This document shows, in pieces, positions 1-35,802 of a DNA stretch of 35,802 bases. The stretch is from Opitutia bacterium (lineage in GTDB: Bacteria; Verrucomicrobiota; Verrucomicrobiia; Opitutales; Opitutaceae): positions 1 to 35,802 of the forward strand of contig CANIJN010000022.1 in the NCBI GenBank assembly GCA_947467625.1, written 5' to 3'. A program made the position numbers and the translations under genes. Every line of letters begins with the position of its first letter. The first letter of the stretch is position 1. The notes under the pieces are model-generated. The model did not search any database, was not told where the DNA came from, and worked only from the letters and a program-made list of their open reading frames with translations.

Positions 1-20
1 GGCCAGCGACGCCCCTACGC

Positions 21-1355
21 TTAGGCGATCTGCGGAACCTCAAAATTCTTCCGATACTCGCGGGTGAGCTGAGGATTGAGCGCTTGGTCCATGAAACGTT
101 CCGTCTTCGGATCGAAGGCGAGTGAACGACCGGCGCGAAACGCGATATTGCCGAGGTGACAGTGCACGCACGATTGGTGCGCTTCGAGCGGTGACATCGG
201 GAGATCGGCCGGTTTGCGCGATCGCACTGCCGCGAAGAAACGCTGCCACTTATCGCCCTTGGGAGGCTTCGGCGCGTTCTCCGGAATCGCGATGGCTTCG
301 CGTTCGCCACCCTTGTTTTCCTTGTAGGAGAAAAAACCTTTTCCGCGCACATAAAAGCCCTTCGTACCGAAGAAACTATTACCGCAATTGCCGCCCATCG
401 CTTCCTCGAATGAACCGAGGTTGCGCACTTGGAACGTCATGATCGAACCGTCCGCGTAGGAGAACGTCGTCGCCTGCGTGTTAGGTGCTTGGCCATCGTC
501 CTCCAAGCCGAAGCGTCCACCCGCGCTGTGCACGCTCGTCGGCAGGCCGCGGTTGTGGCCCCAGCACGCGATGTCCATCTCGTGCACCCCTTGGTTTCCG
601 ATCTCCCCGTTGCCGTATTCCCAGAAGTAGTGCCAATCGTAGTGGACGAAGAGCCCGGGCTTTTTCCGGTCTTTGTTCACGAGGAACGCACGCTCTTTCG
701 CCGGCCCCTGCCACAGCGACCAATCGAGACTCTCCGGCACTGCACCCGGCACCCCGTGGCCGATCGATCCACGGTTGCCGTTTTTGTAAACGTAGCCACG
801 CGACTCGACGATCTTCCCGATGAACCCGTCGTGCATCAGTTTCATGTCGCGGATCAACGTACCATTCGAGCGGCTTTGCGTGCCGTGCTGCACGATCCGG
901 CCAAACTTCGCCGCCGCCGCGACGACCTGCCGGCCCTCGTAGATATTGTGCGAGATCGGCTTTTCCACGTAGACGTCCTTGCCCGCCTGACACGCCCAGA
1001 CAGCCGCTAGCGAATGCCAATGGTTCGGCGTCGCGATCGTGACGGCATCAATGTCTTTATCCTGCATCGCATCGCGCATGTCCTTGTAAAGCTTCGGCTC
1101 CTTGCCCTGCGCGGCTTTCACCAACGCGGCCCCTTTCGCGCGGACGTTGGCGTCAACATCGCAGAGCGCGACATATTCCGCCTCACCCTTCATCGCGAGG
1201 ATGTCCTTGATGTGGCTACCGCCTTGGCCGTTGAAACCAATCGTGCAAACCCGGATACGGTTGTTGGCACCGATGACGGTGCCCTGCGCTTTCATGCCGC
1301 CAACGATAACCGCTGCTGCGGTCGTGCCGAGAAACTGTCTGCGTGTGTAGTTCAT
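21..1355 (-). CDS. Tat-exported Gfo/Idh/MocA-family oxidoreductase
   Basis: A 444-residue NAD(P)-dependent sugar or inositol dehydrogenase-like protein; the substrate cannot be read from sequence. The N-terminus carries a twin-arginine signal (TRRQFLG, residues 4-10) followed by an Ala/Val/Gly-rich stretch, so it is probably exported folded. A Rossmann dinucleotide loop follows (TIGFNGQGGSHI, about 38-49). The family EKP motif is at residues 131-133 (VEKPISHN), with the lysine expected in the active site, and a GNGEIGNQGVHEMDIACWGH block lies in the C-terminal domain. Length and the Tat leader match the large paralogous set of secreted GFO/IDH/MocA proteins in Verrucomicrobiota and Planctomycetota. 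It lies 109 bp downstream of a secreted pectate lyase on the same strand, so joint transcription and a role in processing oxidised sugars are plausible but inferred. The ATG start gives an intact Tat leader; no good Shine-Dalgarno is visible. Confidence 0.9.
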   Translation of the reverse strand: MNYTRRQFLGTTAAAVIVGGMKAQGTVIGANNRIRVCTIGFNGQGGSHIKDILAMKGEAEYVALCDVDANVRAKGAALVKAAQGKEPKLYKDMRDAMQDKDIDAVTIATPNHWHSLAAVWACQAGKDVYVEKPISHNIYEGRQVVAAAAKFGRIVQHGTQSRSNGTLIRDMKLMHDGFIGKIVESRGYVYKNGNRGSIGHGVPGAVPESLDWSLWQGPAKERAFLVNKDRKKPGLFVHYDWHYFWEYGNGEIGNQGVHEMDIACWGHNRGLPTSVHSAGGRFGLEDDGQAPNTQATTFSYADGSIMTFQVRNLGSFEEAMGGNCGNSFFGTKGFYVRGKGFFSYKENKGGEREAIAIPENAPKPPKGDKWQRFFAAVRSRKPADLPMSPLEAHQSCVHCHLGNIAFRAGRSLAFDPKTERFMDQALNPQLTREYRKNFEVPQIA

Positions 1356-1464
1356 GATGATTTATTTATTTCAGGTAGGGCTGCCGCTCGTCGGCGCGCC
1401 GTCATAAAAATGACGTGCGACGCGAAGCGGCCCGGCGGCGAGCGCCGGACTTCCGATTGGGGGT

Positions 1465-3126
1465 TTAGGGTTCTGAGGTTAAAACGAGTGAGTTGAGGTA
1501 ACGTTCGAGATTCGAATAGCCGCCGGGCGTCGTGGAGCGGGGTCCGTCGGCGGGGTCCTGGGGGTTCAAGCCGTGCGCCTGCTCCCAAACATCCGGCACA
1601 CCGTCGTGATCAGTGTCAACCGGCGCGGGCAACGACCGCAGCTCCGGCCAACCGCCGACATCTTTCTGCGAGTCAATAATCCCCTTGCCGCCGCCCTTGT
1701 AGCTCGCGCCAAACGTTGCCGTGCCCGTGCGGATCTCCTCCACGACGCGCCGATCCACCGCATCGCGCACGAGCGATGCGCCCGCCTGCGCCAGCACGAG
1801 GCCGTAGGCCACCTCGGCCGATTGGGTCGTCACTGGCGCGACCACAAACGGGCGATCCACGCGCAAGGTTTTCTCCGTGGCCTCGCCGTCGGGCGCGAAG
1901 TTAATCCCACCGTTCCAATTGTCGGCGCTGATCGCCCGAAAGCCCGCGACAAAATTTCCCACCGCAAACATTTTTCCGCGCGGATCCTTCTGTAGAAAAA
2001 TCCGTCCGCGCACTTTGTCGTCCGTGGCCGGGCCAGACTTGTAGTAATTATTGATCCAATTCCGCGGCCAGAGTTCACCGCCGTAGGCACTGTTGAAGCC
2101 CCAGTTGTAAATCACGTTGTTGCGGTAATCCATCAGGCCCGAGTCAACGTTACCTGACGCGCGCGGATTCCGACTCGAGTGGTGCGCGAGGATATTATGA
2201 TGCCACGAACCGCCCGGCCCGCCCCACAAACCGCCGTAGCCGTGGTTACCTTTCTTGTGAAGCGAATGGTAAAGACTCTCGCTGACGAGGCACCATTGCA
2301 CCGTGAGGTTGGCGGCCTTGTTGATGGAAAAAGTCTCGTCCACACCCCAGCTCGCCGAACAGTGGTCGACCACGATATGGCTCCCGGCACCCCCGAAAGC
2401 GTCCTGCTCCTTCCCTTTTTCATCCCCCGGACGGAAACGTAGATAACGCATGATCACCTGCGAGGTGTCGAAGTTGACCTGATAATTCTTGATGCAGATA
2501 CCGTCTCCCGGTGCCGTCTGCCCAGCGATAGTAAGATACGGCTCACGAATCTTCAGCTCCGACTCGAGCGCGATCGTGCCCGACACCCGAAACACGACAG
2601 TGCGTGGGCCCTTCGCGCTCACTGCCGCCCGAAAACTTCCCGGACCGGCGTCGTGGAGATTCGTGACCTCAATCACTTTTCCTCCGCGACCACCCACCGT
2701 GTATTTCCCAAAGCCCTCGACCCCCGGAAACGCGGGCGCATGACTGGGTCGCAGATTGCGCAGCGTGACTGACCGCGCCTGGGCGTCATAGCTCACATCG
2801 CCGAGCCAGCCATCCGGTAAAATTACGCGGTCGAACGTGCCCTCGAGCGACTCGACCCCCGGACCGATGAAGGAAAATACCGACGCTTCGTGCGGCTGAA
2901 TGCGTCCCGTAAAACGCACCTCCAAGGCCCCCGCCAAACGCACCCGTCCGCCCGTCACCGGACGCAGCACTTCATGGTCGTTCACCTCCATGACGGTTAC
3001 CGCCGGCGTCTGAGCGGCCGACATCCCCCGATTCGCCGAGAAAGCCACCACCACCAGCCCAAACAATCCGCGCGCCCACCCCGGCAACCCAATTTTCGGC
3101 AGGGAAAAGGAGGGCGCGATGGTCAT
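1465..3126 (-). CDS. Secreted pectate lyase-like protein (PL1 type, beta-helix)
   Basis: A 553-residue secreted polysaccharide lyase-like protein, expected to cleave polygalacturonate or a related uronate polymer by beta-elimination. A signal peptide is visible (basic start, hydrophobic LFGLVVVAFSA near residue 21, Ala-rich cleavage region near 37-38). About 90 residues of beta-rich sequence follow. The right-handed beta-helix lyase core starts near residue 132 (FPGVEGFGKYTVGGRGG) and includes SHIVVDHCSASWGVDETFS, typical of Bacteroidota/Verrucomicrobiota PL1-like enzymes. The C-terminus has a calcium-binding-type DTDHDGVPDVWE loop (about 504-515), as in thrombospondin-type-3-like or dockerin-like extensions that often end secreted enzymes. 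It follows a LuxR-type regulator and precedes an exported oxidoreductase on the same strand. Exact substrate and catalytic residues are not assigned. Confidence 0.88.
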   Translation of the reverse strand: MTIAPSFSLPKIGLPGWARGLFGLVVVAFSANRGMSAAQTPAVTVMEVNDHEVLRPVTGGRVRLAGALEVRFTGRIQPHEASVFSFIGPGVESLEGTFDRVILPDGWLGDVSYDAQARSVTLRNLRPSHAPAFPGVEGFGKYTVGGRGGKVIEVTNLHDAGPGSFRAAVSAKGPRTVVFRVSGTIALESELKIREPYLTIAGQTAPGDGICIKNYQVNFDTSQVIMRYLRFRPGDEKGKEQDAFGGAGSHIVVDHCSASWGVDETFSINKAANLTVQWCLVSESLYHSLHKKGNHGYGGLWGGPGGSWHHNILAHHSSRNPRASGNVDSGLMDYRNNVIYNWGFNSAYGGELWPRNWINNYYKSGPATDDKVRGRIFLQKDPRGKMFAVGNFVAGFRAISADNWNGGINFAPDGEATEKTLRVDRPFVVAPVTTQSAEVAYGLVLAQAGASLVRDAVDRRVVEEIRTGTATFGASYKGGGKGIIDSQKDVGGWPELRSLPAPVDTDHDGVPDVWEQAHGLNPQDPADGPRSTTPGGYSNLERYLNSLVLTSEP

Positions 3127-3251
3127 GGGAGCAACGGGTGAAACGCGCGCCGCAGCGCAGAGGGGTTAGGCACACCCTACCATAGCAGGAAACATCCGCT
3201 CGCACATGGGACCAAGGTCGCAAACCACGTCGCCCGATCCTTCACCCGCAC

Positions 3252-4475
3252 TCACCGCAACCGCACCATCAACTGGTTCCGCCCGTTCACGCCGAGCTTC
3301 TTAAAGATCGAAGTCAGCTGCCCCTTCACGGTTTTAACACTCTTCCGGAGTCGCCGCGCGATCTCCTCATTGTCGAGTCCGGCGCTCACCTGTCGGGCGA
3401 TCTCGCGTTCGGCCACCGTGAGCTGCCCGAGCAGGGAATGCGCCGGCAACTGGTCGAGCGCCGGCATGGCCGCGTGATTCTCGAGATAGACAATAAATCC
3501 GGGATACGCAGTCCTCACGTGCTCCTCCACGTGCAACCGGATCGTCGCCGTGAACCCGACCTGCGTGGGCTGACTAACCTTGGTGGCTCCGCCCGGGTGT
3601 CGCTTACCCATCGATTGGTGCTCCAACCACTCGGCCTTCAACGCCGCACACGCCTGCACAATCTCCGCCGGCGGCGCAAACACCGCTCGCGGCTGATACG
3701 CCCGCGCCTTCGCCGGACCAAAATTCCACAGCGCACACTGTTCGAGCCCCGCCTGGTTCACATAGAGCGACTTCATTTCCCAGTTCAGAAAGAGCAGCGC
3801 AAACGGCAGGTGATGGTTAAATGCCTCGAGCCACCGGCGTCGCGCGCGTTCCTCCTCGGAGGCGAGCAGCCGATGGAGCACCGTATCGATATGCGGATAC
3901 ACCGCTTCAAGCAAAGCGACTTCCTTCGCCGTAAAGTCACCCTGCTTGGCCGTGCGCCGAATCGCGATCTGCGATCCCACGCGATCACCCCGCCAATAGA
4001 GCGCGACGGCGAGATGGTGCCACCCGAAGGGTTCGAGAAATTCTTTAAAAAACGCCGAGCGCCGTAACTCGCTCTGGTCCGGAACCACATCCGACAGCCG
4101 GTAGATTTTGATCTTCTTCGGCTGAGCGAGGACGAAGCGCGGGGTCATGTCCACTTGCCGCCGGTTTTGAAACCACTTCGTCGGCCGCTGGGCGTTGGGC
4201 GTCGCGAGGATTTCCGTTGCCTGCCAGGAGGTCTCGAAGTCGAGGAAGTTGAGATAGACGATCAGCGCGTCATAGGGAATCGTCGCGCCCAGCAAGGCCT
4301 GCAACGCCGTCCAAAATTGCGGAATGTCGTTCGCCGCGTGCAACCGTAACAATCGCGAGTCGATCCCCGCCGAGCCGTGGAGCAGCCCCCCTGGGCGCTC
4401 GCGCTTACCCTTCGACGACTCCGGTCTCTGACCGCGCGGCACGCCGGTGAGCGAGGTATGAAAGGCGTTCTTCAT
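3252..4475 (-). CDS. LuxR-family HTH transcriptional regulator
   Basis: A 407-residue DNA-binding regulator. The last 60 or so residues form a GerE/LuxR helix-turn-helix: LTVAEREIARQVSAGLDNEE, then IARRLRKSVKTVKGQLTSIF and KKLGVNGRNQLM. These match the family pattern of a TxxE start, an EIA..L helix, a KTVK recognition helix and a KLGV..R end. The upstream 330 residues are poorly conserved to the eye; residues 40-200 look like a GAF-type sensor and residues 200-300 like a PAS-type segment, both inference. There is no receiver domain with a phospho-acceptor Asp, so this is not a classical response regulator. The pectate lyase starts 125 bp downstream on the same strand, which makes it a candidate regulator of that gene. 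The ATG start is the first in frame; the first 30 residues are basic and low-complexity, so the true start could be later. Confidence 0.85.
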   Translation of the reverse strand: MKNAFHTSLTGVPRGQRPESSKGKRERPGGLLHGSAGIDSRLLRLHAANDIPQFWTALQALLGATIPYDALIVYLNFLDFETSWQATEILATPNAQRPTKWFQNRRQVDMTPRFVLAQPKKIKIYRLSDVVPDQSELRRSAFFKEFLEPFGWHHLAVALYWRGDRVGSQIAIRRTAKQGDFTAKEVALLEAVYPHIDTVLHRLLASEEERARRRWLEAFNHHLPFALLFLNWEMKSLYVNQAGLEQCALWNFGPAKARAYQPRAVFAPPAEIVQACAALKAEWLEHQSMGKRHPGGATKVSQPTQVGFTATIRLHVEEHVRTAYPGFIVYLENHAAMPALDQLPAHSLLGQLTVAEREIARQVSAGLDNEEIARRLRKSVKTVKGQLTSIFKKLGVNGRNQLMVRLR

Positions 4476-4596
4476 GAGGGGCCCTCGTTGTCGGCCAATT
4501 CAATCCGCCGCGCAACTCCGCAGCTTCCACTCACTCGCCGGCGGACGGATCTCCCGGTTGACGGTTTCCAGAGAGACCCCGCGTCCGACGGACCGG

Positions 4597-4647
4597 CGAC
4601 ACTCGTGTCGACGTGCGTTTGGCGGAACGGCGGTTTCCCCACCGCCG
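4597..4647. repeat. Paired intergenic inverted repeats, possible dispersed element
   Basis: Two inverted repeats lie close together. CGACAC-tc-GTGTCG is at 4597-4610. A 7-bp stem CGGCGGT / ACCGCCG encloses a 6-base loop at 4628-4647. The arrangement of short GC-rich palindromes between genes resembles REP/BIME-type dispersed elements. No second copy occurs in this window, so dispersal is untested. A terminator is unlikely because no T-run follows on either strand. Confidence 0.4.
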
Positions 4648-4892
4648 CTCCTTCGGAGGCAAACCGGGCGCTTACAAAGAGCCCATCCATTCTCAGTCGC
4701 CCCCTGAGCCGGCAATCAGGAGCTGCGGCCAACCATCTGCGCCTGGCTCCGCCGCCACGCCGCACCGACCGTTGCGCGGCACATCCGGCTCGATGACGCT
4801 TCGCTCATGCATTGCACACGCGCTTCGTAGCGGAAAAATACTTACAGCGGAGCGAGCGAGATGACGCCGTAAACCCACCTTCGCCCGCCGCC

Positions 4893-4915
4893 GCGCCCGG
4901 TTCACGGCCGGGCGC
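4893..4915 (-). terminator. GC-rich hairpin just after the ATP-grasp-like gene
   Basis: An 8-bp perfect stem (GCGCCCGG / CCGGGCGC) with a 7-base loop lies 3 bp beyond the stop codon of the minus-strand gene ending at 4919. There is no T-tract, so it may act as an RNA 3' end stabiliser or factor-dependent site, not a true intrinsic terminator. Confidence 0.3.
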
Positions 4916-4918
4916 TGG

Positions 4919-6385
4919 TCACGCAGGGACGATGCAGCACGGGAGCAGTGCGGCGTCGGTCATGCCGTGGATGATTTTCTTGTCGGGCGGACAGAATGTC
5001 GCGAGCGCACCCGACAACTGAGCGCGACCGCCGATCACGAAATAATAAGGGCAGAGTCGGAGGCGTCCGGCCTTGATGGCGGCTGGGACCGGCGCTGAAC
5101 CTACCGCCGCCCGCGGGTCGAAGAGAGGATGCTCAAGGCGTTGCGGTTTCTTGTAGGCTTGCAGCACATGAAGATTCGTCGGCGCGAGTGCGATGGCGTG
5201 GGCGACACCGGCCTGCCACTCTTCCCGCGAGCAATCACTGCCCAGCACGACACTACGCGCGCCCCAAGCGGTCTCATGGTAGCCGCTGATCTTGATGATG
5301 AGATCGCGTTCCTTTTGCGACGCTCCTACGAGGTCGCGCCAATCGCTGAGCGAACGCCCGCCGACACGCGGTCCGTCAAGCACCGCCCCCGGCGGCAACG
5401 GCGCCGGATCAATCACCCACGAGGGCGGGATCAACGCCCGCAGTAGTTTCAGCGAGGGACCGCTCAGCGCCTCCGCCCAGTAGTCGTGCAACCGGTAATG
5501 ATGGAAGAGCGCGAGGGTGAGTTTCTCCTCTTGGAATGGCCGCATTGGCGGCGCAATGGCGACCTCTCCGGCCCGCCAAGATTCGAAAATAAATTTCTCG
5601 GTGCGGATGTTCGCGAGGTCGAAGAGTTCGAAGAACCGATAGATAATATCGATTTTCTCCGGGTTCCCGTCTGAGTCGTAGAACAGCGAGTTCTCGAGCG
5701 GAAAAATATCCTCGGGCCGCAGGCAAAAAACCCTCTTACCCAGCAACTGCAGCTGGTGCGCCAGCCACTCCATCTCGGGCCGATAGGTCCCGGCTTCGTC
5801 GCTCACAATCAGGGCGATCAATGGATTGGGTACACCGGGCCGCAGTCCGGTCAGCGAGGCGTAAAAATTCCGGATCATCACATCGCCGGCGCCGAGGATC
5901 GCACCTGTCCCGCTCCCGTTGGAATAGAGGCGGTTTAGAAACGCCGTCAGCCCAATGCCACCGGGGACAGAATCCAATTCGGTCAGCACGAAGCCTTCGT
6001 CCGTGAGCAACAGATCCGGTCGCAACACCGTCGGAAACACCCCGCGATTGTGTGGATCCCGCGCATGCTCGACCAGCGCCGCTGGCTTGCCGCGATCTAG
6101 GTAGTCGGCGACCCACGGTGCGAGCAGCGGCTTGTTGCGCAGGAGGTTTTTTCCGGCCACCGAACGCAGGTAGAGCGTCTCCAGTGCTTGGTGAAACTCG
6201 AGACACGCCGCACCGATGGCTTCAAGTTGGGCGACTTGCTCCAGCGTAAGCGGCCAGGCATCGGGCGAAAGCTGCCAAGTCTTGTCCTCGAACAACGGTT
6301 TCCCGGCCAACGTGGAGCGGATGTGTTCGTAGGTCAGAGGCATACCGGGAGGGAGCATGACGAGGCCCGAGGTTCTAATCGCCAA
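4919..6385 (-). CDS. Circularly permuted ATP-grasp-like ligase of unknown substrate
   Basis: A 488-residue protein not assignable to a named enzyme. Several blocks resemble the circularly permuted ATP-grasp family (glutathionylspermidine-synthase-like and CP_ATPgrasp groups). These are a LRPDLLLTDEGFVLTELDS segment with GGIGLT after it (about residues 121-146); DLIIKISGYHETAWGARSVV then LGSDCSREEW, which parallels the nucleotide-binding K..GYGG.GV.LG...S.EEW block; LHVLQAYKKP, paralleling the 'VQE' strand; and a C-terminal YYFVIGGRAQLSGALATF. Such enzymes join a carboxylate to an amine through an acyl-phosphate. The usual partners of CP_ATPgrasp genes (alpha-E domain protein, transglutaminase) are absent here, so the substrate is unknown. 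The reading frame opens with TTG at 6385; an ATG at 6358 is an alternative, giving a protein nine residues shorter. A GGAGG at 6405-6409 is rather far from either. Confidence 0.65.
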   Translation of the reverse strand: MAIRTSGLVMLPPGMPLTYEHIRSTLAGKPLFEDKTWQLSPDAWPLTLEQVAQLEAIGAACLEFHQALETLYLRSVAGKNLLRNKPLLAPWVADYLDRGKPAALVEHARDPHNRGVFPTVLRPDLLLTDEGFVLTELDSVPGGIGLTAFLNRLYSNGSGTGAILGAGDVMIRNFYASLTGLRPGVPNPLIALIVSDEAGTYRPEMEWLAHQLQLLGKRVFCLRPEDIFPLENSLFYDSDGNPEKIDIIYRFFELFDLANIRTEKFIFESWRAGEVAIAPPMRPFQEEKLTLALFHHYRLHDYWAEALSGPSLKLLRALIPPSWVIDPAPLPPGAVLDGPRVGGRSLSDWRDLVGASQKERDLIIKISGYHETAWGARSVVLGSDCSREEWQAGVAHAIALAPTNLHVLQAYKKPQRLEHPLFDPRAAVGSAPVPAAIKAGRLRLCPYYFVIGGRAQLSGALATFCPPDKKIIHGMTDAALLPCCIVPA

Positions 6386-6479
6386 CGACGGGGAACAAAA
6401 GAAACCTCCGCAATGCCGTCCGAGTCGCTGGGGAGCTTCCTAGAACATGAGGCATAGGTCATTGCGGTGCTCCGGCCGC

Positions 6480-7623
6480 TTACTCGTCCATCTGAATATC
6501 TTTATTCCGGTGGCGGGGACAGCCTGCCCGCAGCCACGCGTTGACAAAGCGGTCGAGATCACCGTCGAGCACACCCTGCGTATCACTTGTGCTGATGCCG
6601 GTGCGCAGGTCCTTCACCATCTGGTAAGGCTGGAGCACGTAACTGCGAATCTGCGCGCCGAAGCCGATTTCACCTTTTTCTCCGTAGAAACGGTCCATCT
6701 CCGCGCGCTGCTCATCCTGCCGTCGTTCGTAAATGCGAGCCTTCAGGACGACCATCGCAGTGGCCTTGTTCTTGATCTGCGAACGCTCGTTTTGGCAAAC
6801 AACCACGATGCCCGTCGGCGCGTGCGTCAGACGAACCGCGGAGTCGGTGGTATTGACGCCTTGACCGCCCTTGCCCGACGAACGGTAAACGTCAACTCGG
6901 AGGTCGTCTTCTTTGATCTCAATATCGATGTCCTCAGTGATCTCGGCGACGACGTCGATCGCGCAAAACGACGTATGCCGACGCTTGTTCGAATCGAACG
7001 GACTGATGCGGACGAGCCGATGCACGCCGCGCTCAGCCTTGGCGTAACCATAGGCATTTTCGCCTTTGATGAGAATCGTCGCCTTACTGATGCCGGCGGT
7101 GTCGCCCGGCTGCACATCCATGAGTTCGACGGAGAAATTCCGGCGCTCCGCCCAACGCGAATACATCCGAAAGAGAATATCGGCCCAGTCGTTCGACTCC
7201 GTGCCGCCCGCTCCGGCCTGAATCGAAAAAATGGCGTTATTGCGGTCGAACTGCCCAGTGAGGAAGGACGCGATCTCCAGTTCGTCCAACGCCGTCGTGA
7301 GCGCCGCGAGCGTGCCCTTAAGCTCGACGTCGTAGGCCTCCTGGGCGGCGCTGTCTTCGCCCGCCATGAGCTCCAGCATAACCCCGATATCGTCGATTTT
7401 CTTTTGATAGGCGACGACCGGAAGCACGGACTTCTTCAAGCCGTTGAGCTTGCCGATGTGTTTCTGGGCCCGCTCATTGCTGGTCCAAAAATCGGGAGCG
7501 CCCATCTGGGCGTCCATAGCCTCTATTTCACGTAACTTTTGATCGCAGTCAAAGAAACCTCCAGAGATGCCCCGAGCGCTTCTTGATGGATTCGATTTGG
7601 TTTAGATTTTCGGTGGAGACCAT
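6480..7623 (-). CDS. prfB: Peptide chain release factor 2, expressed by programmed +1 frameshift
   Basis: RF2 reads UAA and UGA stop codons and triggers peptide release on the ribosome. The main frame (7550 down to 6480) holds the SPF stop-recognition tripeptide ([11 protein letters not shown], near residue 207 of the full protein) and the universal GGQ ([14 protein letters not shown], near 252), close to the E. coli numbering. The first 24 codons lie in a different frame: ATG at 7623, ending [24 protein letters not shown], then an in-frame TGA at 7551-7549. Shifting +1 at CTT-TGA-C continues as [20 protein letters not shown], the conserved RF2 N-terminus. The full product is about 380 residues. 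The start is fixed because an in-frame TGA lies five codons before the ATG. A gene caller ignoring the shift would wrongly start at 7517. Confidence 0.96.
7549..7562 (-). promoter_or_regulatory. prfB: prfB programmed +1 frameshift site
   Basis: On the minus strand the sequence is GGAGG-TTT-CTT-TGA-C: an internal Shine-Dalgarno-like GGAGG (7558-7562), three bases, the slippery CTT codon (7554-7552) and the poorly terminating UGA-C context (7551-7548). This matches the established autoregulatory site of bacterial prfB: when RF2 is scarce the ribosome slips and makes more RF2. Spacing between the SD-like element and CTT equals the E. coli arrangement. Confidence 0.95.
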
Positions 7624-7941
7624 GGTGACGAGCGGTCATGGCCGCAAAGTGCGACCGAAGTCGCAAGGGCAAAATCGGCACGGCGCAAAACAGATTGATC
7701 GCGTGGCTCTGCCGTCCGCGGGTTTGGCTCGGCGGTCATTTCTTGAGGTCCTTTCGAAAAAACATTTCCGAACCCGGAGGATAGCAATAAGCCGAATTTC
7801 GGAACTGCCGCGATCAACCCGCTAGGGAAACAACCCATCGCATTCAAACGGCGGGCCGCCCCTTACTTCCAGCCCGTCCTTTCCTCCCCGAGGCGGATGA
7901 GGTCCACGGAAATTTTCTGCCGCTCGATCTCGCAAAATCCA
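7624..7941. other. 318-bp region upstream of prfB, with hairpin and possible small uORF
   Basis: This region separates the nuclease gene's 3' end from prfB. On the minus strand, TGCGAC-UUCG-GUCGCA (7650-7665) forms a 6-bp stem closed by a very stable cUUCGg tetraloop, 27 bases before the prfB start. A 45-codon minus-strand ORF begins at ATG 7739 with an AAGGA nine bases ahead and ends at TAA 7602, overlapping the prfB start by 22 bases. It has no recognisable protein character, so it may be chance or a leader ORF. No other gene is visible. Confidence 0.5.
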
Positions 7942-8991
7942 CTATTTGGATTTGGTCGCAGCGTCGGCGCCACCCTGCCGTTTCACCAATTGCGCGCGCA
8001 GATAGGTATCGGGCACGGCATTTTTCCACGCCGCGAGCCAGATCGCGCCCAACATGTGCCCCCCTTGGAGCAACTGTCCCTCGATGAATGCGCGCCCTTC
8101 AGGGACAATGGCCTCATCGCGACCGTGACTGAGCTTACCCGCTTTCTCGAGTTGATAGAGCGGCTCGACGCGTTGGTGTTGCGCCAGCAGATAATCCATG
8201 ACGGCAACAAACATCGGATCGCGGCCATCTTCCCGCGACGCGACTGAAATCGCCGAGGCGGGTTTCACGCGCGGCGCAAGACCGGCAAACGTAATCTCGG
8301 CCTTGGCCACAAAACCGCCGTCGATCCACGAATGAATCCCGGACCACTTGGTGTAGCCCTTAGGATTATCGCCGACCCAACCGTTGTAATGATTCGTCGT
8401 GTGCAAGGGCTGCGCGCAGTCGCCCACGTAATGCCCCATGACGCCCATCACATAGAGAATATTGGCCTGCGCATTGGCGACCTCCTCGGGCGTGCCGAGC
8501 TCTGCCATCACTTTCAGATAACTGAAACCCGAGCGCAGCCGTCCAAAGTATTCTGTAATCGCCCACGGCGCAAAACCCGGCCACTCGCGCGTGCGGTCAG
8601 AATTTTTCGCGACGTCGACCGCGGGAAACTTGTCCGCATTCGCGGCTCGGCCCGCCGCGAACTGCACGACGAACTCAAACCGAAATGACGTGAGCGTCGC
8701 CAGATCGAGCCCGGCATCCGTGAGCTGCTCGAGGTCGCAGAAATGATCCGTCCAACTTCCTCCCGAATGCTTCATCGTGAGATCCGGTGTATTGCGCCAG
8801 CGATCGGGTTCTCCGCTGAGAAACATCACCCGCTCCATCGCCCCCGGCTCACGCACAAACGCCGGGAAATCCGCCGGCAACGATTTCAGGGCGAGCTGGT
8901 TCACCGTCCGGTGCCCGTGATAGTCCCACGCGTGGAGCACAGCAGAGGCGAACAAGGGAACGACGAAGGCGAGCCAGGAGCGTGGTTTCAT
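7942..8991 (-). CDS. S1/P1-nuclease-like (zinc-dependent phospholipase C fold) secreted hydrolase
   Basis: A 349-residue exported protein with a signal peptide (MKPRSWLAFVVPLFASAVLHA) and predicted cleavage directly before Trp in WDYHGHRTVNQLALKSLP. In S1/P1 nucleases the mature N-terminal Trp and the following His are zinc ligands. The central MGHYVGDCAQPLHTTNHYNG (H, D and H ligands) matches the family's H..GD..QPLH zinc motif. Expected activity is cleavage of single-stranded nucleic acid, or 3'-nucleotidase or phosphodiesterase activity in the periplasm or outside; the true substrate is inferred. Its ATG overlaps the amidase stop in an ATGA arrangement, so the two are translationally coupled. 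The C-terminal tail is Lys/Ala-rich and not conserved. Confidence 0.85.
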   Translation of the reverse strand: MKPRSWLAFVVPLFASAVLHAWDYHGHRTVNQLALKSLPADFPAFVREPGAMERVMFLSGEPDRWRNTPDLTMKHSGGSWTDHFCDLEQLTDAGLDLATLTSFRFEFVVQFAAGRAANADKFPAVDVAKNSDRTREWPGFAPWAITEYFGRLRSGFSYLKVMAELGTPEEVANAQANILYVMGVMGHYVGDCAQPLHTTNHYNGWVGDNPKGYTKWSGIHSWIDGGFVAKAEITFAGLAPRVKPASAISVASREDGRDPMFVAVMDYLLAQHQRVEPLYQLEKAGKLSHGRDEAIVPEGRAFIEGQLLQGGHMLGAIWLAAWKNAVPDTYLRAQLVKRQGGADAATKSK

Positions 8992-10196
8992 GGAGAGTTT
9001 GACGGCGCCGCTCGCGGGAGGGTTGCGGGAAGAACCGGAGATTTTGCCCGCACCGACTCAAGCGTGGCCGCGTAGGCACGAATACCCGCGGCCATGGCGT
9101 CGGCGATTTGTTGCCGATACGCGGGCGTCGCTGCCCGCCGCGCCTCGGCTTCATTCGACAAGAACAGCGACTCGAGGAGCACGCCCGGACACGTGAGCCC
9201 GCGCAGCACCGCCATGTGCTTCGTCTTGTGTCCGCGATCCACCGTTTTCAGCCCGGCGATCGTCTCACGGTGGAGCGCGTGAGCGAGGACCGAGGTCCAC
9301 GCGTCGTGCCGATTAACAGGAGACGAATCGCGCTCGGTATCGTCCGCCTGGCCAATGCCCCAGGAAGTGTCGGAGCGCTGACCAGGACGGGTAAATACGT
9401 ACACTTCGGTGCCACCCACGCGCGTATTGGGAAAAAGTGAATTGAAGTGGATACTGACAAACAAGTCGGCACCCGCCGCGTTCGCGATGATCGCCCGCCG
9501 CTGTAAATCCGCCTCCTTCGTTGGCGCGAGTTGGCGGTCGTCTCGCCGAGTCAACACCACGCTGTAGCCCTCGGTCTTGAGTAACTTCTCCAGCCGCAGA
9601 GCCACATCCAGCGCGAGCACCTTTTCTTGGATGCGCAACGAATTGTTTTCCATGCCCGGGTCAGCCCCACCATGGCCGGGATCGAGCACGATCGTCCGGA
9701 GCCGCGGGACCGGATCACTGACCAGATCCGGCCGCAGCAGTGACAGGAGGCAGCCCTCGTAGTCAGTCTTGCTCACAAAAAGCCGACCGAGGTGGAGCCG
9801 TACCGCGTCACCCAAAAAAATCCGCAGACCGCTGCAGCTGACTTCGCGTTTTTCCGCCGTGAGCACCAGTCGCCGGGCACCCACGACCAACGTCAGCTGA
9901 CGCTCGCTCTCTTCCCAGGTCGCCTTCGACGCCAACCGAGCAGCCATGTCGTCCGCCGCCACGTAATCCTTCCCCCTGATCCGCGTCGTCGGCAATGGAG
10001 CAAGCGGTCGCGAAGCGGCGACTCGGTTCGCACCACTGCCGCCTGCGACTCCAGCCGCGGGACGCGACGGAGCAGCCCGCAAAGGCGACGCAGCATCAGG
10101 GATCGCTGGCGTCGCCGCATTCGTCGCGGCTACGCACGCGAGGAACAGCAGTAAAAATCCGCCCAACACGCCGAAACGGACAGCCGCCGAGAACAT
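8988..10196 (-). CDS. N-acetylmuramoyl-L-alanine amidase (Amidase_3)
   Basis: A 402-residue exported zinc amidase that cleaves the bond between MurNAc and the stem peptide during cell separation and wall turnover. The N-terminus is a signal peptide or anchor (VLGGFLLLFLACVAATNA). Residues near 75-155 resemble a copper-amine-oxidase-N-type substrate-binding domain (IRGKDYVAADDMAARL). The catalytic domain begins at TIVLDPGHGGADPGMENN with the first zinc His, continues with ADLFVSIHFNSL (second His) and GGTEVYVFTRPG, and ends with GVLLESLFLSNEAEAR, which contains the catalytic Glu. Family membership is clear, but AmiA/B/C paralogy cannot be decided. It starts 12 bp after infC and its stop overlaps the nuclease start, giving an infC-amidase-nuclease transcription unit. 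Confidence 0.92.
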   Translation of the reverse strand: MFSAAVRFGVLGGFLLLFLACVAATNAATPAIPDAASPLRAAPSRPAAGVAGGSGANRVAASRPLAPLPTTRIRGKDYVAADDMAARLASKATWEESERQLTLVVGARRLVLTAEKREVSCSGLRIFLGDAVRLHLGRLFVSKTDYEGCLLSLLRPDLVSDPVPRLRTIVLDPGHGGADPGMENNSLRIQEKVLALDVALRLEKLLKTEGYSVVLTRRDDRQLAPTKEADLQRRAIIANAAGADLFVSIHFNSLFPNTRVGGTEVYVFTRPGQRSDTSWGIGQADDTERDSSPVNRHDAWTSVLAHALHRETIAGLKTVDRGHKTKHMAVLRGLTCPGVLLESLFLSNEAEARRAATPAYRQQIADAMAAGIRAYAATLESVRAKSPVLPATLPRAAPSNSP

Positions 10197-10208
10197 GGCG
10201 GCGGAGAG

Positions 10209-10910
10209 TTAGGTCTCTTTCGGAGCGGCGACTGGAGACGGCTCACCCTCGTCGTCATCGTCGTTGTCCTGCTCCGGACCATCGTCGATCGCTTGGCTGA
10301 CGCTGCCTGGGACGTGCCACTTGGGTTTACGTTTGTTCGGCGCCAATGGCGTCAGCATGACGTGAATGTTTCTCCCAATCAGCTTCGGCGGCGCATCAGG
10401 ATGACTCATCCCCACGAGCTCGGCCACCGCACGAGTCATCAGATTGAACCCGATGTCGGTGTGGGCCATCTCGCGACCGCGAAACTTGAGGCGGAGTTTT
10501 ACCTTGTTGCCGTGGGCTAGGAATTCCTCGGCATGCCGTACCTTCGTGAAAAAATCGCCGTCCGCGATTCGTGCAGTGAACTCGATTTCCTTGATCTTGC
10601 TCGCAGTGGATTTCACGTGCGAGGTCTTCTTCTGCTCCTCGTAAACGTATTTACCGAAATCCATAATGCGGCACACCGGCGGCGTCGCATTAGGCGCAAC
10701 CTCGACGAGATCGAGCCCAACCTCGAGCGCCAGACTGATCGCTTTTTGCGTGTCGATGATGCCGAGCTGACGCCCTTCGGGTGAAATCAAGCGAACCTGC
10801 GGAACCTTGATACGGTGGTTGCGACGGATGGCCGCAAACGGGTCGACATTGCGACGTTGATAAGAGCCGGAACGGTTGCCGCCAGCGGCAGAGGGAAACG
10901 AAGTAGCCAT
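10209..10910 (-). CDS. infC: Translation initiation factor IF-3 with acidic C-terminal tail
   Basis: IF-3 binds the 30S subunit, prevents premature 50S joining and checks the start codon. The N-terminal domain includes the family block VRLISPEGRQLGIIDTQKAI; the linker has RIMDFGKYVYEEQKK; the C-terminal domain has KEIEFTARIADGDFFTKVRH and FRGREMAHTDIG. The protein is 233 residues from ATG 10910, longer than E. coli IF-3 (180). It has about 30 extra N-terminal residues (Gly/Arg/Ser-rich) and an acidic tail (QDNDDDDEGE). A TTG sits directly before the ATG in frame (10913) and could be used instead; infC often has unusual start codons. rpmI and rplT, its usual downstream partners, are not adjacent; a cell-wall amidase follows. 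Confidence 0.95.
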   Translation of the reverse strand: MATSFPSAAGGNRSGSYQRRNVDPFAAIRRNHRIKVPQVRLISPEGRQLGIIDTQKAISLALEVGLDLVEVAPNATPPVCRIMDFGKYVYEEQKKTSHVKSTASKIKEIEFTARIADGDFFTKVRHAEEFLAHGNKVKLRLKFRGREMAHTDIGFNLMTRAVAELVGMSHPDAPPKLIGRNIHVMLTPLAPNKRKPKWHVPGSVSQAIDDGPEQDNDDDDEGEPSPVAAPKET

Positions 10911-11018
10911 CAATAAGAATTTAACGAATGATTAGGTCGGGGATGGATTTCGCCCAGACCCGCAGGGATGACAACACCTATTTAGCCAACTCCCGGACTC
11001 CGGACCGTGGGGCTGCGC

Positions 11019-11411
11019 TCATACGCTGAAACTTTCGCCACAGGAGCAACTCGCCTTGGCGTTGGGATTGGAAAACTTAAAGCCCCCGGCGACCATCGCA
11101 CTCGAATAGTCGAGATGCGTGCCTTTCAAATACAGCGCGCTCTTGCTGTCCACGAGCACCCGCACACCCGCGGTGTGCACCACAATATCGCCGCGCTTTG
11201 GCTCCGGCACGAACTTCATCTTGTAACTCAGGCCATTGCAGCCGCCCCCCGTGATCGCGAGCCGCAGCAACTCTCCGGCCTTTTCCCGCGCGATCAGCGC
11301 ATTGACCTTGGTGCCAGCGGCAGGCGTCAGCAGGACGAGCTTCTCGTTGCCCTCGCGCACACCTGCGGGGAGTACGATGACGGGTGGCGGCGAAAGGAGG
11401 TCAAGGGACAT
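11019..11411 (-). CDS. HesB/IscA/ErpA-type iron-sulfur cluster carrier
   Basis: A 130-residue A-type carrier that delivers Fe-S clusters to apoproteins. The three conserved cysteines are present: C58 in TGGGCNGLSYKM, and C122 and C124 in ASCSCGESFSV at the C-terminus. Residues 25-130 cover the whole domain; the first 24 are a short non-conserved extension. An in-frame reading extends upstream to 11555 but its Arg-rich sequence is not family-like, so ATG 11411 is chosen. It precedes infC by about 105 bp on the same strand. IscA, SufA and ErpA cannot be told apart here; no isc or suf genes are nearby, which slightly favours an ErpA-like stand-alone role. Confidence 0.9.
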   Translation of the reverse strand: MSLDLLSPPPVIVLPAGVREGNEKLVLLTPAAGTKVNALIAREKAGELLRLAITGGGCNGLSYKMKFVPEPKRGDIVVHTAGVRVLVDSKSALYLKGTHLDYSSAMVAGGFKFSNPNAKASCSCGESFSV

Positions 11412-11712
11412 GCGCGGCGAAACAAACGTGTCACTCCGCGGACCGCAACGTTTTCGCGCGACCCGCTCAGACCCCTCAAAATTACGGCGCGGTGTCGTTC
11501 GCCTGAGCTCCACCGTACCACTCGTGTGGAGTTTCTGAAATCGACCGCGCCGCAAACGCTAATTCTTACAAAGCCTTAAAAAAATCAGCGTTGCTGACAC
11601 GAAGCACGTCCCCTTGATCCACAGCCAAATATTCTGACCGACAACAAACCTCCCTTCGCCTGATCTAAAAAGGCGATCGCCTCACGCAGTGCGACGGCGT
11701 CACCCACGGCGA
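11412..11712. other. 301-bp intergenic region before the Fe-S carrier gene
   Basis: This holds the 3' end of the aroB-lpxA-pdxA transcript and the promoter of the Fe-S carrier gene, both on the minus strand. A terminator-like hairpin with T-run lies at 11578-11597. A second, weaker one is AGGC-GATC-GCCT followed by T5 on the minus strand near 11667-11682. Short ORFs here lack protein-family character. Confidence 0.5.
11578..11597 (-). terminator. Candidate intrinsic terminator downstream of pdxA
   Basis: On the minus strand TCAGC-aac-GCTGA is followed by seven T residues. The stem is only 5 bp, so strength is uncertain, but the T-run and position (116 bp after the pdxA stop, before the next gene) fit a Rho-independent terminator. 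Confidence 0.5.
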
Positions 11713-12636
11713 CTAGCCCAAAGCCCGCCACGCGATGAGTCGCCGGGCGACCTTGACGGCATTCGCAAAACTCGTGCCCCGCGCCACACCCTTGCCCGCA
11801 ATCCCGAAGGCCGTGCCGTGATCCGGACTCGTCCGCACGTGTGGCAGACCGAGCGTTACATTCACCGCCTCGTCAAAATCGATTACCTTGAGCGGCGCGA
11901 GGCCCTGATCATGGTAGAGGGCCACGACGACATCGAATTCGCCCCGCAGCGCGCGCGCAAACAACGTGTCACCGGGCTCGCAACGCGAAAGCCCCGCGTA
12001 GTCGAGCCGCAGTGCGTCCAACGCCGGGTTGAGAAAATCCCGCTCCTCGTACCCAAGGAGCCCGCCCTCACCTGCATGCGGGTTCAGCCCACACACGCCG
12101 ATCCGCGGACACGTCATCCCCTCCGCCTTCCCGAGCAGATCCGCCGCCGCGACCGTCCGCCGCAACACCTGCGGGCCGAGCTGCTGCGGCACTGCGCTCA
12201 GAGGCACATGCCACGTTGCGAGGACGACCCGCAGCCGGCCTCCACAAAACGCCATCACGGGCTCGCCGCCCCACCGCGCTGCAAAAAACTCCGTTTGCCC
12301 AGGGAAGCCGTAGCCGATGCGCGCCAATGCTTCCTTGCTCACCGGCCCAGTCACCACGCCGCAAAATTCGCCCGACGCGCAGCCCGTCGCCGCCCGCTCC
12401 ATCGCTGCCCACGCCACCCGCGCCCCCTCACCCGACGGCACCCCCGGCGTCGCCGAAAACTCCTCGCCCCCAACCGCGATTTTCTCAGCGGGTGTCGTCA
12501 GCGTCGCCAGCCAGGTGGCCGGCCCCAGCACCGCAACTTCGCCCGCCTCGTCGGCGTGCGCTGTCAGCCAAGCAGCAATGATCTCGGGGCCGACCCCCGC
12601 CGGATCGCCACACGTGAAGGCCAATTTACTCGGCAT
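11713..12636 (-). CDS. pdxA: 4-hydroxythreonine-4-phosphate dehydrogenase
   Basis: PdxA oxidises 4-phosphohydroxy-L-threonine in DXP-dependent pyridoxal phosphate synthesis. The 307-residue protein begins MPSKLAFTCGDPAGVGPEI, the diagnostic PdxA N-terminus. It also carries VTGPVSKEAL, CGLNPHAGEGG with the metal/substrate-binding His, VVALYHDQGLAPLK, and LPHVRTSPDHGTAFGIAGKG, which includes the remaining conserved Asp/His residues. The frame is open further upstream to 12801, but that segment runs through lpxA and is Arg/Ser-rich, so ATG 12636 is chosen. It overlaps the end of lpxA by 11 bp, implying coupled translation. Confidence 0.95.
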   Translation of the reverse strand: MPSKLAFTCGDPAGVGPEIIAAWLTAHADEAGEVAVLGPATWLATLTTPAEKIAVGGEEFSATPGVPSGEGARVAWAAMERAATGCASGEFCGVVTGPVSKEALARIGYGFPGQTEFFAARWGGEPVMAFCGGRLRVVLATWHVPLSAVPQQLGPQVLRRTVAAADLLGKAEGMTCPRIGVCGLNPHAGEGGLLGYEERDFLNPALDALRLDYAGLSRCEPGDTLFARALRGEFDVVVALYHDQGLAPLKVIDFDEAVNVTLGLPHVRTSPDHGTAFGIAGKGVARGTSFANAVKVARRLIAWRALG

Positions 12637-13390
12637 CGTCGTTCTCCGCGCCGCCCGCCCGACGTGCCCGGGCAAAGCTGCGCTTGCCGCCGGCGAAAAA
12701 CTCGAGGAACCGTCTCGCCTCAACGCTGAGAAACGTCCCTCCCGCGAGCTGCTGCGCGGCCACCTCGCGAATATTACCCGCCGTGAAATAGACTGCGGCA
12801 AACGCCGCCTTTAATTCCACGATGACCGCGCGCGACACCCCCCGGCGCTTCAGCCCCACGACGTTGAACCCAATGACGTCATCCCGCTCCGCCACCATCG
12901 TGAAATGCGGCACATCGCGGGTGATCGACGCATGGCCCGCCACCATCACGCCCTCGCCAATCCGACAAAATTGGTGCACCGCCGCACCGCCTCCTAGAAA
13001 CGTCCCGTCCCCCACGCTGACATGGCCCGCGAGCAGCGCCGTATTCGCGAAGACCACCTGATTGCCCACCTCGCAGTCGTGCCCCACATGGCTCGCCGCC
13101 ATCAGAAAACAGTTCGTCCCCACCACCGTAAACTTCCCCGCGTGGATCGACCGGTTGATCGTCACGTGTTCGCGAATCACCGTGCCCGCACCGATTCGCA
13201 CTCCCGTTGCCGCAGCACGGTCAAATTTCAAATACTGCGGATCGCCACCGACGACCGCGAACGGATGCACCACCACGGCGTCACCCAGCACGGCATGCTT
13301 CGTAACCACGGCGTACGCCTGAATCTCGCAGTCAGCGCCGAGTTGCGCCCCCGCCTCAACGATCGCGGTCGGATGAATGGTGGTGGCCAT
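12626..13390 (-). CDS. lpxA: UDP-N-acetylglucosamine acyltransferase
   Basis: LpxA transfers an acyl chain from acyl-ACP to UDP-GlcNAc, the first step of lipid A synthesis in the cytoplasm. The 254-residue protein begins with hexapeptide left-handed beta-helix repeats (IHPTAIVEAGAQLGADCEI) and contains ASHVGHDCEVGNQVVF then LLAGHVSVGD, where H123 corresponds to the catalytic His of the LAGHV motif in E. coli LpxA. NVVGLKRRGVSR opens the C-terminal helical domain. Its presence implies an LPS-type outer membrane. It lies 6 bp after the unknown gene and overlaps pdxA by 11 bp. Confidence 0.95.
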   Translation of the reverse strand: MATTIHPTAIVEAGAQLGADCEIQAYAVVTKHAVLGDAVVVHPFAVVGGDPQYLKFDRAAATGVRIGAGTVIREHVTINRSIHAGKFTVVGTNCFLMAASHVGHDCEVGNQVVFANTALLAGHVSVGDGTFLGGGAAVHQFCRIGEGVMVAGHASITRDVPHFTMVAERDDVIGFNVVGLKRRGVSRAVIVELKAAFAAVYFTAGNIREVAAQQLAGGTFLSVEARRFLEFFAGGKRSFARARRAGGAENDDAE

Positions 13391-13396
13391 GGTGCC

Positions 13397-14026
13397 TTAA
13401 CTCTTCGAGCGACGCGGGGAGGCGCGCTCCGACAGCAAATCGAGCTGCGTGTCCTTCAGCAGATCGTAGTTTTTCAAGATGCGCATCACCTGCAACGTGT
13501 CGCTCTTGGTGTAGTTCTGGTTCGTCTCAACCTTATCGAGCAGATCCAGCAACATGGCCCGAAACGAGATGATCGCATCGACGCCCTTGGCTTTCAGCAA
13601 CTCGACGCTCTGCGAGCGAAACGGCTCCGCCGTCGGTAAGCTCGGCAGCACGAGAATCTTCGTCAACGAGTGCCCGGCGTTGTCCGCCGTCTCCGCCGGA
13701 AAAAACCGCGCCGCTTCCTTGAGCACGCTCTGTTTCAGGAAACCAAAAATCTCCGGGCTGCTCTTGAGCATTTGCGGCGTAAACACCCCCGTGTGCCAAC
13801 CCTTCACAGAGACCACCGCCTTCTGGACAAAGGGCAGTTCATTCGAGAAGAGAAAAAAATCAGGATTCCGGTCCGTGCGCTTCCACGCCGGATTGTAGAC
13901 GACCAGATCGATCTCCTCGTCCGCGAGCTTGCGGCGCGAGGACACCTGATACTTGCGCGCTTGACGGACCAGAAATCCGTTTTGCTCGAAATATTCGCGG
14001 ACAATACCTTCGTCGATGGCAGACAT
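13397..14026 (-). CDS. Unknown protein with nuclease-fold-like N-terminus
   Basis: A 209-residue protein that I do not recognise. The N-terminal order (helix IVREYFEQNGFLVRQ, then ADEEIDLVVYNPA near residues 37-49, then AVVSVKGWHTGVFTPQ near 71-86) resembles the alpha-beta-beta start of PD-(D/E)XK nuclease-like folds, with an acidic helix residue, the Asp of EIDLVV and the Lys of SVKGW. The acidic residue normally two before that Lys is Ser here, so catalysis is doubtful. The C-terminal half looks helical (DAIISFRAMLLDLLDKVE). No signal peptide or membrane segment is visible. It sits between aroB and lpxA, 6 bp before the latter, so it is co-transcribed. ATG 14026 is chosen because upstream codons come from a tandem repeat. 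Confidence 0.75.
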   Translation of the reverse strand: MSAIDEGIVREYFEQNGFLVRQARKYQVSSRRKLADEEIDLVVYNPAWKRTDRNPDFFLFSNELPFVQKAVVSVKGWHTGVFTPQMLKSSPEIFGFLKQSVLKEAARFFPAETADNAGHSLTKILVLPSLPTAEPFRSQSVELLKAKGVDAIISFRAMLLDLLDKVETNQNYTKSDTLQVMRILKNYDLLKDTQLDLLSERASPRRSKS

Positions 14027-14034
14027 GACGAAAA

Positions 14035-14062
14035 GTAGTGAGTAGTGGGTAGCGGGTAGCGA
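14035..14062. repeat. Heptamer tandem repeat, four copies
   Basis: Four perfect-phase 7-bp units with consensus GTAGYGR lie head to tail in the 102-bp gap between the aroB stop and the next gene, ending 8 bp before its start codon on the minus strand. Intergenic heptamer tandem repeats are known as STRR elements in cyanobacteria; relationship here is only by analogy. Confidence 0.7.
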
Positions 14063-14128
14063 GCATTTTGAAAAGCGGCGCTCGCTCCACTGTCCCCGGC
14101 TCACTCCGGGCGACTCGCCCCTGCCCCA

Positions 14129-15214
14129 TTACGCCGCCCCGACTTCGCGAAAACTCTCCTCAATCAAGGACGGCGAAATTCCATCTTGGGTCGCAGCTTC
14201 ACCCAGTCGCTTCAAGACCACCATGCGCAGCCCACCCGCGCGCACCTTCTTGTCCCGCGTCATCGCCGCGTGCAAATCCCCAAAAGCCAGCGGTGCCCGC
14301 AAACGCACCGGCAGCGCATGGGCCGCCACCACGCGCTCGACGCGCCCCACGTCCGCCGCCGTCACGTAACCGAGTTTATGCGACAGCCGCGCCGCCGCGC
14401 ACAATCCGATCGCGACCGCCTCGCCGTGCAAATACTCCCCGTAGCCCGCCGCATTCTCCACCGCGTGCCCGAACGTGTGACCGAGATTGAGCAGCGCGCG
14501 ACCACCGTCCGCCGCGGTCTCGCGTTCGTCGGCTTCGACGATGCGGGCCTTCAGCGCGCAGCAGCGGCGGATCAGCGCAGCGAGCGTCGGGCTCGTCGCG
14601 GTGAGCGGAGATTTTTCTAGGTCGTCAAAAAGCGCGGCGTCGCCGAGCAGGCCGTACTTGATCACCTCGGCGGCACCGGCGGAAAACTCCCGCGGCGGCA
14701 AGGTGGCCAGCAAATGGGTTGAAATGAAGACGCCTCGCGGTTGATGGAAGGCTCCGGCGAGATTTTTTCCTGCCGCGAGGTTGATCCCGGTTTTCCCGCC
14801 CACCGAGCTGTCCACCATCGCGAGCAACGTCGTCGGCACTTGGAAAAAATCAATCCCGCGCAGCCAGCTCGCCGCAGCGAATCCCCCGAGGTCGCCGATG
14901 ACGCCGCCGCCGATCGCGAAGAGCGCGCCACCACGGTCAATTTTATGCTCGGCGAGAAAATCCAGCACGCGGCCGAGGCCGGCGAGCGACTTGCTCCCCT
15001 CGCCCGGCTCGACGATCAGCACCGGCGTCTCACCAACCATCGCACACAAAGCGGCGCTTTGCGCCTCGGCAAAATTCGTATCGGTCAACACCGCGACTCT
15101 GCGCCCGGCAGTTGTGCGCCGCGTCACTTCATGGCGCACCCCCGTCCCCAAGTCCGCGGCGATGTGAATCGCGTAGCTGCGTTCAGCGAGATTGATTTTC
15201 AGCGTTTCTGCCAT
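14129..15214 (-). CDS. aroB: 3-dehydroquinate synthase
   Basis: AroB converts DAHP to 3-dehydroquinate, step two of the shikimate pathway, using NAD and a divalent metal. The 361-residue protein shows the NAD-binding GGGVIGDLGGFAAASWLRGI, the family signature VPTTLLAMVDSSVGGKTGIN, AEVIKYGLLGD with the metal-ligand Glu, and LNLGHTFGHAVE with metal-ligand histidines, followed by YLHGEAVAIG. Length is normal. It heads a minus-strand cluster aroB - unknown - lpxA - pdxA; the product line leads toward the pheA gene elsewhere in this window. Confidence 0.97.
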   Translation of the reverse strand: MAETLKINLAERSYAIHIAADLGTGVRHEVTRRTTAGRRVAVLTDTNFAEAQSAALCAMVGETPVLIVEPGEGSKSLAGLGRVLDFLAEHKIDRGGALFAIGGGVIGDLGGFAAASWLRGIDFFQVPTTLLAMVDSSVGGKTGINLAAGKNLAGAFHQPRGVFISTHLLATLPPREFSAGAAEVIKYGLLGDAALFDDLEKSPLTATSPTLAALIRRCCALKARIVEADERETAADGGRALLNLGHTFGHAVENAAGYGEYLHGEAVAIGLCAAARLSHKLGYVTAADVGRVERVVAAHALPVRLRAPLAFGDLHAAMTRDKKVRAGGLRMVVLKRLGEAATQDGISPSLIEESFREVGAA

Positions 15215-15412
15215 GAGCCGCCTAGCGGAGCAGAACCTCGGCTGCTAAGCAGGCGAAAAAACCTATAAAAAATCAGAGCCCTCCCCACGTCGCGACGAGG
15301 CATTTCCACTACTCTGACGAGCACGCGTTACCCGACGGTTGACGCAGGCACCCCAATTGGGCGGCGCCAGCCGCTTCGCCGTCACCACCGGCTACTCCTC
15401 CGCGTCGCCCCT

Positions 15413-17134
15413 TCAAACCGACTGGCGCCAGTCATTCAATCCGAGCTGGAGCAGCTTCCGGTGGTTGAAATGATTCCATTTTAAATCGACCGCGAAGTCG
15501 AGAGGCACACCCAAGGGCGGCAAGCGGTGCGCCATCTTCCAAGCGACGCCATGCATACGACGGCCCCGCCCATCCTCAAAATGAAAACGGAAATGGTGCT
15601 CCTTGAAAATCTCCGGCCGCGCACGCAGCACCACTCCTCTCACCCCAAAAATAGGCTCAGGGTTTGCCTGACCAAACGGATGCAACAAATCCAGCTCGTC
15701 CATCAAATGGTCATTGATCTGCTCCGGCGTCAGCCAGGCCGACAGAGCGAGCTGCGCCTCCGCAATGTCGCTCCCCGCATGGGCGCGCACGGCCTCGGCG
15801 AAGGCGGCGCGAAACGAGGTGAGATGGACCTTGGGTAGCGAAATCCCGACCGCCATCGGATGACCGCCCCAACTCGTCAATTCTCCACAGCACGTACCCA
15901 ACACTTCCACGAGATTCACCCCGTCGACACTGCGCCCAGAGCCTTTTGCCATATCGCCGTCGTTGCCGAGCACGACGCAGGGTCGGTTGTATTTGCGCGA
16001 GACGCGCCCGGCTACGATCCCGACGACACCGGGGTGCCAGTCTTCGTGGAACAGCACGATCCCCGGCAGGGCCAAAAACTCCGTCTCCACCAGACGCTCC
16101 GCCTCCTCTGTGATGCCACGTTCGATGTCCTGACGCTCGCGGTTAAACGTGTCCAATTGCTCCGCCGTGTTTTCGCAAAACTGCGCATCGTCACTGATCA
16201 ACAACTCCACCGATAAAGCCGCATCGGCAAGCCGTCCGCTGGCGTTGATCCGCGGTCCCAAGCGAAACGAAATATCGGTCGGCGTAAGTCCATTCTCCGG
16301 TCGTACGCCCGCCACGGTCATGAGCGCCCGCAGCCCGGGCCGTTTCGTCGTCTGCAATATCCGGAGCCCGTGCCGCGCAAAAATCCGGTTCTCCCCCTGC
16401 AACGGTACGAGATCCGCCACCGTCCCGAGCGCAACGAGATCGAGATAGTCGCGCAGCTTGATGGCAAACGCGATCGGGTTGTTCTCGAAGCGCAACTGCT
16501 TGAGCAGTCCATGGCAGAGTTTAAACACGAGACCGACCGTGCAAAGATTTCGCCAGGGCGCATCCGCATTGCTCTCGTCCGGTTCCACATGCGGGTTGAT
16601 CAAAATCCCCTCGGTCAGCACTTGCTCGCGCGAACGATGGTGATCGACCACCAGCACATCGATGCCCTGCCCGCGCAGGTAGCCCACCTCCGCGATCGAG
16701 TTCGTCCCGCAATCCAAGGCGACAAACAAATCCGGCTTGCCACCTTCCAGCGCGCGATCAATCGCACTGCGCGACAGCCCATAGCCGTCCGCCGAACGGC
16801 GCGGCACCACAAATCGCGGCTTCAGCCCAAAACGCCGCAGCACCATCACCAGCAGAGCCGTGCTGCTGACGCCGTCGACATCGTAATCGCCCAACACCAC
16901 AACCACCTCCTGCTTTGCAATCGCGGTGCGTAAGCGCGTCGCACCCGCTTCGAGGTTGCGCAGTAAGAACGGGTCATGGATCGACGCCAAGGTCGGCTCG
17001 AGAAACGCGGCCGCTCCGACCGCGTCGCGCTGGCCCGCGCGTAGCAATAGCTCAGCCAAAACACGGCTGATGCCGGCGCTTTTCCTCAGCGCCTCGACCT
17101 CGTCGGCCTGGAGCGGCGTATGAGTCCAGTGCAT
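15413..17134 (-). CDS. recJ: Single-stranded-DNA-specific exonuclease RecJ
   Basis: RecJ degrades single-stranded DNA 5' to 3' in recombination and mismatch repair. The DHH-phosphoesterase motifs are in order: VVLGDYDVDGVSSTALL (Asp cluster at 83-88), ALDCGTNSIAEV, VLVVDHHRSREQ (DHH at 164-166), LVALGTVADLVPL, and the DHHA1-type PRINASGRLADA and SWGGHPMAVGISL. The C-terminus has the OB-like region (GVRGVVLRARPEIFKEHH). At 573 residues it is of usual length. It lies 96 bp after secDF, separated from it by a terminator, so it likely has its own promoter. Confidence 0.96.
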   Translation of the reverse strand: MHWTHTPLQADEVEALRKSAGISRVLAELLLRAGQRDAVGAAAFLEPTLASIHDPFLLRNLEAGATRLRTAIAKQEVVVVLGDYDVDGVSSTALLVMVLRRFGLKPRFVVPRRSADGYGLSRSAIDRALEGGKPDLFVALDCGTNSIAEVGYLRGQGIDVLVVDHHRSREQVLTEGILINPHVEPDESNADAPWRNLCTVGLVFKLCHGLLKQLRFENNPIAFAIKLRDYLDLVALGTVADLVPLQGENRIFARHGLRILQTTKRPGLRALMTVAGVRPENGLTPTDISFRLGPRINASGRLADAALSVELLISDDAQFCENTAEQLDTFNRERQDIERGITEEAERLVETEFLALPGIVLFHEDWHPGVVGIVAGRVSRKYNRPCVVLGNDGDMAKGSGRSVDGVNLVEVLGTCCGELTSWGGHPMAVGISLPKVHLTSFRAAFAEAVRAHAGSDIAEAQLALSAWLTPEQINDHLMDELDLLHPFGQANPEPIFGVRGVVLRARPEIFKEHHFRFHFEDGRGRRMHGVAWKMAHRLPPLGVPLDFAVDLKWNHFNHRKLLQLGLNDWRQSV

Positions 17135-17153
17135 CGCTTAGGTGGTTTGCCCG

Positions 17154-17185
17154 GGCAGGCGCGCTGGCTTCAGCGCGCGGCTGCC
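17154..17185. repeat. Long imperfect intergenic hairpin, REP-like
   Basis: An outer 5-bp stem (GGCAG / CTGCC) encloses an inner 8-bp stem (GCGCGCTG / CAGCGCGC) with a GCTT loop and a 2-base GG bulge on one side. It lies between the recJ start and the secDF terminator. Bulged GC-rich hairpins in such places are typical of REP elements; copies elsewhere cannot be tested here. Confidence 0.5.
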
Positions 17186-17189
17186 AAGG

Positions 17190-17218
17190 AAAAGAGCCCG
17201 ATGTTAAGATCGGGCTCT
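17190..17218 (-). terminator. Rho-independent terminator of yajC-secDF
   Basis: On the minus strand AGAGCCCGAT-cttaac-ATCGGGCTCT forms a perfect 10-bp stem with a 6-base loop, followed by a short T-run, 13 bp after the secDF stop codon. Structure and position are those of a strong intrinsic terminator. Confidence 0.9.
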
Positions 17219-17230
17219 GCTTGCCGCCAC

Positions 17231-19786
17231 TTACTCGGATGCCTTGCTGGAACCCTGCCACTCGTAGGTCGGGGCAACATCTTGGTACGCCTCAACATGC
17301 TTCCGATCGCCCTTGTGCCACCAGTAGAATACTTGCGCCGCAATGAAGATCGCGGAGAAGGTCGAGGTCACAATACCGACGAGGAAGGTAAACGAAATGT
17401 CAGCCAGCACACCGCCGCCAAAGATGAACAACGCGAGCGCCGCCAAAAAAGTCGTGGACGCCGTCATGATCGTGCGGGCAAACACTTTGTTGATCGCGAG
17501 ATTCACGATGTCACGCAGCGAGCCGTTCGGATTGTTCTTCAACTCCTCACGGATACGATCGAACACGACGACCGTTTCGTTCATCGAGTAGCCGACGATA
17601 CACAGGATCGCCGCAACCATCGGCGCGGAAAACTGGTGGCCGAACAACACGAAGATACCGATCGTCATCAGGACGTCGTGGAACGTGGAGAACATGGCGC
17701 CGACGCCGAACCCGAACTCGAAGCGAAACGCGATGTAGAGCAAAATGACCAACATCGAAACACCGACCGCCTTGAGCGCATTCCATTGAATTTCGCTCCC
17801 GATGGAGGCACCGATATGATTCTCGCCGACCTTCTCGAGCGCGGACGCCGGAAAAGCTTTCTGGAGGGCCGCGAGGAGGACCACGGATTTACCCTCGGGC
17901 GTCTCGAGTTTAAGGGTCTCACTGGCGCCACCGATCGCACTCACGTAGGTCACGTTGATCTCGGGCATTCCGTTCGCTTTCGCGATTTCGCGGATCTTGC
18001 CCGTGTCGACCTTCTGCTTGAAGGCCACTCGGACCTCGTCGCCGCCGGCAAAGTCGATGCCGTAGATCGCGTTGCCCTTGTAGATCACGACGCCGACGCC
18101 CAGCAGCACCACGAGCCAGGAGCCGATGAATGCGGGCTTACCCCACTTAATGAAATCCACGTTAAGGTTCTTCAACAGCCGGTTCATCGTGAACGTTTTC
18201 ATCCAGCCGGACTCGATAAGCATCTCCATCACGAGGTGAGCCGTGACGAGAACCGAGAACAGCGTCGAAATGACGCCGATCGCCAAAGTGACCCCGAAGC
18301 CCTTGATCGGTCCCTGACCGAGCCAGATCATGATCGCACAGATGATCAGCTGCACGGCGTGAGCATCGAGAATCGTCCAGAGCGCCTTGAAATATCCGCT
18401 CTCATTGGCGGCGGCCAAGCTCTTGCCGGCCTCGAGTTCTTCGCGCATCCGCTCGAAGATCAGAATGTTCGCATCGACCGCCATACCGATCGTCAGAACG
18501 ATACCGGCGAGACCCGGCAGGGTCATCGTCGCACCGAAACTGGCCATCACGCCAAGGATGATCAAAATATTGATCGCGAGCGTCGCCACCGCGACCAAAC
18601 CGCCGGTCGTGTAGAAGGTAATCATGAAGGCCGCGACCAACGCGGTGCCGATCAGCGCCGAACGCACGCCGCTGTCCACAGCGTCCTTCGCGAGCGACGG
18701 TCCGACTTCGTACTGCTCCTTAACGATGAGCGGAAGATCCAGCGGATTGTTCAGGATGTTCGCCAGATTGAGCGCCTCGCGGTCGGACATGTTGCCGCCG
18801 CTGATCTGCGCGGACTCACTGTCGATCTCCTGCTTCACGGTCGGCGCGGAGTAGAGTTTTCCATCGAGCACAATCGCGAGGCGACCCGTGCGCCCGCCCT
18901 GCTGACCACCCTCAGCGATGGACCGGGTGACTTCCGCGAACCGCTTGCGGCCTTCTTTCGTGAAATTCATCACGACCTCGGGTTTGCCGTAAAGATCGGG
19001 ACGGGCACTCGAATTTGAAATCTTGTCCCCGGACATTTCCGGAATCCGGCGGACGAAAACTTCTTCGGTGTAGCTCTCGCCGTTGCGCCCTTCGTCATCG
19101 AGCGTGAGGATTTCGTAACCGGGAGGTGTTTCCACCCCGGCCGAAGGCGAAAGCGACGGATGCACCACGCGGAAATCGAGACGGGCCGGCTTTTTCACGG
19201 CGTCGAGCACCTCGGGGTTGTCCTTAGTATTAAGTCCTGGGAGCTGGATCTCGATGCGATTCGTGCCGATTTGACGGATGATGGGCTCGGCCACGCCGAA
19301 CGCATTGATACGCGTGTGGATGATCTCGATCGCCTTCGTGATCTTCTCCTTTTGATCCTGCAAATTGTCAGACTTCGCGGCCTTGTCATCGACTTCGAGG
19401 GTGAACGCTACGCCGCCGTTGAGGTCGAGGCCGAGCTGAAGGCGCGCCTTCGAGCGACGCAGGAGTTCGTTCAGGAGGATGTTATTACGTTTCTCGACGT
19501 TCTTGAGCGTCGCCTCGAGGCGGACGTCAGGGAAATACTGCGACAGATCGATCTTCTTCTCCTTGCCGATCTGCTTGAGGGCGACGAATTCGCTCGCCGC
19601 AGTTCCAGCCTTCTTGCGGGCGGTCGCTTCATCGACGAGTTTCGCGAAATCAGCCGGCTTGGCGGTGGCGTGTTCTTTCGCAAACTGGGCGAAGGACGGG
19701 GCATCTTGCAGGGGGAGGAGTTCGGAAATCCCCCACACCGCGATGGCGATGGAGAAGACGATCTTCCAGAGGTGGCGTTTGAGCAT
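17231..19786 (-). CDS. secDF: Protein translocase subunit SecDF (SecD-SecF fusion)
   Basis: SecD and SecF use the proton gradient to pull exported proteins through SecYEG; here both are one 851-residue inner-membrane protein. The SecD half begins with a hydrophobic segment (IVFSIAIAVWGISELLPL), has LQLGLDLNGGVAFTLEVDD (first periplasmic domain), RIEIQLPGLNTKDNPE, then transmembrane segments including TLPGLAGIVLTIGMAVDANI and LIFERMREEL. The SecF half begins near residue 540 (FIKWGKPAFIGSWLVVLLGV), with YGIDFAGGDEVRVAF, and ends with the SecF signature VGYSMNETVVVFDRIREEL. Natural fusions occur in several phyla. yajC lies 98 bp upstream in the conserved order yajC-secD-secF. Confidence 0.96.
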   Translation of the reverse strand: MLKRHLWKIVFSIAIAVWGISELLPLQDAPSFAQFAKEHATAKPADFAKLVDEATARKKAGTAASEFVALKQIGKEKKIDLSQYFPDVRLEATLKNVEKRNNILLNELLRRSKARLQLGLDLNGGVAFTLEVDDKAAKSDNLQDQKEKITKAIEIIHTRINAFGVAEPIIRQIGTNRIEIQLPGLNTKDNPEVLDAVKKPARLDFRVVHPSLSPSAGVETPPGYEILTLDDEGRNGESYTEEVFVRRIPEMSGDKISNSSARPDLYGKPEVVMNFTKEGRKRFAEVTRSIAEGGQQGGRTGRLAIVLDGKLYSAPTVKQEIDSESAQISGGNMSDREALNLANILNNPLDLPLIVKEQYEVGPSLAKDAVDSGVRSALIGTALVAAFMITFYTTGGLVAVATLAINILIILGVMASFGATMTLPGLAGIVLTIGMAVDANILIFERMREELEAGKSLAAANESGYFKALWTILDAHAVQLIICAIMIWLGQGPIKGFGVTLAIGVISTLFSVLVTAHLVMEMLIESGWMKTFTMNRLLKNLNVDFIKWGKPAFIGSWLVVLLGVGVVIYKGNAIYGIDFAGGDEVRVAFKQKVDTGKIREIAKANGMPEINVTYVSAIGGASETLKLETPEGKSVVLLAALQKAFPASALEKVGENHIGASIGSEIQWNALKAVGVSMLVILLYIAFRFEFGFGVGAMFSTFHDVLMTIGIFVLFGHQFSAPMVAAILCIVGYSMNETVVVFDRIREELKNNPNGSLRDIVNLAINKVFARTIMTASTTFLAALALFIFGGGVLADISFTFLVGIVTSTFSAIFIAAQVFYWWHKGDRKHVEAYQDVAPTYEWQGSSKASE

Positions 19787-19830
19787 GGTTCGTTTGGGTT
19801 TATTGAAAAGGATAGGGCGAGCCGGGAAAC

Positions 19831-19879
19831 GTCACACATGTCACGCGGCCACTCGGGCCACGCGCGTCACCCGTCGCAC
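19831..19879. repeat. Nonamer-period tandem repeat between yajC and secDF
   Basis: A loosely conserved unit (consensus GYCAC plus four variable bases, mostly C/G) recurs with CAC triplets starting at 19833, 19842, 19850, 19859, 19868 and 19877, that is every 9 bp with one 8-bp step. It fills about half of the 98-bp intergenic space inside the yajC-secDF unit. Confidence 0.6.
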
Positions 19880-19884
19880 AAAAA

Positions 19885-20244
19885 TTATTTCTTCTCGGAG
19901 GCTACGGGCTTCTTGATGACCGACTGAATAAAGCCCTTGCTAACTTCAATTTTGGTGTCGTCGGCGATGCGGACGACGAAACGATCGTCCTTCACGTTCG
20001 TAATCACACCAAAAATCCCGCCCGTCGTAATGACCTCGTCGCCCGATTGTAACTCGGCGAGCATTTTCTCCAGCGCCTTCTGCTTTTTGCGCTGCGGCGC
20101 GATGAATAAGAAATAAAAACCACCCGCGATCAGAGCGTAAAAAACCAAAATCTGCCAGCCTGCGCCACCGCCGGGACCACCTGCCGGTGCGGCGGATTCA
20201 GCTAAAAGTTCGGGTAAGGTAATCAGTGAGCTCATTTTCGTCAT
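19885..20244 (-). CDS. yajC: Sec translocase accessory subunit YajC
   Basis: A 119-residue single-span inner-membrane protein that associates with SecDF. After a short Gly/Ala/Pro-rich segment comes one membrane helix (WQILVFYALIAGGFYFLFIA, residues 30-49), then the diagnostic PQRKKQKALEKML and the cytoplasmic domain LQSGDEVITTGGIFGVITNV. The C-terminus is Lys-rich. A second ATG at 20235 would remove only three residues. It is the first gene of the yajC-secDF unit and diverges from speA. Confidence 0.95.
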   Translation of the reverse strand: MTKMSSLITLPELLAESAAPAGGPGGGAGWQILVFYALIAGGFYFLFIAPQRKKQKALEKMLAELQSGDEVITTGGIFGVITNVKDDRFVVRIADDTKIEVSKGFIQSVIKKPVASEKK

Positions 20245-20339
20245 TGCGTGATAAGTTATTTGAAAAAAGAAAAGATCTATCTAACTAAGTCCACTCTCTC
20301 GAAAGCAAGCCATAACTCCCCCGTCTCCCTCGCACGTCG
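20245..20339. promoter_or_regulatory. Divergent promoter region between yajC and speA
   Basis: This 95-bp A/T-richer stretch must carry start signals for two divergent genes. For speA, a TTGAAA (20260-20265) could serve as a -35, but the matching -10 (TAACTA, 20282-20287) is poor. For yajC, TTGCTT on the minus strand (near 20303-20308) precedes A/T-rich TTAGATAGAT. Neither pair is convincing by eye; only the shared location is firm. Confidence 0.4.
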
Positions 20340-22283
20340 TTGAAAAACAAATCCTCCTCCGCCTGGTCGGTCGCCAAGTCCGAAGAACACTACGGTTTCA
20401 AGCGGTGGGGCTCCGGCCACATCTCGGTTGACGACGCCGGCTTCGTTAACGTCCAACCGCTCGCCGATGGCCGCGGCATCCGCGTCCTCGACGTCATTGA
20501 TGAGGCCGTCGGCATGGGCCTCAAAGCTCCGTTGGTGATCCGTTTCCAAGATCTCCTCCGCCATCGCGTGGTCCAAATCAACGCCTGCTTCGCCAAAGCC
20601 ATCAAGGAGGAGGCCTACAAAGGCAGCTACCGCGGAGTCTTCCCCATCAAGGTCAACCAGCTCCGCGAGGTCGTCGACGAAATCGTCTCCGCCGGCAAGG
20701 ACTTCAACTACGGTCTCGAAGCCGGCTCGAAGCCCGAGCTCATGATCGCGCTCGCCATGCACGAGGGCACCCAGCGCCTCATCATTTGTAACGGCTACAA
20801 GGACCACGACTACATCCGTCTCGCCCTGCTCGGTCGCAAACTAGGCAAAAAGATCATCATCGTCGTCGAGCAGCTCGCCGAGATCGACGACATCATCAAG
20901 ATTTCCCAAGAGGTCGGCGTGAAGCCCATGATCGGCTTCCGCGCTAAACTGCTCACCCGCGGCGAGGGCAAGTGGGCGATGTCCACCGGCGACAACGCGA
21001 AGTTCGGCCTCAACACCGCCGAAATCCTCTTCGCCTGCGAAAAACTCCGCGCCGCCAAACTCCAATCCTGCCTGCGCCTCGTGCACTTCCACATCGGCTC
21101 CCAGGTGCCGAACATCATCACGATCAAGAACGCCGTCGTCGAAGCGACCCGCTTCTATTGCCAGCTCGACAAAATGGGCTTCCCCATGGGCTACCTCGAC
21201 GTCGGCGGTGGTCTCGGCGTCGACTACGATGGCTCTCGGACGAACTTTGAGAGCTCCATGAACTACTCGATGGAGGAATACGCCCGCGACGTGGTCTCCA
21301 ATATCCGCGACATCTGCACCGAGTCCGGTGTAGCCGTGCCCGACATCGTCAGCGAGTCCGGCCGCGCCATCGTCGCCCCTCACTCGCTGCTCGTCGTCGA
21401 AGTCTTCGAGCGTATCAACAAACACGAGTCGCTCGGCCAACAACATCAGCCCAAGGTGAAACACAAAGTCGTCACCGATCTCGAGGTGATGCTCAAGAAC
21501 AAGGGCAAACTCGGCCGCTTGGAACGTTTTCACGACGCGCTACAGAAAAAAGAGGAGTCGTTTTCACTCTTTAACCTCGGCTACCTCGACCTCGAAAACC
21601 GCGCCGCCGCCGAATCGATCTATTGGCAGATCTGCGAACAAATCGCCAAAGAAGGCCGCGATACCGGCTACCAACCCGAAGAGCTCCACGATCTCAACAA
21701 GCTCCTCGCCGACCAATACGTCTGCAATTTCTCCGTCTTCCAGTCGCTCCTGGACCACTGGGCGCTCAAGCAGCTCTTCCCCGTCGCCCCGCTTCATCGC
21801 CTGAAGGAGCGGCCCACCGTCAACGCCATCCTCGCCGATATCACCTGCGACTCCGATGGAAAAATCTCCTCGTTCATCGATCTCCAAGACACGAAGGACT
21901 ACATCACGCTCCACCCGCTCAACGGCAAGCCGTACTTCCTCGGCGTTTTCCTCACGGGCGCGTATCAGGATATCATGGGCGACCTCCATAACCTCTTCGG
22001 GCGTGTCAACGAGGTCCACGTCTTCCTCGAAGATGATGAACCCAACGGCTTCTACGTCGAGGAAGCGCTCAGCGGCAGTCGGATCGCCGACGTCCTCGAG
22101 GGCGTGCAATATCAGCAGGAAGAACTCTGCCGCAAGATGAAGGCCCAGATCGACGCCGCCACGCGCAAAGACATCGTGAAACCCCGCGAGGGCGTCCGCC
22201 TCCTCGAACTCTACGAAAGCCAAATGCTCAACAAGACCTACCTGAACATCGAGTCGAAGCCGGGACGGAAGAAAAAAACGTAG
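20340..22283 (+). CDS. speA: Biosynthetic arginine decarboxylase
   Basis: SpeA is a PLP enzyme converting arginine to agmatine, the first step of polyamine synthesis by the agmatine route. The 647-residue protein shows YRGVFPIKVNQ with the PLP-binding Lys (K104), FHIGSQVPN, LDVGGGLGVDYDG (phosphate-binding glycines), SESGRAIVAPHS, and the C-terminal ITCDSDGKISSFID with the conserved Cys and Asp of the substrate site. Length matches the E. coli enzyme. The start is TTG: an in-frame TAA at 20313-20315 lies nine codons upstream, and no ATG or GTG occurs between it and residue 59, which is already inside the fold. No agmatine-processing gene is in this window. Confidence 0.95.
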   Translation: MKNKSSSAWSVAKSEEHYGFKRWGSGHISVDDAGFVNVQPLADGRGIRVLDVIDEAVGMGLKAPLVIRFQDLLRHRVVQINACFAKAIKEEAYKGSYRGVFPIKVNQLREVVDEIVSAGKDFNYGLEAGSKPELMIALAMHEGTQRLIICNGYKDHDYIRLALLGRKLGKKIIIVVEQLAEIDDIIKISQEVGVKPMIGFRAKLLTRGEGKWAMSTGDNAKFGLNTAEILFACEKLRAAKLQSCLRLVHFHIGSQVPNIITIKNAVVEATRFYCQLDKMGFPMGYLDVGGGLGVDYDGSRTNFESSMNYSMEEYARDVVSNIRDICTESGVAVPDIVSESGRAIVAPHSLLVVEVFERINKHESLGQQHQPKVKHKVVTDLEVMLKNKGKLGRLERFHDALQKKEESFSLFNLGYLDLENRAAAESIYWQICEQIAKEGRDTGYQPEELHDLNKLLADQYVCNFSVFQSLLDHWALKQLFPVAPLHRLKERPTVNAILADITCDSDGKISSFIDLQDTKDYITLHPLNGKPYFLGVFLTGAYQDIMGDLHNLFGRVNEVHVFLEDDEPNGFYVEEALSGSRIADVLEGVQYQQEELCRKMKAQIDAATRKDIVKPREGVRLLELYESQMLNKTYLNIESKPGRKKKT

Positions 22284-22330
22284 GTTTTCGCCGGGTGTGA
22301 TCAGCGCCGCGCAGCCGCCCCGCCTGATTT

Positions 22331-22375
22331 CTCCGCGTAGTCCCAGTCCTCCGCGTACTTCGCGTTCTCCGCGTT
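22331..22375. repeat. Nonamer tandem repeat, five units
   Basis: Five 9-bp units with consensus CTCCGCGTW; the octamer CTCCGCGT is exact at 22331, 22349 and 22367, with one substitution at 22358, and the second unit is degenerate. It lies in the 279-bp gap after speA, in non-coding sequence. Confidence 0.65.
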
Positions 22376-22517
22376 TCAAATCGGGAGTCGGGATCCATTC
22401 CTGTTGGGTCAGGCGCAGTCCTACTCACACCCGCTGACACACGTATCAGCAGTCCGCCATTGACCGTCCGCCGACCGCGTTCTTGGCTCTGCTTTCTGCC
22501 GTGTTTAACGTGTGTTC

Positions 22518-22531
22518 CGTGGGTACCCACG
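22518..22531. promoter_or_regulatory. 14-bp perfect palindrome upstream of the sugar kinase (possible operator)
   Basis: CGTGGGTACCCACG is perfectly self-complementary over 14 bases and ends 31 bp before the ATG of the KDG-kinase-like gene. Dimeric regulators often bind such sites; no cognate regulator can be named. Confidence 0.35.
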
Positions 22532-22562
22532 CGTTCACTTTTCCTCTCACTTTTCCATCAAC

Positions 22563-23657
<1,095 letters not shown>

Positions 23658-23672
23658 TCACTTCGCATGAAA

Positions 23673-23691
23673 GCGGTGCTTTACGCACCGC
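23673..23691. other. Small hairpin ahead of the terminator
   Basis: GCGGTGC-tttac-GCACCGC forms a perfect 7-bp stem, 12 bp before the main terminator hairpin after the sugar kinase gene. It may be a second arm of a tandem terminator or an RNA stabiliser. Confidence 0.4.
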
Positions 23692-23702
23692 CCCCCCACC
23701 TC

Positions 23703-23728
23703 AGCCCGGGCAAAACCCCGGGCTTTTT
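23703..23728 (+). terminator. Rho-independent terminator of the sugar kinase gene
   Basis: AGCCCGGG-caaaac-CCCGGGCT is a perfect 8-bp stem with a 6-base loop followed by TTTT on the plus strand, 45 bp after the stop codon. Confidence 0.92.
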
Positions 23729-24120
23729 CGTACCCACTTCCCGTGATACACGGGACGCGAGCACCCCCGGATTGACTCGCGCCAGCCACAGCCGCACCCA
23801 CCCCACCGATCCACCGCGCCTCCCCTAGATCGTCAGAAAGCTGGGGTCAGAAAAACTCGGAATCTCTTCCCTCGCCGACGCACCCCGTAGCCGCACCGCA
23901 CAAGTCAGCCTGAACAGCGATCGCCTCACGCGGGCGTATCCGCTTCCTCCGTGCAATCCTTGGTCGAGTGTGTGTCGCCAGCTGAAATCTGAGAGACCGC
24001 CCCATGCCCCGCGTCCGCGACTTCGGTGGGCAACTCGCTCTTCGAATTTTTCGGTCCCATTTCCCATTCGACATCCGCCATTGCGGCACACCGCCCTCGG
24101 CCCAACGCTCCGCTCTCTTC
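23729..24120. other. Intergenic region between terminator and MYG1 homologue
   Basis: About 390 bp with no recognisable protein; short ORFs on both strands lack family character and are probably chance in GC-rich DNA. A heptamer repeat at 24056-24083 is the only structure seen. It should contain the promoter of the downstream gene series, but no convincing -35/-10 pair is visible. Confidence 0.55.
24056..24083. repeat. Degenerate heptamer tandem repeat, four copies
   Basis: Four consecutive 7-bp units approximating SMCATTN (the first two, CCCATTT and CCCATTC, nearly identical; the others diverged) end 37 bp before the MYG1-like start codon. The period equals that of the repeat at 14035, but the unit sequence differs. 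Confidence 0.5.
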
Positions 24121-25005
24121 ATGTCCACACCCATCGCCACGATCCTCACGCACCCCGGCAGTGCCCACAAAGACGAATTCCTCGCGTGCTCTGTCCTAAT
24201 CGCGCTCCACCCCGCGCCGATCGTTCGCCGCGAGCCGTCGCCCGCCGACCTTGCCGATCCCGCCACCGCCGTCGTCGACGTCGGGCACCAGCACGCCCCC
24301 GAGCTCAATAATTTCGACCATCATCAGCTGCCCAAGGATCACCCTCCCACCTGCTCCCTCTCGCTCGTCCTCCAACATCTCGGACTCTACGAAGACGCCC
24401 GCCAATTCTGCGACTGGCTCGAAACCGCCGAGTGGTTCGATTGCCGCGGGCCCCTCACCACCGCCAAACGGCTCGACGTGTCGCCCGGCGCCCTCGCGAA
24501 ACTCATCTCACCGATCGACATTACTCTCCTGCGTCGCTTCGCGCTCGCGCCCCGTCTCGAGCCCGGCCAGCCACTCTGGGAAATCATGCGCATGATCGGC
24601 GAGGACTTGCTCGATTACGTCAAGTCCCTCCGCGCCCGCCTCGATTTCATCGGCGAACACGCGGAGATTTGGACCATCGATCTCGCCGGCACACCCGCCA
24701 AAATCCTCTTTCTCCCGCGCACCGATCCGCTGCCTGACGATCCGTCGATGGGCATCGATCGCTACATCGAAAATCGCGGCCTTGCCGACGACGTCGTCGG
24801 CACCGTGAGCCCCGATCGCCGCAGCACCGGTTACGGCCTTTCACGTTATCGGGACAGCGCGCGTCTCGATTTCACCCGCATCGCTGACCAACCCGGTATC
24901 CATTTCGCCCACGCCCGCGGCTTCGTCGCCAAGACTTCGGCGACCGACCTCACGCTGCTCAAACAATTCCTCTCCCTCTCGGGCGTCGCACCGACAATCC
25001 CTTGA
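24121..25005 (+). CDS. MYG1/GAMP-family DHH-like metal-dependent hydrolase
   Basis: A 294-residue protein resembling the MYG1 (UPF0160) family, related in fold to DHH phosphoesterases. Visible family blocks are [20 protein letters not shown] near the N-terminus, [14 protein letters not shown] with a likely metal-binding Asp (D53), and [14 protein letters not shown] with Asp-His-His at 66-68; late in the protein come [13 protein letters not shown] and [13 protein letters not shown]. Eukaryotic MYG1 has been reported as a 3'-5' RNA exonuclease of mitochondria and nucleolus; the bacterial role is not established. A longer frame begins at 24004, but the extra residues are not family-like and ATG 24121 fits the THPG start. 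trhO follows at once. Confidence 0.8.
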
Positions 25006-25052
25006 GTTTTCCCTCCGCTCTTGTCTCGTCTCCGGTTGCGCCGCCATCGCCC

Positions 25053-25874
25053 ATGTCCGCCTTCATCAATATCTCGACCTACAAGTTCGCCCCCCTCGAC
25101 GATCTCCCCTCGTGGCGTGAGCGGCTGCAACAGATCAGTCGCGCCCGCCGATTACGCGGCACCATTCTCCTGAGCCCCGAGGGCATCAACCTTTTCGTAG
25201 CCGGAACACGCGAAGACATCGACGCCCTCCTCGTCGAACTGCGCTCGATCCCCGGCCTCGAGGATCTCACTCCGAAGGAAAGCCTCAGCGCTGAACAGCC
25301 TTTCAATCGGATGCTAGTGAAGATCAAAAAGGAAATCATCGCCTTCGGGGTCGAGGGGATCGATCCGGCTCGCCGCCCCACGGCCAAACTAACCGCACAC
25401 ACCCTCAAGCAGTGGCTCGACGAGGGCCGCCCGATCACACTGCTCGACACGCGCAACGACTACGAAATCCGCATGGGCTCATTTCACGGGGCGATCTCGG
25501 CGCACATCGACCACTTCCGTGAGTTTCCCGACGCGGTCGCCCGTCTCCCGGAGGAAATGAAAGAGCGGCCCCTCGTGATGTTTTGCACCGGTGGCATCCG
25601 CTGCGAAAAGGCCGGACCTTTTATGGAGCGGGCCGGCTTCAAACACGTCCACCAACTGGACGGCGGCATCCTCAAATATTTTGAGGAGTGCGGCGGTGCC
25701 CACTACGACGGCGAGTGCTTCGTGTTCGATCGTCGCGTCTGCGTGGACCCCTCGCTGCGCGAGACAAACTCCAAACTCTGTTTCAACTGCCAGATGCCCC
25801 TCACCGAGGCCGAACAACGCGATCCTCGCTACGTGCCAGACATCAGCTGTCCGCACTGTTTCAAAGCACCCTAG
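25053..25874 (+). CDS. trhO: tRNA uridine(34) hydroxylase, rhodanese-type
   Basis: TrhO (YceA) hydroxylates U34 of certain tRNAs to 5-hydroxyuridine, dependent on oxygen. The 273-residue protein has an N-terminal ferredoxin-like domain ([37 protein letters not shown]), a rhodanese domain with [19 protein letters not shown] and the active-site loop [15 protein letters not shown] (C178), and a C-terminal cysteine-rich tail (CFNCQMPL and SCPHC) of likely metal-binding type. ATG 25053 starts just before the conserved domain. An in-frame TTG at 25002 would overlap the previous stop (TTGA) but adds only a low-complexity Ser/Pro stretch, so it is less likely. Confidence 0.92.
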
Positions 25875-25998
25875 CCGCCGACCGGCGATCGGGGGCGCGT
25901 CGCGCGAATGGCCGGACCCTCATCCCGGACCGGCCGGGCCTCCTCGGTCCTGCGCAAAAAAACTGGCCACCGCTGCCGCTCCCCGCTCCTTTGTCCGC

Positions 25999-27147
25999 GT
26001 GCCTGCCGAGCCCGCCTCCCCTTTTCTCAATCCCACGCAGCGTCGCCTCGCCGCCTTCGCACTCACGTTTCTCTCCCTGCTCGGCATCTTCGCCTTGCTG
26101 ATCGGTGCGGTCATGTTGCTCGGTCAACTCGTCGGCTTCTTCTCCAGCGTGATCTGGCCTTTGGCTGTGGCCGGCGTGCTCGCACTGATTCTCCGCCCCG
26201 TCGTCGAACTGGCCGAGCAGCGCCTCCGCCTGCGCCGCACGTCCGCGGTCGTGCTGCTCTACGGTATCTTTGTCCTCTGCGTTAGCGGCGCACTGGTATT
26301 CATTTTTCCGCCAGTGATCGAGCAGGCGATCACCTTTATTGCCAACCTGTCGGACTATTGGGCGCGAGCGTCCGTCTACGTGCAGGATCATTATCCGCAG
26401 TGGATGGAATTTTCGAAACGCCAGCTTGCTAACCCTACCATCCAGAAAATTGCCGATTCACTCAGCGCCGAGGTCACGGGCGTGGCTGCCCTCGCGGTCC
26501 CCTCGCTCAAGGCCGCCGGCGGCGGTGCCCTCGGCGTCTTCGCCTTCTTCACTCACTTGGCCATCGTGCCGGTTTATTTATTTTTCTTTCTCCTCACCCG
26601 AGGCGAGCCCACCGGGAAGCTCGGCGATCACCTGCCCTTCCTGAGCCCTGACTTGCGCGCCGATGTCGTGTTTCTCATCCGTGAATTCGTGATCATCATC
26701 GAATCCTTTTTTCGCGGTCAGATGCTCATCGGCTTTATCCTCGGCGTGCTCCTCTCGATCGGCTTCACACTCGTCGGCCTGAAATTTGGTCTCCTCATCG
26801 GACTCGTCCTGGGGGCCCTCAACATCGTCCCCTACCTCGGCACGATCATCGGCCTTGCGACGGTCGTACCGCTGGCATTTTTCCAACCCGGCGGCGGCTG
26901 GCAACTGCTGGGGCTCGTCTTGCTCGTGAAGACCGTCGTCCAACTCATCGAGAGTTGGGTCATCACCCCGAAGGTGATGGGCGAACGCACCGGTCTTCAC
27001 CCCGTCACCATTATCGTCGCGATTTTCTTTTGGGGCACCGCTTTCGGCGGCGTACTCGGCATGCTCCTCGCCATTCCGCTCACCGCGTTCTTCGTGACGG
27101 CGTGGCGCCTCGCCAAACAGAAATATTTCGCCGCGCCTCATGTCTGA
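25999..27147 (+). CDS. AI-2E family transporter (multi-span membrane protein)
   Basis: A 382-residue inner-membrane protein of the AI-2E/PerM exporter family. Hydrophobic segments include LTFLSLLGIFALLIGAVMLL, SVIWPLAVAGVLALILRPVV, TSAVVLLYGIFVLCVSGALV and VPVYLFFFLL, then the family's conserved C-terminal blocks FFRGQMLIGFILGVLLSIGF, LGALNIVPYLGTIIGLA, LLVKTVVQLIESWVITPKVM with GERTGLHPV, and GGVLGMLLAIPL. Substrate is unknown; the family name comes from one member linked to autoinducer-2, and others move ions. The start is GTG at 25999; upstream codons in this frame run through trhO and carry no ATG nearby. The 3' end overlaps the zinc-ribbon gene by 8 bp. Confidence 0.9.
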   Translation: MPAEPASPFLNPTQRRLAAFALTFLSLLGIFALLIGAVMLLGQLVGFFSSVIWPLAVAGVLALILRPVVELAEQRLRLRRTSAVVLLYGIFVLCVSGALVFIFPPVIEQAITFIANLSDYWARASVYVQDHYPQWMEFSKRQLANPTIQKIADSLSAEVTGVAALAVPSLKAAGGGALGVFAFFTHLAIVPVYLFFFLLTRGEPTGKLGDHLPFLSPDLRADVVFLIREFVIIIESFFRGQMLIGFILGVLLSIGFTLVGLKFGLLIGLVLGALNIVPYLGTIIGLATVVPLAFFQPGGGWQLLGLVLLVKTVVQLIESWVITPKVMGERTGLHPVTIIVAIFFWGTAFGGVLGMLLAIPLTAFFVTAWRLAKQKYFAAPHV

Positions 27148-27424
27148 GCCACCGCCCCCCGACGAATGTGCCCACTGCGGCACGAGCCTCCGCCGCCACG
27201 CGCGCGCCTGCCCCGAGTGCGGCGCTGATGAGCGCACGGGCTGGCGCGAATCCTCCGACACCGTTTACGACGGCCTCGACCTGCCCGACTCGGCCTACGC
27301 CGACGACAACGCCTCCGAGCAGTCACGCCGCCCCACGCTGCGCGCGGGCATCGCGTGGTATTGGTATGTCGTCGCCGCGCTCCTCGTCGCCAGTCTCGTG
27401 CTCGGCATCGTGCGCTTCCATTGA
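27140..27424 (+). CDS. Small zinc-ribbon membrane protein
   Basis: A 94-residue protein with an N-terminal zinc ribbon (CAHCGTSL then CPECGADE, four cysteines at about 10, 13, 26 and 29), an acidic linker and one C-terminal membrane helix (YWYVVAALLVASLVLGIV). This architecture is common in Verrucomicrobiota operons but has no assigned function. It overlaps the AI-2E transporter gene by 8 bp and the next gene by 1 bp (TGATG), so all three are translated together. Confidence 0.8.
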   Translation: MSEPPPPDECAHCGTSLRRHARACPECGADERTGWRESSDTVYDGLDLPDSAYADDNASEQSRRPTLRAGIAWYWYVVAALLVASLVLGIVRFH

Positions 27425-28419
27425 TGGCTAATCCTTGGGAAATTATTTTCCGCAAAGGCGTCCACCTCCCGCAAATCGGCTGGTCCCTCGATGCCCAATC
27501 CCGCGTCGCACGCTCCTTCATCTCGCACGCTCACTCCGACCATGTGGCGAGCCATCCCGAGGTCCTCTGCACGCCCGCCACCGCCCGTTTTCTCCACGCG
27601 CGCATCCCCGGCCAGCGCCTGATCCACGAACTCCCGTTCGGCCGTCCCCTCGAACTCGAGTTCGGCGTGACCGCCACCCTCTACCCCGCCGGTCATATTC
27701 TCGGTTCCGCGCAAATCCATCTCTCCTCCGCCGACCACGGCTCGCTGCTCTACACGGGCGATTTCAAGCTGCGCCCCGGCCTCGCAGCCGAACCTTGCGC
27801 CACTCCACGCGCGGACACCCTGATCATGGAAACGACGTTTGGCCTCCCGCGTTACGTCATGCCGCCGGAGTCCACAGTCATCGCGCAGATCATCGCGTTT
27901 TGTCAGCAGACCGTCGCCGACGGCGCGACGCCCGCGCTCCTCTGCTACAGCCTCGGCAAGAGTCAGGAAGTCCTCCGTGCCCTCGCGACCGCCGGTCTCC
28001 CGATCATGCTACACGCCGAGACCCTCCGCCTCACGCGCGTCTATGAAAAACTCGGAATGGCCTTTCCTCCCTTCCGCGAGTTCGACGGCCGCGAGGTCGC
28101 TGGCCACATCGTCATTTGTCCCGCGCATTCGTCCGGCCTACTCAGTCGTATTCCCTCCGTCCGCACCGCCGTCATCACCGGCTGGGCGCTCGATCCGTCC
28201 ACGATTCACCGCAGCCGCTGCACCGCAGCATTCCCGCTTTCCGACCACGCCGATTACCCGAGTCTGCTCACGTTCGTCGAGCTCGTGCAACCCAAGCGCG
28301 TGCTCACCTTGCACGGTTTCGCCCGTGAATTCGCCGCCACGCTTCGCCAACGCGGCGTCGACGCCCTCGCCCTCGGTCACGCCAACCAACTCGATCTTTT
28401 CGCGCCACCCCCGACCTAA
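27424..28419 (+). CDS. Beta-CASP metallo-beta-lactamase exonuclease-like protein
   Basis: A 331-residue nuclease-like protein. The metal motif FISHAHSDHVAS gives the H-x-H-x-D-H cluster near residues 37-42, followed by AGHILGSAQIHL, LLYTGDFKLRPG (metal-ligand Asp) and LIMETTFGLPRY, typical of beta-CASP members. The C-terminus has VITGWALDPSTIHRSRC and FPLSDHADYPSLLTFVE (motif C His), closest to the mRNA-3'-end-processing-factor-like or ligase-associated exonuclease group. In many bacteria that group sits beside an ATP-dependent DNA ligase, but none is here. ATG 27424 overlaps the previous stop codon by one base. Confidence 0.85.
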   Translation: MANPWEIIFRKGVHLPQIGWSLDAQSRVARSFISHAHSDHVASHPEVLCTPATARFLHARIPGQRLIHELPFGRPLELEFGVTATLYPAGHILGSAQIHLSSADHGSLLYTGDFKLRPGLAAEPCATPRADTLIMETTFGLPRYVMPPESTVIAQIIAFCQQTVADGATPALLCYSLGKSQEVLRALATAGLPIMLHAETLRLTRVYEKLGMAFPPFREFDGREVAGHIVICPAHSSGLLSRIPSVRTAVITGWALDPSTIHRSRCTAAFPLSDHADYPSLLTFVELVQPKRVLTLHGFAREFAATLRQRGVDALALGHANQLDLFAPPPT

Positions 28420-28822
28420 ATTCTCCACCCCGTCAAAGGTCGGCTACCGCGTCTAGCCCGTCCGCCACTCGCCCCACGATCCGATGGCTGAGTGCGAAAA
28501 ACCCGCCGTCCGCCTCGGTTTTGCGGTCATCCTGACTCACCCGGATTTCCGGCCCCGCAACCGGGCGCGAAAAAAGGGTCACCGGTAAGTTTTCCCGAGT
28601 GCCAACTTCAAAGCGTGCGAGATTTTGATTAATGGCGTCGAGGCGCATGAGTTAGAGGTGTAGCCCACGAGATTTCCGTCCGCCGATAACCTACCAATAC
28701 ACCCTACGAATCCTCAGCCGGCCCGCGCGTCAGCCTACCTCGCGCCCGACCCGCTCTCCGCAAAAACTCCCCCAATTCTGCATCGCCCTCTCCCGTCCGA
28801 TCATTTTCTGTCCGCCCACGCC
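28420..28822. other. 403-bp gap with one minus-strand small ORF
   Basis: Between two plus-strand genes there is no plus-strand coding signal. The only candidate is the 71-codon minus-strand ORF at 28433-28648. The remainder (28649-28822) is C-rich and probably holds the promoter of the DUF3108-like gene; no clear -35/-10 pair, terminator or RNA gene was seen. Confidence 0.5.
28433..28648 (-). CDS. Possible small protein, 71 residues, unknown
   Basis: An ATG-initiated minus-strand ORF, alone in a 400-bp gap and pointing against its neighbours. The product reads as a plausible soluble protein (ENLPVTLFSRPVAGPEIRVS then ADGGFFALSHRIVGRVADGL), with balanced composition, unlike the Arg/Pro-rich shadow frames elsewhere. 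No signal peptide, membrane helix or known motif is visible and no Shine-Dalgarno precedes it. It ends 13 bp from the stop of the converging exonuclease gene. It may be a real conserved hypothetical or chance. Confidence 0.4.
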   Translation of the reverse strand: MRLDAINQNLARFEVGTRENLPVTLFSRPVAGPEIRVSQDDRKTEADGGFFALSHRIVGRVADGLDAVADL

Positions 28823-29608
28823 ATGCGCCAGATTTTCGCCCTGCTCCTGCTCGCCGCCTTGCCCGCCGCCATGGCCGAGCTCCCGCTGCGCGACGGCGAG
28901 GCCTTCACCTTTAAGATCTCGTGGGCCATCCTCCCCGGTGCCGGCGAAATCAAAATCTCCGCCACCACCGACACGTCCGGCCCGGTCCCCCGCCTCGTGG
29001 TCTCAACCACGACTCGCACCCGCGGCCTCGCCCGCGCGCTGCTCCCTTTCGACGCCCAGGCCGATTCATTTTTTGACCAAAGCACCGGCCGTCTCATCGC
29101 ACTCACCGAATCCAGTGAGCAGCGAAACAAGCAAGCCGCTCACTCCGTCACGTTCGACTACCCTGCGGCCCAAGCGCTCTACACCCGCACTCATCCCACG
29201 GAGCAAACCTGTCCGCTCGCGCTGCCCGCCGGTGATCCGGTGGATCTGATTACGTGCCTCGTGCAAACGCGGCTGTGGACTCTCCAGCCCGGCCAGCAAC
29301 AAGACGCCCTCGTGCTTTTCGACAGCGATTTTTACGAACTCACGATTCACGCCACTCGCTACGAAGAAGTCCGCACCTCGCTCGGCACGTTCCAAACGCT
29401 GGTGCTGGAACCGCGGATGGAAAAGACGCCGCCCAAGGGCATGTTCAAAAAAGGCTCCACGGTCCGCGTCTGGATTTCGCAGGACGAACGCCGGTTGCCC
29501 GTAAAATTTGAAGTCGAATTTAAAATCGGCACAGGCGTCGCCACTCTCGCGCGCTACGACGCACCGCCCGCCGCCCCGACTACGGATGCGAAAAATCCTC
29601 GTCCTTAG
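28823..29608 (+). CDS. DUF3108-like exported protein
   Basis: A 261-residue protein with a signal peptide (MRQIFALLLLAALPAAMAEL). The body is beta-rich and matches the DUF3108 pattern to the eye: LPLRDGEAFTFKISWAILPG at the start, GEIKISATTDTSGP, QADSFFDQSTGRLIALTESS, VDLITCLVQTRLWTLQPGQQ in the middle, and FQTLVLEPRMEKTPPKGMFK with RVWISQDERRLPVKFEVEFK at the end. Members are periplasmic or outer-membrane-facing and of unknown function. It overlaps the GT9 glycosyltransferase gene by 23 bp, hinting at an envelope role. Confidence 0.82.
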   Translation: MRQIFALLLLAALPAAMAELPLRDGEAFTFKISWAILPGAGEIKISATTDTSGPVPRLVVSTTTRTRGLARALLPFDAQADSFFDQSTGRLIALTESSEQRNKQAAHSVTFDYPAAQALYTRTHPTEQTCPLALPAGDPVDLITCLVQTRLWTLQPGQQQDALVLFDSDFYELTIHATRYEEVRTSLGTFQTLVLEPRMEKTPPKGMFKKGSTVRVWISQDERRLPVKFEVEFKIGTGVATLARYDAPPAAPTTDAKNPRP

Positions 29609-30464
29609 AGGCGGCGCCCTCGGCGATTTTATCGTCACCCTGCCCGCGCTCGCCCTGCTACGCCAACGCTGGCCCGCCGCGCACATCGAACTCGCCGGCA
29701 ACGCCACCGCCGCCGCCCTCGGCATTCATACCGGCCTGATCGACCGCGCCCACTCCCAGCACGAGGCCCGCTGGAGCGCCCTCTACGGCAGCGATCCGCT
29801 GCCGAGCGCGTTCGCCGAATACCTCGCCACGTTCGACCTCGTCCTGAATTTTTGGCCCGACCCCAGCGAAACGCTCGCCAACCATTTCGCCCATCTTTCT
29901 ACCCCTATTTTTCGGTCCTCCTCCGCGCTCCCCATCCGCGCTCCTGCCGCCGCCCATTATTGCGAGCCGCTCCGCACCCTCGGCCTCACCTCCGAAACCT
30001 CATTTCATCTTCTCGCCGAATCATCACTCAACCCGCACCTCATCGCCCTCCACCCCGGTAGCGGCTCTCCGCAAAAAAACTGGCCGCTCTCTCGCTGGAT
30101 AGAGCTCTGCCGCTGGCTCCACGCTGACCACCATGCCGAACTCCTCATCATCACCGGCGAAGCCGACGGCCCCGCCGCCACGGCCCTCGCTCCATTCGGC
30201 ACGTCCGCACACCAACTCCCGCTTGCCCAACTCGTCGCGCGTCTCACCGAGTGCAGCCGCTTCCTCGGCCACGACTCCGGCATCAGCCACCTCGCGGCCG
30301 CCTGCGGCGTCCCCAGCGTCCTCCTCTTCGGTCCCACCGATCCCGCCCTGTGGGCACCACCTGCGCCGCACGTTACCGTGATTCGTCGCGGGCCGAGTCT
30401 CGCCGAGATTTCGCTCGCCGACGTTCAAGCCGCGCTTCGTCCTCAACTCACGGTTCGAAAATAA
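29586..30464 (+). CDS. Glycosyltransferase family 9 (heptosyltransferase-like)
   Basis: A 292-residue cytoplasmic GT-B glycosyltransferase of the LPS core heptosyltransferase type. N-terminal ILVLRGGALGDFIVTLPALA is diagnostic. The C-terminal domain has LIALHPGSGSPQKNWPLSRW (donor-binding GSG..K.W), LLIITGEADGP, and FLGHDSGISHLAAACGVPSV then LLFGPTDPALWAP, the conserved D-G-x-x-H-L-A block and GPTDP. It is somewhat shorter than typical WaaC/WaaF (about 320-350). ADP-heptose as donor is the family expectation, not shown. ATG 29586 is chosen since it begins exactly at the family's start; the gene overlaps the DUF3108-like gene by 23 bp. Confidence 0.88.
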   Translation: MRKILVLRGGALGDFIVTLPALALLRQRWPAAHIELAGNATAAALGIHTGLIDRAHSQHEARWSALYGSDPLPSAFAEYLATFDLVLNFWPDPSETLANHFAHLSTPIFRSSSALPIRAPAAAHYCEPLRTLGLTSETSFHLLAESSLNPHLIALHPGSGSPQKNWPLSRWIELCRWLHADHHAELLIITGEADGPAATALAPFGTSAHQLPLAQLVARLTECSRFLGHDSGISHLAAACGVPSVLLFGPTDPALWAPPAPHVTVIRRGPSLAEISLADVQAALRPQLTVRK

Positions 30465-30600
30465 AGCGCCACGGCTTCGCCGCCCACACCGACCCCGCAT
30501 CGTCGCCCCCGAAGCGCGGCCCCACGGTCAGACTCTTCGCCTGCAATTCTTTCGCTTTAATTATCCGCGCCAAGCCTCTTTGCTCCGGCCCAAACGTATC

Positions 30601-32016
30601 GTGAAAGCAACCACCGCGCGCGCCGCCGCCGTCCAACATAAGGCCGATCTCCTTCGTTCCCTCCGCCTGTGCACGGCCGAAGGCATTATGGCCATGCCCC
30701 TTGTGACGATGTCGCTGCCGGTCAATGTTTTCATGACGGCCCTCGTAGCCAAGGCCTACCCGCTCCCGAAAACTACCATCGGCCTGATCTGCTCGCTCCC
30801 GTTTTTCGGCAACTTCCTGCAAATTTTCGCCGCCCCGTTTCTCGCGCGCTGGAAGCCCCCCAAGACCATCTCCGTCCTCGCCGCCTCTCTGCACCTCATC
30901 ACGTGGGCCGCCGCCGGAGTCTTCCTGCCCTTCGTCCCCCGCGATAATCCCGCCGTCGCCGGCCAGTGCTTCATCGTCTGGTTCCTCCTCTCCAGCTGCT
31001 TTGCCGCCATCGCTGGAGTTTCGTGGAACGCGTGGATCCAGGAGTGGGTGCCGGCCCGCCTGCGCGGCAAATATTTCGGGCGCCGCAACGGCACGCTCCA
31101 GATCTCGACGCTCACGTTTCTCCTCCTGGCAGGCTGGGCCCTCGCCCAATGGAACTACGCGATTCCCGTTTTCCAGGTGATCATCGCCGCCGCCGTCCTC
31201 ATGCGCGCTTTTTCGCTGCGCTGGCAGTGGCAAAGCCCCACCCTCGCCCGCCGGAAAGCTGCCATAGTCGCTCTCCCCTTGCCTGACCAAATCAGAGTCG
31301 TCGCGGGATCCCGCGCTTTTTTGCTCTTCATTGCGTTCGGCGCCGCTTGGTCCTTCGCGGCCAACTGCTTCGGTCCATTCTACCATGTGTTCATGTTCGA
31401 GGAGCTTGATTTTTCTGCCTTCGATGTCGGCGTCCTTGCCACCCTCGCTCAGCTCGGCGGCGCGCTCTCATTGCCCGCGTGGGGTAAACTCCTCGACCGA
31501 TACGGTAACAAACCGGTGATGATCCTCTCCTTGATCCTTTGGCAGGCGCAAAATCTCACGTGGAGTGTCCTCACACCGGACAACCGCGGGCTCCTCTACG
31601 CCATGTGGGTCTGGGGCGGCGTCACCAGCGCCGGCTTTATCCTCGGTCAATTTATCATTTTGCTGCGCCTCATCCCCGTCGAGGCCAAAAACCTCGCGAT
31701 TGGTATCCACCTCGCCATCACGTCCCTCGTCGCCGCCATCGCCCCGATCACCGGCGGCTGGATTCTCACCCACGCGCTGGTCCGCTGGAGCGATCCACTC
31801 GCCGTCTACCACGCTTGCTTCCTGCTGCAACCGGTCCTCGCGCTTGCCGGCTGCCTGCTGCTGCGCCGCGTCCATGAACCTCAGGCCAGTTCGCTCACCA
31901 TGGTCTTCGGCGCGATGCGCAATATCCGCACGCTCAGTGGCGTCCTCGGGCTCAGTTTCCTCACCAACTACATTTTCTTCAAAGCCGAGAAAAGGCCCCC
32001 CGCCACCTCTCCATGA
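30601..32016 (+). CDS. Major facilitator superfamily permease
   Basis: A 471-residue membrane transporter with about twelve hydrophobic segments, e.g. FFGNFLQIFAAPFLARW, FIVWFLLSSCFAAIAGVSW, LTFLLLAGWALAQW, FLLFIAFGAAWSFAANC, AAIAPITGGWILTHALV and LLQPVLALAGCLLL. A loop RLRGKYFGRRNGTLQ between segments resembles the MFS motif-A type basic loop. The substrate is not readable. Its stop codon overlaps the ATG of a PfkB kinase (ATGA), which suggests the imported substrate may be phosphorylated by that kinase. The start is GTG at 30601; an in-frame TTG at 30580 would add seven residues, and neither has a visible Shine-Dalgarno. Confidence 0.85.
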   Translation: MKATTARAAAVQHKADLLRSLRLCTAEGIMAMPLVTMSLPVNVFMTALVAKAYPLPKTTIGLICSLPFFGNFLQIFAAPFLARWKPPKTISVLAASLHLITWAAAGVFLPFVPRDNPAVAGQCFIVWFLLSSCFAAIAGVSWNAWIQEWVPARLRGKYFGRRNGTLQISTLTFLLLAGWALAQWNYAIPVFQVIIAAAVLMRAFSLRWQWQSPTLARRKAAIVALPLPDQIRVVAGSRAFLLFIAFGAAWSFAANCFGPFYHVFMFEELDFSAFDVGVLATLAQLGGALSLPAWGKLLDRYGNKPVMILSLILWQAQNLTWSVLTPDNRGLLYAMWVWGGVTSAGFILGQFIILLRLIPVEAKNLAIGIHLAITSLVAAIAPITGGWILTHALVRWSDPLAVYHACFLLQPVLALAGCLLLRRVHEPQASSLTMVFGAMRNIRTLSGVLGLSFLTNYIFFKAEKRPPATSP

Positions 32017-32936
32017 TACCGCCGAACCCCGCCGCGCCCCACATATTCACTCTCACCGGCAATCTGCTGGCCGAGCGTACGCTCAACTTCGATACGTGGA
32101 CGCCAGGCCAGACCCAGCGCGCCACCTCCGAAAGCTTCCAAGTAGGCGGCAAGGGCATCAACGTCGCCAAAATGCTGCGACGTCTCGGCGCTCCCTGCAC
32201 CGCCCTGTGTTTCAGTGGCGGTGCCACTGGCGCCGAATGCGAGTCCTGGCTCACCGCTCGCGGCATCGTCGCTCACGCCTTCGCGACCTCCACGCCCACC
32301 CGCACGGGCATCATCGTTCGCAGCGGCGGCTTCGCCGAGACGACGTTTCTCGGGCCGGACCGCGCGCCCGATGCCGCCGCCGTCGCCGCCTGCGCTGCGT
32401 TCCTCCAAGCCCAGCCCACCGGTTCCGTCCTCGCCGTCTGCGGCAGCCTGCCCGGGTGGGACTCCGCTGCGTTCGAACCGTTGCGCGCCGTCCTGCACCG
32501 TTGGCCAGAGCGCGGTCCGTTGATCGTGGACACCTATGGCCCCCCGCTCGCCTGGTTCGCCAACCAAAGCGTCTCCTTCATCCGCCTCAACCGCACCGAA
32601 TTCGTCTCCCTGTTTCCCCCGGCCGAGCAGAAACTCTCCGGCGGCGAACTGCTACAACTTGCCCGCGACCGCTTTCAGGCCCTGCGCTGGGTGGTTTCGG
32701 ACGGTGCCGCGCCGATCTGGTTGAGCGCCGATCACCACGCCCCCGAGACGATCCCGACACCCAACGTTCGCCAGGTCTCCCCTACAGGCTGCGGTGACGT
32801 CATGCTCGCGGGTGTCTTGCACGCCCGGTTCCATCGCGGATTGAGTTGGCGCGAGTCCGTCGTCGCTGCTCTGCCCGCGGCCGCCGCCAATGCCGCCCAC
32901 GCCGGTGTCGCCGAATTCCCCGAACCGATCAGCTAA
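32013..32936 (+). CDS. PfkB-family kinase, 1-phosphofructokinase/tagatose-6-phosphate kinase-like
   Basis: A 307-residue ribokinase-fold sugar kinase. The N-terminal [16 protein letters not shown] and [20 protein letters not shown] match the FruK/LacC subgroup (they carry GGKGxNVA). [17 protein letters not shown] corresponds to the family K-x-N-x-x-E segment, with Arg-Leu in place of the usual Lys-Pro. The catalytic motif is [14 protein letters not shown], with the base Asp. No PTS components occur nearby to make fructose-1-phosphate, so substrate is open. Its ATG overlaps the MFS stop codon (ATGA), strongly implying coupled expression with the transporter. Confidence 0.85.
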
Positions 32937-33013
32937 AGCCCGCGAATTTTCCCGCTCCCGTAAATAATCCTTGCGTTCGCCTCTCTAAAAACGCTTTTTG
33001 TGCGGTTTTATTT

Positions 33014-33328
33014 ATGAAAGCCACCATCAAAACCCAAGGACAGCAGTTCACTGTTACCGAGGGCGACATCCTTATCGTCAACCGCTATCCCGGCACAGAA
33101 AAAGGCTCGACTGTAGAAATTACTGACGTGCTCGCCGCAGGCGAAGGCGAAGGTTACAAAGTCGGTACCCCGCGCATCGCTGGTGCCTCCGTCTCCGCCA
33201 AAATTCTCGAAAACAAACGCGGCGATAAAGTCATCGTGTTCAAGAAAAAGAAGCGCAAGGGCATGGAGCGTAAACGCGGCCATCGCCAAGAACTTTCCGT
33301 CATCAAGATCGAATCCATCAAAGCCTAA
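33014..33328 (+). CDS. rplU: 50S ribosomal protein L21
   Basis: L21 binds 23S rRNA in the large subunit. The 104-residue protein begins [20 protein letters not shown], the standard L21 start, and ends with the basic [20 protein letters not shown] followed by [10 protein letters not shown]. Length is normal. ATG 33014 is chosen; the frame is open upstream to 32846 but that segment is the kinase gene read in another frame. It is followed by rpmA with 15 bp between them, the conserved rplU-rpmA order. Confidence 0.97.
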
Positions 33329-33343
33329 CTAGGACCACCCACC

Positions 33344-33589
33344 ATGGCGCACAAAACAGGTCAGAGTTCTTCCAGCAACGGTCGTTCGAGCCATTCCAAG
33401 CGGCTCGGCATTAAGCGCTTCGGCGGCGAGTCCGTCCTCGCGGGCACCATTATCATGCGCCAGCGGGGCAGCAAGCTCCACGCGGGCAAGAACGTCGGCA
33501 TCGGCCGCGATTGGACGCTTTTTGCGCTCAAGGATGGCACCGTGAAATACGACAAGCCCCACCGCCGGGTCGCCGTCGTCACTGCCTGA
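33344..33589 (+). CDS. rpmA: 50S ribosomal protein L27
   Basis: L27 reaches the peptidyl transferase centre with its N-terminal tail. The 81-residue protein reads [20 protein letters not shown] then [20 protein letters not shown] and [20 protein letters not shown], nearly canonical. The N-terminus starts directly with MAHKTG, so no cleavable leader of the Firmicutes kind is present. AGGA lies about nine bases before the ATG. The usual third gene, obgE, is not downstream; an intrinsic terminator ends the unit. Confidence 0.97.
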
Positions 33590-33652
33590 GGCACCGCTTC
33601 AGTTGAGTGAATGGCTGTCGCTAGCAGACGTAGCCTTCACCCAAACATTTTC

Positions 33653-33680
33653 GCGCTGGACGCAAGTCCGGCGCTTTTTT
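33653..33680 (+). terminator. Rho-independent terminator of rplU-rpmA
   Basis: GCGCTGGA-cgcaag-TCCGGCGC forms an 8-bp stem (one T-G wobble) with a 6-base loop, followed by six T residues, 63 bp after the rpmA stop. It lies at the convergence of plus-strand rpmA and minus-strand pheA. Confidence 0.9.
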
Positions 33681-34043
33681 GTGGACTGCTAGCCCAAGCG
33701 ACTTGTCCAGGCTGCGTACCCCTACTAAGTCGGACCGTCTTCGGGAAACTCCTCCGCGAGCGCCAGCTCGTCCAGTCATGGCTTTTGCCGACGCCATCCT
33801 CGACCAACCCGGCGTCCAACCGGACTCCCTGAAAACGACGTGAGCCGAGGGTGCCTACTCTCGTTTTTCTGCGCGCCAGCGAGCGTCGCCAGCGTGGTCA
33901 CTGCGCGCGACCACGCCCTGCGCAGGTAAAGATCCCTCGGGCATTCACGGCAAACACGCGCGGTTTTGTAGGTACGAGCCTGCTCGCGACTCGTTCCAAA
34001 GCGTCGGAGCGCGGCGCGCGCGCCTCCCCTCCACGCGCCGCCG
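33681..34043. other. Convergent intergenic region between rpmA and pheA
   Basis: About 360 bp between two converging transcription units with no recognisable gene. Short ORFs here (for example a 21-codon ATG frame at 33778-33843) lack family character. A REP-like palindrome lies at 33966-33993. No terminator for the minus-strand pheA with a T-run was found. Confidence 0.5.
33966..33993. repeat. REP-like palindromic element
   Basis: TTGTAGGTACGAGCCTGCTC followed by GCGACTCG contains the palindrome CGAGC-ct-GCTCG. The wording closely resembles the Pseudomonas REP consensus (GGGAGCGAGC..GCTCGCGA), placed as usual at a convergent gene junction. Only one copy lies in this window, so family status is by resemblance. 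Confidence 0.4.
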
Positions 34044-35123
34044 TCAGCTCACCGCCGGATAACTCCCCAACCATTTCACCAACGGGCAAAATTTCTTCAG
34101 CTCGGCCAACGCTTCCTGCATCGCCGCGTCCTCGTAGTGACCGGTCACATCCAGGAAGAAATAATAATCCCACGGGCGCTTCTTGCTCGGCCGCGATTCA
34201 ATCTTGGACAGGTTGATCCCCCGACTCGCCAAGGGATTGAGCATCTTCAGCAGCGCTCCGGAATGAGACGCGGCTTCATCCCCGAGCGAAACCAGCAGAC
34301 TCGTGAGGTCCTTACCGCCACCGACCGCCCCCGAGGGTTTCCGGCCGATCACAAAAAAACGGGTCGTATTATCCGCCTTGTCCTGAATGTTGCGCTCCAC
34401 GATCGGCACCCCGTGGAATTCGCCCGCCAATTCACTCGCCACCGCCGCCGTGCCCCGCTCGCCCTTGGCGATCTGCACCGCCCGCGACGTACTCGGCGCA
34501 TCGATCAACTGCGCGTGGGGCAGATGGCGCTGCAGCCAATGCCGACATTGCGCCAGCGCCTGATCCTTCGAATAAACCCGCGTGATCGCCTCGAGCGGCG
34601 AATCCGAAATCAGCGCGTGGTTAATCTCTAGATACAGCTGGGCGACGATCTTCAGATCGCTCTCGACAAAACTGTCCAGCGCCTCCCGCACCGAGCCTTC
34701 GGTTGAATTCTCGATCGGGATCACCGCATAATCCGTCTCTCCTTTTTCGACCGCCGTGAAAATATCGCTCACCGTCGCCATCGCGTGGTAATCCACACTC
34801 GCCCCAAATTTTTTCATCGCCGCCGCGTGCGTGTTGCTCGCCTCGGGCCCGAGATACGCGATCACCAACGGCTTCTCCAACGCGATGGCCGCCGACATGA
34901 TTTCCCGGTAAATCGCCCGCAAGGCCTCGTTCTTGATCGGACCTTGGTTGCGCCCGGTCACCTTCCGCATCACCGCGTCCTCCCGCTCCGCGACGTAGAT
35001 CTGCCCGCCTTGGCTGCGCTTTACCTTGCCGATCTCAGCCGCGAGTCCGAGGCGTTCGTTAATCAGCTCAACCAACTGAAGGTCGATCGCGTCGATCTTG
35101 GTGCGAATGGGTTCGAGGCTCAT
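34044..35123 (-). CDS. pheA: Bifunctional chorismate mutase/prephenate dehydratase
   Basis: PheA converts chorismate to prephenate and then to phenylpyruvate, committing carbon to phenylalanine. The 359-residue protein has an AroQ chorismate mutase domain (PIRTKIDAIDLQLVELINER, with LAAEIGKVKR; residues 1-90), a prephenate dehydratase domain (VIAYLGPEASNTHAAAMKKF; VIPIENSTEGSVREALD; NTTRFFVIGRKP, where the TRF Thr is catalytic), and a C-terminal ACT regulatory domain (LTSLLVSLGDEAASHSGALL and INLSKIESRPSKKRPWDYYF, with the ESRP Phe-binding motif). Feedback inhibition by Phe is therefore expected. ATG 35123 is chosen over an upstream in-frame codon; it begins one base after the scpB stop. Confidence 0.96.
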   Translation of the reverse strand: MSLEPIRTKIDAIDLQLVELINERLGLAAEIGKVKRSQGGQIYVAEREDAVMRKVTGRNQGPIKNEALRAIYREIMSAAIALEKPLVIAYLGPEASNTHAAAMKKFGASVDYHAMATVSDIFTAVEKGETDYAVIPIENSTEGSVREALDSFVESDLKIVAQLYLEINHALISDSPLEAITRVYSKDQALAQCRHWLQRHLPHAQLIDAPSTSRAVQIAKGERGTAAVASELAGEFHGVPIVERNIQDKADNTTRFFVIGRKPSGAVGGGKDLTSLLVSLGDEAASHSGALLKMLNPLASRGINLSKIESRPSKKRPWDYYFFLDVTGHYEDAAMQEALAELKKFCPLVKWLGSYPAVS

Positions 35124-35124
35124 A

Positions 35125-35802
35125 TCAGCTTTGCTCCGGCGTTTTCGGTTCAATCTCAGGACCCGACCCAGCGTCTGCGCTCACCGCAGGGACCGGAGAT
35201 TCGTCAATCACCGCTGGTGCGGTTTCCGCCGCGACCGCCGCGACGACTTCGGGCCCAGTCTCGACCACCCTCACCGCACCCGGCCCCTCCAACGGCAACT
35301 GCTCGTCGGATAGGCCCATGTCCGTATCCGTCGGCTTGTGGGCCGAGGAAGAATTCTTGAGCCACGCATCAATCTGCCGCGACGACAGCACGTCCGAGGC
35401 CGGCATTTCATCCAGCGCCTTGATGCCGATGTACTCGAGAAACTGATCCGTCGTCCCGTATTGCAGCGGCCGGCCCGGCGTATCCGCCCGCCCCGTGATA
35501 TAGACCAGCTCACGTTCGAGGAGCTTGTTAATGCCCGCTTCTGCCGATACGCCGCGAATATTCTCGATTTCACTCCGCGTCACGGGTTGCCGATACGCCA
35601 CCACCGCCAAGGTCTCGATGGCCGACTGGCTCAATTTCACCGGCGGCGGCTCTTGGCGCAAAATCCTCAGCCAACGCCCAAAACGCGGATGCGTCATCAA
35701 CCGGTAACCGGAGCTCCCCTCCACCAAGACCAGACCTTCGTCCGCCGCTTGCAATTCCGCCGAAATCAGGTCCATCGCTTCACGAATTTGTGTCGCCGTC
35801 AC
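35125..35802 (-). CDS. scpB: Segregation and condensation protein B, 5' end cut by window edge
   Basis: ScpB is the winged-helix kleisin-associated subunit of the SMC-ScpA-ScpB complex that organises the chromosome. The visible 225 residues include EGSSGYRLMTHPRFGRWL, PPPVKLSQSAIETLAVVAYR, QPVTRSEIENIRGVSAEAGI and GRADTPGRPLQYGTTDQFLE, all standard ScpB blocks. The usual N-terminal start (about 20-30 residues) is missing because the frame runs off the window; the apparent GTG at 35802 need not be the true start. The C-terminus has a low-complexity Ala/Val/Glu/Pro-rich tail (about 50 residues). It is followed directly by pheA, one base apart. Confidence 0.93.
   Translation of the reverse strand: MTATQIREAMDLISAELQAADEGLVLVEGSSGYRLMTHPRFGRWLRILRQEPPPVKLSQSAIETLAVVAYRQPVTRSEIENIRGVSAEAGINKLLERELVYITGRADTPGRPLQYGTTDQFLEYIGIKALDEMPASDVLSSRQIDAWLKNSSSAHKPTDTDMGLSDEQLPLEGPGAVRVVETGPEVVAAVAAETAPAVIDESPVPAVSADAGSGPEIEPKTPEQS

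Follow-up and report, generated by a model that had tools for sequence, protein, structure and literature searches.

A 9-bp lattice array downstream of speA in an Opitutaceae genome is probably an orphan copy of a dispersed family of lattice arms

Introduction

The closest described element with a PF05635-type protein between inverted repeats is the 23S rRNA IVS. In the relevant passage of PMC4990558, this is a selfish element of 428 nt that contains an S23 ORF, has terminal inverted repeats forming a 28-bp stem, and is regarded as a horizontal acquisition. The Pfam name of PF05635 derives from the S23 IVS protein. Like the IVS as described in that passage, many PF05635 genes studied here are small ORFs bracketed by inverted repeats; unlike in the IVS, these repeats are 7-bp lattices, and the arrays in our DNA lie between protein genes. 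Moreover, the array that is the subject of this work, at position 22331, is of a 9-bp type that goes with another protein, GxxExxY (PF13366, PD-(D/E)XK nuclease-like). The heptameric G-rich repeats of Xanthomonas and Nostoc, in the portion of PMC4692102 that deals with them, share with these arrays a short bacterial repeat unit of 6-9 bp, whereas our arrays often form inverted pairs around genes and have a period tied to a protein family.

Two further kinds of element invite comparison. One form of the arrays, found in a related genome (G034), is like a MITE: it is short and non-coding, its ends are inverted, and it is flanked by target duplications of 5 bp. The copy after speA lacks the G034 ends and has a different pair, CGGGTGTGA/TCACACCCG, instead. 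REP/RAYT elements are also intergenic palindromes scattered in a bacterial genome, but our arms have no link to Y1 transposase genes. In the titles and abstract openings returned by searches of an open-access library we found no description of lattices flanking GxxExxY or PF05635 genes, and we found no stated role for GxxExxY or "four helix bundle" proteins, both of which are frequent annotations. PMC12085832 uses the term GxxExxY and PMC9756366 uses PF13366; the relevant passage of PMC8934634 does not concern repeats.

Here, we analyze an array in a 35,802-nucleotide stretch of an Opitutaceae genome (contig CANIJN010000022.1), which we call the window.

Results

A 9-bp lattice lies between speA and a kinase gene

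The array (22329..22379, plus strand) consists of five units, CTCCGCGTA-GTCCCAGTC-CTCCGCGTA-CTTCGCGTT-CTCCGCGTTTCAA, as supported by the sequence, by TRF, by matches to its family in the genome and by orthologs. The initial annotation had reported an exact octamer, CTCCGCGT, at 22331, 22349 and 22367 and a one-mismatch copy at 22358, which reads CTTCGCGT; the sequence agrees. The second unit, at 22340, is badly decayed (GTCCCAGTC), and the lattice has a conserved TTTCAA end. The array is intergenic. Upstream is speA, encoding arginine decarboxylase (20340..22283, plus strand; PF02784, PF17810 and PF17944), and downstream is a gene for a pfkB-family carbohydrate kinase (22563..23657, plus strand; PF00294, E 7.2e-15). 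Rfam and tRNA scans of the window gave no match, and the array, situated between two protein genes, is not an insertion in rRNA of the IVS kind.

TRF calls the array at 22329-22375 with period 9 (score 45) and period 18 (score 57). When the window was shuffled 100 times with dinucleotide composition kept, a score of at least 57 was reached in 9 shuffles, so that its significance in the window alone is borderline. The window has 16 TRF rows with a score of at least 30, two of which are the 22331 array, and many of the others fall in long ORFs of the mechanical ORF list; 100 dinucleotide shuffles gave a mean of 9.4 and a maximum of 18 such rows. The borderline score would suit a microsatellite made by local replication slippage with no link to other arrays, a reading to which we return below.

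The array belongs to a dispersed family

The array unit with its fixed end, CTCCGCGNNCTCCGCGTTTCAA, occurs 17 times in the window's genome and 0 times in the reversed control, and it is also found in other phyla. The family has the unit CTCCGCGNN followed by the fixed TTTCAA end. With up to three mismatches, the pattern CTCCGCGTNCTCCGCGTTTCAA gave 17 matches in the genome against 0 reversed, and the pattern CTCYGCGTNCTCYGCGT with at most one mismatch gave 18 against 2; the window copy, with its units spaced at 9 bp and its TTTCAA end, is one of the 17. The TRF call, these matches and the position between genes establish the previously noted 9-bp lattice in non-coding DNA as real. The process suggested for it, one that makes local arrays only between genes, is not supported: the unit belongs to a dispersed family, and one family copy apparently lies in the signal-peptide part of a long ORF, at a site common to five genomes. 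Recurrence of the same unit and TTTCAA end at 17 places against 0 in the control, and in other phyla, likewise argues against slippage as the origin of the array.

At up to two mismatches the motif is present in 13 of 57 genomes, the window's own included. G034 alone has 41 matches, mostly as inverted pairs about 110-130 bp apart. An exact 22-mer scan of named genomes returned 95 contig stretches, mostly from Opitutaceae/Opitutia. Other labels, among the 80 stretches listed by name, are Gemmataceae, Thermogutta, Aphanothece, Acidobacteria, Ktedonobacterales and Kuenenia MAGs, so that by exact 22-mer the family reaches Planctomycetota, a cyanobacterium, Acidobacteria and Ktedonobacterales MAGs, with the caveat that MAG contigs may be mislabelled. 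An inverted partner lies upstream of many of the 101 exact matches, and inverted arm pairs also exist in the window's genome (for example, at C219); the motif search of that genome found no inverted CTCCGCG partner in the window.

The array predates the split of three species and lies within a palindrome

In two congeneric species (G001 and G003), speA is likewise followed by the array and then the kinase gene, and the spacer otherwise aligns throughout. Since both carry the array at the same place, it is older than the split of the three species, which is a further point against a local slippage product. The number of units at this site differs between species, with three in G001 and G003 and five in the window. 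Given the three units in both relatives, the window copy probably gained 18 bp; we infer the direction, from three to five units, from this comparison. This variation speaks for slippage, which probably produced the 18-bp difference; as an account of the whole array we regard it as improbable. No usable empty site is available at the speA-kinase junction, because the spacer between the two genes in G007 is a different and longer one of 890 bp.

An imperfect palindrome surrounds the array (22292..22433, plus strand), in which CGGGTGTGA (22292-22300) pairs with TCACACCCG (22425-22433). It has a predicted folding energy of -54.3 kcal/mol (z -2.19), which 7 of 200 shuffles equal. We call this low-copy, non-coding layout class B. 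It is present at about six distinct places in the genus, and a sequence model of it recovered the training places and one further ortholog (G001:C125), the other matches being weaker and mostly partial, over the array part. These non-coding class B palindromes are the nearest relatives of the window copy. The 9-bp outer stem CGGGTGTGA/TCACACCCG forms terminal inverted repeats of the kind that MITEs have, unlike the G034 ends in sequence, and inspection of class B copies by eye gave no clear target-site duplication.

The outer stem is kept in all three species, the fold has a z-score of -2.19, and the palindrome lies directly 3' of speA. These features could indicate a functional speA RNA element (a terminator, stabilizer or attenuator) with the lattice as just its loop. 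However, the palindrome has no Rfam match, terminator-like sites are situated beyond it, at 22470 and 22518, the layout recurs at about five other places, and G007 keeps speA and the kinase gene with its different, longer spacer. We therefore consider an RNA element very unlikely.

Shortly before the kinase gene, the same spacer contains another 9-bp lattice arm, which is more decayed (22495..22525, plus strand). This CCGTGTGTT-type lattice resembles the flanks of another GxxExxY subfamily; it matches the arms at L429, L442 and L419 with scores of 16, 15 and 14. The arm is clearer in the G003 ortholog, where it reads CCGTGATTT-CCGTGTGCT-CCGTGGGCA. Hence, in place of two inverted arms of the same unit, the spacer has a CTCCGCG arm and, at 22495, an arm whose unit is another one. 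A tblastn search of the spacer with 58 GxxExxY proteins gave a best E-value of 0.27, and at an E-value threshold of 1e-4 neither these 58 nor 70 PF05635 proteins matched any of the 16 loci with the 17 arrays of this genome. Because these searches found neither a cargo gene at the arrays of this genome nor a GxxExxY remnant in the spacer, we do not file the window array as a cassette.

A MITE-like element carries the same arms in G034

The arms in G034 (loci L076-L092) belong to a non-coding element of 160-181 bp that has the ends CCTAGAAAACG and TTTAGG. An inverted pair of CTCCGCG..TTTCAA arms is present at 16 of the 17 loci fetched. A script placed nine of the 17 loci, all with perfect 5-bp target duplications. 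Among the eight unplaced loci, inspected by eye, the duplication is also present at L077, L088 and L089, has one mismatch in its five bases at L078 and L083, and is missing at L082, while L080 and L091 contain incomplete copies. The duplications are of the form NTNAN. Since this non-coding element has its own ends and target duplications, the same arms are carried by more than one vehicle.

The ends of the G034 element presumably resemble those of ISEcp1/IS1380. We considered an IS1380 transposase as the autonomous partner and rejected it: PF13701 has a patchy distribution (22 of 57 genomes), and its single match in G034 is weak and partial. Among the Y1 and PF13701 transposases examined, we found no autonomous partner for the element.

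The main rival to the explanation that we favor (see Discussion) is this class B or MITE-like route, in which the window array is what remains of a non-coding element, made of arms plus a loop, that a transposase of the host mobilized and that never had a link to GxxExxY. The inverted pairs at 16 of 17 G034 loci and the nine copies of 160-181 bp with perfect 5-bp duplications and CCTAGAAAACG...TTTAGG-type ends all fit such a history, as do pairs in the window's genome such as C219 and the finding of no cargo protein near its arrays. On the other hand, the window copy is without G034-type ends and sits in a different palindrome, class B, and the search for an autonomous partner yielded none, with the one weak partial PF13701 match in G034 and the arm motif at 2 of 30 Y1 loci. 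On balance, we judge this route unlikely, although less so than the other alternatives.

Dispersal as a REP element by a RAYT-type transposase is the least credible reading. The family does include short palindromic intergenic repeats, and Y1 transposases (PF01797) are common (43 of 57 genomes). However, the arm motif is found at only 2 of 30 Y1 loci (2 sites against 3 in the reversed control) and, under a stricter motif, at 0 of 30, and we rejected the link.

GxxExxY genes often lie between 9- to 10-bp lattices

Clustering of ORFs near the arrays gave a GxxExxY cluster in 3 of the 95 stretches (L320, L281 and L316), among larger clusters of other genes; we singled out this small cluster because we expected the association beforehand. 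The L320 and L281 proteins were confirmed as TIGR04256. Arms of the window type flank GxxExxY on both sides in L281, L316, L320 and L410, with an extra arm in L316 and L320, and they flank a frameshifted GxxExxY gene in G031. Cassettes with the window's unit are few (these five), and an arm of this type lies within 700 bp of only 4 of 44 GxxExxY-motif places in the loci examined.

PF13366 is present in 40 of the 57 genomes. We compared the 150 bp before and after the domain in a unit-blind test for inverted repeats at 90 loci, 30 from the search and 60 from listed places taken nearly in rank order with few skipped, a non-random sample of a larger number of matches. At a score of at least 16, inverted repeats were found at 54 of 90 GxxExxY loci, whereas mismatched pairs gave 4 of 354 and the reversed control gave 0 of 90; the other 36 of the 90 loci have none at this score. 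The same test gave 1 of 29 real pairs for Y1 transposase genes, 1 of 30 for speA and 0 of 30 for ccsA; the mismatched-pair backgrounds at this score were 3/167, 6/172 and, notably high for ccsA, 26/172. A motif of two nonamers was found at 19 of 30 PF13366 loci (58 sites versus 8 reversed), at 5 of 30 DDE transposase loci (10 versus 3, above their own control) and at 7 of 30 speA loci (13 versus 10, with six of the 13 belonging to the window array and its two orthologs).

For tests of period and covariation we used the arms with an inverted-repeat score of at least 14, found at 58 of 90 GxxExxY and 42 of 70 PF05635 loci. The 58 GxxExxY arms have lag peaks at 9 and 10, with the best lag at 9 in 25, at 10 in 19 and at 8 in 11 arms. 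Their units vary and include AACCACAGAGGTCACAGAGGACACAGAG, AACCACGAAACACACGAAATACACGAAA and AACCGCTAATCTCCGCTAATCGGCGCTAAT, among others. Lattices of 10 bp instead of 9 bp, such as AACCACGGATGGACACGGATAAACACGGATT, flank the GxxExxY genes at L406, L480, L487, L488 and L458.

Arm similarity follows GxxExxY protein similarity across genomes (rho 0.296), and this also applies to proteins of less than 60% identity (rho 0.212) and less than 45% identity (rho 0.146), with 0 of 999 permutations reaching the value in each case. Copies in the same genome are hardly more alike (arm similarity 0.272 for 34 pairs versus 0.253 between genomes). Because arm similarity tracks the protein and hardly the genome, arm and gene tend to be inherited together. 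The covariation fits recognition of the arm by the protein, without proving it, and can also be explained by shared descent of whole loci. A loose D...ExK pattern is present in 49 of the 58 GxxExxY proteins (a pattern search, with no alignment), and a search by sequence with one of them returned no relative of solved structure.

One junction shows different states of decay

At a junction upstream of a ccsA-type gene, an open GxxExxY gene lies between window-type arms in L281 and L320. The same junction has arms and a frameshifted gene in G031, arms and residues 99-136 only in G009, arms and a weak match (30% identity) in L254, and a lattice with no gene in G028; G034 and G024 have GxxExxY sequence with other units. 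Thus, a single junction spans intact, frameshifted, internally deleted and gene-less states among genomes, which suggests one way in which orphan arrays could come about. Among 30 ccsA loci of relatives, three have GxxExxY sequence (G034, G009 and G024) and one has only a lattice at the junction (G028); the other 26 gave no match to GxxExxY, and in five of them the motif is matched in isolation. The comparison covers up to 800 bp upstream of the gene, and synteny was judged within that stretch.

PF05635 genes often lie between 7-bp lattices

PF05635 (four helix bundle) is present in 37 of the 57 genomes, with one member confirmed as TIGR02436. We examined 70 loci (30 from the search and 40 listed places, again nearly in rank order with few skipped and non-random, from a larger number of matches). 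Inverted repeats with a score of at least 16 were found at 35 of 70 loci, whereas mismatched pairs gave 5 of 345 and the reversed control gave 0 of 70; at a score of 14 the counts were 42/70, 7/345 and 1/70. The 42 arms have a period of 7, with a lag-7 identity of 0.70 and a best lag of 7 in 34 of them. Arm and protein covary (rho 0.325; 0 of 999 permutations), with weaker support than for GxxExxY: below 60% identity, rho is 0.236 against 0.234 for the best permutation, and below 45% protein identity the value is reached by 2 of 999 permutations. The L531 protein, in addition to its TIGR02436 match, resembles Avd, a protein of diversity-generating retroelements, below the threshold (23.9 bits against a cut-off of 80).

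The window contains a 7-bp lattice of this type (14034..14063, plus strand; AGTAGTG-AGTAGTG-GGTAGCG-GGTAGCG-AG). With a TRF score of 32 it is within chance on its own, but in a scan of the whole window it matches the PF05635 arms L531, L562, L537 and L543 at 24, 18, 16 and 16, whereas the reversed window gave two single matches of 14. This genome has six PF05635 matches, all of them on contigs other than the window's, and therefore the 14034 array is gene-less as well.

The initial annotation had counted four arrays of 7- or 9-bp period in 36 kb. Those at 22331 and 14035 (the 7-bp lattice) stand; those at 19831 and 24056 do not, as neither has a TRF call at score 30 or a cassette-arm match at the scan threshold, a strict one (100 cassette arms) of which the 22331 array itself falls short. 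In a looser arm comparison, the best match of the latter is L410, with a score of 14. The broader claim of arrays of 7 or 9-10 bp with many different units is borne out for the Opitutaceae. What the annotation could not see is the link of both period and unit to the protein family, with 9-10 bp for GxxExxY and 7 bp for the four-helix-bundle proteins.

Discussion

What, then, is the array after speA? We consider it probably an old, vertically inherited, gene-less ("orphan") copy of the dispersed lattice-arm family. Elsewhere, arms of this family form inverted pairs around small cassettes with a GxxExxY (PD-(D/E)XK-like) gene, and the same arms are also carried in non-coding palindromes and MITE-like elements. 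The window arm, within its 140-bp palindrome, was present before the three species split, and the lattice later diverged to three versus five units, most simply via an 18-bp local duplication. A selected function for the window copy is not needed.

We hypothesize that GxxExxY cassettes move, perhaps by the action of the encoded nuclease on its own lattice ends, and that the window copy descends from such a cassette event. We argue for this descent by analogy with loci elsewhere, because the window copy has its nearest relatives among the class B palindromes, which are non-coding.

A wider proposal, which we put forward tentatively and hold to be somewhat less than evenly probable, is that GxxExxY and PF05635, two tiny and unrelated proteins, define two classes of selfish cassettes with inverted-lattice ends, in which the period is set by the protein family and the unit varies together with the protein from one cassette to another. 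Each protein would recognize the lattice of its own cassette in order to move, and orphan arrays between genes, such as those at 22331, 22495 and 14034, would be what decay leaves behind across phyla. The data hint at an undescribed kind of small mobile cassette. If minimal mobile cassettes with matched lattice ends do exist, both protein families would gain a role, and many short intergenic arrays that resemble unrelated microsatellites would be explained. They would also represent a compact protein-repeat recognition system whose specificity shifts with the repeat unit, and the covariation of unit and protein makes the recognition idea directly testable.

Some arrays of the family appear to be part of coding sequence. 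The 3' arm of window-type cassettes can be read in frame as the C-terminus of GxxExxY (LSAPSASSAFQ in L281, at 3765-4202; also in L599), and in L281 the GxxExxY stop codon overlaps the start of the next gene. At about position 1501 of L005 (G000:C6), a family array apparently lies in frame in the signal-peptide part of a long ORF, where it encodes an LSASSAFQ-like sequence, and the same site is common to L005, L157, L173, L187 and L197.
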